Below, one piece after another: positions 1 through 38,003 of a stretch of 38,003 bases of DNA. Below the pieces are notes generated by a model. It saw only the letters and a list, made by a program, of their open reading frames with translations. It had not been told where the DNA came from and did no database searches. The translations under genes and the position numbers were made by a program. The stretch's first letter is position 1. Each line of letters starts with the position of its first letter. Source of the stretch: Mycobacteriales bacterium (GTDB lineage: Bacteria; Actinomycetota; Actinomycetes; Mycobacteriales; QHCD01); the NCBI GenBank assembly GCA_036497565.1, contig DASXJE010000053.1, forward strand, positions 1 through 38,003, read 5' to 3'.

Positions 1-204
1 CCGGCGGTCGTCGACCTCGGCGACCAGCCGCAACGACGCCGCCGACAACCGCCGCGCCGCCGTCTCCAGCACCTGCTGCAGGTCGAGCAGCTCCTCATCC
101 CCGCACCGCCACAACGCGGAACCGGCGAGCCCGTCGACCGCGGCCGTCAGGCAGCCGACCGCGTCCCACACCGGGTGTCCACCGGGACCCGAACTGCTGA
201 CCAT
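1..204 (-). CDS. DUF222 (13E12-type) protein, N-terminal fragment cut by window edge
   Basis: Sixty-eight codons are visible from an ATG at 204 to the window edge, still open. The peptide begins MVSSSGPGGHPVWDAV and continues with a helical stretch containing EELLDLQQVLETAARRL and ending LRLVAEVDDR. This looks like the N-terminus of actinobacterial DUF222 proteins, which usually carry a C-terminal HNH nuclease domain and occur in many copies per genome (13E12 repeat family). The HNH part would lie outside the window, so nuclease function cannot be checked. A GTG two codons upstream (208-210) is an alternative start. The family assignment rests on a short, moderately conserved stretch. Confidence 0.6.
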   Translation of the reverse strand, partial: MVSSSGPGGHPVWDAVGCLTAAVDGLAGSALWRCGDEELLDLQQVLETAARRLSAASLRLVAEVDDRR

Positions 205-216
205 GACCACACCATA
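205..216 (-). promoter_or_regulatory. Putative leaderless -10 box for the DUF222 gene
   Basis: Read on the minus strand, TATGGT (216 to 211) is followed by exactly six bases and then the ATG at 204. This is the spacing expected when transcription starts at the start codon. No convincing -35 hexamer is visible 17 bases upstream, so this is suggestive only. Confidence 0.35.
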
Positions 217-320
217 AACCGACCCACCGACAATTCTTCGAGCCCGGAAACCCCTGCCACACAAGAACTTTCCGTCACCCCAGAGTGGCTCACCGCAACG
301 CGATCAGTCGCAGTAAACCG

Positions 321-653
321 CTAGTCGCGTTTGGCAGCGCAGGCCACGCAACGGGTCGCCCAGGGCAGTGCATCGAGGCGTTCCGGAGCGATCGGGCCGC
401 CGCACCGGTCGCACGTGCCGTAGGTGTCTTCCTCGAGTTTCTCCTGTGCGCGGAGCACGTCGGCCAGCACTTCCTGCAGCCGGTCGTGCGCCGCGACCTG
501 CGACAACCGGTCGACCGCGACACTGGTCCCTTCCCCGATCCGCTTGCCGAAGGAGATCCCGCTCGGCTCGCTGGTCGGGAGAGCGAGCCGGGCCAGTTCG
601 GCCTCGAGCTCGGCTCGCTTGGCTGCCAGCACCGCCGCCACGTCGTCCGCCAT
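321..653 (-). CDS. DksA/TraR-family C4 zinc-finger protein
   Basis: A 110-residue protein starting at the ATG at 653; the frame stays open upstream but the upstream residues are not family-like. The first 75 residues are charged and helical, fitting the coiled coil of DksA/TraR proteins. The C-terminus has four cysteines, C81-x2-C84 and C102-x2-C105, in TYGTCDRCGGPI and TRCVACAAKR, which is the family zinc finger. The family includes RNA polymerase secondary-channel regulators and many small actinobacterial proteins of unknown role. The acidic tip residues needed for DksA-like action are not obvious here, so function should not be assumed. It is divergent from the amidase gene, with 40 bp between starts. 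Confidence 0.88.
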   Translation of the reverse strand: MADDVAAVLAAKRAELEAELARLALPTSEPSGISFGKRIGEGTSVAVDRLSQVAAHDRLQEVLADVLRAQEKLEEDTYGTCDRCGGPIAPERLDALPWATRCVACAAKRD

Positions 654-693
654 CCCTTCATGGTCGCACCGGGTCAGCGGGCATGCTGTGGGC

Positions 694-1884
694 ATGGCGG
701 ACCGTGCGGGAAGCGACCAGGCGGTCTGGCGGGTCGAGGGCAATCCGCTGGTGCGCGGCACCCCTGGCGGACCGCTCACCGGAACGACGGTGGCCGTGAA
801 GGATCTGTACGCCGTCGCCGGTCAGCGGATCGGCGCCGGCAACCCGACGTGGCTCGCCGGTGCGCCGGTCGAGGAGTCGAACGCCTGGGCGATCGATGCC
901 CTGCTCGCCGCGGGTGCCGACATCGCCGGCCTGGCGCAGACCGACGAGTTCGCCTACAGCCTGTCCGGGACCAACGTCCACTACGGGACACCACCGAATC
1001 CAGCGTCGCCCGGGCACATCCCCGGCGGGTCGTCGAACGGGCCGGCCAGCGCGGTCGCGCTCGGCCTGGCCGACGTCGGCCTCGGAAGCGACACCGCCGG
1101 GTCGATCCGGATCCCGGCCTCCTACTGCGGGCTGCTCGGGTTCCGGCCCACCCACGCGGCGGTGTCCACGACCGGCTTGCTGCCGCTCGCCCCCTCCTTC
1201 GACACCGTGGCATGGCTGGCCCGCGACGCCGCCACTCTCGCCCGGGTCGGCGACGTCTTGTTGCCCCAGGCCTGCGCCACGCCGCTGACGGTCGGTCTCC
1301 TCGCCGATGATCTCCTCGCGCTGGCCGACCCGGAGGTCGCAGCGGCAGTGGAATCGGCCGGCCGCAGCCTCGTCGGACCGACCGTCCGCAGCATCCCGTC
1401 GCTGTGCGAGGGCAACCTCGACGCCTGGCGGGCGGCGTTCCGGGCCGTACAGGGCGCGCAGGCGTGGCGGGCGAACGGGCCCTGGATCACCGAGCATCCC
1501 GGGGCGCTCGGGCCGGGGATCGCCGATCGCTTCGCGCAGGCCTCCCGTGTGAGGCCCGAGCAGGAGGACCGCGCCGCCGACATACTGCGTTCCGCCGCGC
1601 GGGCGCTCGCCGACCGGATCCCGCCCGGTACGGCGATCTTGCTGCCGGCGGCGAGCAGTACGGCGCCCGCGGCGCAGCTGAGTGCGGATCGCAAGGAGGC
1701 CATCCGATCGGGCACCGTCGCGCTGACCTGCCTGGCCAGCCTCGCCGGTCTCCCGGCAGCCGTCCTCGCCCGGCTCGACGTCCAGGGCGGGCCGGTCGGA
1801 CTCTGCGCGATCGCCGGACCCGGCCAGGACCGGGCGCTGCTCGACCTCGCGGTCGGTCAGGCGGCGACGACACCGACCCGGTGA
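694..1884 (+). CDS. Amidase-signature hydrolase, AMI1-like
   Basis: A 396-residue amidase-signature enzyme, hydrolysing carboxamides to acid and ammonia with a Ser-cis-Ser-Lys triad. From the ATG at 694 the residues are K36 (VAVKDLY), cis-Ser S113 (GGSSNG) and nucleophile S137 (GSDTAGSIR), with C145 in the PASYCG motif. As I remember it, these are the same numbers reported for Arabidopsis AMI1 (K36, S113, S137, C145), which supports this start and an AMI1-like subgroup. AMI1 converts indole-3-acetamide to auxin; that substrate is not shown for this protein. An in-frame GTG lies at 688. A CATGCT hexamer six bases before the ATG could be a weak leaderless -10. The 3' end overlaps the convergent BNR gene by 28 bp. 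Confidence 0.92.
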   Translation: MADRAGSDQAVWRVEGNPLVRGTPGGPLTGTTVAVKDLYAVAGQRIGAGNPTWLAGAPVEESNAWAIDALLAAGADIAGLAQTDEFAYSLSGTNVHYGTPPNPASPGHIPGGSSNGPASAVALGLADVGLGSDTAGSIRIPASYCGLLGFRPTHAAVSTTGLLPLAPSFDTVAWLARDAATLARVGDVLLPQACATPLTVGLLADDLLALADPEVAAAVESAGRSLVGPTVRSIPSLCEGNLDAWRAAFRAVQGAQAWRANGPWITEHPGALGPGIADRFAQASRVRPEQEDRAADILRSAARALADRIPPGTAILLPAASSTAPAAQLSADRKEAIRSGTVALTCLASLAGLPAAVLARLDVQGGPVGLCAIAGPGQDRALLDLAVGQAATTPTR

Positions 1885-3809
1885 GGCGGGCAGCTGCTCC
1901 GGGCAAGGGTGGCGCTGCCGGCGAACCTGGCCTGGTAGCTGACGGATACCCCGGGATGCGTCGTGACGTGGGTGAGCCCGCCGCTTCCGGTCCGAACCGT
2001 TGCCCGCGGCGCCCAGGTGCGCCCGTTGACGGACTGCCACAGCTGCACGGGGACGTTGACGATGCCCGCCCCGGACGTGGCGGCGACGAGACGTATTCCC
2101 ACGACCACCGGCCGTCCCGCGACCACGGTCGCGTGGTCGACGCTGAGCCGGATCGCCGTCTTCGCCATCATGCCGACGGCGGGCGACGGAGAGACCGATG
2201 CGCCCCAAGGCGCTGCCCGGGTGAAGCGCACCTGGTACCGGGTGTCCGCGCTCTGCCGCACCGTCCATTGCACCAGCCCGGTCGCGTCGGCCGTCACCGT
2301 CGACACCTCGCGGTACGGCTGGTTCGCGATATGGCTCCACAGCGAAAGCCGGCCATGGGCGACGACCGTGCCCTGGTAGCCCTGCACGACCCGGCCGCTC
2401 ACGGTCAGCGGTTGTCCCGGCGTGACCCCCGGCGTGGAGAGACTGATCCGCGTGGTGGTCGGAGCAGGCCCTGTGGTGAGCGCCCGGATCTGGGTCAGGA
2501 AATTGCCCTTCCAGTGGTCGTACCGGCCCGACATCCACAGGGCCTGGACGTCGCCGGGCGGTCCCCACGGGACGATCGGTCGGACGTTCTTCACCGGGGA
2601 GTCGGGGGTGAGGTCGACCGGCGCATCGAAATGCACGCCGCCGTCGGGGGTGTGCCAGCGCTGAATCCGCCACGCCTTCCCGGCCTCCCGGGACGTGTAG
2701 AGGGTGGACGGATCGTTCGGATCGAGGGTCAGGCCGCCGGAGTAGTCGGGCTCGCTGCCGGTCGACACGATCGATCCGCCGGCGGCGACGAATTCATTGT
2801 CCGTCCAGGCGGAACCCGTCCACCGGGTGTAGTGGTAGCGGTGGTCCGTGTCGGCGGGGGCCGAGCGCGGGAACGACGCGAACGCGATCACCGGGTGCCC
2901 GTCCTGACCGAAGGCGACACTGTGCACCCACGCCTTCCCGCCCGTCCCGGCCCCGTCGTAGGCCTTGGCGAGGCTCTTGGTGTGCACCGGTGCGGCCGGC
3001 AACGGGTTGCCCGGCTGCCGTGGACCGAGGGTCGCCAACGACCTCCCGTCGACGCTGTGCAGAACGCCGCCGCGGTAGATCAGCGCGTAGATCGAATTGG
3101 TCTTGACGTCCCGCGGGTGCCCGTCGGTGAAGGCGATGAGGATGCTGTCCGTGCCGTTGGTCGCGTACTTCGCATAGGGCCGGGCGAAGGATCCGGCGCC
3201 ATCGGGTACGGCGATGTCCTGCGCGTCCGACCAGTGCGCGAGGTTGGCATCGCTGCTCCACATCACGGCAGGACGGTTGTCCCCGGACCGGAAAAACAGA
3301 TACGTCCGGTGCTCTGCGGGGAGATATATGGGGTTGGCATAGGTGAATCCCTTACCCCCAGGGCTGTTTCTGCCGTCCACCGTCTTCTCCGGTCCGAAGG
3401 TGCTGATGTCCTCCGGGTGGACCGAGATCCGGTAGTACATCTGTGCGCCGCCGTGCTTGGAGTAGAAGACGGCGATCCGGCCGTCGGGCAGCACCTCGAG
3501 GCCGGGCGCGGCATGGTCGTCCGCCTGGAACTTCGGGTGCAACGTGGTGTGGGTGAGCGCCGCGGTGCCGTTGTCGAGGCTGACGACGTCGATGTCGCCG
3601 GTGGAGGTCACGTAGCCGACGTAAGTCCGGTCATGGGCGCCGACATAGTGGATGGCCCGGGGGTCCTGGAACCAGCACCACGCACCATCGGCGACCAACT
3701 CGCCATTCCGCGGAGCGGGGGCCGCGGCCGACGCCGTACTCGGTTGGACGGCGACGAGGGCGAGGAGTGCGAGGGCAGCACCGATCGCGCGGAGCCGTCC
3801 GACGGCCAC
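1857..3809 (-). CDS. Secreted BNR-repeat protein with C-terminal Ig-like domains (copy 1)
   Basis: A 650-residue exported protein starting at a GTG (3809), with GGGGG upstream. Residues 1-28 form a signal peptide: RLR, a hydrophobic core, then ASA before AAP. The first ~440 residues resemble the BNR-4 (BNR repeat-containing) beta-propeller family: GAWCWFQDPRA near residue 42, YVGYVTSTGDIDVVS, MYYRISVHPEDISTF, YLFFRSGDNRPAVMWSS and DYSGGLTLDPNDPS. Two Ig-like modules follow, one from about 445 to 540 (beginning TTTRISLSTPGVTPGQPLTV) and one from about 545 to 650. BNR-type propellers are often polysaccharide lyases or glycan-binding proteins; the substrate here is unknown. This is the complete copy of a duplicated pair (second copy at 4004-5740). 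Confidence 0.85.
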   Translation of the reverse strand: MAVGRLRAIGAALALLALVAVQPSTASAAAPAPRNGELVADGAWCWFQDPRAIHYVGAHDRTYVGYVTSTGDIDVVSLDNGTAALTHTTLHPKFQADDHAAPGLEVLPDGRIAVFYSKHGGAQMYYRISVHPEDISTFGPEKTVDGRNSPGGKGFTYANPIYLPAEHRTYLFFRSGDNRPAVMWSSDANLAHWSDAQDIAVPDGAGSFARPYAKYATNGTDSILIAFTDGHPRDVKTNSIYALIYRGGVLHSVDGRSLATLGPRQPGNPLPAAPVHTKSLAKAYDGAGTGGKAWVHSVAFGQDGHPVIAFASFPRSAPADTDHRYHYTRWTGSAWTDNEFVAAGGSIVSTGSEPDYSGGLTLDPNDPSTLYTSREAGKAWRIQRWHTPDGGVHFDAPVDLTPDSPVKNVRPIVPWGPPGDVQALWMSGRYDHWKGNFLTQIRALTTGPAPTTTRISLSTPGVTPGQPLTVSGRVVQGYQGTVVAHGRLSLWSHIANQPYREVSTVTADATGLVQWTVRQSADTRYQVRFTRAAPWGASVSPSPAVGMMAKTAIRLSVDHATVVAGRPVVVGIRLVAATSGAGIVNVPVQLWQSVNGRTWAPRATVRTGSGGLTHVTTHPGVSVSYQARFAGSATLARSSCPPHRVGVVAA

Positions 3810-3858
3810 GTGTACACCCCCATGCGGGCAGAGCCCGGAACACCACGTGCTGACTGGC

Positions 3859-3876
3859 GCCCGGCTTCGGCCGGGC
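3859..3876 (-). promoter_or_regulatory. Leader hairpin upstream of BNR copy 1
   Basis: GCCCGGC-TTCG-GCCGGGC is a perfect 7-bp stem with a four-base loop, 49 bp upstream of the BNR copy 1 start. The matching place upstream of copy 2 (about 5791-5809) keeps a weaker stem, GCCCG and CGGGC with a longer loop. It probably lies in the 5' untranslated region. A role in mRNA stability or attenuation is inference. Confidence 0.45.
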
Positions 3877-3949
3877 GACCAGCACTAGTCTTGTCCTTCT
3901 CACGCCGATGCGAGTGAAAACCGAGGTATCTCCCGAAGTATCAGTTTCG

Positions 3950-4031
3950 TGACCTGCCGCTCGGTGTCCAAGCGCTACGGCGACGTGGTCGCCCTCGACG
4001 AGATCACCTTCGACCTACTCGCCGGTGAGCT
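3950..4031 (+). pseudogene. 5' remnant of natA-like ABC ATPase gene
   Basis: Bases 3964-4031 match 6042-6109, the 5' coding part of the intact ATPase gene, and still translate as SVSKRYGDVVALDEITF then AGEL. The remnant lacks the real ATG and about the first 15 codons: compared with the intact copy, roughly 150 bp between 5890 and 6041 are missing. It ends at the duplication junction before the Walker A motif. Upstream, 3887-3960 matches 5816-5890, the intergenic part of the duplicated unit. It cannot make a functional protein. Its right end overlaps, on the other strand, the frameshifted tail of BNR copy 2. Confidence 0.85.
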
Positions 4032-5740
4032 CTGCCAGAGTTGTACGGGGATGCCGACGATGCCCGCCCGGAGGTGGCGGCCACGGTGCGAATGCCGACG
4101 ACGGCCGGCGACGGGGACACCGAGGCGCCCCACGGCGCGGCCCCTGCGAAGCGCACCTGATACCGGGTGTCCGCGCTCTGCCGCACGGTCCAGTGCGCCA
4201 GCCCGCCCGCGTCCGCCGTCACCGTCGACACCTCGTGGTAGGGCTGGTTCACGATATGGCTCCACAGCGACAGCCGTCCGTGGGCGACGTTCGAGCCCTC
4301 GAAGCCCTGCACCACCCGGGCGCTGACGGTCAGCGGTTGTCCTGGCCCGGCGGCCGGCGCGGAGAGACTGATCCGCGTGGTGGTCGGCTCCGGACCACTG
4401 GTGAGCGCCCGGATGTGGGTCAGGAAATCGCCCTTCCAGTGGTCGTACCGGCCGGACATCCAGAGGGCGTGGACGTCGCCGGGCGGCCCCGACGGAATGA
4501 CCGGTCGGATGTTCTTCAGCGGGGAATTGGGGGTGAGGTCGACGGGGGTATCGAAATGCAAGCCGCCGTCGGGGGTGTGCCAGCGCTGGATCCGCCACGC
4601 GCTCCCGGCCTTCCGCGAGGTGTAGAGGGCGGACGGATCGTTCGGGTCGAGAGTGAGGCCGCCGGAGTAGTCCGGCTCGCTGCCGGTGGACACGATCGAT
4701 CCTCCGGCGGCGGCGAACTCGTTGTCGGTCCAGGCGGAACCCGTCCACCGGGCGTAGTGGTAGCGGTGGTCCGTGTCGGCTGGGGCCGAGGATCGCGGGA
4801 AGGACGCGAACGCGATCACCGGGTGCCCGTCCTGACCGAAGGCGACGCTGTGGACCCACGCCTTCCCGCCCGCGTCCGCCCCGTTGTAGGCCTTCGCGAG
4901 GCCCTTGATGTGCACCGGTGCGGCGTGCAACGGGCTGCCCGGCCGCCGTGGACCGACGGTCGCCAGCGACTTCCCGTCGACGCTGTGCAGGACGCCGCCG
5001 CGGTAGACGAGCGCATAGATCGAATTGGTTTTGGCGTCCCGAGGGTGTCCGTCGGTGAAGGCGATGAGGATGCTGTCGTTGCCGTTCGTCGCGTACTTCG
5101 CATAGGGCCGGGCGAAGGATCCGGCGCCGCCTTCGGGTGCGGCGATGTCCTGCGCGTCCGACCAGTGCGCAAGGTTGGTATCGCTGCTCCACATCACGGC
5201 AGGACGGTTGTCCCCGGACCGGAAGAACAGATAGGTCCGGTGTTCTGCGGGCAGGTAGATGGGGTTGGCATACGTGAATCCCTTGTCCCCAGGGCTGTTT
5301 CGCCCGTCCACGGTCTTCTCCGGACCGAACGTGCTGATGTCCTCCGGGTGGACCGAGATCCGGTAGTACATGTGTTCGCCGCCGTGCTGGGAGTAGAAGA
5401 CCGCGATCCGGCCGCCGGGCAGCACCTCGAGGCCGGGCGCCGCATGGTCATCCGCCTGGAACCTCGGGTGCAACGTGGCGTGGGTGAGTACCGCCGTGCC
5501 GCTGTCGATGCTGACGACGTCGATGTCTCCGGTGGACGTCACATAGCCGACGTAGGTCCGGTCGTGGGCGCCGACATAGTGGACGGCACGGGGGTCCTGG
5601 ATCCAGCACCACGCACCGTCGGCGACCACCTCGCCGTCGCGCTGGGTCGGGGCGATCGCCGAAGCCGTACCCGGTTGGACCGCGACCGGGGCAAGAATCG
5701 CCAGCGCAGCAATCACCATGCGAAGTCGTCCGACAGTCAT
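4004..5740 (-). CDS. Secreted BNR-repeat protein, C-terminally truncated (copy 2)
   Basis: A 578-residue paralogue of the 1857-3809 protein. The ATG at 5740 aligns with the copy 1 start and begins MTVGRLRMVIAALAIL; the signal peptide again ends ASA near residue 28. The propeller region and first Ig-like domain are intact, with GAWCWIQDPRA, MYYRISVHPEDISTF and DYSGGLTLDPNDPS. The second Ig-like domain is destroyed. About 69 bp are deleted in frame after SPSPAV, then one base is missing (CCCGCCCGG where copy 1 has CCCGCCCCGG). The frame therefore shifts after VAATSG and ends 20 residues later in GRAHRRVGRR, inside natA-derived sequence. The conserved body suggests the protein is still made and exported. 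Whether the altered tail matters is unknown. Confidence 0.8.
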   Translation of the reverse strand: MTVGRLRMVIAALAILAPVAVQPGTASAIAPTQRDGEVVADGAWCWIQDPRAVHYVGAHDRTYVGYVTSTGDIDVVSIDSGTAVLTHATLHPRFQADDHAAPGLEVLPGGRIAVFYSQHGGEHMYYRISVHPEDISTFGPEKTVDGRNSPGDKGFTYANPIYLPAEHRTYLFFRSGDNRPAVMWSSDTNLAHWSDAQDIAAPEGGAGSFARPYAKYATNGNDSILIAFTDGHPRDAKTNSIYALVYRGGVLHSVDGKSLATVGPRRPGSPLHAAPVHIKGLAKAYNGADAGGKAWVHSVAFGQDGHPVIAFASFPRSSAPADTDHRYHYARWTGSAWTDNEFAAAGGSIVSTGSEPDYSGGLTLDPNDPSALYTSRKAGSAWRIQRWHTPDGGLHFDTPVDLTPNSPLKNIRPVIPSGPPGDVHALWMSGRYDHWKGDFLTHIRALTSGPEPTTTRISLSAPAAGPGQPLTVSARVVQGFEGSNVAHGRLSLWSHIVNQPYHEVSTVTADAGGLAHWTVRQSADTRYQVRFAGAAPWGASVSPSPAVVGIRTVAATSGRASSASPYNSGRAHRRVGRR

Positions 5741-5907
5741 GTGCACACCCCCACCCGGGTGGACCGAGAATGCCGTGAACCCAAAGCCGCCCGGTCCCGA
5801 GTCGGGCAACCAGCGCTAGTGTTGCCCTTCTCTGCGCAATTTGGGCGAAAACCGAGCTATCCGCCGAAGTATCAGCTTCGTGACGGCTCGCTCTGTACGG
5901 GCGGGCA

Positions 5908-5937
5908 GTCGAAATGGTTCGACACGGCCTCTACATT
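5908..5937 (+). promoter_or_regulatory. Palindrome and possible promoter upstream of natAB
   Basis: GTCGAA-ATGG-TTCGAC (5908-5923) is a perfect 6-bp-arm inverted repeat, followed by a -10-like TACATT at 5932-5937. A -35 spaced 17 bases upstream would fall inside the left arm, so the palindrome could be an operator for the exporter genes. The same stretch is deleted in the broken natA copy near 3960. No regulator gene is adjacent. Confidence 0.4.
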
Positions 5938-5993
5938 GGCCGAGGCGCACGGGTCCACAACACGGGTCGACAAACCAGACGAGGACGGGCTGC

Positions 5994-6923
5994 ATGACGG
6001 AATCGGCGATCGACGCCGACGCGCGGTTGGAGATCGACGCAGTGTCCAAGCGCTACGGCGACATAGTCGCCCTCGACGAGATCACCTTTGACGTACACGC
6101 CGGTGAGCTCTTCGGGTTCGTCGGTAGCAACGGCGCCGGAAAGACGACGACGATGCGGATCGCGCTGGGCGTGCTGGCCGCCGACTCCGGCGAGGTCCGG
6201 TGGAACGGGTCGCCGGTCACCCTCGAGACCCGCCGCCAGATCGGCTATATGCCGGAGGAACGCGGCCTCTACCCGAGGATGAAGGTCGGCGAGCAGCTGA
6301 TCTACCTGGCCCGCCTGCACGGCATGTCGACCGAGGCGGCCCGGCGGGCCATGGACTCGTGGACCGACCGGCTCGGTGTCGCCTCCCGCCGCGACGACGA
6401 GGTGCAGAAGCTCAGTCTGGGCAACCAGCAGCGGGTCCAACTGGCCGCCGCCCTGATCCACGACCCGCGGATCCTCGTCCTGGACGAGCCGTTCTCCGGC
6501 CTCGACCCGATCGCCGTCGACGTGATGAGCGAGGTGCTGCGGGAGCAGTGTGCGGCGGGCGTGCCGGTGGTGTTCTCCAGCCACCAGCTCGACCTCGTCG
6601 AGCGGCTCTGCGACCGGGTCGGCATCGTCCGCGGCGGCCAGATGGTGGCCTGCGGCTCGGTCGACGAGCTCCGCTCGGGCGGCACCACCCAGCTCGTTGT
6701 TGACGCGCCCGGCGCTCCCGAGACTTGGGCCGCCGGACTTCCGGACGTGACGGTACGAGGCCGGGAAGGCAGCGCGACCGTCCTCGATCTGGGCCCCGGC
6801 GCCGACGACCAACTGGTACTCAAGACCGCGCTCGCCTCCGGGCCGGTGCGGGAGTTCGCCCGCCGCCGGCCATCCCTGACCGAGCTGTTCCGCAACGTCG
6901 TGAGTGAAGGGGAAGCCGCATGA
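5994..6923 (+). CDS. ABC exporter ATP-binding protein, NatA-like
   Basis: A 309-residue nucleotide-binding subunit of an ABC-2-type exporter, starting at the ATG at 5994 with GAGGAC upstream. Walker A is GSNGAGKT (residues 44-51), the signature is LSLGNQQR as in NatA-type proteins, Walker B is ILVLDEPFSGLD and the switch region is VFSSHQLD. A C-terminal ~90-residue extension follows the ATPase core, also typical of this subgroup. The stop overlaps the next start by 4 bp (ATGA), so it is translationally coupled to the permease at 6920. NatA of Bacillus drives Na+ export, but related pairs export other substrates, so the cargo is not assigned. Its 5' end was copied by the duplication at 2036-6109. 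Confidence 0.93.
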   Translation: MTESAIDADARLEIDAVSKRYGDIVALDEITFDVHAGELFGFVGSNGAGKTTTMRIALGVLAADSGEVRWNGSPVTLETRRQIGYMPEERGLYPRMKVGEQLIYLARLHGMSTEAARRAMDSWTDRLGVASRRDDEVQKLSLGNQQRVQLAAALIHDPRILVLDEPFSGLDPIAVDVMSEVLREQCAAGVPVVFSSHQLDLVERLCDRVGIVRGGQMVACGSVDELRSGGTTQLVVDAPGAPETWAAGLPDVTVRGREGSATVLDLGPGADDQLVLKTALASGPVREFARRRPSLTELFRNVVSEGEAA

Positions 6924-8140
6924 CCGGCACGCCGGTGGAGAGCGCCGACACCACGCTGGGGTCGGGATCGGCGGTGTGGCTGATCGCCCGCCGCGAGATC
7001 GACACCCGGCTGCGGTCCAAGGCTTTCCGGATCGCGACCGCCGTGACGGTGGTGATCCTCGTCGCGCTGACCATCGTCCTGAAGTTCGTCAACGGCGGGA
7101 CCTCGGCCTCCGCGGTGGGTCTCGCGGGTCGGGACGCCGTCATCGCCGCGCCGTTGAAGGCCAGTGCCTCGGCGGTCGGCCAGAAGGTGACCACCAGCAC
7201 CGTGTCCGCCGCGGCGGGCCGGCAGCAGGTCCGCGACGGCAAGCTGGACGCTTTCGTGGAGACCGACGGCGGACAGCTGCGGGTCATCGTGAAGAAGAAC
7301 CTCGACGGCAAGGTCAAGGGCGTGCTGACGGTGCTCGCCCAGCAGGTCGCGCTCGACCAACAGATCGCGAAGCTCGGCGGAGACCCGGCTCAGGTCGACC
7401 GGACGGTGGCCGCGGCGAAGCTCGACGTCGTCGCGTTGCAACCGCCGCACAAATACCAGACACAGCAGCTGATCGTCGGCATCATCGCCGGGATCCTCAT
7501 CTACATGTCGCTGATGATGAACGGGCAGTCGGTCGCTCAGGGGGTGGTCGAGGAGAAGTCCAGCCGGGTGGTCGAGCTGCTCCTGTCCACGATCCGGCCG
7601 TGGCAGCTGATGGCCGGCAAGGTGCTCGGCATCGGGATCGTGGGTCTCTTACAGATGGTGGCCATCGGAGTCGCCGGTCTCGTCACCGGGCTGCTGACCG
7701 GAGTGCTCACGATCTCCGTGTCGGCGGCGACCGGAACTCTCGTCTGGCTGGTGGTCTGGTACCTGCTCGGGTTCTTCGCCTACGCGCTGGCCTTCGCCGC
7801 CGTCGGAGCGCTGGTGTCCCGCCAGGAGGACGTCGGCGGCGTGATCGCACCGGTGCTGATGTTCGTCATCATCGGTTACGTGCTCGGCATCTCGATCCTG
7901 CCGTCCAACCCCGGTAGCGGGCTGATCGAGGTGCTGTCGGTGATCCCGATGTTCGCCCCCACGCTCATGCCGATGCGGCTGGCGATGGGCGGGGTGCCGC
8001 CCTGGGAGGCCGGCCTGGCCGTCATCCTGGTCATCGCACTCATCCCGGCGCTCACCTGGCTCTCCGGCCGGATCTACCGCAACGCGGTGATCCGCACCGG
8101 CGCCCGGGTCCGGTTGAGCGACGCACTCCGCGGCACCTGA
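6920..8140 (+). CDS. ABC-2-type exporter permease, NatB-like
   Basis: A 406-residue membrane subunit partnering the ATPase at 5994. One N-terminal transmembrane helix (about 38-58, FRIATAVTVVILVALTIVLK) is followed by an external domain to about residue 175. It contains the phrase DGKLDAFVETDGG, then five or six more helices run to the C-terminus. The cytosolic motif VVEEKSSRVVELLLSTIRPW before the third helix is characteristic of the NatB/ABC2_membrane_3 group. The start overlaps the upstream stop by 4 bp. The stop sits inside a hairpin shared with the convergent hydrolase gene. Confidence 0.92.
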   Translation: MTGTPVESADTTLGSGSAVWLIARREIDTRLRSKAFRIATAVTVVILVALTIVLKFVNGGTSASAVGLAGRDAVIAAPLKASASAVGQKVTTSTVSAAAGRQQVRDGKLDAFVETDGGQLRVIVKKNLDGKVKGVLTVLAQQVALDQQIAKLGGDPAQVDRTVAAAKLDVVALQPPHKYQTQQLIVGIIAGILIYMSLMMNGQSVAQGVVEEKSSRVVELLLSTIRPWQLMAGKVLGIGIVGLLQMVAIGVAGLVTGLLTGVLTISVSAATGTLVWLVVWYLLGFFAYALAFAAVGALVSRQEDVGGVIAPVLMFVIIGYVLGISILPSNPGSGLIEVLSVIPMFAPTLMPMRLAMGGVPPWEAGLAVILVIALIPALTWLSGRIYRNAVIRTGARVRLSDALRGT

Positions 8141-8152
8141 CCGCCGGTCAGG
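8136..8152. terminator. Bidirectional hairpin containing both convergent stop codons
   Basis: CCTGACC-GCC-GGTCAGG is a perfect 7-bp stem with a 3-base loop. Its left arm contains the permease TGA (8138-8140) and its right arm the complement of the hydrolase TGA (8148-8150). No T-tract follows, as is common in high-GC actinobacteria. The position between convergent genes suggests a two-way terminator or 3'-end stabiliser. Confidence 0.5.
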
Positions 8153-8840
8153 GCAGGTCGGCGAGAACGACGTCGGCCAACGCCGCCGGACGGGACAGGA
8201 AGGGGCTGTGCCCGCCCGGCAGCTCGACCGGCTCGACCCCGAGCAGTTCGCGGGCCAGTCGACGCTCGCCGTCGGGCACCAGAGCGCGGTCGTCGGCGCA
8301 CACCACGTAGCGACTCTCGGCGTCGGGCCACCGGGTGAACGGCGCCGCGACCCGGGTCGGGGTCCAGCACTGCCGGCGTAGTCGCGCCGCCGTCGCCGCG
8401 GCCAGGAGTGGCTCGCAGTCGGCATAGAAGACGCCGACCGCGGCGGCCGGGTCCCAGCTGGTCGAGCCGTCCTCGTGCACCTGCTGGCCGGCGGCCAACT
8501 CGGCGGAGAAGAGGCCGCGGTGCGAGCGGGCGATCGAGTCCCAGCTCTCGTCGGGCTGGGGCACGAGAGCGCAGACGAACACCATCCGACGTACCGGACG
8601 CAGGCCGGCGACGACCGGCAGGGTCAGGCCGCCCAGCGAATGACCCACCAGGACGACGTCGTCCCCGGTGTCTCCGAGGGACTCATCGACGAGTCGGGCG
8701 TAGTCCGCCGTGGTCGGCACGGGATCCTCGGTCGGCAGGTCGACCGCCACGGCGTCGACATCGCGCCGGCGGAGTTCGTCGACGAACGGCGCCCAGCATT
8801 CGGCGTCGTGCCAGGCACCGTGCACCAGCCCGATCAGCAC
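8148..8840 (-). CDS. Alpha/beta-fold hydrolase
   Basis: A 230-residue cytosolic alpha/beta hydrolase. The N-terminal strand and oxyanion loop read LIGLVHGAWHD. The nucleophile elbow is GHSLGG with S68, the likely acid is D184 in CADDRAL, and the catalytic histidine is H211 in GGHSPFL. The short lid and overall pattern resemble the methyl-esterase/hydroxynitrile-lyase-like branch that cleaves small esters; the substrate is unknown. The GTG start (8840) lies one base after the stop of the upstream gene at 8842-9531, so the two are almost certainly co-translated. The gene ends in the hairpin shared with the natB-like permease. Confidence 0.9.
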   Translation of the reverse strand: MLIGLVHGAWHDAECWAPFVDELRRRDVDAVAVDLPTEDPVPTTADYARLVDESLGDTGDDVVLVGHSLGGLTLPVVAGLRPVRRMVFVCALVPQPDESWDSIARSHRGLFSAELAAGQQVHEDGSTSWDPAAAVGVFYADCEPLLAAATAARLRRQCWTPTRVAAPFTRWPDAESRYVVCADDRALVPDGERRLARELLGVEPVELPGGHSPFLSRPAALADVVLADLP

Positions 8841-8841
8841 G

Positions 8842-9531
8842 TCAGGACGACGACGCTCCCTGCGGCGCGGTGACGTCCAGGGTCGGCTCGGTGTTGCGGG
8901 CCGGTCCGGTCAGAACGCGGCAGTCTTCGATGCTTGCGGCCAGCAGGTCGTGCAGGTACGGGTCGGGCTCGGGCACCGAGGCGGCGATGCTGTACACCGC
9001 GTAGCGCACGGTGCTCGGGGCGGCGTGCCGGCGGAACGCGCGTTTGGACGGGCCGGTGCTCATGCTGTGCCGCACGGCCCAGCGGGCGGCGTGCGGAACC
9101 GCGGCGAGCATCTCCCGGCTCCGCTGCTGACTCCACGCGGCCGGATGCCCGTCGAGGTCGCCCAGGACGCGATTGCCACACAGGACGGCGACCGCCAGCA
9201 CCTGCTGACGCTCGGCGGAGACGATCGGCAGTGCCGTGTTGGCCGCCCGGAGCGCGAGGGCGATGTCGACGTGCAGGTCGTCACTGACGAGCCCGATCAC
9301 ACCGGGGATCAGGTCGGCGAGCGGCTGCCGACCGGCGTCGGTGCTGTTGTCGTTCACGTGCCGGGCGAGGGCGGCGAGCAGCGGATGGGTGCAGTCCGGA
9401 TGGTCGCTCCACCGTTCGCCGGCCAGGTAGGACGCCAGCTCCATGAAGCACGCCCCCTTGCGTGGGCTGCGGTGCTTGCCCCGCGAGAGCATCGGGACGA
9501 GTTCAGGTATCAGCACGCTGTCGCTTTTCAT
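8842..9531 (-). CDS. Conserved hypothetical protein, no recognised domain
   Basis: A 229-residue soluble protein of unknown function. The ATG at 9531 has GGGGAG five bases upstream; a GTG one codon earlier (9534) is an alternative. The N-terminus has the motifs LVPMLSRGKHRSPRKGACFM and ELASYLAGERWSDHP followed by CTHPLLAALARHVND. These read like a conserved actinobacterial family I have seen only as hypothetical. The rest is Ala/Leu-rich and helical (LADLIPGVIGLVSDDLHVDI, HAARWAVRHSM). There is no signal peptide or membrane helix. It is followed after one base by the alpha/beta hydrolase, so a joint role is plausible but not shown. Confidence 0.75.
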   Translation of the reverse strand: MKSDSVLIPELVPMLSRGKHRSPRKGACFMELASYLAGERWSDHPDCTHPLLAALARHVNDNSTDAGRQPLADLIPGVIGLVSDDLHVDIALALRAANTALPIVSAERQQVLAVAVLCGNRVLGDLDGHPAAWSQQRSREMLAAVPHAARWAVRHSMSTGPSKRAFRRHAAPSTVRYAVYSIAASVPEPDPYLHDLLAASIEDCRVLTGPARNTEPTLDVTAPQGASSS

Positions 9532-9596
9532 CACGTCTCCCCGTGTACGGCGCTCCTGTGGTTAGTGTGCGCCCCGAATGAGCCCCGCGGTCGAAG

Positions 9597-9631
9597 TTGG
9601 CCGCCTCCGGGCGGTCGCCTAGGCTCTGAGC
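9597..9631 (+). promoter_or_regulatory. Strong leaderless promoter for larE
   Basis: TTGGCC (9597-9602), a 17-base spacer, TAGGCT (9620-9625), then exactly six bases to the GTG start at 9632. Both hexamers and the spacing fit the actinobacterial housekeeping sigma factor. The -10 to start distance predicts transcription beginning at or next to the start codon. No Shine-Dalgarno sequence is present, consistent with a leaderless mRNA. Confidence 0.65.
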
Positions 9632-10480
9632 GTGTCCTCCGACCCGCTTCTCGACGCCCGACTGGCCGATCTCGATGCGCAGCTGCGCGGTCTGGGCAGC
9701 GTGCTCGTCGCCTTCTCCGGCGGCACGGACTCGGCGTTCGTCCTCGCCGCCGCGGCGCGGGCGCTCGGTGCCGACCGGGTGGTCGCGGGTACGGCGGTGT
9801 CGGCGAGCCTCGCCGCCGGTGAGCTCGACGACGCGCGGGCCTTCGCGGCCGGGCTCGGCGTACCGCACGAGGTGGTGCACACCGAGGAAATGGCCCAGGA
9901 CGGCTACCGGGCCAATGCCGGGGACCGGTGCTACTTCTGCAAGGCCGAGTTGCTCGACGTACTCGGCCCGCTCGCCGAGCGGCTCGACGTCGCCGCGGTC
10001 GCGACCGGCACCAACGCCGACGACGCGGTGGCCGGGTTCCGTCCCGGGATCCGGGCCGCGGCCGAGCGCGGTGCGGTCACCCCGCTGCGCGACGCCGGAC
10101 TGACCAAGGCGCAGGTGCGCGCGGCGTCGCGGGAGTGGGGACTGGTCACCTGGGACAAGCCGGCGGCCGCGTGCCTGTCCAGCCGGATCGCCTTCGGGGT
10201 GAGCATCACCCCGAGCCGGCTCGCGCGCGTGGACCGGGCCGAGTCGGCGCTCCGCGACGCGCTCACCGCGGCCGGGTACGACGTCGGCAACCTGCGGGTG
10301 CGTGACCTCGGCGACGACGGTGCCCGCGTCGAGGTCGACCGCGACCTGGTCGACGTACTCGCCGCGCGTTCGGACCTGCTCGCCGTCGTGGACGGCTTTC
10401 CGTCGGTGTCCGTCGACCCGCGCGGCTTCCGCTCCGGCTCGATGAACGAGCTTCTCCCCGAACCGGCCCGCTACCGCTGA
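9632..10480 (+). CDS. larE: LarE-type ATP-dependent sulfur transferase
   Basis: A 282-residue PP-loop enzyme. LarE adenylates the carboxylates of a nicotinic-acid-derived intermediate and transfers sulfur during synthesis of the nickel-pincer cofactor of lactate racemase and its relatives. The PP-loop is SGGTDS (29-34). Three conserved cysteines are C100 and C103 in DRCYFCKAE and C181 in KPAAACLSSR. C181 corresponds to the sacrificial cysteine of Lactiplantibacillus LarE; in other LarE proteins three cysteines hold an iron-sulfur cluster that carries the sulfur. No larB, larC or larA-like gene lies within the window. It starts at a GTG with no ribosome binding site but a well-formed promoter just upstream. 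The 63-bp double-palindrome element lies 33 bp after the stop. Confidence 0.9.
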   Translation: MSSDPLLDARLADLDAQLRGLGSVLVAFSGGTDSAFVLAAAARALGADRVVAGTAVSASLAAGELDDARAFAAGLGVPHEVVHTEEMAQDGYRANAGDRCYFCKAELLDVLGPLAERLDVAAVATGTNADDAVAGFRPGIRAAAERGAVTPLRDAGLTKAQVRAASREWGLVTWDKPAAACLSSRIAFGVSITPSRLARVDRAESALRDALTAAGYDVGNLRVRDLGDDGARVEVDRDLVDVLAARSDLLAVVDGFPSVSVDPRGFRSGSMNELLPEPARYR

Positions 10481-10512
10481 TCTCGGGGTCCCTGCCGGGG
10501 TTACGCGACCGA

Positions 10513-10575
10513 CCCATTCCGCTTGAACGTCACGTTCAAGCGCTCTATCCGCATCAACGTCACGTTGACGCGGAA
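10513..10575 (+). repeat. 63-bp double-palindrome element, copy A
   Basis: This element recurs at 33448-33510 with two differences in 63 bases. It begins CCCATTCCGC and ends GACGCGGAA. It contains two hairpins around the same core, AACGT-C-ACGTT. The first has perfect 11-base arms (CGCTTGAACGT and its complement); the second has 12-base arms with one mismatch (CCGCATCAACGT). The outer ends TTCCGC and GCGGAA are also complementary, so the whole element can fold as one cloverleaf-like palindrome. It lies between convergent larE and the DUF3352 gene. There is no open reading frame and no flanking target duplication that I can see. Confidence 0.85.
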
Positions 10576-10588
10576 TAGCTGCCGGCGG

Positions 10589-12043
10589 TCAGCCGACGAC
10601 GAGGCGCACCCGCAGGGTCGCCGTACTCCCGTCGACGGAGGCCGACAGCCCGAACGCCTTCAGCGCCTTTTCGTCGGGTGTGGCGTTGCCCTGCTTCGCG
10701 AGGACCCGGTCGAGGTCGACGTAGACCACAGCGGCAGCCTTTCCGGCGTCCGGTACGGCGGTCCGGAACTGGCTCTGCGCGCCGAGTGAGCCACGGTGCT
10801 GCAGCGACGTCGCGTACTGATCGGAGCTGGCGATCACCAGACCGTGCGCGCTCTGCCGCACGATCAGCCCGCCACCGGCGATGGCGTTGTTGAGCTTGGC
10901 TGCCGCGGCGGCCGCGCGGGCGGGATCCGTCGTGCTGGTGAGCAGGCCGATGGAGGTCAGATCCGGGCCGCCGAGCGCGAAGATCGTCTTGGAACCGACC
11001 AGCGCCATGAGGTCGCCGGGCAGGGTCAGCCCGCTCTTCTCCTGGAACGAGGTGAGCGGACCGAGTGCCCGGGCACCGAGTCCGCGGCCGATCGCCGAGT
11101 ACAGCGACCGGATGTCGGAGTCGAGATGGCCGGCACCGATCGCGACGGCGGTGTCCTGGGGCAACCGGGCGACGTCGGCGCCGACATTGCCGCCCTGTAC
11201 GCCGGAAACCCCGAAGGCCTTGACCTGTACGTCGGCCACCGAAGTGTCGAAGCGAACCGACAGCGCGAGCCGCGAGGGCAGCTTGGCCGTCTGCGCCTGT
11301 CCCGTGGCCGCGCCGTTGGCCTCGGCGAATTTCAGCGCGCCGTGTACGTCGACCCAGGCCGTCGCAATCGCGCCGCCCGGGAGCGCCGAGACGTCGGAGT
11401 TGTAGGACCCGGTGCCGCCGAGCGCACTCTGCTTCGCGTCGGTCGCGGCCCGCTGGGCCGCCGCGGGGGAGTCGCTGATGATCGCGTAGCCATCCGTCAC
11501 GACGTACCCGAAGCGGCTCTGCGTGCTGGCCAGCCGGGCGAGGTCGGTCTTCGCGGTGCCGTCGTCGGTGGTCTGGATCGCGGCGATCGCGTGGATCTTG
11601 CCGTTCTGCGGATCGGCGGCGATCGCCAGGTGGTCCCCGATCCAGGGCTTGACGTCGCGGTCGAAGTTGACGCCGCCCGGCGAATTCTGGAACACCGGCT
11701 TCAGCAGGCCGTCGCCGAGATTCAGGCCCGAGCTGTTCGCGGCGATGGAGGGGAAGTTACGCAGGAACTTCAGGGCCGCGAGGGTCTCGCCGCCGCCCGG
11801 ATCGAGGTTGATCGACGCCACCGCCAGCGTGTCCGCGGGCAGGTGCCGCGCCGCCTCGTCGGTGCCCGAACTGACGCTCGCGACGACGGCGTACGCGCCG
11901 CCGGCGACTGCCAGAGCCGCGACGACCGCCACCCCGGTGATGATCATGCCGCGGCGCCGTGGCCGCGGAGGTGGCACGGGAGCGGTCAGGTGATCAGGCC
12001 CCGGCGGCTCAGGGCCGCCGTCCGGCGGCCGCTGATCGCTCAT
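10589..12043 (-). CDS. DUF3352-type membrane-anchored protein
   Basis: A 484-residue protein from the ATG at 12043 (MSDQRPPDGGPEPPG). A proline-rich cytosolic N-terminus with PRPRRRG is followed by one transmembrane helix (about 33-55, MIITGVAVVAALAVAGGAYA) and a large extracytoplasmic domain. That domain matches the DUF3352 pattern: HLPADTLAVASINLDPGGG, DVKPWIGDHLAIA, DGYAIISDSPAAA and DLMALVGSKTIFALGGPDL. The family is widespread in actinobacteria and has no established function. An in-frame ATG ten codons upstream (12073) is less likely because the G/T-rich leader would then be coding. A -10-like TAGGCT on the minus strand (12109-12104) could serve it. Confidence 0.85.
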   Translation of the reverse strand: MSDQRPPDGGPEPPGPDHLTAPVPPPRPRRRGMIITGVAVVAALAVAGGAYAVVASVSSGTDEAARHLPADTLAVASINLDPGGGETLAALKFLRNFPSIAANSSGLNLGDGLLKPVFQNSPGGVNFDRDVKPWIGDHLAIAADPQNGKIHAIAAIQTTDDGTAKTDLARLASTQSRFGYVVTDGYAIISDSPAAAQRAATDAKQSALGGTGSYNSDVSALPGGAIATAWVDVHGALKFAEANGAATGQAQTAKLPSRLALSVRFDTSVADVQVKAFGVSGVQGGNVGADVARLPQDTAVAIGAGHLDSDIRSLYSAIGRGLGARALGPLTSFQEKSGLTLPGDLMALVGSKTIFALGGPDLTSIGLLTSTTDPARAAAAAAKLNNAIAGGGLIVRQSAHGLVIASSDQYATSLQHRGSLGAQSQFRTAVPDAGKAAAVVYVDLDRVLAKQGNATPDEKALKAFGLSASVDGSTATLRVRLVVG

Positions 12044-12066
12044 CTGAAAAACCCCCCAAAACCCCC
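12044..12066 (-). promoter_or_regulatory. G5-T4-G6-T5 tract in the leader of the DUF3352 gene
   Basis: On the minus strand the start codon is preceded by GGGGG-TTTT-GGGGGG-TTTTT-CAG. The G6 run lies eight bases before the ATG and probably acts as the ribosome binding site. The alternating homopolymers are unusual in this GC-rich window. They could change length by slippage, altering spacing to the ATG, or pair as an intermolecular G-quadruplex. Both ideas are inference. Confidence 0.5.
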
Positions 12067-12175
12067 GCATCACGCGGCGGGCGGCCGCTCGGGCCGCGTC
12101 TTCAGCCTAGGCGGGCGGAGGGTGCGCACGGGGTGCTACGCAGGATTGCTCGCGACCTGGGCAGCACGGAGTCGC

Positions 12176-12181
12176 TAGCCT
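12176..12181 (+). promoter_or_regulatory. Possible -10 box for the cold-shock gene
   Basis: TAGCCT at 12176-12181 resembles the -10 boxes seen elsewhere in this window and lies 63 bp before the cold-shock GTG. It would give a leader of about 56 nt, in keeping with the long leaders common on cold-shock mRNAs. No good -35 is visible. Confidence 0.3.
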
Positions 12182-12244
12182 GTACCAACGAGCGGCCCGG
12201 CCGCCCGTCGAGACAACTCCCGGTCCGATCAAGCGAGGCAGCTT

Positions 12245-12628
12245 GTGCCCAGCGGCAAGGTGAAGTGGTTCAGCGCGGAGAAAGGCTTCGGCTTCCTATC
12301 CAGGGAGGACGGCGCCGACGTCTTCGTGCACCGTGATGCGCTGCCTGCGGGCGTCACCGAGCTGAAACCCGGCCAACGGGTCGAGTTCGGCGTCGCGGAG
12401 GGTCGGCGGGGCGAGCAGGCGCTCTCGGTCCGGGTGCTCGATCCGCTGCCGTCGGTCTCCCAGACGCAGCGTAAGAACCCGGACGAGATGACGGTCATCG
12501 TCGAGGACCTGATCAAGGTGCTGGACGGCGTCTCCAACACGCTGCGCCGCGGTCGCTATCCCGACCGGCCGGTGGCCCGCAAGGTCGCGTCGCTGCTGCG
12601 CGCCGTCGCCTCCGACCTCGAGGCCTGA
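12245..12628 (+). CDS. Cold-shock domain protein with C-terminal extension
   Basis: A 127-residue nucleic-acid-binding protein starting at a GTG (12245) with GAGGCAG upstream. Residues 1-65 form a cold-shock domain: GKVKWFSAEKGFGF with RNP1 KGFGFL, and RNP2 as VFVHRDAL. The ~60-residue extension (NPDEMTVIVEDLIKVLDG through VASLLRAVASDL) is helical and absent from the classic 67-residue CspA. Long forms of this type occur next to DUF3027 genes in actinobacteria. It probably acts as an RNA chaperone in the cytoplasm. The role of the extension is unknown. It is convergent with the MFS gene, 13 bp from its stop. Confidence 0.93.
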   Translation: MPSGKVKWFSAEKGFGFLSREDGADVFVHRDALPAGVTELKPGQRVEFGVAEGRRGEQALSVRVLDPLPSVSQTQRKNPDEMTVIVEDLIKVLDGVSNTLRRGRYPDRPVARKVASLLRAVASDLEA

Positions 12629-12641
12629 CACCGCTCCTGCG

Positions 12642-14093
12642 CTACTGCTGATCGCCGGCCGGGCGGGCGGTGCTGTTGTCGGGCTCGCCGGGCGGCGTGT
12701 CCACCCGCGAGGGACGGTCGAGTCGCGCGCCCCCGCCCAGCCCACGGTTGCCGGCGAGGGTGCCCGCGAGGGCGATCAGCAGTACGGCGGCCGCGACACC
12801 GAACCCGATCTGTCCGTCCATGGGCAGGGCGATGCCCAGCGCGCCGCCGAGCACCCACGCCAACTGGAGCAGGGTCTCCGACCGGCCGAACGCTGACGCC
12901 CGCATCTGGTCGGGCACCTCGCGCTGGATGATGGCGTCGAGGGACAGCTTCGCGAGGTTGTTGGCGATGCCGGCGACCAGCGCGGCCACGACGGCTATCT
13001 CGATCGAGAAGGTCAGCGCGGTGACCACGCACATGGCCGTGGCGGCGCCGAGGCACGCCACGACGGTCACGTCGGGGCGTCCCAGGCGCAGCCGGGCACC
13101 GGCCGCCGTACCCAGGAAGCTGCCGCCGCCGGCCGCGATGGCGACGGCGCTGAGCGCGACCACCGCCTCGAAGCCGTGGTAGTCGTGCTGCACGAGGAAG
13201 ACGAGGAAGAGGGTCAGGAAGCCGGACAGGCCGCGCAGCGCTGCGGCGCCGCGCAGCGCGGTGACTACGTGCCGGCCCAGGGAGCGCTGCCGCCACCGTT
13301 TCTTGCTCCGTCCAGGCCCCGTCGTCGGGGCGAGCCGGACCCGGGTCTCCCCGACGGAGCTGTCGACGTGTCGCGGCAGGTGCAGGGCCAGGACGGCCGC
13401 GACCAGAAACACCAGCGTGGCCACGCGCAGGGTCCAGGGGCTGCCGCCGACCTTCGCGATGCCCGCGGCGAGCCCGCCGAAGAGGGCGCCGCCGGCGAGT
13501 CCGAAGATCGACAACCGGGCGTTGGCGGAGACCAGGGTCAGGGCGCCGGGAAGTACCCGCGGGACGCAGGCTCCCTTGAGCACGTTGAACGCCTTGGAGA
13601 TCACGAGGAAGCCGAAGACCGCGGGATAGAGCGCGAAGCTGTGGAAGTTCGCGGCGATGATCCACGCCAGCAGCCCGCGGCCGATCATCGTTCCGGCGAG
13701 CGCGACCCGTCGGCCGTGCTGCATACGGTCGAGCAGCGGCCCGATGACCGGCGCGACCAAAGCGAACGGGGCCATGGTGATGAGCAGGTAGAGCGCGACG
13801 TTGCTGCGCTGCTGGCTGGTCGCGGCGGAGAAGAAGATGGTGTTGGCCAACGCGACGGCCACCATCCCGTCGCCGCCGGTCTGTACGACGTTGAGCCAGA
13901 TCAGCCGGGTGAGTCCGGACCGGGACGCTCCACCCGCGCGGCTGGCGTCCCCGATCATCCGGACGGTCATCCGGGAGAAGTGTTTGGTCCGGGCCGCGAC
14001 CGCCCGGGTCACCGTGATCTTCGGCTCCGGCGCGCTTCGCCCGGCCGACGGGTTCGGCGGGTTCGGAGCACTCGGGCTACCCACGGCATCCAT
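12642..14093 (-). CDS. MFS transporter, conserved neighbour of cold-shock and DUF3027 genes
   Basis: A 483-residue major facilitator protein. A ~60-residue hydrophilic N-terminus (PNPPNPSAGRSAPEPK) precedes about twelve hydrophobic segments, e.g. LYLLITMAPFALVAPVIGPL and AVVALSAVAIAAGGGSFLG. The loop after helix 2, GPLLDRMQHGRR, fits the MFS motif-A position. The C-terminus is a disordered, charged tail. No substrate can be assigned. It is divergent from the DUF3027 gene and convergent with the cold-shock gene. As I recall, mycobacteria keep a similar MFS/DUF3027 pair near cspB, which suggests a conserved core function rather than acquired resistance. Confidence 0.85.
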   Translation of the reverse strand: MDAVGSPSAPNPPNPSAGRSAPEPKITVTRAVAARTKHFSRMTVRMIGDASRAGGASRSGLTRLIWLNVVQTGGDGMVAVALANTIFFSAATSQQRSNVALYLLITMAPFALVAPVIGPLLDRMQHGRRVALAGTMIGRGLLAWIIAANFHSFALYPAVFGFLVISKAFNVLKGACVPRVLPGALTLVSANARLSIFGLAGGALFGGLAAGIAKVGGSPWTLRVATLVFLVAAVLALHLPRHVDSSVGETRVRLAPTTGPGRSKKRWRQRSLGRHVVTALRGAAALRGLSGFLTLFLVFLVQHDYHGFEAVVALSAVAIAAGGGSFLGTAAGARLRLGRPDVTVVACLGAATAMCVVTALTFSIEIAVVAALVAGIANNLAKLSLDAIIQREVPDQMRASAFGRSETLLQLAWVLGGALGIALPMDGQIGFGVAAAVLLIALAGTLAGNRGLGGGARLDRPSRVDTPPGEPDNSTARPAGDQQ

Positions 14094-14194
14094 CCTGCCG
14101 CACGATCCGTCTCACAGGGAGTACGCGCCGCTACCCGCCGCGTGAGGTGTCGGCCGGCCGCGGCCCGCGGGCGTCGATGGGTCATCATGGTGGC

Positions 14195-15013
14195 GTGACC
14201 TCAGCCCCCCGAACGGTGAGCTCGGCCGCCGTGGACAAGCTTTCCGCCGACGCCGTCGACCTCGCGCGCGCCGCGGCCGTCGAGGAGGGCGGCGGTCAGG
14301 TCGGTGAGCACCTCGGGCTGCAGAGTGACGGGACCCGCGTGGTCACCCACTTCTTCGCCTCCCTGCTCACCGGCTACTCCGGGTGGCGGTGGGCGGTGAC
14401 CGTCGCGCGCGCACCCCGGGCCAAGCTGGTCACCGTCGACGAGGTTGTACTGCTGCCCGGCTCCGACGCGGTGCTGGCGCCGGAGTGGCTGCCGTGGAGC
14501 GAGCGGCTGCAGCCCGGCGACCTCGGGGTCGGCGACCTGCTCCCCACCGCCCCGGACGACGACCGGCTCGTCCCGGCCTACCTGCAGTCCGACGACCCGG
14601 CGGTCGAGGAGGTCGCGCTCGAGCTCGGCCTGGGCCGGGTCCGGGTGCTCTCCCGCAGCGGCCGCGACGACGCGGCCATCCGCTGGCGCGCCGGCGACAC
14701 CGGCCCGCAGACGGCGATGGCCACCCACGCACCCGCGCCGTGCGCCACCTGCGCGTTCTATCTGCCGTTGGCCGGCTCGCTGCGGGTCGCCTTCGGCGCC
14801 TGCGGCAACGAGTTCGCGCCCGCCGACGGCCAGGTCGTCACCGCCGACTACGGCTGCGGGGCGCATTCCGAGGCGCTGGTCGAGGCCGCCCTGCTGTCCG
14901 CGTCGGTCGAGCCGACCTACGACGACGTCGGCTTCGACGTCGAGCCGCGGCGCCCCGCGCCCGCTGCGGGTTCGGTCGATACGACGGAAGACGACGATCT
15001 CGGCCACAGCTGA
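14195..15013 (+). CDS. DUF3027-family protein
   Basis: A 272-residue protein if started at the GTG at 14195 (TSAPRTVSSAAVDKL follows); an in-frame ATG at 14177 adds six residues and cannot be excluded. Conserved family stretches include HFFASLLTGYSGWRWAV, VDEVVLLPGSDAVLAPEWLP and LQPGDLGVGDLLP. The C-terminal half holds cysteines in APCATCAFYLPL, FGACGNEF and YGCGAHSE, which may bind a metal. The family is restricted to actinobacteria and uncharacterised. The gene overlaps the next, sacsin-like, reading frame: the ribosome binding site and start of that gene lie in the last 30 bases here, so the two are probably translationally coupled. Confidence 0.88.
   Translation: MTSAPRTVSSAAVDKLSADAVDLARAAAVEEGGGQVGEHLGLQSDGTRVVTHFFASLLTGYSGWRWAVTVARAPRAKLVTVDEVVLLPGSDAVLAPEWLPWSERLQPGDLGVGDLLPTAPDDDRLVPAYLQSDDPAVEEVALELGLGRVRVLSRSGRDDAAIRWRAGDTGPQTAMATHAPAPCATCAFYLPLAGSLRVAFGACGNEFAPADGQVVTADYGCGAHSEALVEAALLSASVEPTYDDVGFDVEPRRPAPAAGSVDTTEDDDLGHS
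14986..14999 (+). promoter_or_regulatory. Ribosome binding site and candidate ATC start codon
   Basis: GGAAG (14986-14990), six bases, then ATC at 14997-14999, in frame with the sacsin-like ATPase. No ATG, GTG or TTG occurs in that frame between the DUF3027-overlapping part and the conserved N-terminus. The only other near-cognate candidate is CTG at 14964, with no recognisable ribosome binding site. Confidence 0.45.
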
Positions 15014-17999
15014 GCCGGCGGCCGACCCGTTCGGCACGGCGGCGATCCGGCGGCGGGTCCTCGACGCGTGGGCCGCGTCGCCCGCCCGGTTCCGCGAAGA
15101 TGCCAACGCCGAGGAAGACCTGGCCCTGGGTGGCTACCGCGACCGCCTCGTCGTGGAGTTGGCGCAGAATGCCGCCGATGCGGCGGCGAGGGCCGGCGTA
15201 CCGGGCGCATTGCGGCTGACCCTCGACACGTCGCCGACCGGGAGCGTGCTGCGCGCGGCCAACGTCGGCGCACCGCTGGACCGAGCCGGCGTCGAGTCGC
15301 TGGCCAGCCTGCGGGCATCGGCCAAGCGGGACGGATCGAGCGTCGGTCGGTTCGGGGTCGGCTTCGTCGCGGTGCTGGCGGTCACCGACGATCCGGCGAT
15401 CGTCGGGCGCACCGGGGGCGTGCGGTTCTCCGCGGCGGCGTCCCGCGCCGAGGTCGCCGCGCTGCCGAGCCTGGCGGATGAGCTCGACCGGCGCACCGGC
15501 CACGTTCCCGTGCTGCGGTTGCCCTGGCCCGACGGCGAATCGCCGCCGGACGGCTTCGACACCGAGGTCCGGCTGCCGCTGCGCCCCGGCGAGGTCGAGT
15601 CGGTCCGTGCGATGCTCGCGGCGGTCGAGCCCGAACTCCTGCTGGGCCTGCCCGGACTGCCGACCCTGCAGATCGGCGACCGCGTGCTGCACCGCGCCGA
15701 TCACGACGGCGTGGTCGAGCTCGCCGACGGCGACCGGCTCACCCGATGGCGGACGCACCACGACTCGGGCCGGATCCCGCCCGAGCTGCTCGCCGACCGG
15801 CCGACGGAGGAGCGGGGCCGCGGCGACTGGTCGCTCACCTGGGCGGTGCCGGTCGACGGGCGAGATCGACCCCTCGATCCGCCGGGCGGTCGGGTGCTGC
15901 ACGCTCCGACCAGGAGCGAGGAGCCCGTCTCGCTGCCGGCCCGGCTGATCGGGACCTTCCCGCTCGCCCCGGACCGCCGCCACGTGGAGCCGGGCCCGCT
16001 CACCGACCATCTGGTCCGGGCCGCCGCGGCCGGCTACGCCGCTCTGGTCGCCGATCTTCCGGCCGTGCCCGGCACGTTGTCGATGTTGCCGCAGCCGCGG
16101 CTGGCCGGGTCCGAGCTGGACACGGCGCTCGCCGCGGCCGCTCTCGCGGAGCTGCGCACCACCAGGCTGCTGACCGCCGCGGACGGGACGCTGCTCGCGG
16201 CGCCGGATGCGGTCGTCATCGACGCCGCCACGCCCGCTCTCGTCGAGGCACTCGCCGACACCGTGGCCGGCCTGCTCGGCGCGGACTGGTCCAGCCGCTC
16301 CCTCGCCCCCGCCCTGGCCGCGCTCGGGGTCCGCCGGATGTCCACCGCGGACCTGGTCGAGTTGCTGGCCGGACTGGAGCGGCCGGCCGGATGGTGGCGG
16401 CGTATCTACGACGGCCTCGCCGAGTCGCCGGACCGCGACGCGCTCACCGGGCTCCCGGTGCCGCTCGCCGACGGCCGCGTCGTCACCGGTCCGCGCGGTG
16501 TCCTGCTGCCGGACGCCGACCTGCCCGCGTCCGCCCTCGGACCGCTCGACCTGCGGGTGGTCGACCCGGCCGCCGCCCACCCGCTGCTCGAACGGCTCGG
16601 CGCCCGGCCGGCGACCGCGCGCGCCGTACTGACCGATGACCGGGTGCGCGCCGCCGTCGAGGCTTCTTACGACGACGACGACGATCCGGTCCCGGTCGCC
16701 GAGGCGGTGCTCGCGCTCGTCGCCGCTGCCGGAATCGGTCCGGGCGAGCTGCCCTGGCTGGCCGAGCTGGCGCTGCCCGGCGCCGACGGCGACTACTACC
16801 CGGCGGGGGAGATGCTGCTTCCCGGCGGCGCGCTCGCCGGTCTGATGAAGCCGGACGCGCCGTTCGGCCGGCTCGACCCGGCGTACGCCGCACGCTGGGG
16901 CGACGACGTGCTCGCCGCGACCGGTGCGCTCGGCACGTTCGCGGTGCTGCGTGACTCCGACGTCGACCCGACCGACGCCGACCACGATCTCGACGACGAG
17001 CAGGGCTGGTACGACGCGGTGCTGGACCGGCTGCCCGACACCGACCTCCCGCCGGTGCTCACCGAACTCGTCGCCGTGCGCGACCTGGAGCTGGTCCGAA
17101 ACGAGCAGTGGGCGGCCGCGACCGCCTTGCTCGCCGCCGAGCCGCTGCGGACGGCCGTCCTGACACCGGCGATCGCGCTGCTCCCGGACGGCCGGCGCCT
17201 GCCGGTGCCGTCCTATACCCGCTGGTGGCTCGCCGCCCACCCGGTGCTCGACGGACGGCGCCCGGACCGGTTGCGGACCGCGGCCGCGACCGACCTGGCC
17301 GGGCTCTACGACGAGACCGCCGTCGACGACGACCTGGCCCGCCTGCTGGGCGTGCGCACCGGACTCGACGACGTCCTGGCCGACGCCGACGGTGCCCGCG
17401 ACCTGCTCGACCGGCTCGCCGACCCGGCCCGTACCGCGCCGGCCGAGGTGCTCGTCGACCTCTACCCGAGGATCGCGGCAGCACTGACCGGCCTGACGGT
17501 CGACCCGCCCGGCGGGGTGCGGGTGGCCGCGGACCGGGTGGTCGAGCCGGAGGACGTCGTGGTGCTCGACGCGCCGTACCTGCTTCCGCTGCTCGCCGCC
17601 GCTGTCGTCCCCGGCGGCGCTGACCCGGAGCAGATCGCCGACCTGCTCGGCGTGGACCTCGCCGCTCAGCGCCGGCCCGATGCCCGGGTCACCTCGACGC
17701 CGGCCGAATTTGTGCCCTGGGTCGACCTGCCCGGAGCGGCGCTGGCCGCTCGGCGTTGCGGTGCGCCGGTGCCGCCGGCTCGGGTCGCCCGGCACGACGG
17801 GCTGCAGGTCGACGGGATCGCGGTGCCGTGGTGGCCGGCCGGCGACATCGATCACGTCGACACCGGCGCGGGCGCGGCCGCCCTGGGTCGGGCGATCGCG
17901 TGGCGACTCGGCCGCTGGGACCGGCGCGCCGCGGCCACCGAGGCCCTCGAGCACCCGGCCGACGACGACCGGCTGGTCGCCGAGGACGCGGCCGAGTAG
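14997..17999 (+). CDS. Sacsin N-terminal ATPase-like (GHKL-type) large protein
   Basis: About 1000 residues if started at the ATC at 14997. The conserved N-terminus DPFGTAAIRRRVLDAW, ARFREDANAEEDLALGGYR and LVVELAQNAADAAARAG matches actinobacterial sacsin N-terminal ATPase-like proteins. N-box N58 and D61 lie in ELAQNAADA, and the glycine-rich box GRFGVGF spans 117-123. Where Hsp90/GyrB-type ATPases have DNGxG, this protein has ANVGAPL, so ATP binding may be atypical. The remaining ~800 residues show no domain I recognise; they are Ala/Leu/Asp-rich with an acidic DDDDD run near 560. No membrane helix or signal peptide is visible. The role may be chaperone-like but is unknown. Its stop abuts the convergent TetR stop with no gap. 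Confidence 0.82.
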   Translation: MSATAEPAADPFGTAAIRRRVLDAWAASPARFREDANAEEDLALGGYRDRLVVELAQNAADAAARAGVPGALRLTLDTSPTGSVLRAANVGAPLDRAGVESLASLRASAKRDGSSVGRFGVGFVAVLAVTDDPAIVGRTGGVRFSAAASRAEVAALPSLADELDRRTGHVPVLRLPWPDGESPPDGFDTEVRLPLRPGEVESVRAMLAAVEPELLLGLPGLPTLQIGDRVLHRADHDGVVELADGDRLTRWRTHHDSGRIPPELLADRPTEERGRGDWSLTWAVPVDGRDRPLDPPGGRVLHAPTRSEEPVSLPARLIGTFPLAPDRRHVEPGPLTDHLVRAAAAGYAALVADLPAVPGTLSMLPQPRLAGSELDTALAAAALAELRTTRLLTAADGTLLAAPDAVVIDAATPALVEALADTVAGLLGADWSSRSLAPALAALGVRRMSTADLVELLAGLERPAGWWRRIYDGLAESPDRDALTGLPVPLADGRVVTGPRGVLLPDADLPASALGPLDLRVVDPAAAHPLLERLGARPATARAVLTDDRVRAAVEASYDDDDDPVPVAEAVLALVAAAGIGPGELPWLAELALPGADGDYYPAGEMLLPGGALAGLMKPDAPFGRLDPAYAARWGDDVLAATGALGTFAVLRDSDVDPTDADHDLDDEQGWYDAVLDRLPDTDLPPVLTELVAVRDLELVRNEQWAAATALLAAEPLRTAVLTPAIALLPDGRRLPVPSYTRWWLAAHPVLDGRRPDRLRTAAATDLAGLYDETAVDDDLARLLGVRTGLDDVLADADGARDLLDRLADPARTAPAEVLVDLYPRIAAALTGLTVDPPGGVRVAADRVVEPEDVVVLDAPYLLPLLAAAVVPGGADPEQIADLLGVDLAAQRRPDARVTSTPAEFVPWVDLPGAALAARRCGAPVPPARVARHDGLQVDGIAVPWWPAGDIDHVDTGAGAAALGRAIAWRLGRWDRRAAATEALEHPADDDRLVAEDAAE

Positions 18000-18590
18000 T
18001 CACCCGCCCGGGGCCGACGCCGCGTCGATCCAGCCCTTCTCGTAACGGGCCAGGAAGAGCTCCATCGCGGCATCGACGCCGGCCCGGTCCCCGGTGGTGA
18101 GCAGGTCGAGCAGCAGACCGCGGGTGACGGCGAGGCCCAGCCGGGCGTGCGCGCGTGCGTCGGCGGGCGGCATGCCGTGGGCGACGGCCGAGGCGACTGT
18201 CGGCTCCACCCACGAGTCGATGATCTCGTCGAGCAGCGCGGTGGTGCCGGCCCGGCCCTGCAGGGCCTGCCCGTACATCTCGAAGAACAGCCGCTCGTGC
18301 GCCGCCAGCGCCGGATCGGTCAGCCGGTGCCACAGCGCCCGCCCGAGCTCGGCGGGTGAGGCACCGAGGGCGACGTCGAGGTCGGCGAAGACGGCGTGCT
18401 GGCGGGCCTCCATCGTCCGCACCACCTCGACCAGCAGCCCTTCCTTCGATCCGAAGTGGTAGATGAGCATGCGATGGCTGGTGCCGAGGGCCGCCGCCAG
18501 CTGCCGCAGGCTGAAGTCGGCGACGCCGTGCGCGGCGACGTAGTCCATGGCGGCATCGAGCAGACGCTGCTTCGGATCGGGCGAGGTCAT
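18000..18590 (-). CDS. TetR-family transcriptional regulator
   Basis: A 196-residue regulator starting at the ATG at 18590 (MTSPDPKQRLLDAAMDY). The N-terminal helix-turn-helix reads VADFSLRQLAAALGTSHRML followed by IYHFGSKEGLL, the usual TetR DNA-binding pattern. The C-terminal ligand domain includes LFFEMYGQALQGRAG. An upstream in-frame start at 18638 would run through the operator region and is unlikely. It is divergent from the SRPBCC gene with 49 bp between starts. A minus-strand TACCAT seven bases before the ATG may be a leaderless -10 overlapping the operator, giving autoregulation. The ligand is unknown; a lipid or polyketide-like compound would fit the partner. Confidence 0.93.
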   Translation of the reverse strand: MTSPDPKQRLLDAAMDYVAAHGVADFSLRQLAAALGTSHRMLIYHFGSKEGLLVEVVRTMEARQHAVFADLDVALGASPAELGRALWHRLTDPALAAHERLFFEMYGQALQGRAGTTALLDEIIDSWVEPTVASAVAHGMPPADARAHARLGLAVTRGLLLDLLTTGDRAGVDAAMELFLARYEKGWIDAASAPGG

Positions 18591-18611
18591 GTACCGTATG
18601 GTACGTGTACC
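18591..18611. promoter_or_regulatory. TetR operator between divergent genes
   Basis: Two overlapping inverted repeats share the middle half-site: GTACC-GTAT-GGTAC (18591-18604) and GGTAC-GT-GTACC (18600-18611). The site begins at the base next to the TetR ATG. It overlaps likely -10 boxes in both directions (TATGGT at 18597-18602 on the plus strand, TACCAT on the minus strand). Control of both genes by the adjacent TetR protein is inferred from position. Confidence 0.65.
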
Positions 18612-18639
18612 AGTTGGTTCGGCCGCAGAGGAGAGCACG

Positions 18640-19191
18640 ATGAACCCGCAGGTGATCGACGTCCGCGGCCGGTCGGCCGCCGCACCCAGCGCTGTCTACG
18701 CGCTCCTCCGGGACGGGGCGACCTGGCCGTCGTTCTCGCCGATCGACCGGTTCGAACTCGAACGGAGCGGCGACTCGGAGCGCGAAGGCCTCGGCGCGAT
18801 CCGCGTCTTCAGCACCGATCACGCGGTCGGCCGCACCAGGAGCAGGGAACAGATCGTGGAATTGCGGACCGACCGCCGGTTCAGCTACGTGCTGCTGTCC
18901 GGGCTCGCGATCCGCGACTACCGGGCCGACATCGACCTCGAGCCGACCGCCGACGGTGGTACGGCGATCCGCTGGCACTCGACGTTCACCCGCAAGACGC
19001 CGGGGACCGGATGGTTCTACCGCCGGGTGCTGACCGGCTTCATCGAGAAGATGGTCGCGGGGCTAGCGGCCCACGCCGGCACGGCGCGCGGCGGCGCGTT
19101 GCTGCACCCGCGTGATGAGCAGGCCGATCAGCCCCAGCACCCAGCCCGCGAGGCAGGTCCAGAGCCAGACGCGACCCACCACGCCGGGTAG
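18640..19191 (+). CDS. SRPBCC-fold (polyketide cyclase-like) protein
   Basis: A 183-residue protein from the ATG at 18640, with GAGGAG six bases upstream. Residues 1 to about 147 have the START/Bet v1-like pattern of the SRPBCC superfamily: VYALLRDGATWPSFSPIDRF, a central strand region RFSYVLLSGLAIRDYRADID and the C-terminal helix WFYRRVLTGFIEKMVAGLA. These proteins bind hydrophobic ligands; none is identifiable. The last ~36 residues (GGALLHPRDEQADQ onward) are hydrophilic, unlike the family, and are antisense to the DUF2530 gene. The natural stop may have been lost, leaving a tail. It is probably controlled by the divergent TetR regulator. Confidence 0.85.
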   Translation: MNPQVIDVRGRSAAAPSAVYALLRDGATWPSFSPIDRFELERSGDSEREGLGAIRVFSTDHAVGRTRSREQIVELRTDRRFSYVLLSGLAIRDYRADIDLEPTADGGTAIRWHSTFTRKTPGTGWFYRRVLTGFIEKMVAGLAAHAGTARGGALLHPRDEQADQPQHPAREAGPEPDATHHAG

Positions 19192-19299
19192 GCCCAGCAG
19201 CACGCAGAAGGCGACGAACCAGAGCACCGTGGCACCGCCGATGACGCGCACGCTGTCGACATCGAGAGGTGGGGGGGAGGGTCGCGCGGGCCTGCGCAC
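19063..19299 (-). CDS. DUF2530-type small membrane protein
   Basis: A 78-residue protein with a basic N-terminus (MRRPARPSPPPLDVDSVRV) and two transmembrane helices (GGATVLWFVAFCVLLGLPG and WTCLAGWVLGLIGLLI), ending in a basic tail. The PPPLDVDSVRV entry followed by WLWTCLAGW matches DUF2530, a small actinobacterial family often next to the NCS2 permease gene, as here. It starts at a GTG (19299) with no ribosome binding site but a TAGCCT box seven bases upstream. The codons for SPPP contain a run of seven C. It overlaps the 3' end of the SRPBCC gene by 129 bp on the other strand. Function unknown. Confidence 0.8.
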   Translation of the reverse strand: MRRPARPSPPPLDVDSVRVIGGATVLWFVAFCVLLGLPGVVGRVWLWTCLAGWVLGLIGLLITRVQQRAAARRAGVGR

Positions 19300-19303
19300 G
19301 TAA

Positions 19304-19318
19304 GGCAGGCTACCTGCC
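19304..19318 (-). promoter_or_regulatory. Palindrome with leaderless -10 for the DUF2530 gene
   Basis: GGCAGG-CTA-CCTGCC is a perfect 6-bp-arm inverted repeat. On the minus strand its centre forms TAGCCT (19312 to 19307), seven bases before the DUF2530 GTG. It may be a -10 box, an operator, or both, and it also lies 38 bp upstream of the NCS2 permease start. The core GCAGGCTACCT recurs at 37946-37956 before the ABC exporter gene. Confidence 0.45.
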
Positions 19319-19356
19319 GAAAGAACTACCGCAGGACCGCGCCGCCGGAGGATGCA

Positions 19357-20829
19357 GTGAAGACCGACACCCGCGCCCCCACCCGGACCGGCGGAGGCCG
19401 GCTCGACTCCTTCTTCTCCATCACCAACCGGGGATCGACCGTACGCCGGGAGATCCGCGGCGGTCTCGTGACCTTCTTCGCGATGGCCTACATCATCGTC
19501 CTGAACCCGTTGATCATCGGCACCGCGAAGGACGCCGGCGGTCAGGTGCTGGGGATCCCCACCGTCGCGGCGGTGACGGCTCTTGTCGCGGCGGTCATGA
19601 CGATCCTGATGGGCGTCATCGGTCGCTACCCGTTCGCGATCGCCACCGGCCTGGGACTCAACGCGTTCATCGCCGCGGGCGTGGCCAGTCAGATGTCCTG
19701 GCCGGACGCCATGGGCCTGGTGGTGTGCGAGGGGATCGTCATCACCGTGCTGGTCCTGACCGGCTTCCGGACCGCCGTCCTGCGGGCGATCCCGGGGCAG
19801 CTCAAGATCGCCATCGGGGTCGGCATAGGCCTGTTCATCGCCCTGATCGGGCTGGTCGACGGGGGGATCGTCCGCCGGGTGCCCGACGCCGCGCAGACGA
19901 CCGTCCCGGTACAGCTCGACGTCGGGAACGGGCTACAGGGCTGGCCGGTGCTGGTGTTCGTGATCGGCCTGCTGGTGATGGCTGCGCTGATCGCGCTACG
20001 GGTGCGCGGCGCGCTGTTGATCGGCATCGTCGTCAATACCGCGATCGCCGTGATCGTGGAGGCGGTCGCCCATATCGGACCCGCGGTCGACGCGGCCGGC
20101 AAGGTCAACCCGTCCGGCTGGCAGCTCAACGTGCCGAAGTTCTCCTCCCACGTCTTCGCGACGCCCGATCTCTCGCTGCTGGGCCACTTCTCGCTGTTCG
20201 GCGGCTTCAGCCAGATCGGGATCATCGCCGCCGGGCTCATCGTCTTCTCGATCATGCTGTCGGACTTCTTCGACACCATGGGCACCGTGGTCGGGGTGGG
20301 GGCCGAGGGCGGGTTGCTCGACGACGACGGTCATCTGCCGGGTATCGAGCGGGTGCTCTTCGTCGACTCGCTGGCCGCCGCGGCGGGCGGAGCGGCCAGC
20401 TCGTCGTCCAACACCACCTACATCGAATCGGCGGCCGGCGTCGGCGATGGAGCGCGCACCGGGCTCGCCAGCGTCATGACCGGCCTGCTCTTCGTCGCCG
20501 CCCTCTTCCTCACCCCGTTGGTCAGCGTCGTTCCGTCGGAGGCCGCGGCGCCGGCGCTCGTCGTCGTCGGCTGCCTGATGCTCGCCCAGGTTCGCAACCT
20601 CGACCTCACCGACTTCTCGCTCGCCTTTCCCGCCTTCCTGACCATCGTGCTCATGCCGTTCACCTACTCGATCACCAACGGTGTCGGCGCCGGCTTCGTC
20701 AGTTACGTCGTGCTCCAGTCGGTGAAGGGGAAGGCGCGCGACATCCATCCGCTGCTGTGGATCGTCGCGGTGCTCTTCGTCATCTACTTCGCGATCGGTC
20801 CGATCAAGCAGCTGCTCGGCATCTCCTGA
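19357..20829 (+). CDS. NCS2-family purine permease, AzgA-like
   Basis: A 490-residue inner-membrane transporter for adenine, guanine or hypoxanthine, probably proton-coupled. It starts at a GTG (19357) preceded by GGAGG. AzgA-branch motifs are clear: RREIRGGLVTFFAMAYII and VLNP in the first helix, ATGLGLNAFI, FSIMLSDFFDTMGT and the substrate-site motif SSSNTTYIESAAGVG. About twelve to fourteen hydrophobic segments follow the usual NCS2 layout. The exact purine cannot be read from sequence. The divergent DUF2530 gene is a common neighbour. A long hairpin lies 38 bp after the stop. Confidence 0.95.
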   Translation: MKTDTRAPTRTGGGRLDSFFSITNRGSTVRREIRGGLVTFFAMAYIIVLNPLIIGTAKDAGGQVLGIPTVAAVTALVAAVMTILMGVIGRYPFAIATGLGLNAFIAAGVASQMSWPDAMGLVVCEGIVITVLVLTGFRTAVLRAIPGQLKIAIGVGIGLFIALIGLVDGGIVRRVPDAAQTTVPVQLDVGNGLQGWPVLVFVIGLLVMAALIALRVRGALLIGIVVNTAIAVIVEAVAHIGPAVDAAGKVNPSGWQLNVPKFSSHVFATPDLSLLGHFSLFGGFSQIGIIAAGLIVFSIMLSDFFDTMGTVVGVGAEGGLLDDDGHLPGIERVLFVDSLAAAAGGAASSSSNTTYIESAAGVGDGARTGLASVMTGLLFVAALFLTPLVSVVPSEAAAPALVVVGCLMLAQVRNLDLTDFSLAFPAFLTIVLMPFTYSITNGVGAGFVSYVVLQSVKGKARDIHPLLWIVAVLFVIYFAIGPIKQLLGIS

Positions 20830-20866
20830 TCCCGCCCGGCCCTCGGGACAACCTCCCCACCGGATT

Positions 20867-20905
20867 GCTGTGCCCTTGCTCCGCTCAGCGAAGCAAGGGC
20901 ACAGC
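20867..20905 (+). terminator. Long stem-loop downstream of the purine permease gene
   Basis: GCTGTGCCCTTGCT (20867-20880) pairs perfectly with 20892-20905 across an 11-base loop, giving a 14-bp stem. No T-tract follows. It probably terminates or protects the permease mRNA. A partial, degraded copy of the right half (AGCGGAGCAAGGCACCG) occurs at about 20947-20963, hinting that the hairpin belongs to a dispersed repeat. Confidence 0.6.
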
Positions 20906-21009
20906 TGACGGGGGGCCCAACTGGCGGGGGAGCGGGGGCGCGGGGGAGCGGAGCAAGGCACCGCGTTGGGGTAGCGCCGGGCGGGTGTGCAGGCGACAAG
21001 ATCGTGAGG

Positions 21010-21021
21010 TAGGCTAACGAT
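21010..21021 (+). promoter_or_regulatory. Leaderless -10 box for the marR-type gene
   Basis: TAGGCT (21010-21015) is followed by exactly six bases and the ATG at 21022. There is no Shine-Dalgarno sequence and no recognisable -35. This is the same spacing as upstream of larE. Confidence 0.5.
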
Positions 21022-21459
21022 ATGCCGAAGACGGCAGCACCGCCCACCAGCGCGCTCGCGAGCGCGTTGCGGTTGTCGGTGGTGCGGCTCAATCGGCGTC
21101 TGCGGTTCCAGCGCGCGGACACCTCGGTGACCTTGACCCATCTCGCGGCGCTTTCCACGCTGAAGCGGCACGGAGCCATGACTCCGGGAGAGCTCGCCGC
21201 GCACGAGAAGGTCCAGCCGCCGTCGATGACCCGCGTGCTGGTGGCACTGCAGGAGCGCGGGCTCGTCGTCCGCGTGCCCCATCCGACCGACGGACGTCAG
21301 GTCATCGTGGCCCTGACCGATGCCGGTACCCAGCTCGTCGCCGAGGAGGTGCGGGCCCGCGAGGCCTGGTTGTGTCAACGGATCAAGGAGCTACCGCGAG
21401 AGGATCGAGAGGCTCTGCAGGACGCCGTGGGGGTGATCAACCGGATTCTGGAGACCTGA
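21022..21459 (+). CDS. MarR-family transcriptional regulator
   Basis: A 145-residue winged helix-turn-helix regulator starting at the ATG at 21022. The pattern is typical: a helical N-terminus (ALRLSVVRLNRRLRFQ), LTHLAALSTLKRHGAMTPGE, the recognition region KVQPPSMTRVLVALQERGL, then the wing VRVPHPTDGRQVIVALTDAG. It is followed 44 bp downstream by an MFS exporter gene in the same direction, the classic layout of a drug-responsive repressor and its pump. Control of that pump is inferred from position. Ligand unknown. Confidence 0.93.
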   Translation: MPKTAAPPTSALASALRLSVVRLNRRLRFQRADTSVTLTHLAALSTLKRHGAMTPGELAAHEKVQPPSMTRVLVALQERGLVVRVPHPTDGRQVIVALTDAGTQLVAEEVRAREAWLCQRIKELPREDREALQDAVGVINRILET

Positions 21460-21503
21460 GCGACCCCGCAGCGACCGAAGCACGACCGGCGCCACGAGGC
21501 GGA

Positions 21504-22784
21504 ATGTTCCGCTCGCTGCGGGTGCGCAACTACCGCCTATTCGCAGGCGGCCAGGTGGTCTCCAACACCGGGACCTGGATGCAGCGGGTGGCCCAGGACT
21601 GGCTGGTGCTCACCCTGAGCCACAACAGCGGTACGGCGCTCGGCATCGTGACCGCTCTGCAGTTCGTTCCCACGCTCTTCTTCGGCCTGTGGGGCGGCGT
21701 GATCGCCGACCGCTACGACAAGCGGCGGCTGTTGCTCGTGACCCAGACCGTCATGGCGTTGATCGCCGGCACCCTCGGCAGCCTCGAACTCGCGGGTGTC
21801 GTGCGGGTGTGGCAGGTCGACGTCCTCGCCCTGCTGCTGGGTCTCGCGACCGTCGTCGACAACCCGACGAGGCAGTCCTTCGTCATCGAGATGGTCGGCC
21901 CGGACGACGTCGCCAATGCGATCAGCCTGAACTCCGCCACCTTCAACAGCGCCCGGATCATCGGGCCGGCGGTGGCCGGTGTGTTGATCAGCCTGGTCGG
22001 GACCGGCTTCGTCTTCGTGATCAACGCCGGCTCCTACCTCGGGCCGATCCTCTGCCTGCTGATGATGCGGGTCGTCGAGCTGCATCGGGCGAAACCGCTG
22101 GTGCGCGCGAAGGGCCAGGTGATCGAGGGTCTGCGCTACGTGCGCTCCCGGGCAGATCTGATGTTGCCGATGCTGCTCGTCTTCGTGGTGGCCACGCTGG
22201 GGCTGAACTTCCAGGTCACCATCGCGCTGATGGCCAAGGGCGTCTTCCACACCGGCGCGGAGTCCTACGGGCTGCTGTCGACGATGATCGCGATCGGCTC
22301 ACTCATCGGCGCGTTGTTGTCCACCCGACGCCAGGGCCGGCCGCGGCTGCGACTGCTGCTCGGGTCGGCGTTCGCCTTCGGTGCCTGCGAACTGACCGCC
22401 TCGTTGATGCCGACGTACGTCGCCTTCGCGGTGCTGCTCGTGCCCACCGGTCTCGCCGCGATCACCTTCACGACCGCGGCCAACGCGAGCGTCCAGATGG
22501 GCACCAGCTCGTCGATGCGCGGCCGGGTCATGTCGGTGTATCTGCTGGTGTTCATGGGCGGCGCGCCGTTCGGCTCGCTGTTCATCGGCTGGCTCGCGCA
22601 GGTGCTGAGCCCGCGGGTGAGCATCGGGATGGGTGGGATCGCCTCGGTGGCGGCAGCCGCCGTCCTCGGCCTGAGCCTCGCCCGCAAGGTGGGCCTCCGG
22701 GTCGAGCCGCGCCCGGTGCCGGTGCCGCATCTGCACGTATTGATGCCCGAACGGGTGGTGTCGGCGCAGCGGCCGTCCTCCTAG
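21504..22784 (+). CDS. MFS exporter next to MarR regulator
   Basis: A 426-residue major facilitator from the ATG at 21504, with GAGGCGGA just upstream. The N-terminus FRSLRVRNYRLFAGGQVVSN and TGTWMQRVAQDWLVL is characteristic of the enterobactin-exporter-like MFS_3 branch. The motif-A loop is GGVIADRYDKRR, and VDNPTRQSFVIEMVG with NSATFNSARIIGPAVAG follows as in that branch. About twelve membrane segments are visible. The frame stays open upstream, and a CTG overlapping the marR stop (21456) could start a coupled, 16-residue-longer form. The likely role is efflux of a small toxic compound; the substrate is not determined. Confidence 0.92.
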   Translation: MFRSLRVRNYRLFAGGQVVSNTGTWMQRVAQDWLVLTLSHNSGTALGIVTALQFVPTLFFGLWGGVIADRYDKRRLLLVTQTVMALIAGTLGSLELAGVVRVWQVDVLALLLGLATVVDNPTRQSFVIEMVGPDDVANAISLNSATFNSARIIGPAVAGVLISLVGTGFVFVINAGSYLGPILCLLMMRVVELHRAKPLVRAKGQVIEGLRYVRSRADLMLPMLLVFVVATLGLNFQVTIALMAKGVFHTGAESYGLLSTMIAIGSLIGALLSTRRQGRPRLRLLLGSAFAFGACELTASLMPTYVAFAVLLVPTGLAAITFTTAANASVQMGTSSSMRGRVMSVYLLVFMGGAPFGSLFIGWLAQVLSPRVSIGMGGIASVAAAAVLGLSLARKVGLRVEPRPVPVPHLHVLMPERVVSAQRPSS

Positions 22785-22799
22785 CGACGCCCACGAACC

Positions 22800-22834
22800 T
22801 TGTCGCCCGGCGGTCCACCGCCTACCGTCGGGAG
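22800..22834 (+). promoter_or_regulatory. Leaderless promoter with palindrome in the spacer
   Basis: TTGTCG (22800-22805), a 17-base spacer, TACCGT (22823-22828), then six bases to the ATG at 22835. The spacer contains GGCGGT-CC-ACCGCC (22809-22822), a perfect inverted repeat placed where a repressor or a MerR-type activator would bind. Hexamers and spacings are good; the regulator is unknown. Confidence 0.55.
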
Positions 22835-23263
22835 ATGGGCTCGCCCGCCCTCAACGTCGGCGCCTACGTCGCCGTCTGCGTGGGCCTCTCCGCGATCCCC
22901 GCGGTTGCGATGGCGGCATGGCGGCGGCGGGTGCGCCTCATGGCGCGGCTACGCCGCTTCTTCGGCCGGCCCGAGCGGGCACCGGAGCCGCTGCCCGCGG
23001 GGCCCTCGCTGGAGCAGATCGCGCACGACCTGCACCGCATCGCCGCCTATGCCGGCTCGATGCCGGCCAAGACGACCTGGGTGCGGCACCGGGGCGCCGA
23101 ACTCGCCTACGACGACGTCCTGATCGCGGCCTGCCGGGCGTTGGACGTCAGGCACGAGTTGCGCGAGGTGCCCTCCGGCTGGGAGCACGACGTCGAGCGG
23201 CTGCGGGTCGAGGCGTGCCTGGAATGCGCGGGACTGCGGGTCCGCCGCAACGCGGCACGATGA
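22835..23263 (+). CDS. Small membrane-anchored protein of unknown function
   Basis: A 142-residue protein from the ATG at 22835. One N-terminal transmembrane helix (about 8-28, VGAYVAVCVGLSAIPAVAMA) is followed by a basic stretch (WRRRVRLMARLRRFFGR), so the rest is probably cytosolic. The C-terminal ~90 residues are helical, with SLEQIAHDLHRIAAYAGS, AYDDVLIAACRALDVRHEL and a CLEC pair at the end. I do not recognise a named domain, although the PSLEQIAHDLHR pattern reads like a conserved actinobacterial family. It is followed 14 bp later by thpR and may be co-transcribed with it. Confidence 0.7.
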   Translation: MGSPALNVGAYVAVCVGLSAIPAVAMAAWRRRVRLMARLRRFFGRPERAPEPLPAGPSLEQIAHDLHRIAAYAGSMPAKTTWVRHRGAELAYDDVLIAACRALDVRHELREVPSGWEHDVERLRVEACLECAGLRVRRNAAR

Positions 23264-23277
23264 GCTGATCAGCCGCC

Positions 23278-23841
23278 GTGCGCCTGTTCGTCGCGGTGGC
23301 GCTCCCTTCTGCCACCCGGGACTCGCTGGCTGCGGCCGTCGCGCCGGTCCGCGAGCGCTCCGGCAGTCCGCGGTGGATCCCCCCTGAGCGGTGGCACATC
23401 ACCCTGGTCTTCCTGGGTGAGGTCGACGAGGCCGTCGCCCTTCCCCGGCTGCATCGCGCGCTGGCCGCGGCGGTGGACGACGCAGCCCCGCTGAGGTTGC
23501 AGGTCGCCGGCGCCGGCCGATTTCCCGATGGGGGAGCGCCCCGGGTGCTGTGGGCGGGGGTGACCGGAGACCTCGACGCGCTGACTGAGCTCGCCCGGGC
23601 GACCCGACGGGCCGCGCGGGCCAGCAAGATCAGCGTGGAGCGGGTGGCTTTCCGGGCGCACCTCACCCTGGGTCGATGGCGGCAGGGGGACGACGCCGAC
23701 CGCGACATCGATGCGACGCTCGCCGACTACCGCGGGCCGGAATTCGAGGTCACCGAGATCGTGCTCCTGCGAAGCCACCTCGGGCCGAAGCCGAGCTACG
23801 ACCAGATCGGTCGCTGGACGCTCGGCTCCGGCCCGCAGTGA
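23278..23841 (+). CDS. thpR: RNA 2',3'-cyclic phosphodiesterase (2H family)
   Basis: A 187-residue enzyme of the LigT/ThpR branch of the 2H phosphoesterases, which opens 2',3'-cyclic phosphates on RNA ends and can ligate tRNA halves in vitro. Both catalytic histidine motifs are present: H40-I-T42 in RWHITLVFLGEV and H128-L-T130 in AHLTLGRWR. The start MRLFVAVALP is standard for the family. It starts at a GTG (23278) with no clear ribosome binding site. The stop is 11 bp from the convergent aldo/keto reductase stop. Confidence 0.93.
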   Translation: MRLFVAVALPSATRDSLAAAVAPVRERSGSPRWIPPERWHITLVFLGEVDEAVALPRLHRALAAAVDDAAPLRLQVAGAGRFPDGGAPRVLWAGVTGDLDALTELARATRRAARASKISVERVAFRAHLTLGRWRQGDDADRDIDATLADYRGPEFEVTEIVLLRSHLGPKPSYDQIGRWTLGSGPQ

Positions 23842-23852
23842 GTGACTTACCT

Positions 23853-24818
23853 CTACCAGGCGTACTGCTCCGGCGAGGTCTTGTAGCCCGGGAAGATCTC
23901 GTCCAGCCGGTCGAGCACGTCGTCACCGAGGGTCAGCGACACCGCGCGCAGTGAGCCTTCGAGCTGCTCCATCGTGCGCGGGCCGATGATCGGGGCGGCG
24001 ACCGCAGGCTGGTGCAGCAGCCACGACAGCGCGACGTTGGCCGGCTCCTCGCCGAGCTCGGCGCAAAGGTCCTCGTAGGCCTTGATCTGCTTGCGGTACT
24101 TCTTCAGCGCATCCTTCGAGCGGCCTTCGCGGCGGCGCTTGCCTTCCTTCTCCTTCGCCAGGACACCGCCGAGCAGACCACCGTGCAGCGGGCTCCACGG
24201 GATGATGCCGAGGCCGTAGTGCTCGGCGGCCGGCGCGACCTCCATCTCGACCTCGCGGGTCAGCAGGTTGTAGATCGACTGCTCGCTGACCAGCCCGAGG
24301 TATCCGCGTCGGGCCGCCGCCTCGTTCGCCTGGGCGATGTGCCAGCCGGCGAAGTTGGACGAGCCGACGTAGAGGATCTTGCCCTGCGCGGTCAGGACCT
24401 CCATCGCCTGCCAGATCTCATCCCACGGGGTGTCCCGGTCGATGTGGTGCATCTGGTAGAGGTCGATGTAGTCGGTCTGCAGCCGACGCAGGGAGGCGTC
24501 GCAGGCGCGCCGGATGTTCAGCGCCGAGAGCTTGCCGTCATTCGGCCAGTCGCTCATCGCGCCGTACAGCTTGGTGGCGAGGACCGTGCGTTCCCGGCGG
24601 CCGTCGCCCTGGGCGAACCAGTTGCCGATGATCGTCTCGGTTTCGCCGGCGTGGCTCCCGTAACGATTCGCGGTGTCGTAGAAGTTGAAGCCCAGCTCGT
24701 GCCCACGATCCATGATCTTGTGGGCGTCGTTCTCCTCGGTGTGCGGGCCGAAGTTCATCGTGCCCAGACACAGGCGGCTGACGGAGAGGCCGGTCCGGCC
24801 CAAATTCGTATAGTCCAT
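23853..24818 (-). CDS. Aldo/keto reductase
   Basis: A 321-residue NADPH-dependent oxidoreductase with a TIM-barrel fold, starting at the ATG at 24818 (MDYTNLGRTGLSVSRLCLGT). The catalytic tetrad is visible: D48 and Y53 in FYDTANRYG, K83 in ATKLYG and H124 in LYQMHHID. The cofactor-binding C-terminal motif is IIGPRTMEQLEG. It resembles the YajO/voltage-channel-beta-like branch, whose in vivo substrates are usually unknown. It lies 58 bp downstream of the two-ATPase FtsX-type ABC operon on the same strand, but the gap allows a separate promoter. Confidence 0.95.
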   Translation of the reverse strand: MDYTNLGRTGLSVSRLCLGTMNFGPHTEENDAHKIMDRGHELGFNFYDTANRYGSHAGETETIIGNWFAQGDGRRERTVLATKLYGAMSDWPNDGKLSALNIRRACDASLRRLQTDYIDLYQMHHIDRDTPWDEIWQAMEVLTAQGKILYVGSSNFAGWHIAQANEAAARRGYLGLVSEQSIYNLLTREVEMEVAPAAEHYGLGIIPWSPLHGGLLGGVLAKEKEGKRRREGRSKDALKKYRKQIKAYEDLCAELGEEPANVALSWLLHQPAVAAPIIGPRTMEQLEGSLRAVSLTLGDDVLDRLDEIFPGYKTSPEQYAW

Positions 24819-24876
24819 GGCGTAACCCTGCCACTCGCCCGAGAGGGACGCTATTCGGGTCTGGGGTCGCCTGCCG

Positions 24877-25566
24877 TCAAGAGATCGTTTCCGGGGCACC
24901 GGCCCGGAGCTCACCGTCGCGCATGGACAGCACCCGATCGGCGTGGTGCCACGTCTCGGGGTTGTGGGTGGCGATGAGGAACGCCGATCCGGTATGTGCG
25001 AGCTCGCGCATCGCCGCGAAAATCCCCTCGCCCCAGTCGGCGTCCTGATGCGCCGTCGGCTCGTCGGCGAGGACCACGAGCGGGCGGAGCACCAGCGCCC
25101 GGGCGACGCAGCAACGTTGCTGCTCGCCCAGCGAGGTCTGACGCGGATGGCGCCGGGCCAGATGGTCGATGCCCAACCGGGACATGAGCGCGTCTGCCTC
25201 GGCGCGACCGGCCCGCGGGCCGTGGGCGAACCGGGCCGGCATGGCGACGTTCTCGGCGATGGTGAGGTCGTCGAGCAGGCCGAGCGCCTGCGGCACGAGA
25301 GCGAGTTGTGACCAAGCGAGTGCCGCCGGGTCATCCGTTGACGCGAGAGCGCCGCCGTAGCTCACCGCGCCCTCCTCGGGATGCTCCCAGCCGCAGAGCA
25401 CATTGAGCAGCGTCGACTTTCCTGACCCGGACGGTCCGGCCAGAGCGACGAGTTCGCCGGGGTGCAGGGCGACCGTGACGTCGGAGAGTGCGTGCACCGC
25501 TTCGGTGCCGCGCTGGTAGGTCTTCACCAGGCCCCGGGCCGCGACAAGGGTGGGCGGGCTCACCAC
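24877..25566 (-). CDS. ABC ATPase of FtsX/MacB-type system, degenerate signature
   Basis: A 229-residue LolD/MacB-like ATPase. Walker A is GPSGSGKS (44-51), Walker B is VVLADEPTA and the switch histidine is in IATHNPE. The signature is altered: TSLGEQQR where its sister gene has QLSGGEQQR, and the D-loop reads AHQD instead of ELD. It may therefore form the weaker half of a heteromeric ATPase pair. The start is GTG-GTG (25566 or 25563), overlapping the stop of the upstream ATPase gene by a few bases, so the two are coupled. The partner permease is encoded at 26257-28950. Confidence 0.9.
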   Translation of the reverse strand: MVSPPTLVAARGLVKTYQRGTEAVHALSDVTVALHPGELVALAGPSGSGKSTLLNVLCGWEHPEEGAVSYGGALASTDDPAALAWSQLALVPQALGLLDDLTIAENVAMPARFAHGPRAGRAEADALMSRLGIDHLARRHPRQTSLGEQQRCCVARALVLRPLVVLADEPTAHQDADWGEGIFAAMRELAHTGSAFLIATHNPETWHHADRVLSMRDGELRAGAPETIS

Positions 25567-26267
25567 GACTCCACCACCTGTCCGTGCTCGAGGCGCAGCA
25601 GGTGGTCGGCCGCGGCCATCACCCGCGGGTCGTGGGAGGCCACCACGAAGGCCACGCCGTCGGCGCGCAGGTCGTGCATCGCCTCGAGCACCCGGTCCGC
25701 CGAGGCGGTGTCGAGCTCAGCGGTGGGTTCGTCGGCGACCACGACCGCCGGAGCCCCCATCACCGCGCAGGCGACGGCGACCCGCTGCTGCTCGCCGCCG
25801 GAGAGCTGGCCGGGACGATGATCGGCCCGGCTCCCGATGCGGAGCAGGTCGAGTACCCGGGTGATCTCCTCGTCGTCGACGCGCGTGCCGCGCAGCCGTG
25901 CCGCCAGTCGCAGTTGCTCCTCGACAGTGAGGTATTCGACCAGGTTGTCGATCGGGTCCTGGAAGATGTAGCCGACCGAGCGACGGCGGATCCGGCGCCG
26001 TTCGCGGGTTCCCAGCTCCGAGACGTCGGCCCCGCCGATCCGCACGAACCCCTCGGTCGGCCGGTCGACGCAGGCGAGGATCCGCAGCAATGACGACTTG
26101 CCCGACCCGGAGGGGCCGACGATCACCGTGACCCGGCCGGTCGGGAAGTCCTTGTCGATGCCGCGGAGTGCCGCGACCTCCTCGTCGACGGTCCGGTAGG
26201 TCTTCACCACCGCCGTACAGGAGGCGGCCAGCAGGTCGGGGGCGAGCCCCGCGAAGTCAGCCGTCAA
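25560..26267 (-). CDS. ABC ATPase of FtsX/MacB-type system, canonical
   Basis: A 235-residue LolD/MacB-like ATPase with all motifs intact: Walker A GPSGSGKS (51-58), Q-loop YIFQDPIDNL, signature LSGGEQQRVAVA, Walker B VVVADEPTAELD and switch ASHDPR. The ATG start at 26267 overlaps the 3' end of the permease gene by 11 bp, and its own 3' end overlaps the next ATPase gene. Such ATPases power mechanotransmission or lipid and peptide export through FtsX-fold permeases rather than classic import. The substrate is unknown. Confidence 0.93.
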   Translation of the reverse strand: MTADFAGLAPDLLAASCTAVVKTYRTVDEEVAALRGIDKDFPTGRVTVIVGPSGSGKSSLLRILACVDRPTEGFVRIGGADVSELGTRERRRIRRRSVGYIFQDPIDNLVEYLTVEEQLRLAARLRGTRVDDEEITRVLDLLRIGSRADHRPGQLSGGEQQRVAVACAVMGAPAVVVADEPTAELDTASADRVLEAMHDLRADGVAFVVASHDPRVMAAADHLLRLEHGQVVESW

Positions 26268-28950
26268 GGCGCATCACCTCCGAGATGTCTGCGCGGTCGG
26301 CCGAGCGTTGCGCGGAGAAGGCGGCCAGCAGGACGACCACGGCGACTACGGCGGCCGAGGTGACGAAGACGATGACGGGGAGGGTCAGCAGCGGCGGGGG
26401 CCGGCGGGTGGGGTCGACGTCGAGGCGGGCGTAGACGAGGTAGACCGCGGCGACGGCCAGCCCGGCGCCGAGCAGCCACGCGGCGACGAGGAGCGCGCCG
26501 AGTTCGACCAGCAGCGACCGCAAATGCGCGCGGCGGGTCAGCCCCATCCGGCGGCCCATCGCGTAGGAGGCGATCCGGGATCGTTGCCGGGTGGCGAGGT
26601 AGAGCAGCAGCCCCCCGATGGCGATCAGGCCGACGAGGGCGGCGAGGGCCTGCAGGTAGCCGAAGCTCCAGGTGACGGCGAGGTAGTTGGTGGCGTCGAC
26701 GACGCCGTGCGGGGTGAAGGTGACGAACGGGCGGGCGTGCTGGGCCGTCATCGCCGATTGCGCGGTGGCGGCGCTGTGGGTGCTCCACAGCTCGTCGGAG
26801 TTGACCACGAAGTGGTCGACGTGCCCGAGCAGCGCGGCGTCGACGACGACGAGGTCGGCGGAGGCGTTCTGCTGGCCGGGGAAGGCGGTCGGCCGGGCGA
26901 CGACGTCGAGCCGGCGGGAGGTGCGCCCCAGCTGCAGGGCGGTGGAACGGTTGGGCTGGTAGGTGAGCACGATCGCCGGTAGCCGGCCGTCGGCGAGCCG
27001 CCTGGTGAGCGCGTGCATCAACGTCGGCAGCGGCCGGTCGGCGAACCGGTCGTCCCAGAAGGCGTAGCGGGCGAACGTGGCCGGGTCGACGGCGAGCACC
27101 TCGGCGTCGTCGGCGCCGAGGGTGACCTGGCTGTATCGGGTGACGATCGTGCCGACCTTGTCCAGCGCCGGCGTGCGGTGCAGCTTGTCCACAGTGGACA
27201 CGTCGACGGTGCTGCCGGCGTAGGCGCCGGCCTTCGCGTCGACGGTGACCTGCGAGGTCCGCGTGATCGCCGCGGAGTAGACGAACACCGCGACCGGCAG
27301 ACTCGCCGCGACCAGCAGGGTCACCGACACCACCACCGCGCCGGTGATCCGGCGTACGGCGAAATACGACGCCGGACCCCACGCGGTGCTCCACCGGCGC
27401 AGCCACGGCAGCGTCAACGCCAGCAGCCGCACCAGCAGCACCGCGCCGCCGAGCAGGAACAGCAGCGGGAACGCGACCAGCAGCAGGTTGACCTGGGCCA
27501 CGCCCTGCTTGAGTACGACGGCCTGCTCGGAGTGCAGCCGCAGGTAGAGCACCCCGGCGACCGCGAGCACGATCAGCTCCCACGGCACGACGGCGGCCCA
27601 GCCGCGCCCGTGACCCAGTGGCCGTTCGGTGGCATCGCGGGCCCGCAGCCCTGCCACCGCCGACAGCAGCCCGACGCCGACCACCAGGGCGATCAGCGCG
27701 GTCACAGCGGCCGTCAACGGTGCGGTGGAGTCGAGGTCGGCGCTCGGGCCGATCACCCGCACCAACTGCACCGCCAGCACCCAACCCAGCACCGTCCCGA
27801 GCACCGCCGGAATCGTCAGCTCCAGCGCCGCCTTCACCGCCAACGCGCCCGGACCGACGCCGCGGGAGGACAACAGCCGAACCTCACGCTGGCGCCGGTC
27901 GGCCCAGTAGCTTCCCGCCGCACCCACCAACAGCAGCGCCAGGACGCTGCCCCCGACCGCGATCGGCACGACGGGTCCGGTCAGCCCGCGCCGGATCAAC
28001 GACGTCCGGCTGGTCATGTCGGGGAGCGACTGCTGGTATGCGCCGCCCTGGGGTCCCAGAATCGCCCCCGCCCGGCTCGCGGCCGCCGCGGTGCCGCCGA
28101 GCTGCCTCATCGCTGAACGTTCGGACGCGTTGACGCGGCGGGCGGCATCGAGGGTGATGCGGTGCGTCGTGATGGGCGAGATCCAATTGGCGACCGGAAG
28201 GTCCTGGTTGCGGGCCGTGATCGACAGGAAGGTCTGCGGGTCGGTAGCCAGCACCAGGTGCGGCGGCGGCGTGTCGTTTCCGTAGCTCTGGTTGAGGAAG
28301 AGCGCGGTCTGTGAACACCAGTACGGCGCGACGGGCTGGGTGGCCAGATCGCGGTAGATCCCGGCGACCCGGACTTTCGCCGTCCCGACGGTCGCCGTCG
28401 AGCCCACGTGCAGGCCGAGCAGCCGGGCGGTCCCGTTGTGGATCCACACCCCGCGCGTGCCCGCCGACCCGGCGAGCCGGGTGACGTGGGAGAGCGCGCC
28501 ACTCTCGTAGACCAGCGCCGAGGTCGCTCCGGGCCCCACGGTTCCCTGCGTGACCAGGGCGTCGCTGTTCTGCATCACGCGGTAAGGCGCGGGGAGACCG
28601 TTCGCGGTCATCGCGGCAGGGACCTGCCGGTCCAGGGTTGCAGTCAGCGCGGCGCCCGCCCGGCCGTCACGCCCCGGAAGCCTTCTGTCGGCCGGCTTGC
28701 TCTGGATCGCGGGGTAGGCCGCATCCGGACAGCGGGCGGCGATGAGCCGCTGCAGCGACGCGGACGAGGCGGAGGAGAGAAACAGTGCGGCGGAGGAACT
28801 GGCGCAGGCCAGGATCGCGGCGGCACCGATGACGGCGAGCAATACGGCGGGCTGCCGCATACCGAGCAGCGGGGCGCGGGTCCACGGCGGCAGCAGGATG
28901 GTGCCGCCACCCGAGCGACGTCGGGGCGGTGCGGCGGTCGGCCGGGTCAT
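26257..28950 (-). CDS. FtsX/MacB-type ABC permease, double module
   Basis: An 897-residue membrane protein from the ATG at 28950 (MTRPTAAPPRRRSGGG). After a basic N-terminus comes one helix (about 33-58, PAVLLAVIGAAAILACASSS) and a ~270-residue external domain. A block of helices starts near 335 (VVPIAVGGSVLALLLVGAAG) with the FtsX-like loop RRQREVRLLSSRGVGPGAL. A second helix, a second external domain and a final three-helix block with ASYAMGRRMGLTRR follow. Two FtsX modules in one chain mean a single polypeptide could bind one copy of each downstream ATPase. The frame is open far upstream (to 30786), but that part is antisense to the phosphoesterase gene and not coding. Confidence 0.9.
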   Translation of the reverse strand: MTRPTAAPPRRRSGGGTILLPPWTRAPLLGMRQPAVLLAVIGAAAILACASSSAALFLSSASSASLQRLIAARCPDAAYPAIQSKPADRRLPGRDGRAGAALTATLDRQVPAAMTANGLPAPYRVMQNSDALVTQGTVGPGATSALVYESGALSHVTRLAGSAGTRGVWIHNGTARLLGLHVGSTATVGTAKVRVAGIYRDLATQPVAPYWCSQTALFLNQSYGNDTPPPHLVLATDPQTFLSITARNQDLPVANWISPITTHRITLDAARRVNASERSAMRQLGGTAAAASRAGAILGPQGGAYQQSLPDMTSRTSLIRRGLTGPVVPIAVGGSVLALLLVGAAGSYWADRRQREVRLLSSRGVGPGALAVKAALELTIPAVLGTVLGWVLAVQLVRVIGPSADLDSTAPLTAAVTALIALVVGVGLLSAVAGLRARDATERPLGHGRGWAAVVPWELIVLAVAGVLYLRLHSEQAVVLKQGVAQVNLLLVAFPLLFLLGGAVLLVRLLALTLPWLRRWSTAWGPASYFAVRRITGAVVVSVTLLVAASLPVAVFVYSAAITRTSQVTVDAKAGAYAGSTVDVSTVDKLHRTPALDKVGTIVTRYSQVTLGADDAEVLAVDPATFARYAFWDDRFADRPLPTLMHALTRRLADGRLPAIVLTYQPNRSTALQLGRTSRRLDVVARPTAFPGQQNASADLVVVDAALLGHVDHFVVNSDELWSTHSAATAQSAMTAQHARPFVTFTPHGVVDATNYLAVTWSFGYLQALAALVGLIAIGGLLLYLATRQRSRIASYAMGRRMGLTRRAHLRSLLVELGALLVAAWLLGAGLAVAAVYLVYARLDVDPTRRPPPLLTLPVIVFVTSAAVVAVVVLLAAFSAQRSADRADISEVMRLDG

Positions 28951-29052
28951 CTCGGCCCCACCATTTCGCGCCACGGCTGCTCCTGGATTGCCGACCGCCC
29001 CGCTCAGCACCCTAGGGCCGGCCGCCGACCCTCCGTCGGCGCGGCGATCACC

Positions 29053-29072
29053 CGGTGACGTAATCGTTACCG
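29053..29072. promoter_or_regulatory. Imperfect palindrome in the divergent intergenic region
   Basis: CGGTGACG-TAAT-CGTTACCG has 8-base arms with one mismatch. It lies between the FtsX-type permease gene (start 28950) and the phosphoesterase gene (start 29134), 102 and 61 bp from their starts. It is AT-richer than its surroundings and could be an operator for one or both. No regulator gene is nearby. Confidence 0.35.
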
Positions 29073-29133
29073 AGCGCGGTAGGAGCCGGGTCGGTGACAT
29101 GGCGGTCCCCGGCATCGGGTACGAAGTCCGGCC

Positions 29134-30750
29134 ATGGCATCTCTGCGGCTCGGTCCGGTCCTCCGCCACGTCGGCGAGACGACAGCGACGGTGTGGGTCG
29201 AAACCGACGCTCCGGCGGCCGTGACGGTCCTGGACTCCACGACCCACACCTGGCGGGTGGGTGGGCACCACTATGCGTTGGTGTTGGTCGAGGGCCTCGC
29301 CCCCGGCTCGAGCACGCCGTACGACGTCCGGCTGGACGGTGAACAGGTCTGGCCGCCGCCGTCTTCGACCCGTCCGCCGAGCCGGATCACGACCATCGAT
29401 CCCGACCGACCGCTGCGGGTGATCTTCGGGTCCTGTCGCTACGCCAGCCCGCGGACCGTCCAGGGGGAGATGGCTGCCGACGCTCTCGACACCTACGCGG
29501 CCCGGATGGTGACCCGGCCGGTGCACGAGTGGCCCGACCTGCTGGCGCTGCTCGGTGACCAAGTCTACGCCGACGAGACCTCGGATCCCACCCAGGAGCG
29601 CATCCGCGCGCGCCGCGACGTGACCCGGCCGCCGTACACCGAGGTCGCGGACTTCGAGGAATACACGCTGCTCTACGACGAGTCGTGGACCGATCCCGAC
29701 CTGCGGTGGCTGCTCTCGACCGTCCCCAGCACGATGATCTTCGACGACCACGACGTCAAGGACGACTGGAACACCTCGCATTCGTGGCGCGAGGACATGC
29801 AGGCCACCGACTGGTGGGAGGAGCGGATCATCGGCGGCCTGTCGTCGTACTGGGTCTACCAACACCTGGGCAACTTGTCGCCGGCGGAGCTGGCGGAGAA
29901 CGAGCTCTACGCGAAGGTGCGGGCGGCCGAGGACGCCGAGCCGATCCTGCGGGAGTTCGCCCGGCACGCGGATGCCGAGGTCGACGGGGCGAAGGGCACC
30001 CGGTGGAGCTACCGGCGAGATCTCGGCCGGACCCGGCTGATCGTCATCGACTCCCGGTGCGGCCGGGTGCTCGGCGACGCCCGCCGGTCGATGGTGAGCG
30101 ACGACGAGTTCGCCTGGATCGAGCGCCAGGTCGAGGACGGCGACTACGACCACCTGCTGATCGGTACGTCGCTGCCGTGGCTGCTGCCGCGGGCGCTGCA
30201 CGAGATCGAGTCCTGGGACGAGGCCCTGGCCGCCGGGAGTCGCGGACCGCGACTCGTCCCGCTGGCGGAGAAGATGCGGCGCGGCGCCGACATGGAGCAC
30301 TGGCCGGCGTTCCGCAAGTCCTTCGACCGGCTGGCCGCGCTGATCGCGCGGGTCGGCCGCGGCGAGCACGGTGCCCGGCCGCCGGCGACGATCTGCGTGC
30401 TCTCCGGCGACGTGCACCACGCCTACGTGACCCGGGCCCGCTATCCCGATCCGGTCGAGTCGGCCGTCTACCAGCTGGTCTGCTCCCCGGTGCATAACCA
30501 CGTCCAGGCGTATATGCACCTCGGCTTCCGGATCGGCTGGAGCCGGGCCGCCGACCGGCTCACCCGGTGGATCGGGCGTTACGCCCGGGTGCCGGCCACG
30601 CCGCTGTCGTGGGAGCGCCTCGCCGGTCCCTACTTCGGCAACGAATTGGGCACCCTGCTGCTCGACGGCCGCCGCGCCGAGGTGCTCCTGGAGCGCACCG
30701 GGTCGCGGGCGAAGCCGACCCTCACCGACGTCGTCCGGTTGCCCTTGTAG
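29134..30750 (+). CDS. PhoD-like metallophosphoesterase, cytosolic form
   Basis: A 538-residue alkaline-phosphatase-D-type phosphodiesterase or phosphatase. Residues 1-75 form a beta-rich N-terminal domain (LRLGPVLRHVGETTATVWVE). Metal-binding motifs follow in PhoD order: GSC (99-101), GDQVYAD (141-147), DDHDVKDDWN (204-213) and LSGDVHHAY near 420. Unlike secreted PhoD there is no signal peptide or twin-arginine motif, so it probably acts in the cytoplasm. Substrates may be phosphodiesters or teichoic-acid-like polymers, but none is shown. No ribosome binding site is obvious; the next gene starts 14 bp after the stop. Confidence 0.9.
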   Translation: MASLRLGPVLRHVGETTATVWVETDAPAAVTVLDSTTHTWRVGGHHYALVLVEGLAPGSSTPYDVRLDGEQVWPPPSSTRPPSRITTIDPDRPLRVIFGSCRYASPRTVQGEMAADALDTYAARMVTRPVHEWPDLLALLGDQVYADETSDPTQERIRARRDVTRPPYTEVADFEEYTLLYDESWTDPDLRWLLSTVPSTMIFDDHDVKDDWNTSHSWREDMQATDWWEERIIGGLSSYWVYQHLGNLSPAELAENELYAKVRAAEDAEPILREFARHADAEVDGAKGTRWSYRRDLGRTRLIVIDSRCGRVLGDARRSMVSDDEFAWIERQVEDGDYDHLLIGTSLPWLLPRALHEIESWDEALAAGSRGPRLVPLAEKMRRGADMEHWPAFRKSFDRLAALIARVGRGEHGARPPATICVLSGDVHHAYVTRARYPDPVESAVYQLVCSPVHNHVQAYMHLGFRIGWSRAADRLTRWIGRYARVPATPLSWERLAGPYFGNELGTLLLDGRRAEVLLERTGSRAKPTLTDVVRLPL

Positions 30751-30763
30751 CAGGATCGCACCC

Positions 30764-31777
30764 GTGACCGAACCGATGAGGACCACCGACCGTCAACTCG
30801 ACCCCGACGCCGTACTCGAGCACCTGGGCCTCTCCGGCGGGCCGTGGTTCGACGACCTGGTGGCCACCGGGGCGCCCGAGCGTCCGGTGGTCCTGCCCGA
30901 CGGTGCCGAGGCGCGCGCGTTGCTGGCCGAGCTCGCCGTGACCGACGAGGACGCCGTCGAGGCCCTCGACGCCTGCCCCGACCCGGACCGGGACCCCGAG
31001 CTGTGGTGGCTGCTCGAGCGTTGCCACCAGCGGCTCGTCTCGGACATGGGCGGGTGGAGCAGCCTGCCGTGGCCGGGCCTGCCGGACGAGCACGGCTCGC
31101 TCGGCCGGTTCTTCTATCTCTGGGTCTTCGTCTCGGCGGTTCCCGCCGTTCGCGAATACCACCGGTCGCGAGGCGTATCCGACGAGGTGTCCCGCGAGAC
31201 CCTCACCGACCTCGGTGGAAAGGTCGCGGTCCACCGGCGCATCTACGGCGTCGGCGGGCTCGAGACGCAGTTCTGGTTCACCCTGCACTTCCGGGGTGTC
31301 ATCTACGCTCTGGGCCGCCTGCAGTTCAACCTGCACGAGGTCACGCTCGACGACCCGGCGCTCGCCAGTGCGGTTCCCGACTTCAGTTCCGGCGACGTCG
31401 GGCTCGGCGTACACATCCCGGAGACCGGTGCGATGACGCCGGAGGCCTGCGACGCGTCGTTCGCCGCCGCGCGCGAGTTCTTCCCCCGGCACTTCCCGGA
31501 GTACGACCTGCGGGTCGCGACCTGCTCGTCCTGGTTGCTCGACGAGCAGCTCGCCGAATACCTGCCGGAAACGTCCAACATCGTCGCGTTCCAACGCCGG
31601 TTCCACCCCGTGCCCGGCGGCAGCGACGGCGACCGCGCGGTGTTCGAGTTCGTCTTCCGCCGGGTGCGGCCCTCCCTCGACGAGCTTCCGCAGCGGACCA
31701 CCCTCGAACGGGCTGTCGTCACCCATCTGCGCTCCGGCCGGCACTGGCAGAGCCGCCTCGGCTGGATCGCGCTCTAG
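30764..31777 (+). CDS. GNAT-like acyltransferase-domain protein
   Basis: A 337-residue protein starting at a GTG (30764). The C-terminal half carries the phrases GLGVHIPETGAMTPEAC, FFPRHFPEYDLRVATCSSW, LLDEQLAEYLPETSNIVAFQ and RF. I associate these with the GNAT-like C-terminal domain (acyltransferase, formerly DUF5596) found in actinobacteria. The N-terminal half (DELWWLLERCHQ-like region, then FYLWVFVSAVPAVREYHR) fits the paired N-terminal domain. The acceptor is unknown. It is 14 bp after the phosphoesterase gene and 46 bp before the ABC-F gene on the same strand. Confidence 0.8.
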   Translation: MTEPMRTTDRQLDPDAVLEHLGLSGGPWFDDLVATGAPERPVVLPDGAEARALLAELAVTDEDAVEALDACPDPDRDPELWWLLERCHQRLVSDMGGWSSLPWPGLPDEHGSLGRFFYLWVFVSAVPAVREYHRSRGVSDEVSRETLTDLGGKVAVHRRIYGVGGLETQFWFTLHFRGVIYALGRLQFNLHEVTLDDPALASAVPDFSSGDVGLGVHIPETGAMTPEACDASFAAAREFFPRHFPEYDLRVATCSSWLLDEQLAEYLPETSNIVAFQRRFHPVPGGSDGDRAVFEFVFRRVRPSLDELPQRTTLERAVVTHLRSGRHWQSRLGWIAL

Positions 31778-31823
31778 CCAAATCGGCTGGGCATCCGGGG
31801 CCCGCCGGGAGAGACTGGGCGTC

Positions 31824-33461
31824 GTGTCCGCATCCCTGCGAGCCCACCAGCTCACCGTCTCGCAGGGGGCGGTCGTCGTCCTCGACCGGATCGACCTCGG
31901 GGTCGCCGCCGGCGACCGGGTCGGTGTCGTGGGCCCCAACGGCGTCGGCAAGACGACGCTGTTGCGTGCGCTGTCCGGCGAGATCACCCCCGAGCACGGC
32001 CGGGTGACCCTCCACCCCACTACGGCGACGATCGTGCGGGTCCCGCAGGAGTCCGCGGCCAAGCCCGGCGAGACGCTTGCCGACTACCTCGCGCGGTGCA
32101 CGGGCGTCGCCGCGGCGGACCGTCGGCTGACTGCGGCCACCGAGGCACTCGGCGCGCAGCGGCCCGGGTCGGACACCGAATACGCCGACGCGCTGGAGGC
32201 CTGGCTCGCGCTCGGCGGCGCCGACCTTCCCGAACGCGCCGCGGCGGTGTCGGAACAGCTCGGGTTGGCGGCCGGCCTGGTCGACCGCGGGGCTGGGCAG
32301 CTCTCCGGCGGCCAGTCCGCCCGGCTGCGATTGGCGACCGCGCTGCTGGTGCGGGCCGACGTACTCCTCCTCGACGAGCCGACCAACGATCTCGACGACT
32401 CGGGCCTGCAGGCATTGGAGTCGATGGTCGCCGGCTTCGGCGGCGGCATCGTGCTCGTGTCCCACGACCGCGAGTTCTGTGCCCGCACCGTCGAACGGGT
32501 GCTGGAGATCGACGAGTTCACCCACCAGGCCCGCGAGTACGCCGGTGGCTGGCAGGCCTACCTCGACGAACGCGCCGCCGCCCGGGCCCGCGCGGAGGAG
32601 GAGTACGAGACCTACGCCTCGACCCGCGACGACCTCGTCGCCCGGGCCCGGCGGCAGCGGGAGTGGGCCCGCACCGGCGCCAAGACGGCGGCCAACCCGC
32701 GCCGCGAGCCGGACAAGCACATCCGCTTCCGCGAGGTGCAGCGTGCGCAGCGCACCGGCGCGAAGGCCGCCATGAGCGAACGGGCCCTCGACCGCCTCGA
32801 GGTCGTGGAGGAGCCGCGCGATCCGTGGGAGCTGCGCCTGACGATCACGTCGGCCGGCCGGGGCAGCGAGGTCGCGTTCGCGCTGCGGGAGGCCGTCATC
32901 GAACGGGGCGACGTGCGGCTCGGGCCGGTCGACCTGGTCATCGGCGCGGGGGAGCGGCTGCGGATCACCGGGCCCAACGGCAGCGGCAAATCCACGCTGG
33001 TCGAGGCACTGCTCGGCCGGCTTCCGCTGGTGTCCGGCACGTCGTACGTCGGTCCGGGGGTCGTCATCGGCGAGATGGATCAGACCCGCCTCTCGTTGCG
33101 CGGGCCCGATCCGCTGCTCGACGTGTTCCGCGGCCTCACCGCCCTGTCGCCGGTCGACGCGCGAACGCTGCTCGCGAAGTTCCGGCTCGGCGCCGAAGCC
33201 GTGCTGCGCCCGGTCGATTCCCTGTCGCCGGGGGAGCGGACCCGGGCCGGGCTCGCCGTCTTTCAGGCCCGCGGTTCGACCTGCGTGGTCCTCGACGAGC
33301 CGACCAATCACCTTGACCTACCGGCGATCGAACAGCTGGAGAGCGCCCTCGAACCGTACGACGGCACCGTGCTGCTGATCACCCACGACCGCCAGCTCGC
33401 CGAGCACGTACCGGTCGACCGCGAGCTCGACGTGCGTACGCTGTCGCCCCATTCCGCTTGA
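31824..33461 (+). CDS. ABC-F family ATPase
   Basis: A 545-residue soluble protein with two ABC cassettes and no membrane helices. Cassette 1 has Walker A GPNGVGKT (37-44), signature LSGGQSARLRLA and Walker B LLLDEPTNDLD. Cassette 2 has GPNGSGKS, LSPGERTRAGLAV and VVLDEPTNHLD. Between them lies a charged linker (AAARARAEEEYETYAST, ARRQREWARTGAKTA), the ribosome-contacting P-site motif region of ABC-F factors. Such proteins act on stalled or antibiotic-bound ribosomes; a resistance role is possible but not shown. The GTG start (31824) has GGGAGAG upstream. The last three codons and the TGA are made from the 63-bp repeat element, so the C-terminus may have been altered by its insertion. Confidence 0.93.
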   Translation: MSASLRAHQLTVSQGAVVVLDRIDLGVAAGDRVGVVGPNGVGKTTLLRALSGEITPEHGRVTLHPTTATIVRVPQESAAKPGETLADYLARCTGVAAADRRLTAATEALGAQRPGSDTEYADALEAWLALGGADLPERAAAVSEQLGLAAGLVDRGAGQLSGGQSARLRLATALLVRADVLLLDEPTNDLDDSGLQALESMVAGFGGGIVLVSHDREFCARTVERVLEIDEFTHQAREYAGGWQAYLDERAAARARAEEEYETYASTRDDLVARARRQREWARTGAKTAANPRREPDKHIRFREVQRAQRTGAKAAMSERALDRLEVVEEPRDPWELRLTITSAGRGSEVAFALREAVIERGDVRLGPVDLVIGAGERLRITGPNGSGKSTLVEALLGRLPLVSGTSYVGPGVVIGEMDQTRLSLRGPDPLLDVFRGLTALSPVDARTLLAKFRLGAEAVLRPVDSLSPGERTRAGLAVFQARGSTCVVLDEPTNHLDLPAIEQLESALEPYDGTVLLITHDRQLAEHVPVDRELDVRTLSPHSA

Positions 33462-33510
33462 ACGTCACGTTCAAGCGCTCTAGCCGCATGAACGTCACGT
33501 TGACGCGGAA
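33448..33510 (+). repeat. 63-bp double-palindrome element, copy B
   Basis: Same orientation and 61 of 63 bases identical to 10513-10575; the differences are at 33483 (G for T) and 33490 (G for C). The second difference replaces the C of the second hairpin's left arm with G. The first hairpin, with perfect 11-base arms, is unchanged. The element supplies the ABC-F stop codon (33459-33461) and ends 13 bp before the TrmH gene. It could act as a 3' stem-loop or processing site between the two genes. Confidence 0.85.
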
Positions 33511-33523
33511 ACGGGGGGCGTGA

Positions 33524-34333
33524 GTGGCCACCGTCTGGACCGTCGACGATCCTGCCGACCCGCGACTCGACGACTTCCGGGACCTGACCCACGCCGACCG
33601 GCGCCCGGATCGGCCCGGTGGTCGGGGTCTCGTCGTCGCCGAGGGTCTGCCCGTCGTCGAACGCCTGCTGGCGTCGCCGTACCCGGTGCGCGCGGTGATG
33701 GGGGTGCCCGCCCGCTGCGCCGCGCTCGGCGCCGAGATGTCCACAGTGGACACTCCGATCTACCAGGTGACCGCCGCGACCATGGACGCCGTCGTCGGGT
33801 TCCACCTCAACCGCGGCGTGCTCGCCACCGCCGACCGCGCGGCACCGCCCGACCTCGACCGCGTTTTGCGGGAGAGCCGACGGATCGCCGTACTCGAGGG
33901 CGTGAACGACAACGAGAACCTCGGCGCGCTCTTCCGCAACGCCGCCGCGCTCGGCGTCGACGCCGTGCTGCTCGGCCCGCGCTGCGCCGATCCGCTCTAC
34001 CGCCGCAGCGTGCGGGTGTCGATGGGACACGTGCTCCGGGTGCCGTTCACCGCGCTCCCGCACTGGCCGGACGGCCTGCGGGCGGTGCACGACGCGGGGT
34101 TCACCGTCGCCGCCCTCACACCGCGGCCGACCGCGGTGCCGCTCGCCCGCCTCGATCCGGCCGGCCGGATCGCGCTGCTCCTCGGCGCCGAAGGACCCGG
34201 GCTGTCCGAGTCCGCGCTGGCCGCGGCCGACGTGTGGGCGCGGATCCCGATGCCGGGCGGCGTCGACTCGCTCAACGTCGCGACCGCAGCCGCCGTCGCC
34301 TTCCACGCACTGCGCACCGGCGCCACCGGCTGA
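33524..34333 (+). CDS. TrmH/SpoU-family RNA 2'-O-methyltransferase
   Basis: A 269-residue SPOUT methyltransferase starting at a GTG (33524) with GGGGGG upstream. The N-terminal ~110 residues form the substrate-binding part (FRDLTHADRRPDRPGGRGLV). The three SPOUT motifs follow: motif 1 EGVNDNENLGALFRNAAALG, motif 2 LLLGAEGPGLSESAL and motif 3 IPMPGGVDSLNVATAAAVA. The knotted C-terminal domain binds S-adenosylmethionine. The target is probably rRNA or tRNA ribose; the sequence does not say which nucleotide. It follows the ABC-F gene and the repeat element, and is convergent with the ABC exporter operon, 26 bp away. Confidence 0.93.
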   Translation: MATVWTVDDPADPRLDDFRDLTHADRRPDRPGGRGLVVAEGLPVVERLLASPYPVRAVMGVPARCAALGAEMSTVDTPIYQVTAATMDAVVGFHLNRGVLATADRAAPPDLDRVLRESRRIAVLEGVNDNENLGALFRNAAALGVDAVLLGPRCADPLYRRSVRVSMGHVLRVPFTALPHWPDGLRAVHDAGFTVAALTPRPTAVPLARLDPAGRIALLLGAEGPGLSESALAAADVWARIPMPGGVDSLNVATAAAVAFHALRTGATG

Positions 34334-34359
34334 CCACACCGGCCGACCGGCCGAGGCGC

Positions 34360-36177
34360 TCAGACCAGGCTGTCGGCCCAGGCCTGGTGCAGCCCGGCGA
34401 ACTGTCCCTCGCCGCCGACCAGCGCCTCGGGGCTGCCGTCCTCGACGATGTTGCCGGCGTCCATCACCAGCACCCGGTCGGCGATCTCCACCGTGGAGAG
34501 CCGGTGGGCGATGATCAGCGCCGTACGGTCGGCGAGGATCGTGCGCAGCGCCCGCTGCACCAGCCGCTCGCTCGGGACGTCGAGCGACGACGTTGCCTCG
34601 TCGAGGATCAGTACGGCGGGGTCGGCGAGGAACGCCCGGGCGAAGGACACCAACTGCCGCTGACCGGCTGACAGCCGGCCGCCGCGCTTGCGTACGTCGG
34701 TGTCGTAGCCGTCCGGCAGCTTGGTGATGAAGTCGTGCGCGCCGATCTCCTTGGCGGCGCGCTCGATCTCCGTCCGCGAGGCGTCCGGCTTGCCGAAGGC
34801 GATGTTGTCGGCCACCGAGCCGGAGAAGAGGAAGCTCTCCTGCGTCACCATCACCACCGCGCGGCGCAGGTCGTCGTCGGCGATGTGCGTCAGCCGGACG
34901 TCGTCGAGGGTGAGGTATCCCTCCGTCGGCTCGTAGAAGCGGGCCAGCAGCCGGGCGAGAGTCGTCTTGCCCGCGCCGGTGGCCCCGACCAGCGCTACCG
35001 TCTGACCGGCCGGCACCTGAAGGTTCATGTCCGGCAGCACGACGTCGTCGCCGTAACCGAACCGCACGTCGTGCAGACCGATCTCACCGCGCGCCTCCGG
35101 CAGCGGCGTCGGGTCGGCCGGCTCCGGGACGTCGGACTCCTCCTCGAGGACACCGGAGAGCTTTTCGAGCGCCGCGGTGGCCGACTGGAACGACGTGTAG
35201 AACATCGCAAGGTCCTGCATCGGGTCGAAGAACCGGCGCAGGTAAAGGAGAAACGCGGTGAGAACGCCGATCTCGATGTGTCCGTCGAGCACCCGGTAGC
35301 TGCCGTAGACCAGCACCGCGGCGACTGTGGCGTTGCCCAGCATCGTCACCCCAGGCACGAAGACGGCGATCAGCTTCATCGCCTTGGCGTTGGTCTCTCG
35401 GTAGCCGGTGTTGAGTTCCTCGAAGATGTCCTCGTTACGCTTCTCCCGCCGGAACGCCTGCACCGCGCGGATCCCGCCGAGCGACTCGACGAACTGCACG
35501 ATCACCAGCGCGACCGCCTCCCGGGTGGCCCGGTAGGCGACGGTGGAGTGCTTCTGGAACCAGCGCGACAGCCACAGCAGCAGCGGGAACGACGCCATCG
35601 TCACCAGCGCCAACGGCACGTCGAGCACCAGCAGGATGATGCCGATGGTGACGACCGACAGCAGCGCGGTGATCAGCCCGTCGAGACCCGCATCGAGCAG
35701 TTCCTGCAGCGCGTCGAGGTCCGAGGTCAGCCGGGAGATGACCCGGCCCGACGTGTACTTGCCGTGGAACTTCATCGACAGGCCCTGAAAGTGCATGAAC
35801 ACCCGGCGGCGCAGGTCGAGCAGCGCAGCCTGACCGACCCGGCCCGCCCGCATCAGGAACTGGTAGCGCAACACCGAGTCGACGAGTGCGCACACCACCA
35901 TGGCGACCACGACCGAGATCAGCGGCACCAGGTTGCCGTCCTTGGCGGCCGGGATGCCCTTGTCGATGCCGACCGACACCAGCGCCGGACCGGCCATCGA
36001 CGCGGCGTTGTCGATCAGCACGATGACGATGATCAGCCAGACGGCCTTCTTGTGCGGCCGGAGCAGCGAGCCGAGCAGCCGCCGGCTGCGGTCGCGCAGC
36101 AGCACGCTGATTCCGGTGGGGACGTCGTCGCTGTGTTCGGCGGCGACGCCGCGCCAGTCCTGCACCGGCACGGTCAT
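34360..36177 (-). CDS. Heterodimeric ABC exporter subunit, catalytically intact half
   Basis: A 605-residue fused membrane-ATPase exporter subunit from the ATG at 36177, which overlaps the upstream stop by 4 bp (ATGA). Six membrane segments occupy residues about 45-330, with the ABC-exporter coupling sequence SGRVISRLTSDLDALQELL. The ATPase has Walker A GATGAGKT (398-405), Q446, Walker B LILDE with catalytic E527, and H558. Its signature is LSAGQ (502-506) rather than LSGGQ, as expected for the half that caps the degenerate site of a heterodimer. The partner is encoded at 36174-37937. The likely role is export of lipids, drugs or peptides; substrate not assigned. Confidence 0.93.
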   Translation of the reverse strand: MTVPVQDWRGVAAEHSDDVPTGISVLLRDRSRRLLGSLLRPHKKAVWLIIVIVLIDNAASMAGPALVSVGIDKGIPAAKDGNLVPLISVVVAMVVCALVDSVLRYQFLMRAGRVGQAALLDLRRRVFMHFQGLSMKFHGKYTSGRVISRLTSDLDALQELLDAGLDGLITALLSVVTIGIILLVLDVPLALVTMASFPLLLWLSRWFQKHSTVAYRATREAVALVIVQFVESLGGIRAVQAFRREKRNEDIFEELNTGYRETNAKAMKLIAVFVPGVTMLGNATVAAVLVYGSYRVLDGHIEIGVLTAFLLYLRRFFDPMQDLAMFYTSFQSATAALEKLSGVLEEESDVPEPADPTPLPEARGEIGLHDVRFGYGDDVVLPDMNLQVPAGQTVALVGATGAGKTTLARLLARFYEPTEGYLTLDDVRLTHIADDDLRRAVVMVTQESFLFSGSVADNIAFGKPDASRTEIERAAKEIGAHDFITKLPDGYDTDVRKRGGRLSAGQRQLVSFARAFLADPAVLILDEATSSLDVPSERLVQRALRTILADRTALIIAHRLSTVEIADRVLVMDAGNIVEDGSPEALVGGEGQFAGLHQAWADSLV

Positions 36178-37937
36178 GTCGCCACCTCCAAATCCGAGTC
36201 CTGGGAGAGGATCGCGCGGTAGGCCGGCACCCGCTGCAACAGATCGTGGTGGGTGCCGACGGCGGTGATCGTGCCGTCCTGCAGCAGGGCGACGCGGTCG
36301 GCCAGCAGCACGGTCGACGCGCGGTGCGCGACGACCAGCGCCGTGGAGTCGGAAAGCACGCGGCGCAGCGCCTCCTCGACCAGCGCCTCGGTGTGTACGT
36401 CGAGCGCGGACAGCGGGTCGTCGAGCACCAGAACGCGCGGGTGGCCGATGATCGCCCGGGCCAGCGCGAGCCGCTGCCGCTGGCCGCCGGAGAGGGTCAG
36501 GCCCTGCTCGCCGAGCCGGGTGTCCAGTCCCCACGGCAGGTCGTAGACGAACTCCGCCTGGGCGACCTCGAGCGCCTCGCGCACCTGCTCCTCGGTGGCG
36601 TCGGGGTAGCCCAGGGTGAGGTTTTCCCGGGCGCTGGCCGAGAACAGCGTCGGGTCCTCGAACGCCGTCGCGACGATCTGGCGCAGGTTGGGAACCGGCA
36701 GGTCGCGGATGTCGCGTCCGTCGATGGTGATGGCGCCGGCGGTCACGTCGTAGAGCCTCGGGACGAGTGCGGTCAGCGAGGTCTTTCCGGTGCCGGTCGC
36801 ACCGACCAGCGCCACCGTCTCCCCGGGCTCGATCGTGAGGTCGATGTCGTGCAGCACCGGCGTAGCGCTGTCCGGGTAGGTGAAGCCGACACCGTCGAAC
36901 CGCACCCGGCCCTCGGCGTTGGTCAGCGCCGTCGCGCCCGGCCGGTCGAGGATCGTCGGCGGGGTGTCGAAGACCTCGAAGATCCGGTCGGTGGCGCTGA
37001 CCGTCTCCTGCGCGGTCGCCAGCAGATAGCCCATCGACTCGATCGGCCACAGCAGCAGCAGGAACAGCGCGACGAAGGCGATCAGGGTGCCCAGCGTCAG
37101 CGCGCCGTGGGCGACCGCGAGCGCGCCGACCAGCACGACCAGGGTGAGGACCAACTGCGGGTGCGCCTCGATGACCGCCCAGATGACGGCGAGCGTGTGC
37201 ACCTTGTCCATCGAGAAGTCGCGCATGTCGCGGGCCTGGTCGTCGTACTTGCCGAACACCAGTCGGCGCCGACCGAAGGACTTGATGACCCGGATCCCGA
37301 GCGCGGACTCCTCGACCGACGTGGCCATCTCGCCCTGCTGGTCCTGGACCCGCCGTGCCTGCTTCTTGTAGCGCCGCTCGAACCGGAGCGACACCCAGGC
37401 CAGGGGCAGCGCGCACAGCGTCACCAGGATGCCCAGCGGCGCGTAAACGACGATGAGCATCACGGACACGACGATGAACGTCGCGAAGTTGACGACCAGG
37501 AAGACCAGCCCGAAGCCGATGAAGCGCCGGACGGTGGACAGGTCGGTCGTGGCGCGGGAGAGCAGCTGCCCGGACTGCCAGCGGTCGTGGAAGGAGACCG
37601 GCAGCCGCTGCAGATGGCGGTAAAGATCGCGCCGTACGTCGGTCTCCAGGCCGAGCGACGACCCCTGGGTGGTCCAGCGCCGGATGAAGACGAGAGCGGC
37701 CTCGGCGACGCCGAAGAGCAGGGCCAATAGGCCTAGCGGGATGATGGCGCTGCGGTTGCCGTCGTGGATCGGGCCGTCGATCACCCGTCGGACGAGCAAC
37801 GGCACCGCGATCTGGGTACCTGTGGCCAGCATCGCGGCAGCTGTCATCAGCAGCAGATGTCCGAGATAGGGCCGAACGTAGGTACGCAGACGCCAGAGTG
37901 AGGAAATTTTCGACCGGCGGCCGATAGGGGAGCTCAT
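36174..37937 (-). CDS. Heterodimeric ABC exporter subunit, degenerate-site half
   Basis: A 587-residue fused membrane-ATPase subunit from the ATG at 37937. Six membrane segments lie between about 27 and 310. The ATPase has Walker A GATGTGKT (379-386) and a canonical LSGGQ (482-486). However, the residue after Walker B is D507 (LVLDDPLSALD) instead of glutamate, and the Q-loop glutamine is E427 (ATAFEDP). These changes are typical of the non-hydrolysing site in heterodimers such as TM287/288 or mycobacterial Rv1272c/Rv1273c. It is the first gene of the two-gene operon, with a possible TAGCCT -10 just upstream. Confidence 0.93.
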   Translation of the reverse strand: MSSPIGRRSKISSLWRLRTYVRPYLGHLLLMTAAAMLATGTQIAVPLLVRRVIDGPIHDGNRSAIIPLGLLALLFGVAEAALVFIRRWTTQGSSLGLETDVRRDLYRHLQRLPVSFHDRWQSGQLLSRATTDLSTVRRFIGFGLVFLVVNFATFIVVSVMLIVVYAPLGILVTLCALPLAWVSLRFERRYKKQARRVQDQQGEMATSVEESALGIRVIKSFGRRRLVFGKYDDQARDMRDFSMDKVHTLAVIWAVIEAHPQLVLTLVVLVGALAVAHGALTLGTLIAFVALFLLLLWPIESMGYLLATAQETVSATDRIFEVFDTPPTILDRPGATALTNAEGRVRFDGVGFTYPDSATPVLHDIDLTIEPGETVALVGATGTGKTSLTALVPRLYDVTAGAITIDGRDIRDLPVPNLRQIVATAFEDPTLFSASARENLTLGYPDATEEQVREALEVAQAEFVYDLPWGLDTRLGEQGLTLSGGQRQRLALARAIIGHPRVLVLDDPLSALDVHTEALVEEALRRVLSDSTALVVAHRASTVLLADRVALLQDGTITAVGTHHDLLQRVPAYRAILSQDSDLEVAT

Positions 37938-37947
37938 CGCATGAAGC

Positions 37948-37953
37948 AGGCTA
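37948..37953 (-). promoter_or_regulatory. Possible -10 box for the ABC exporter operon
   Basis: On the minus strand TAGCCT (37953 to 37948) is ten bases before the ATG at 37937, giving a leader of only a few bases and no Shine-Dalgarno sequence. No -35 is evident. The surrounding GCAGGCTACCT is shared with the palindrome at 19304-19318. Confidence 0.4.
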
Positions 37954-38003
37954 CCTCCGCTGCCCCATTGAGCCCACCGGGTTAAAGGCCGGTCAGCCCC
38001 GCC

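Follow-up and report, generated by a model that had tools for sequence, protein, structure and literature searches.

Untagged, REPIN-like double-hairpin repeats located behind stop codons in the genome of a Mycobacteriales bacterium

Does a short palindromic sequence that occurs twice in one contig of a Mycobacteriales bacterium belong to a dispersed repeat family, or is it an ordinary structure at the 3' ends of two genes? The question is raised by two 63-bp segments (positions 10513–10575 and 33448–33510) of the window, i.e. the whole 38,003-nt stretch of DNA analysed here. An initial annotation described them as nearly identical copies on the same strand, each containing two hairpins around AACGT-C-ACGTT, and this description was confirmed: the segments are identical at 61 of 63 positions, differing at 2, and AACGTCACGTT is present twice in each. 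Sites matching AACGTSACGTT with at most one mismatch number four in the window, all within the two elements, versus 0.29 expected, and none of 100 shuffled sequences reached four. The conserved core was redefined as a 61-bp unit (ATTCCGC...GCGGAAT; 10516–10576 and 33451–33511), and the hairpins of the window copies have stems of 11–12 bp and loops of a single base. Both copies fold with far lower energy than shuffled sequences (z = -3.9 to -5.6). The two copies and their neighbouring genes are as follows.

9632–10480, + strand: gene for a LarE-like ATP-dependent sacrificial sulfur transferase (TIGR00268, 1.8e-80)
10516–10576, + strand: double-hairpin element, copy 1, identical to the family consensus except for T instead of G at position 33
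10520–10542, + strand: hairpin 1 of copy 1, CGCTTGAACGT-C-ACGTTCAAGCG, with an 11-bp stem and a 1-nt loop
10544–10548, + strand: spacer joining the two hairpins of copy 1, TCTAT (TCTAG in the family consensus)
10549–10573, + strand: hairpin 2 of copy 1, CCGCATCAACGT-C-ACGTTGACGCGG, with 12 stem positions including one A.C mismatch, which is G.U when the opposite strand is read
10589–11947, - strand: gene for a DUF3352-containing protein, convergent, ending 12 bp beyond copy 1
31824–33461, + strand: gene for an ABC-F family ATPase, the end of which lies within copy 2
33451–33511, + strand: double-hairpin element, copy 2, whose TGA at 33459–33461 is the ABC-F stop codon
33524–34333, + strand: gene for a SpoU/RlmB-like RNA methyltransferase, starting 12 bp 3' of copy 2

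The initial annotation placed both copies right after a gene. This is correct for copy 1, located 35 bp 3' of the LarE-like gene, and not for copy 2, since the ABC-F ORF terminates inside the element and uses its TGA as the stop codon. Elsewhere in the window, positions 2174–3493 and 4099–5424 form a long direct repeat (86–92% identity across 300-nt stretches, with a spacing of ~1.93 kb), which probably represents two neighbouring paralogous genes.

A search of the source genome (4.8 Mb in 316 contigs, 97.8% complete) found the repeat, essentially at full length, 44 times, spread over 28 contigs, with most copies 87–100% identical to the query. A covariance model built from 42 of the 44 copies retrieved the same 44 full-length units and otherwise only marginal hits, none above noise. 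The consensus is ATTCCGCTTGAACGTCACGTTCAAGCGCTCTAGCCGCATCAACGTCACGTTGACGCGGAAT, preceded by CC and followed by GG in most copies; the first flanking base is C before the unit in 35 and G after it in 33 of the 42 copies. Among the 42 ungapped copies, more than half differ from the consensus at 0–3 positions and the most divergent at 12, and the mean pairwise identity is 90%. Terminal inverted repeats are present in nearly all copies, either as ATTCCGC/GCGGAAT or as a CGGC/GCCG variant; in a subfamily of six copies, CGGC/GCCG replaces CCGC/GCGG at stem bases. The AACGTSACGTT dyad is invariant at most positions in the 42 copies and always occurs twice, with a centre spacing of 30 bp, and single dyads outside the unit are rare. 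Where copies are clustered, they are arranged in tandem on the same strand. Besides the 44 pairs, two single-hairpin remnants lying beside pairs and one rearranged hybrid were found, the latter close to a contig end (L095:7739-7810 and L095:7820-7900) and preceded by two copies of another hairpin, CCCACTAGTAGTGGGTTTTG, that resembles a U-tailed terminator. A GGCGTACG box 3' of the copies was rejected as a general part of the unit, being present within 60 bp of only 6 of the 44 copies; its presence there suggests that the unit copied may have been longer at some loci.

Significant matches were absent from 60 relatives (one member of the same family, from a sister genus, and 59 members of the order), and likewise from ~394 genomes of the class and from plasmids and phages. 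A degenerate form of the double-hairpin pattern had no match in viral contigs, and the window had none in Rfam. AACGTSACGTT occurs at 86 sites in the source genome versus 0–9 in each of the 60 relatives. A diagnostic 20-mer gave four single matches in ~85,000 species, and the one inspected (L032) was a chance match in coding sequence. The covariance model yielded two marginal matches (E ~1e-3) in 200 genomes of the order, G082 and G161, which were rejected as family members because the first is an array of another palindrome and the second two dyads arranged like an operator. A region of G082, which belongs to another family of the same order, contains many TTGAACGGWCCGTTCAA-type palindromes within 650 bp (L102:1530-2180). 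The initial annotation had proposed a dispersed, non-coding palindromic family, possibly undescribed in this lineage; these searches support such a family and its restriction to this lineage. Clearly, the repeat is neither confined to the two copies in the window nor located at fixed sites in all relatives. Its absence from every relative searched gives it the appearance of a small, recently copied family of the REP/REPIN type.

Comparison with ~1.4 Mb of G001, the sister genus and the sole other genome of the same family in the set, provided one element-free counterpart of an occupied site: the convergent htpX–rmlA junction carries a copy in the source genome and a spacer of ~24 bp without the element in G001. 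This junction lacks the element without being a base-exact empty site, the two genera being too distant for the latter. Downstream of ino1, a double hairpin is present in the source genome and a member of another hairpin family in G001.

The unit is a pair of inverted palindromes with 1-nt loops, separated by a TCTAG spacer, and two folds are possible, i.e. one long hairpin or two side-by-side hairpins. Of the pairs that discriminate between them, those of the two-hairpin fold are kept in 36 (8-24), 42 (10-22), and 36 (40-52, including seven C-G to G-C changes) of the 42 copies, whereas those of the long-hairpin fold are kept in 11 (10-52), 9 (22-40), and 2 (24-38). When all pairs are considered, 94% of cells pair in the two-hairpin fold versus 81% in the long-hairpin fold. 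The former shows 23 two-sided changes versus 7.0 in shuffles, counts that stand for few independent events because copies within one genome are related. At position 38-54, 26 of the 42 copies have A.C, which corresponds to a G.U pair on the opposite strand. Base-pair changes in the alignment thus support two adjacent hairpins as the probable structure, and a single long hairpin was rejected as the conserved fold, its discriminating pairs being broken in most copies.

The positions of the copies relative to genes were tabulated using a home-made gene caller trained on 426 kb of the source genome, on which all gap classes depend. Predicted genes contain none of the 44 copies. The copies occupy 33 distinct gene gaps: 15 between convergent genes, 15 between tandem genes, 2 between divergent genes, and 1 unclassified. 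Among element-free gaps, convergent ones make up 15% and divergent ones 20% by number, and by length the shares are 5% convergent, 52% tandem, and 43% divergent; among the 32 classified gaps, convergent ones are over-used and divergent ones avoided. A stop codon is found no more than 90 bp from a copy in 31 of the 33 occupied gaps, mostly within 50 bp, so that the location at gene 3' ends, proposed from the window, is supported across the genome. In four gaps, including that of window copy 2, the gene runs 11 or 17 bases into the element before it stops, owing to a TGA that one frame of the element ends contains (CGCTTGA or CGCGTGA, or a more internal site). Copies show no preferred orientation with respect to the nearer upstream gene (18 same and 13 opposite). 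The adjoining genes are diverse: the 62 neighbour proteins have no dominant shared family, and no transposase was seen among the 25 families listed for them. Insertion into pre-existing terminator palindromes was tried as an explanation and rejected, since flank pairing within the same copy averaged 22.7 versus 21.8 between copies, and 192 of 2000 permutations gave a value as high.

REPINs are REP doublets that form hairpins, and clusters and single-hairpin remnants have been reported beside the full units (Bertels and Rainey 2011, PMC3116915). The double hairpin resembles them in being an extragenic pair of inverted short palindromes with a short spacer, in which the doublet is the conserved unit and clusters and rare single remnants occur, and the same two alternative folds have been discussed for REPINs. 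It differs in its 1-nt loops, its actinobacterial host, and its copy number (44, not hundreds), and in the lack of a GTAG-type tag: no unpaired GTAG or CGTC tag was found at the palindrome ends, where the flanking columns are mostly CC/GG, nor at the centre, which is TCTAG. It also differs in that neither a RAYT nor any other Y1 transposase was detected, Pfam Y1_Tnp (PF01797; RAYT, IS200/IS605) having no match in the 97.8% complete source genome, whereas 5 of 14 control genomes were positive. The family is therefore not filed as REPIN, its anatomy being REPIN-like but the link to RAYT failing. REPs with GTAG or CGTC tags are mostly found 3' of coding regions, in gaps between ORFs that converge or run in the same direction, with dimers predominating, and CGTC REPs have no dedicated transposase (Di Nocera et al. 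2013, PMC3733652). The text of that paper, in which the word Actinobacteria is absent, also mentions REP-like repeats that carry no tag, among them those of M. tuberculosis. The double hairpin shares with tagged REPs the location downstream of genes in convergent and co-directional gaps and the mostly dimeric state, and with CGTC REPs the stems beginning with AT and the lack of a dedicated transposase, but it has no end tag, and its stems of 11–12 bp with 1-nt loops contrast with the 8–9 bp and 4–5 nt of CGTC REPs. The M. tuberculosis repeats, compared by description, are likewise palindromic, intergenic, untagged, and carried by a high-GC actinobacterial host. Enterobacterial BIMEs are similar in forming mosaics of differing palindromic units within an intergenic region, but double-hairpin clusters consist of same-strand tandem copies; the units are not known to be related in sequence to E. 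coli REP/PU. The family is best called new, untagged, and REP/REPIN-like.

What is observed is a set of abundant, lineage-confined pairs of inverted palindromes at gene ends. These probably represent a lineage-specific family of REPIN/BIME-like intergenic repeats that are copied within the genome and survive just behind stop codons, and the best reading is a non-autonomous repeat without RAYT that is tolerated at mRNA 3' ends, where it may also be used. Three observations lead us to infer that the unit has been copied to new places within the source genome: copies at unrelated loci are nearly identical, the relatives searched lack them, and a conserved junction is element-free in the sister genus. 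Copies would then survive almost only just past stop codons, sparing genes and promoters, either because insertions elsewhere are harmful or because the hairpins are useful there. Such strong hairpins could act on either transcript end, as a barrier to 3' exonucleases or to transcription that reads through from one convergent gene into the other.

A second family accompanies the double hairpin. A 61-nt long hairpin (CGACATCGTGCG...TACTCGC(N16)GCGAGTA...CGCACGATGTCG), with ~60 copies in the source genome, is often found between paired double-hairpin copies; it has a 22-bp stem, constant TACTCGC/GCGAGTA, and a variable loop. Five of the eight double-hairpin clusters contain one long hairpin enclosed by two double hairpins, which is the mosaic that recalls BIMEs. 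In arrays of long hairpins, two stem types, GTGC/GCAC and GGAC/GTCC, differing by two-sided changes, alternate in 21 of 22 neighbouring pairs. Distant relatives (E 6e-10 to 1e-6) occur in G001 and in G071, and one of those in G001 (L176) is the hairpin found 3' of ino1, where the source genome carries a double hairpin.

Long-hairpin loci, source genome: L072:5461-5521, L076:4956-5016, L066:688-748, L085:341-401
Long-hairpin loci, source genome (continued): L096:709-958, L158:190-449, L160:1499-1776, L174:1499-1726
Distant relatives, G001: L176:1501-1564, L193:1501-1565
Distant relative, G071 (another family of the order): L177:1501-1566

A broader proposal, which we hold only tentatively, is that REPIN-like mobile repeats may spread here without Y1/RAYT, through another mobiliser or through replication- or repair-based copying of hairpins, and that both families may belong to a wider lineage system of several hairpin families that colonise gene 3' ends and form heterotypic arrays (double–long–double, and long hairpins with alternating stems). 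A gene with atypical codon use lies next to ino1 between two inverted double-hairpin copies (L080:5256-6451, contig 150). Neither Pfam nor NCBIfam gave a match to its 328-aa product, so no mobiliser was identified there, and a composite transposon at this locus was rejected.

It is rather unlikely that the copies are instead functional 3'-end elements under selection, i.e. bidirectional terminators or mRNA-end stabilisers whose number rose through recombination and whose sequences were homogenised through gene conversion, without transposition. The strong bias towards 3' ends and convergent gaps and the stable hairpins with two-sided changes would fit such a role, as would the ino1 3' end, which bears differing hairpins in the two genera, as if one were useful there. 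Actinobacteria often lack U-tailed terminators. No U tract follows the hairpins, whose flanks are C/G-rich, and no terminator-like site was found around copy 1 (9500–11500), which counts against this explanation together with the absence of the repeat from all relatives searched. The lack of orientation bias also argues against a strand-specific RNA role, and a pure terminator would not require the sequence conservation seen in the loop-proximal AACGTSACGTT.

That same perfect dyad, nearly invariant and always paired at a fixed spacing, might suggest that the chromosome is dotted with binding sites of a sequence-specific DNA-binding protein, a factor of the nucleoid or of recombination; this is improbable, since near-identity spans all 61 bp, including the spacer and the outer ends, single dyads are rare, and the 3'-end bias is strong. 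A classical MITE, i.e. a non-autonomous DDE-type element with terminal inverted repeats (CC)ATTCCGC...GCGGAAT(GG), would account for the conserved inverted ends, the C-before/G-after flanks, the small size, and the dispersal, but is very improbable: no consistent target-site duplication was found, the bases beside the ends being mostly CC and GG and not direct repeats, a genome-wide covariance-model search revealed no longer or autonomous element with these ends, and two-sided changes keep the local hairpins and not the long inverted repeat. Of the REP/MITE-like character first suggested for the element, the MITE part is weakened by the lack of a transposase with matching ends, the lack of consistent duplications, and the less well kept long pairing.

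Read as a lineage-specific REPIN/BIME-like family, the double hairpin represents a clean, small, and apparently recent set of REP/REPIN-like repeats in a high-GC actinobacterial lineage in which no RAYT was detected. The family, like CGTC REPs, offers a test case for the origin and spread of RAYT-less REP-like repeats, and paired loci with and without a hairpin provide natural material on the function of 3'-end hairpins in actinobacteria.
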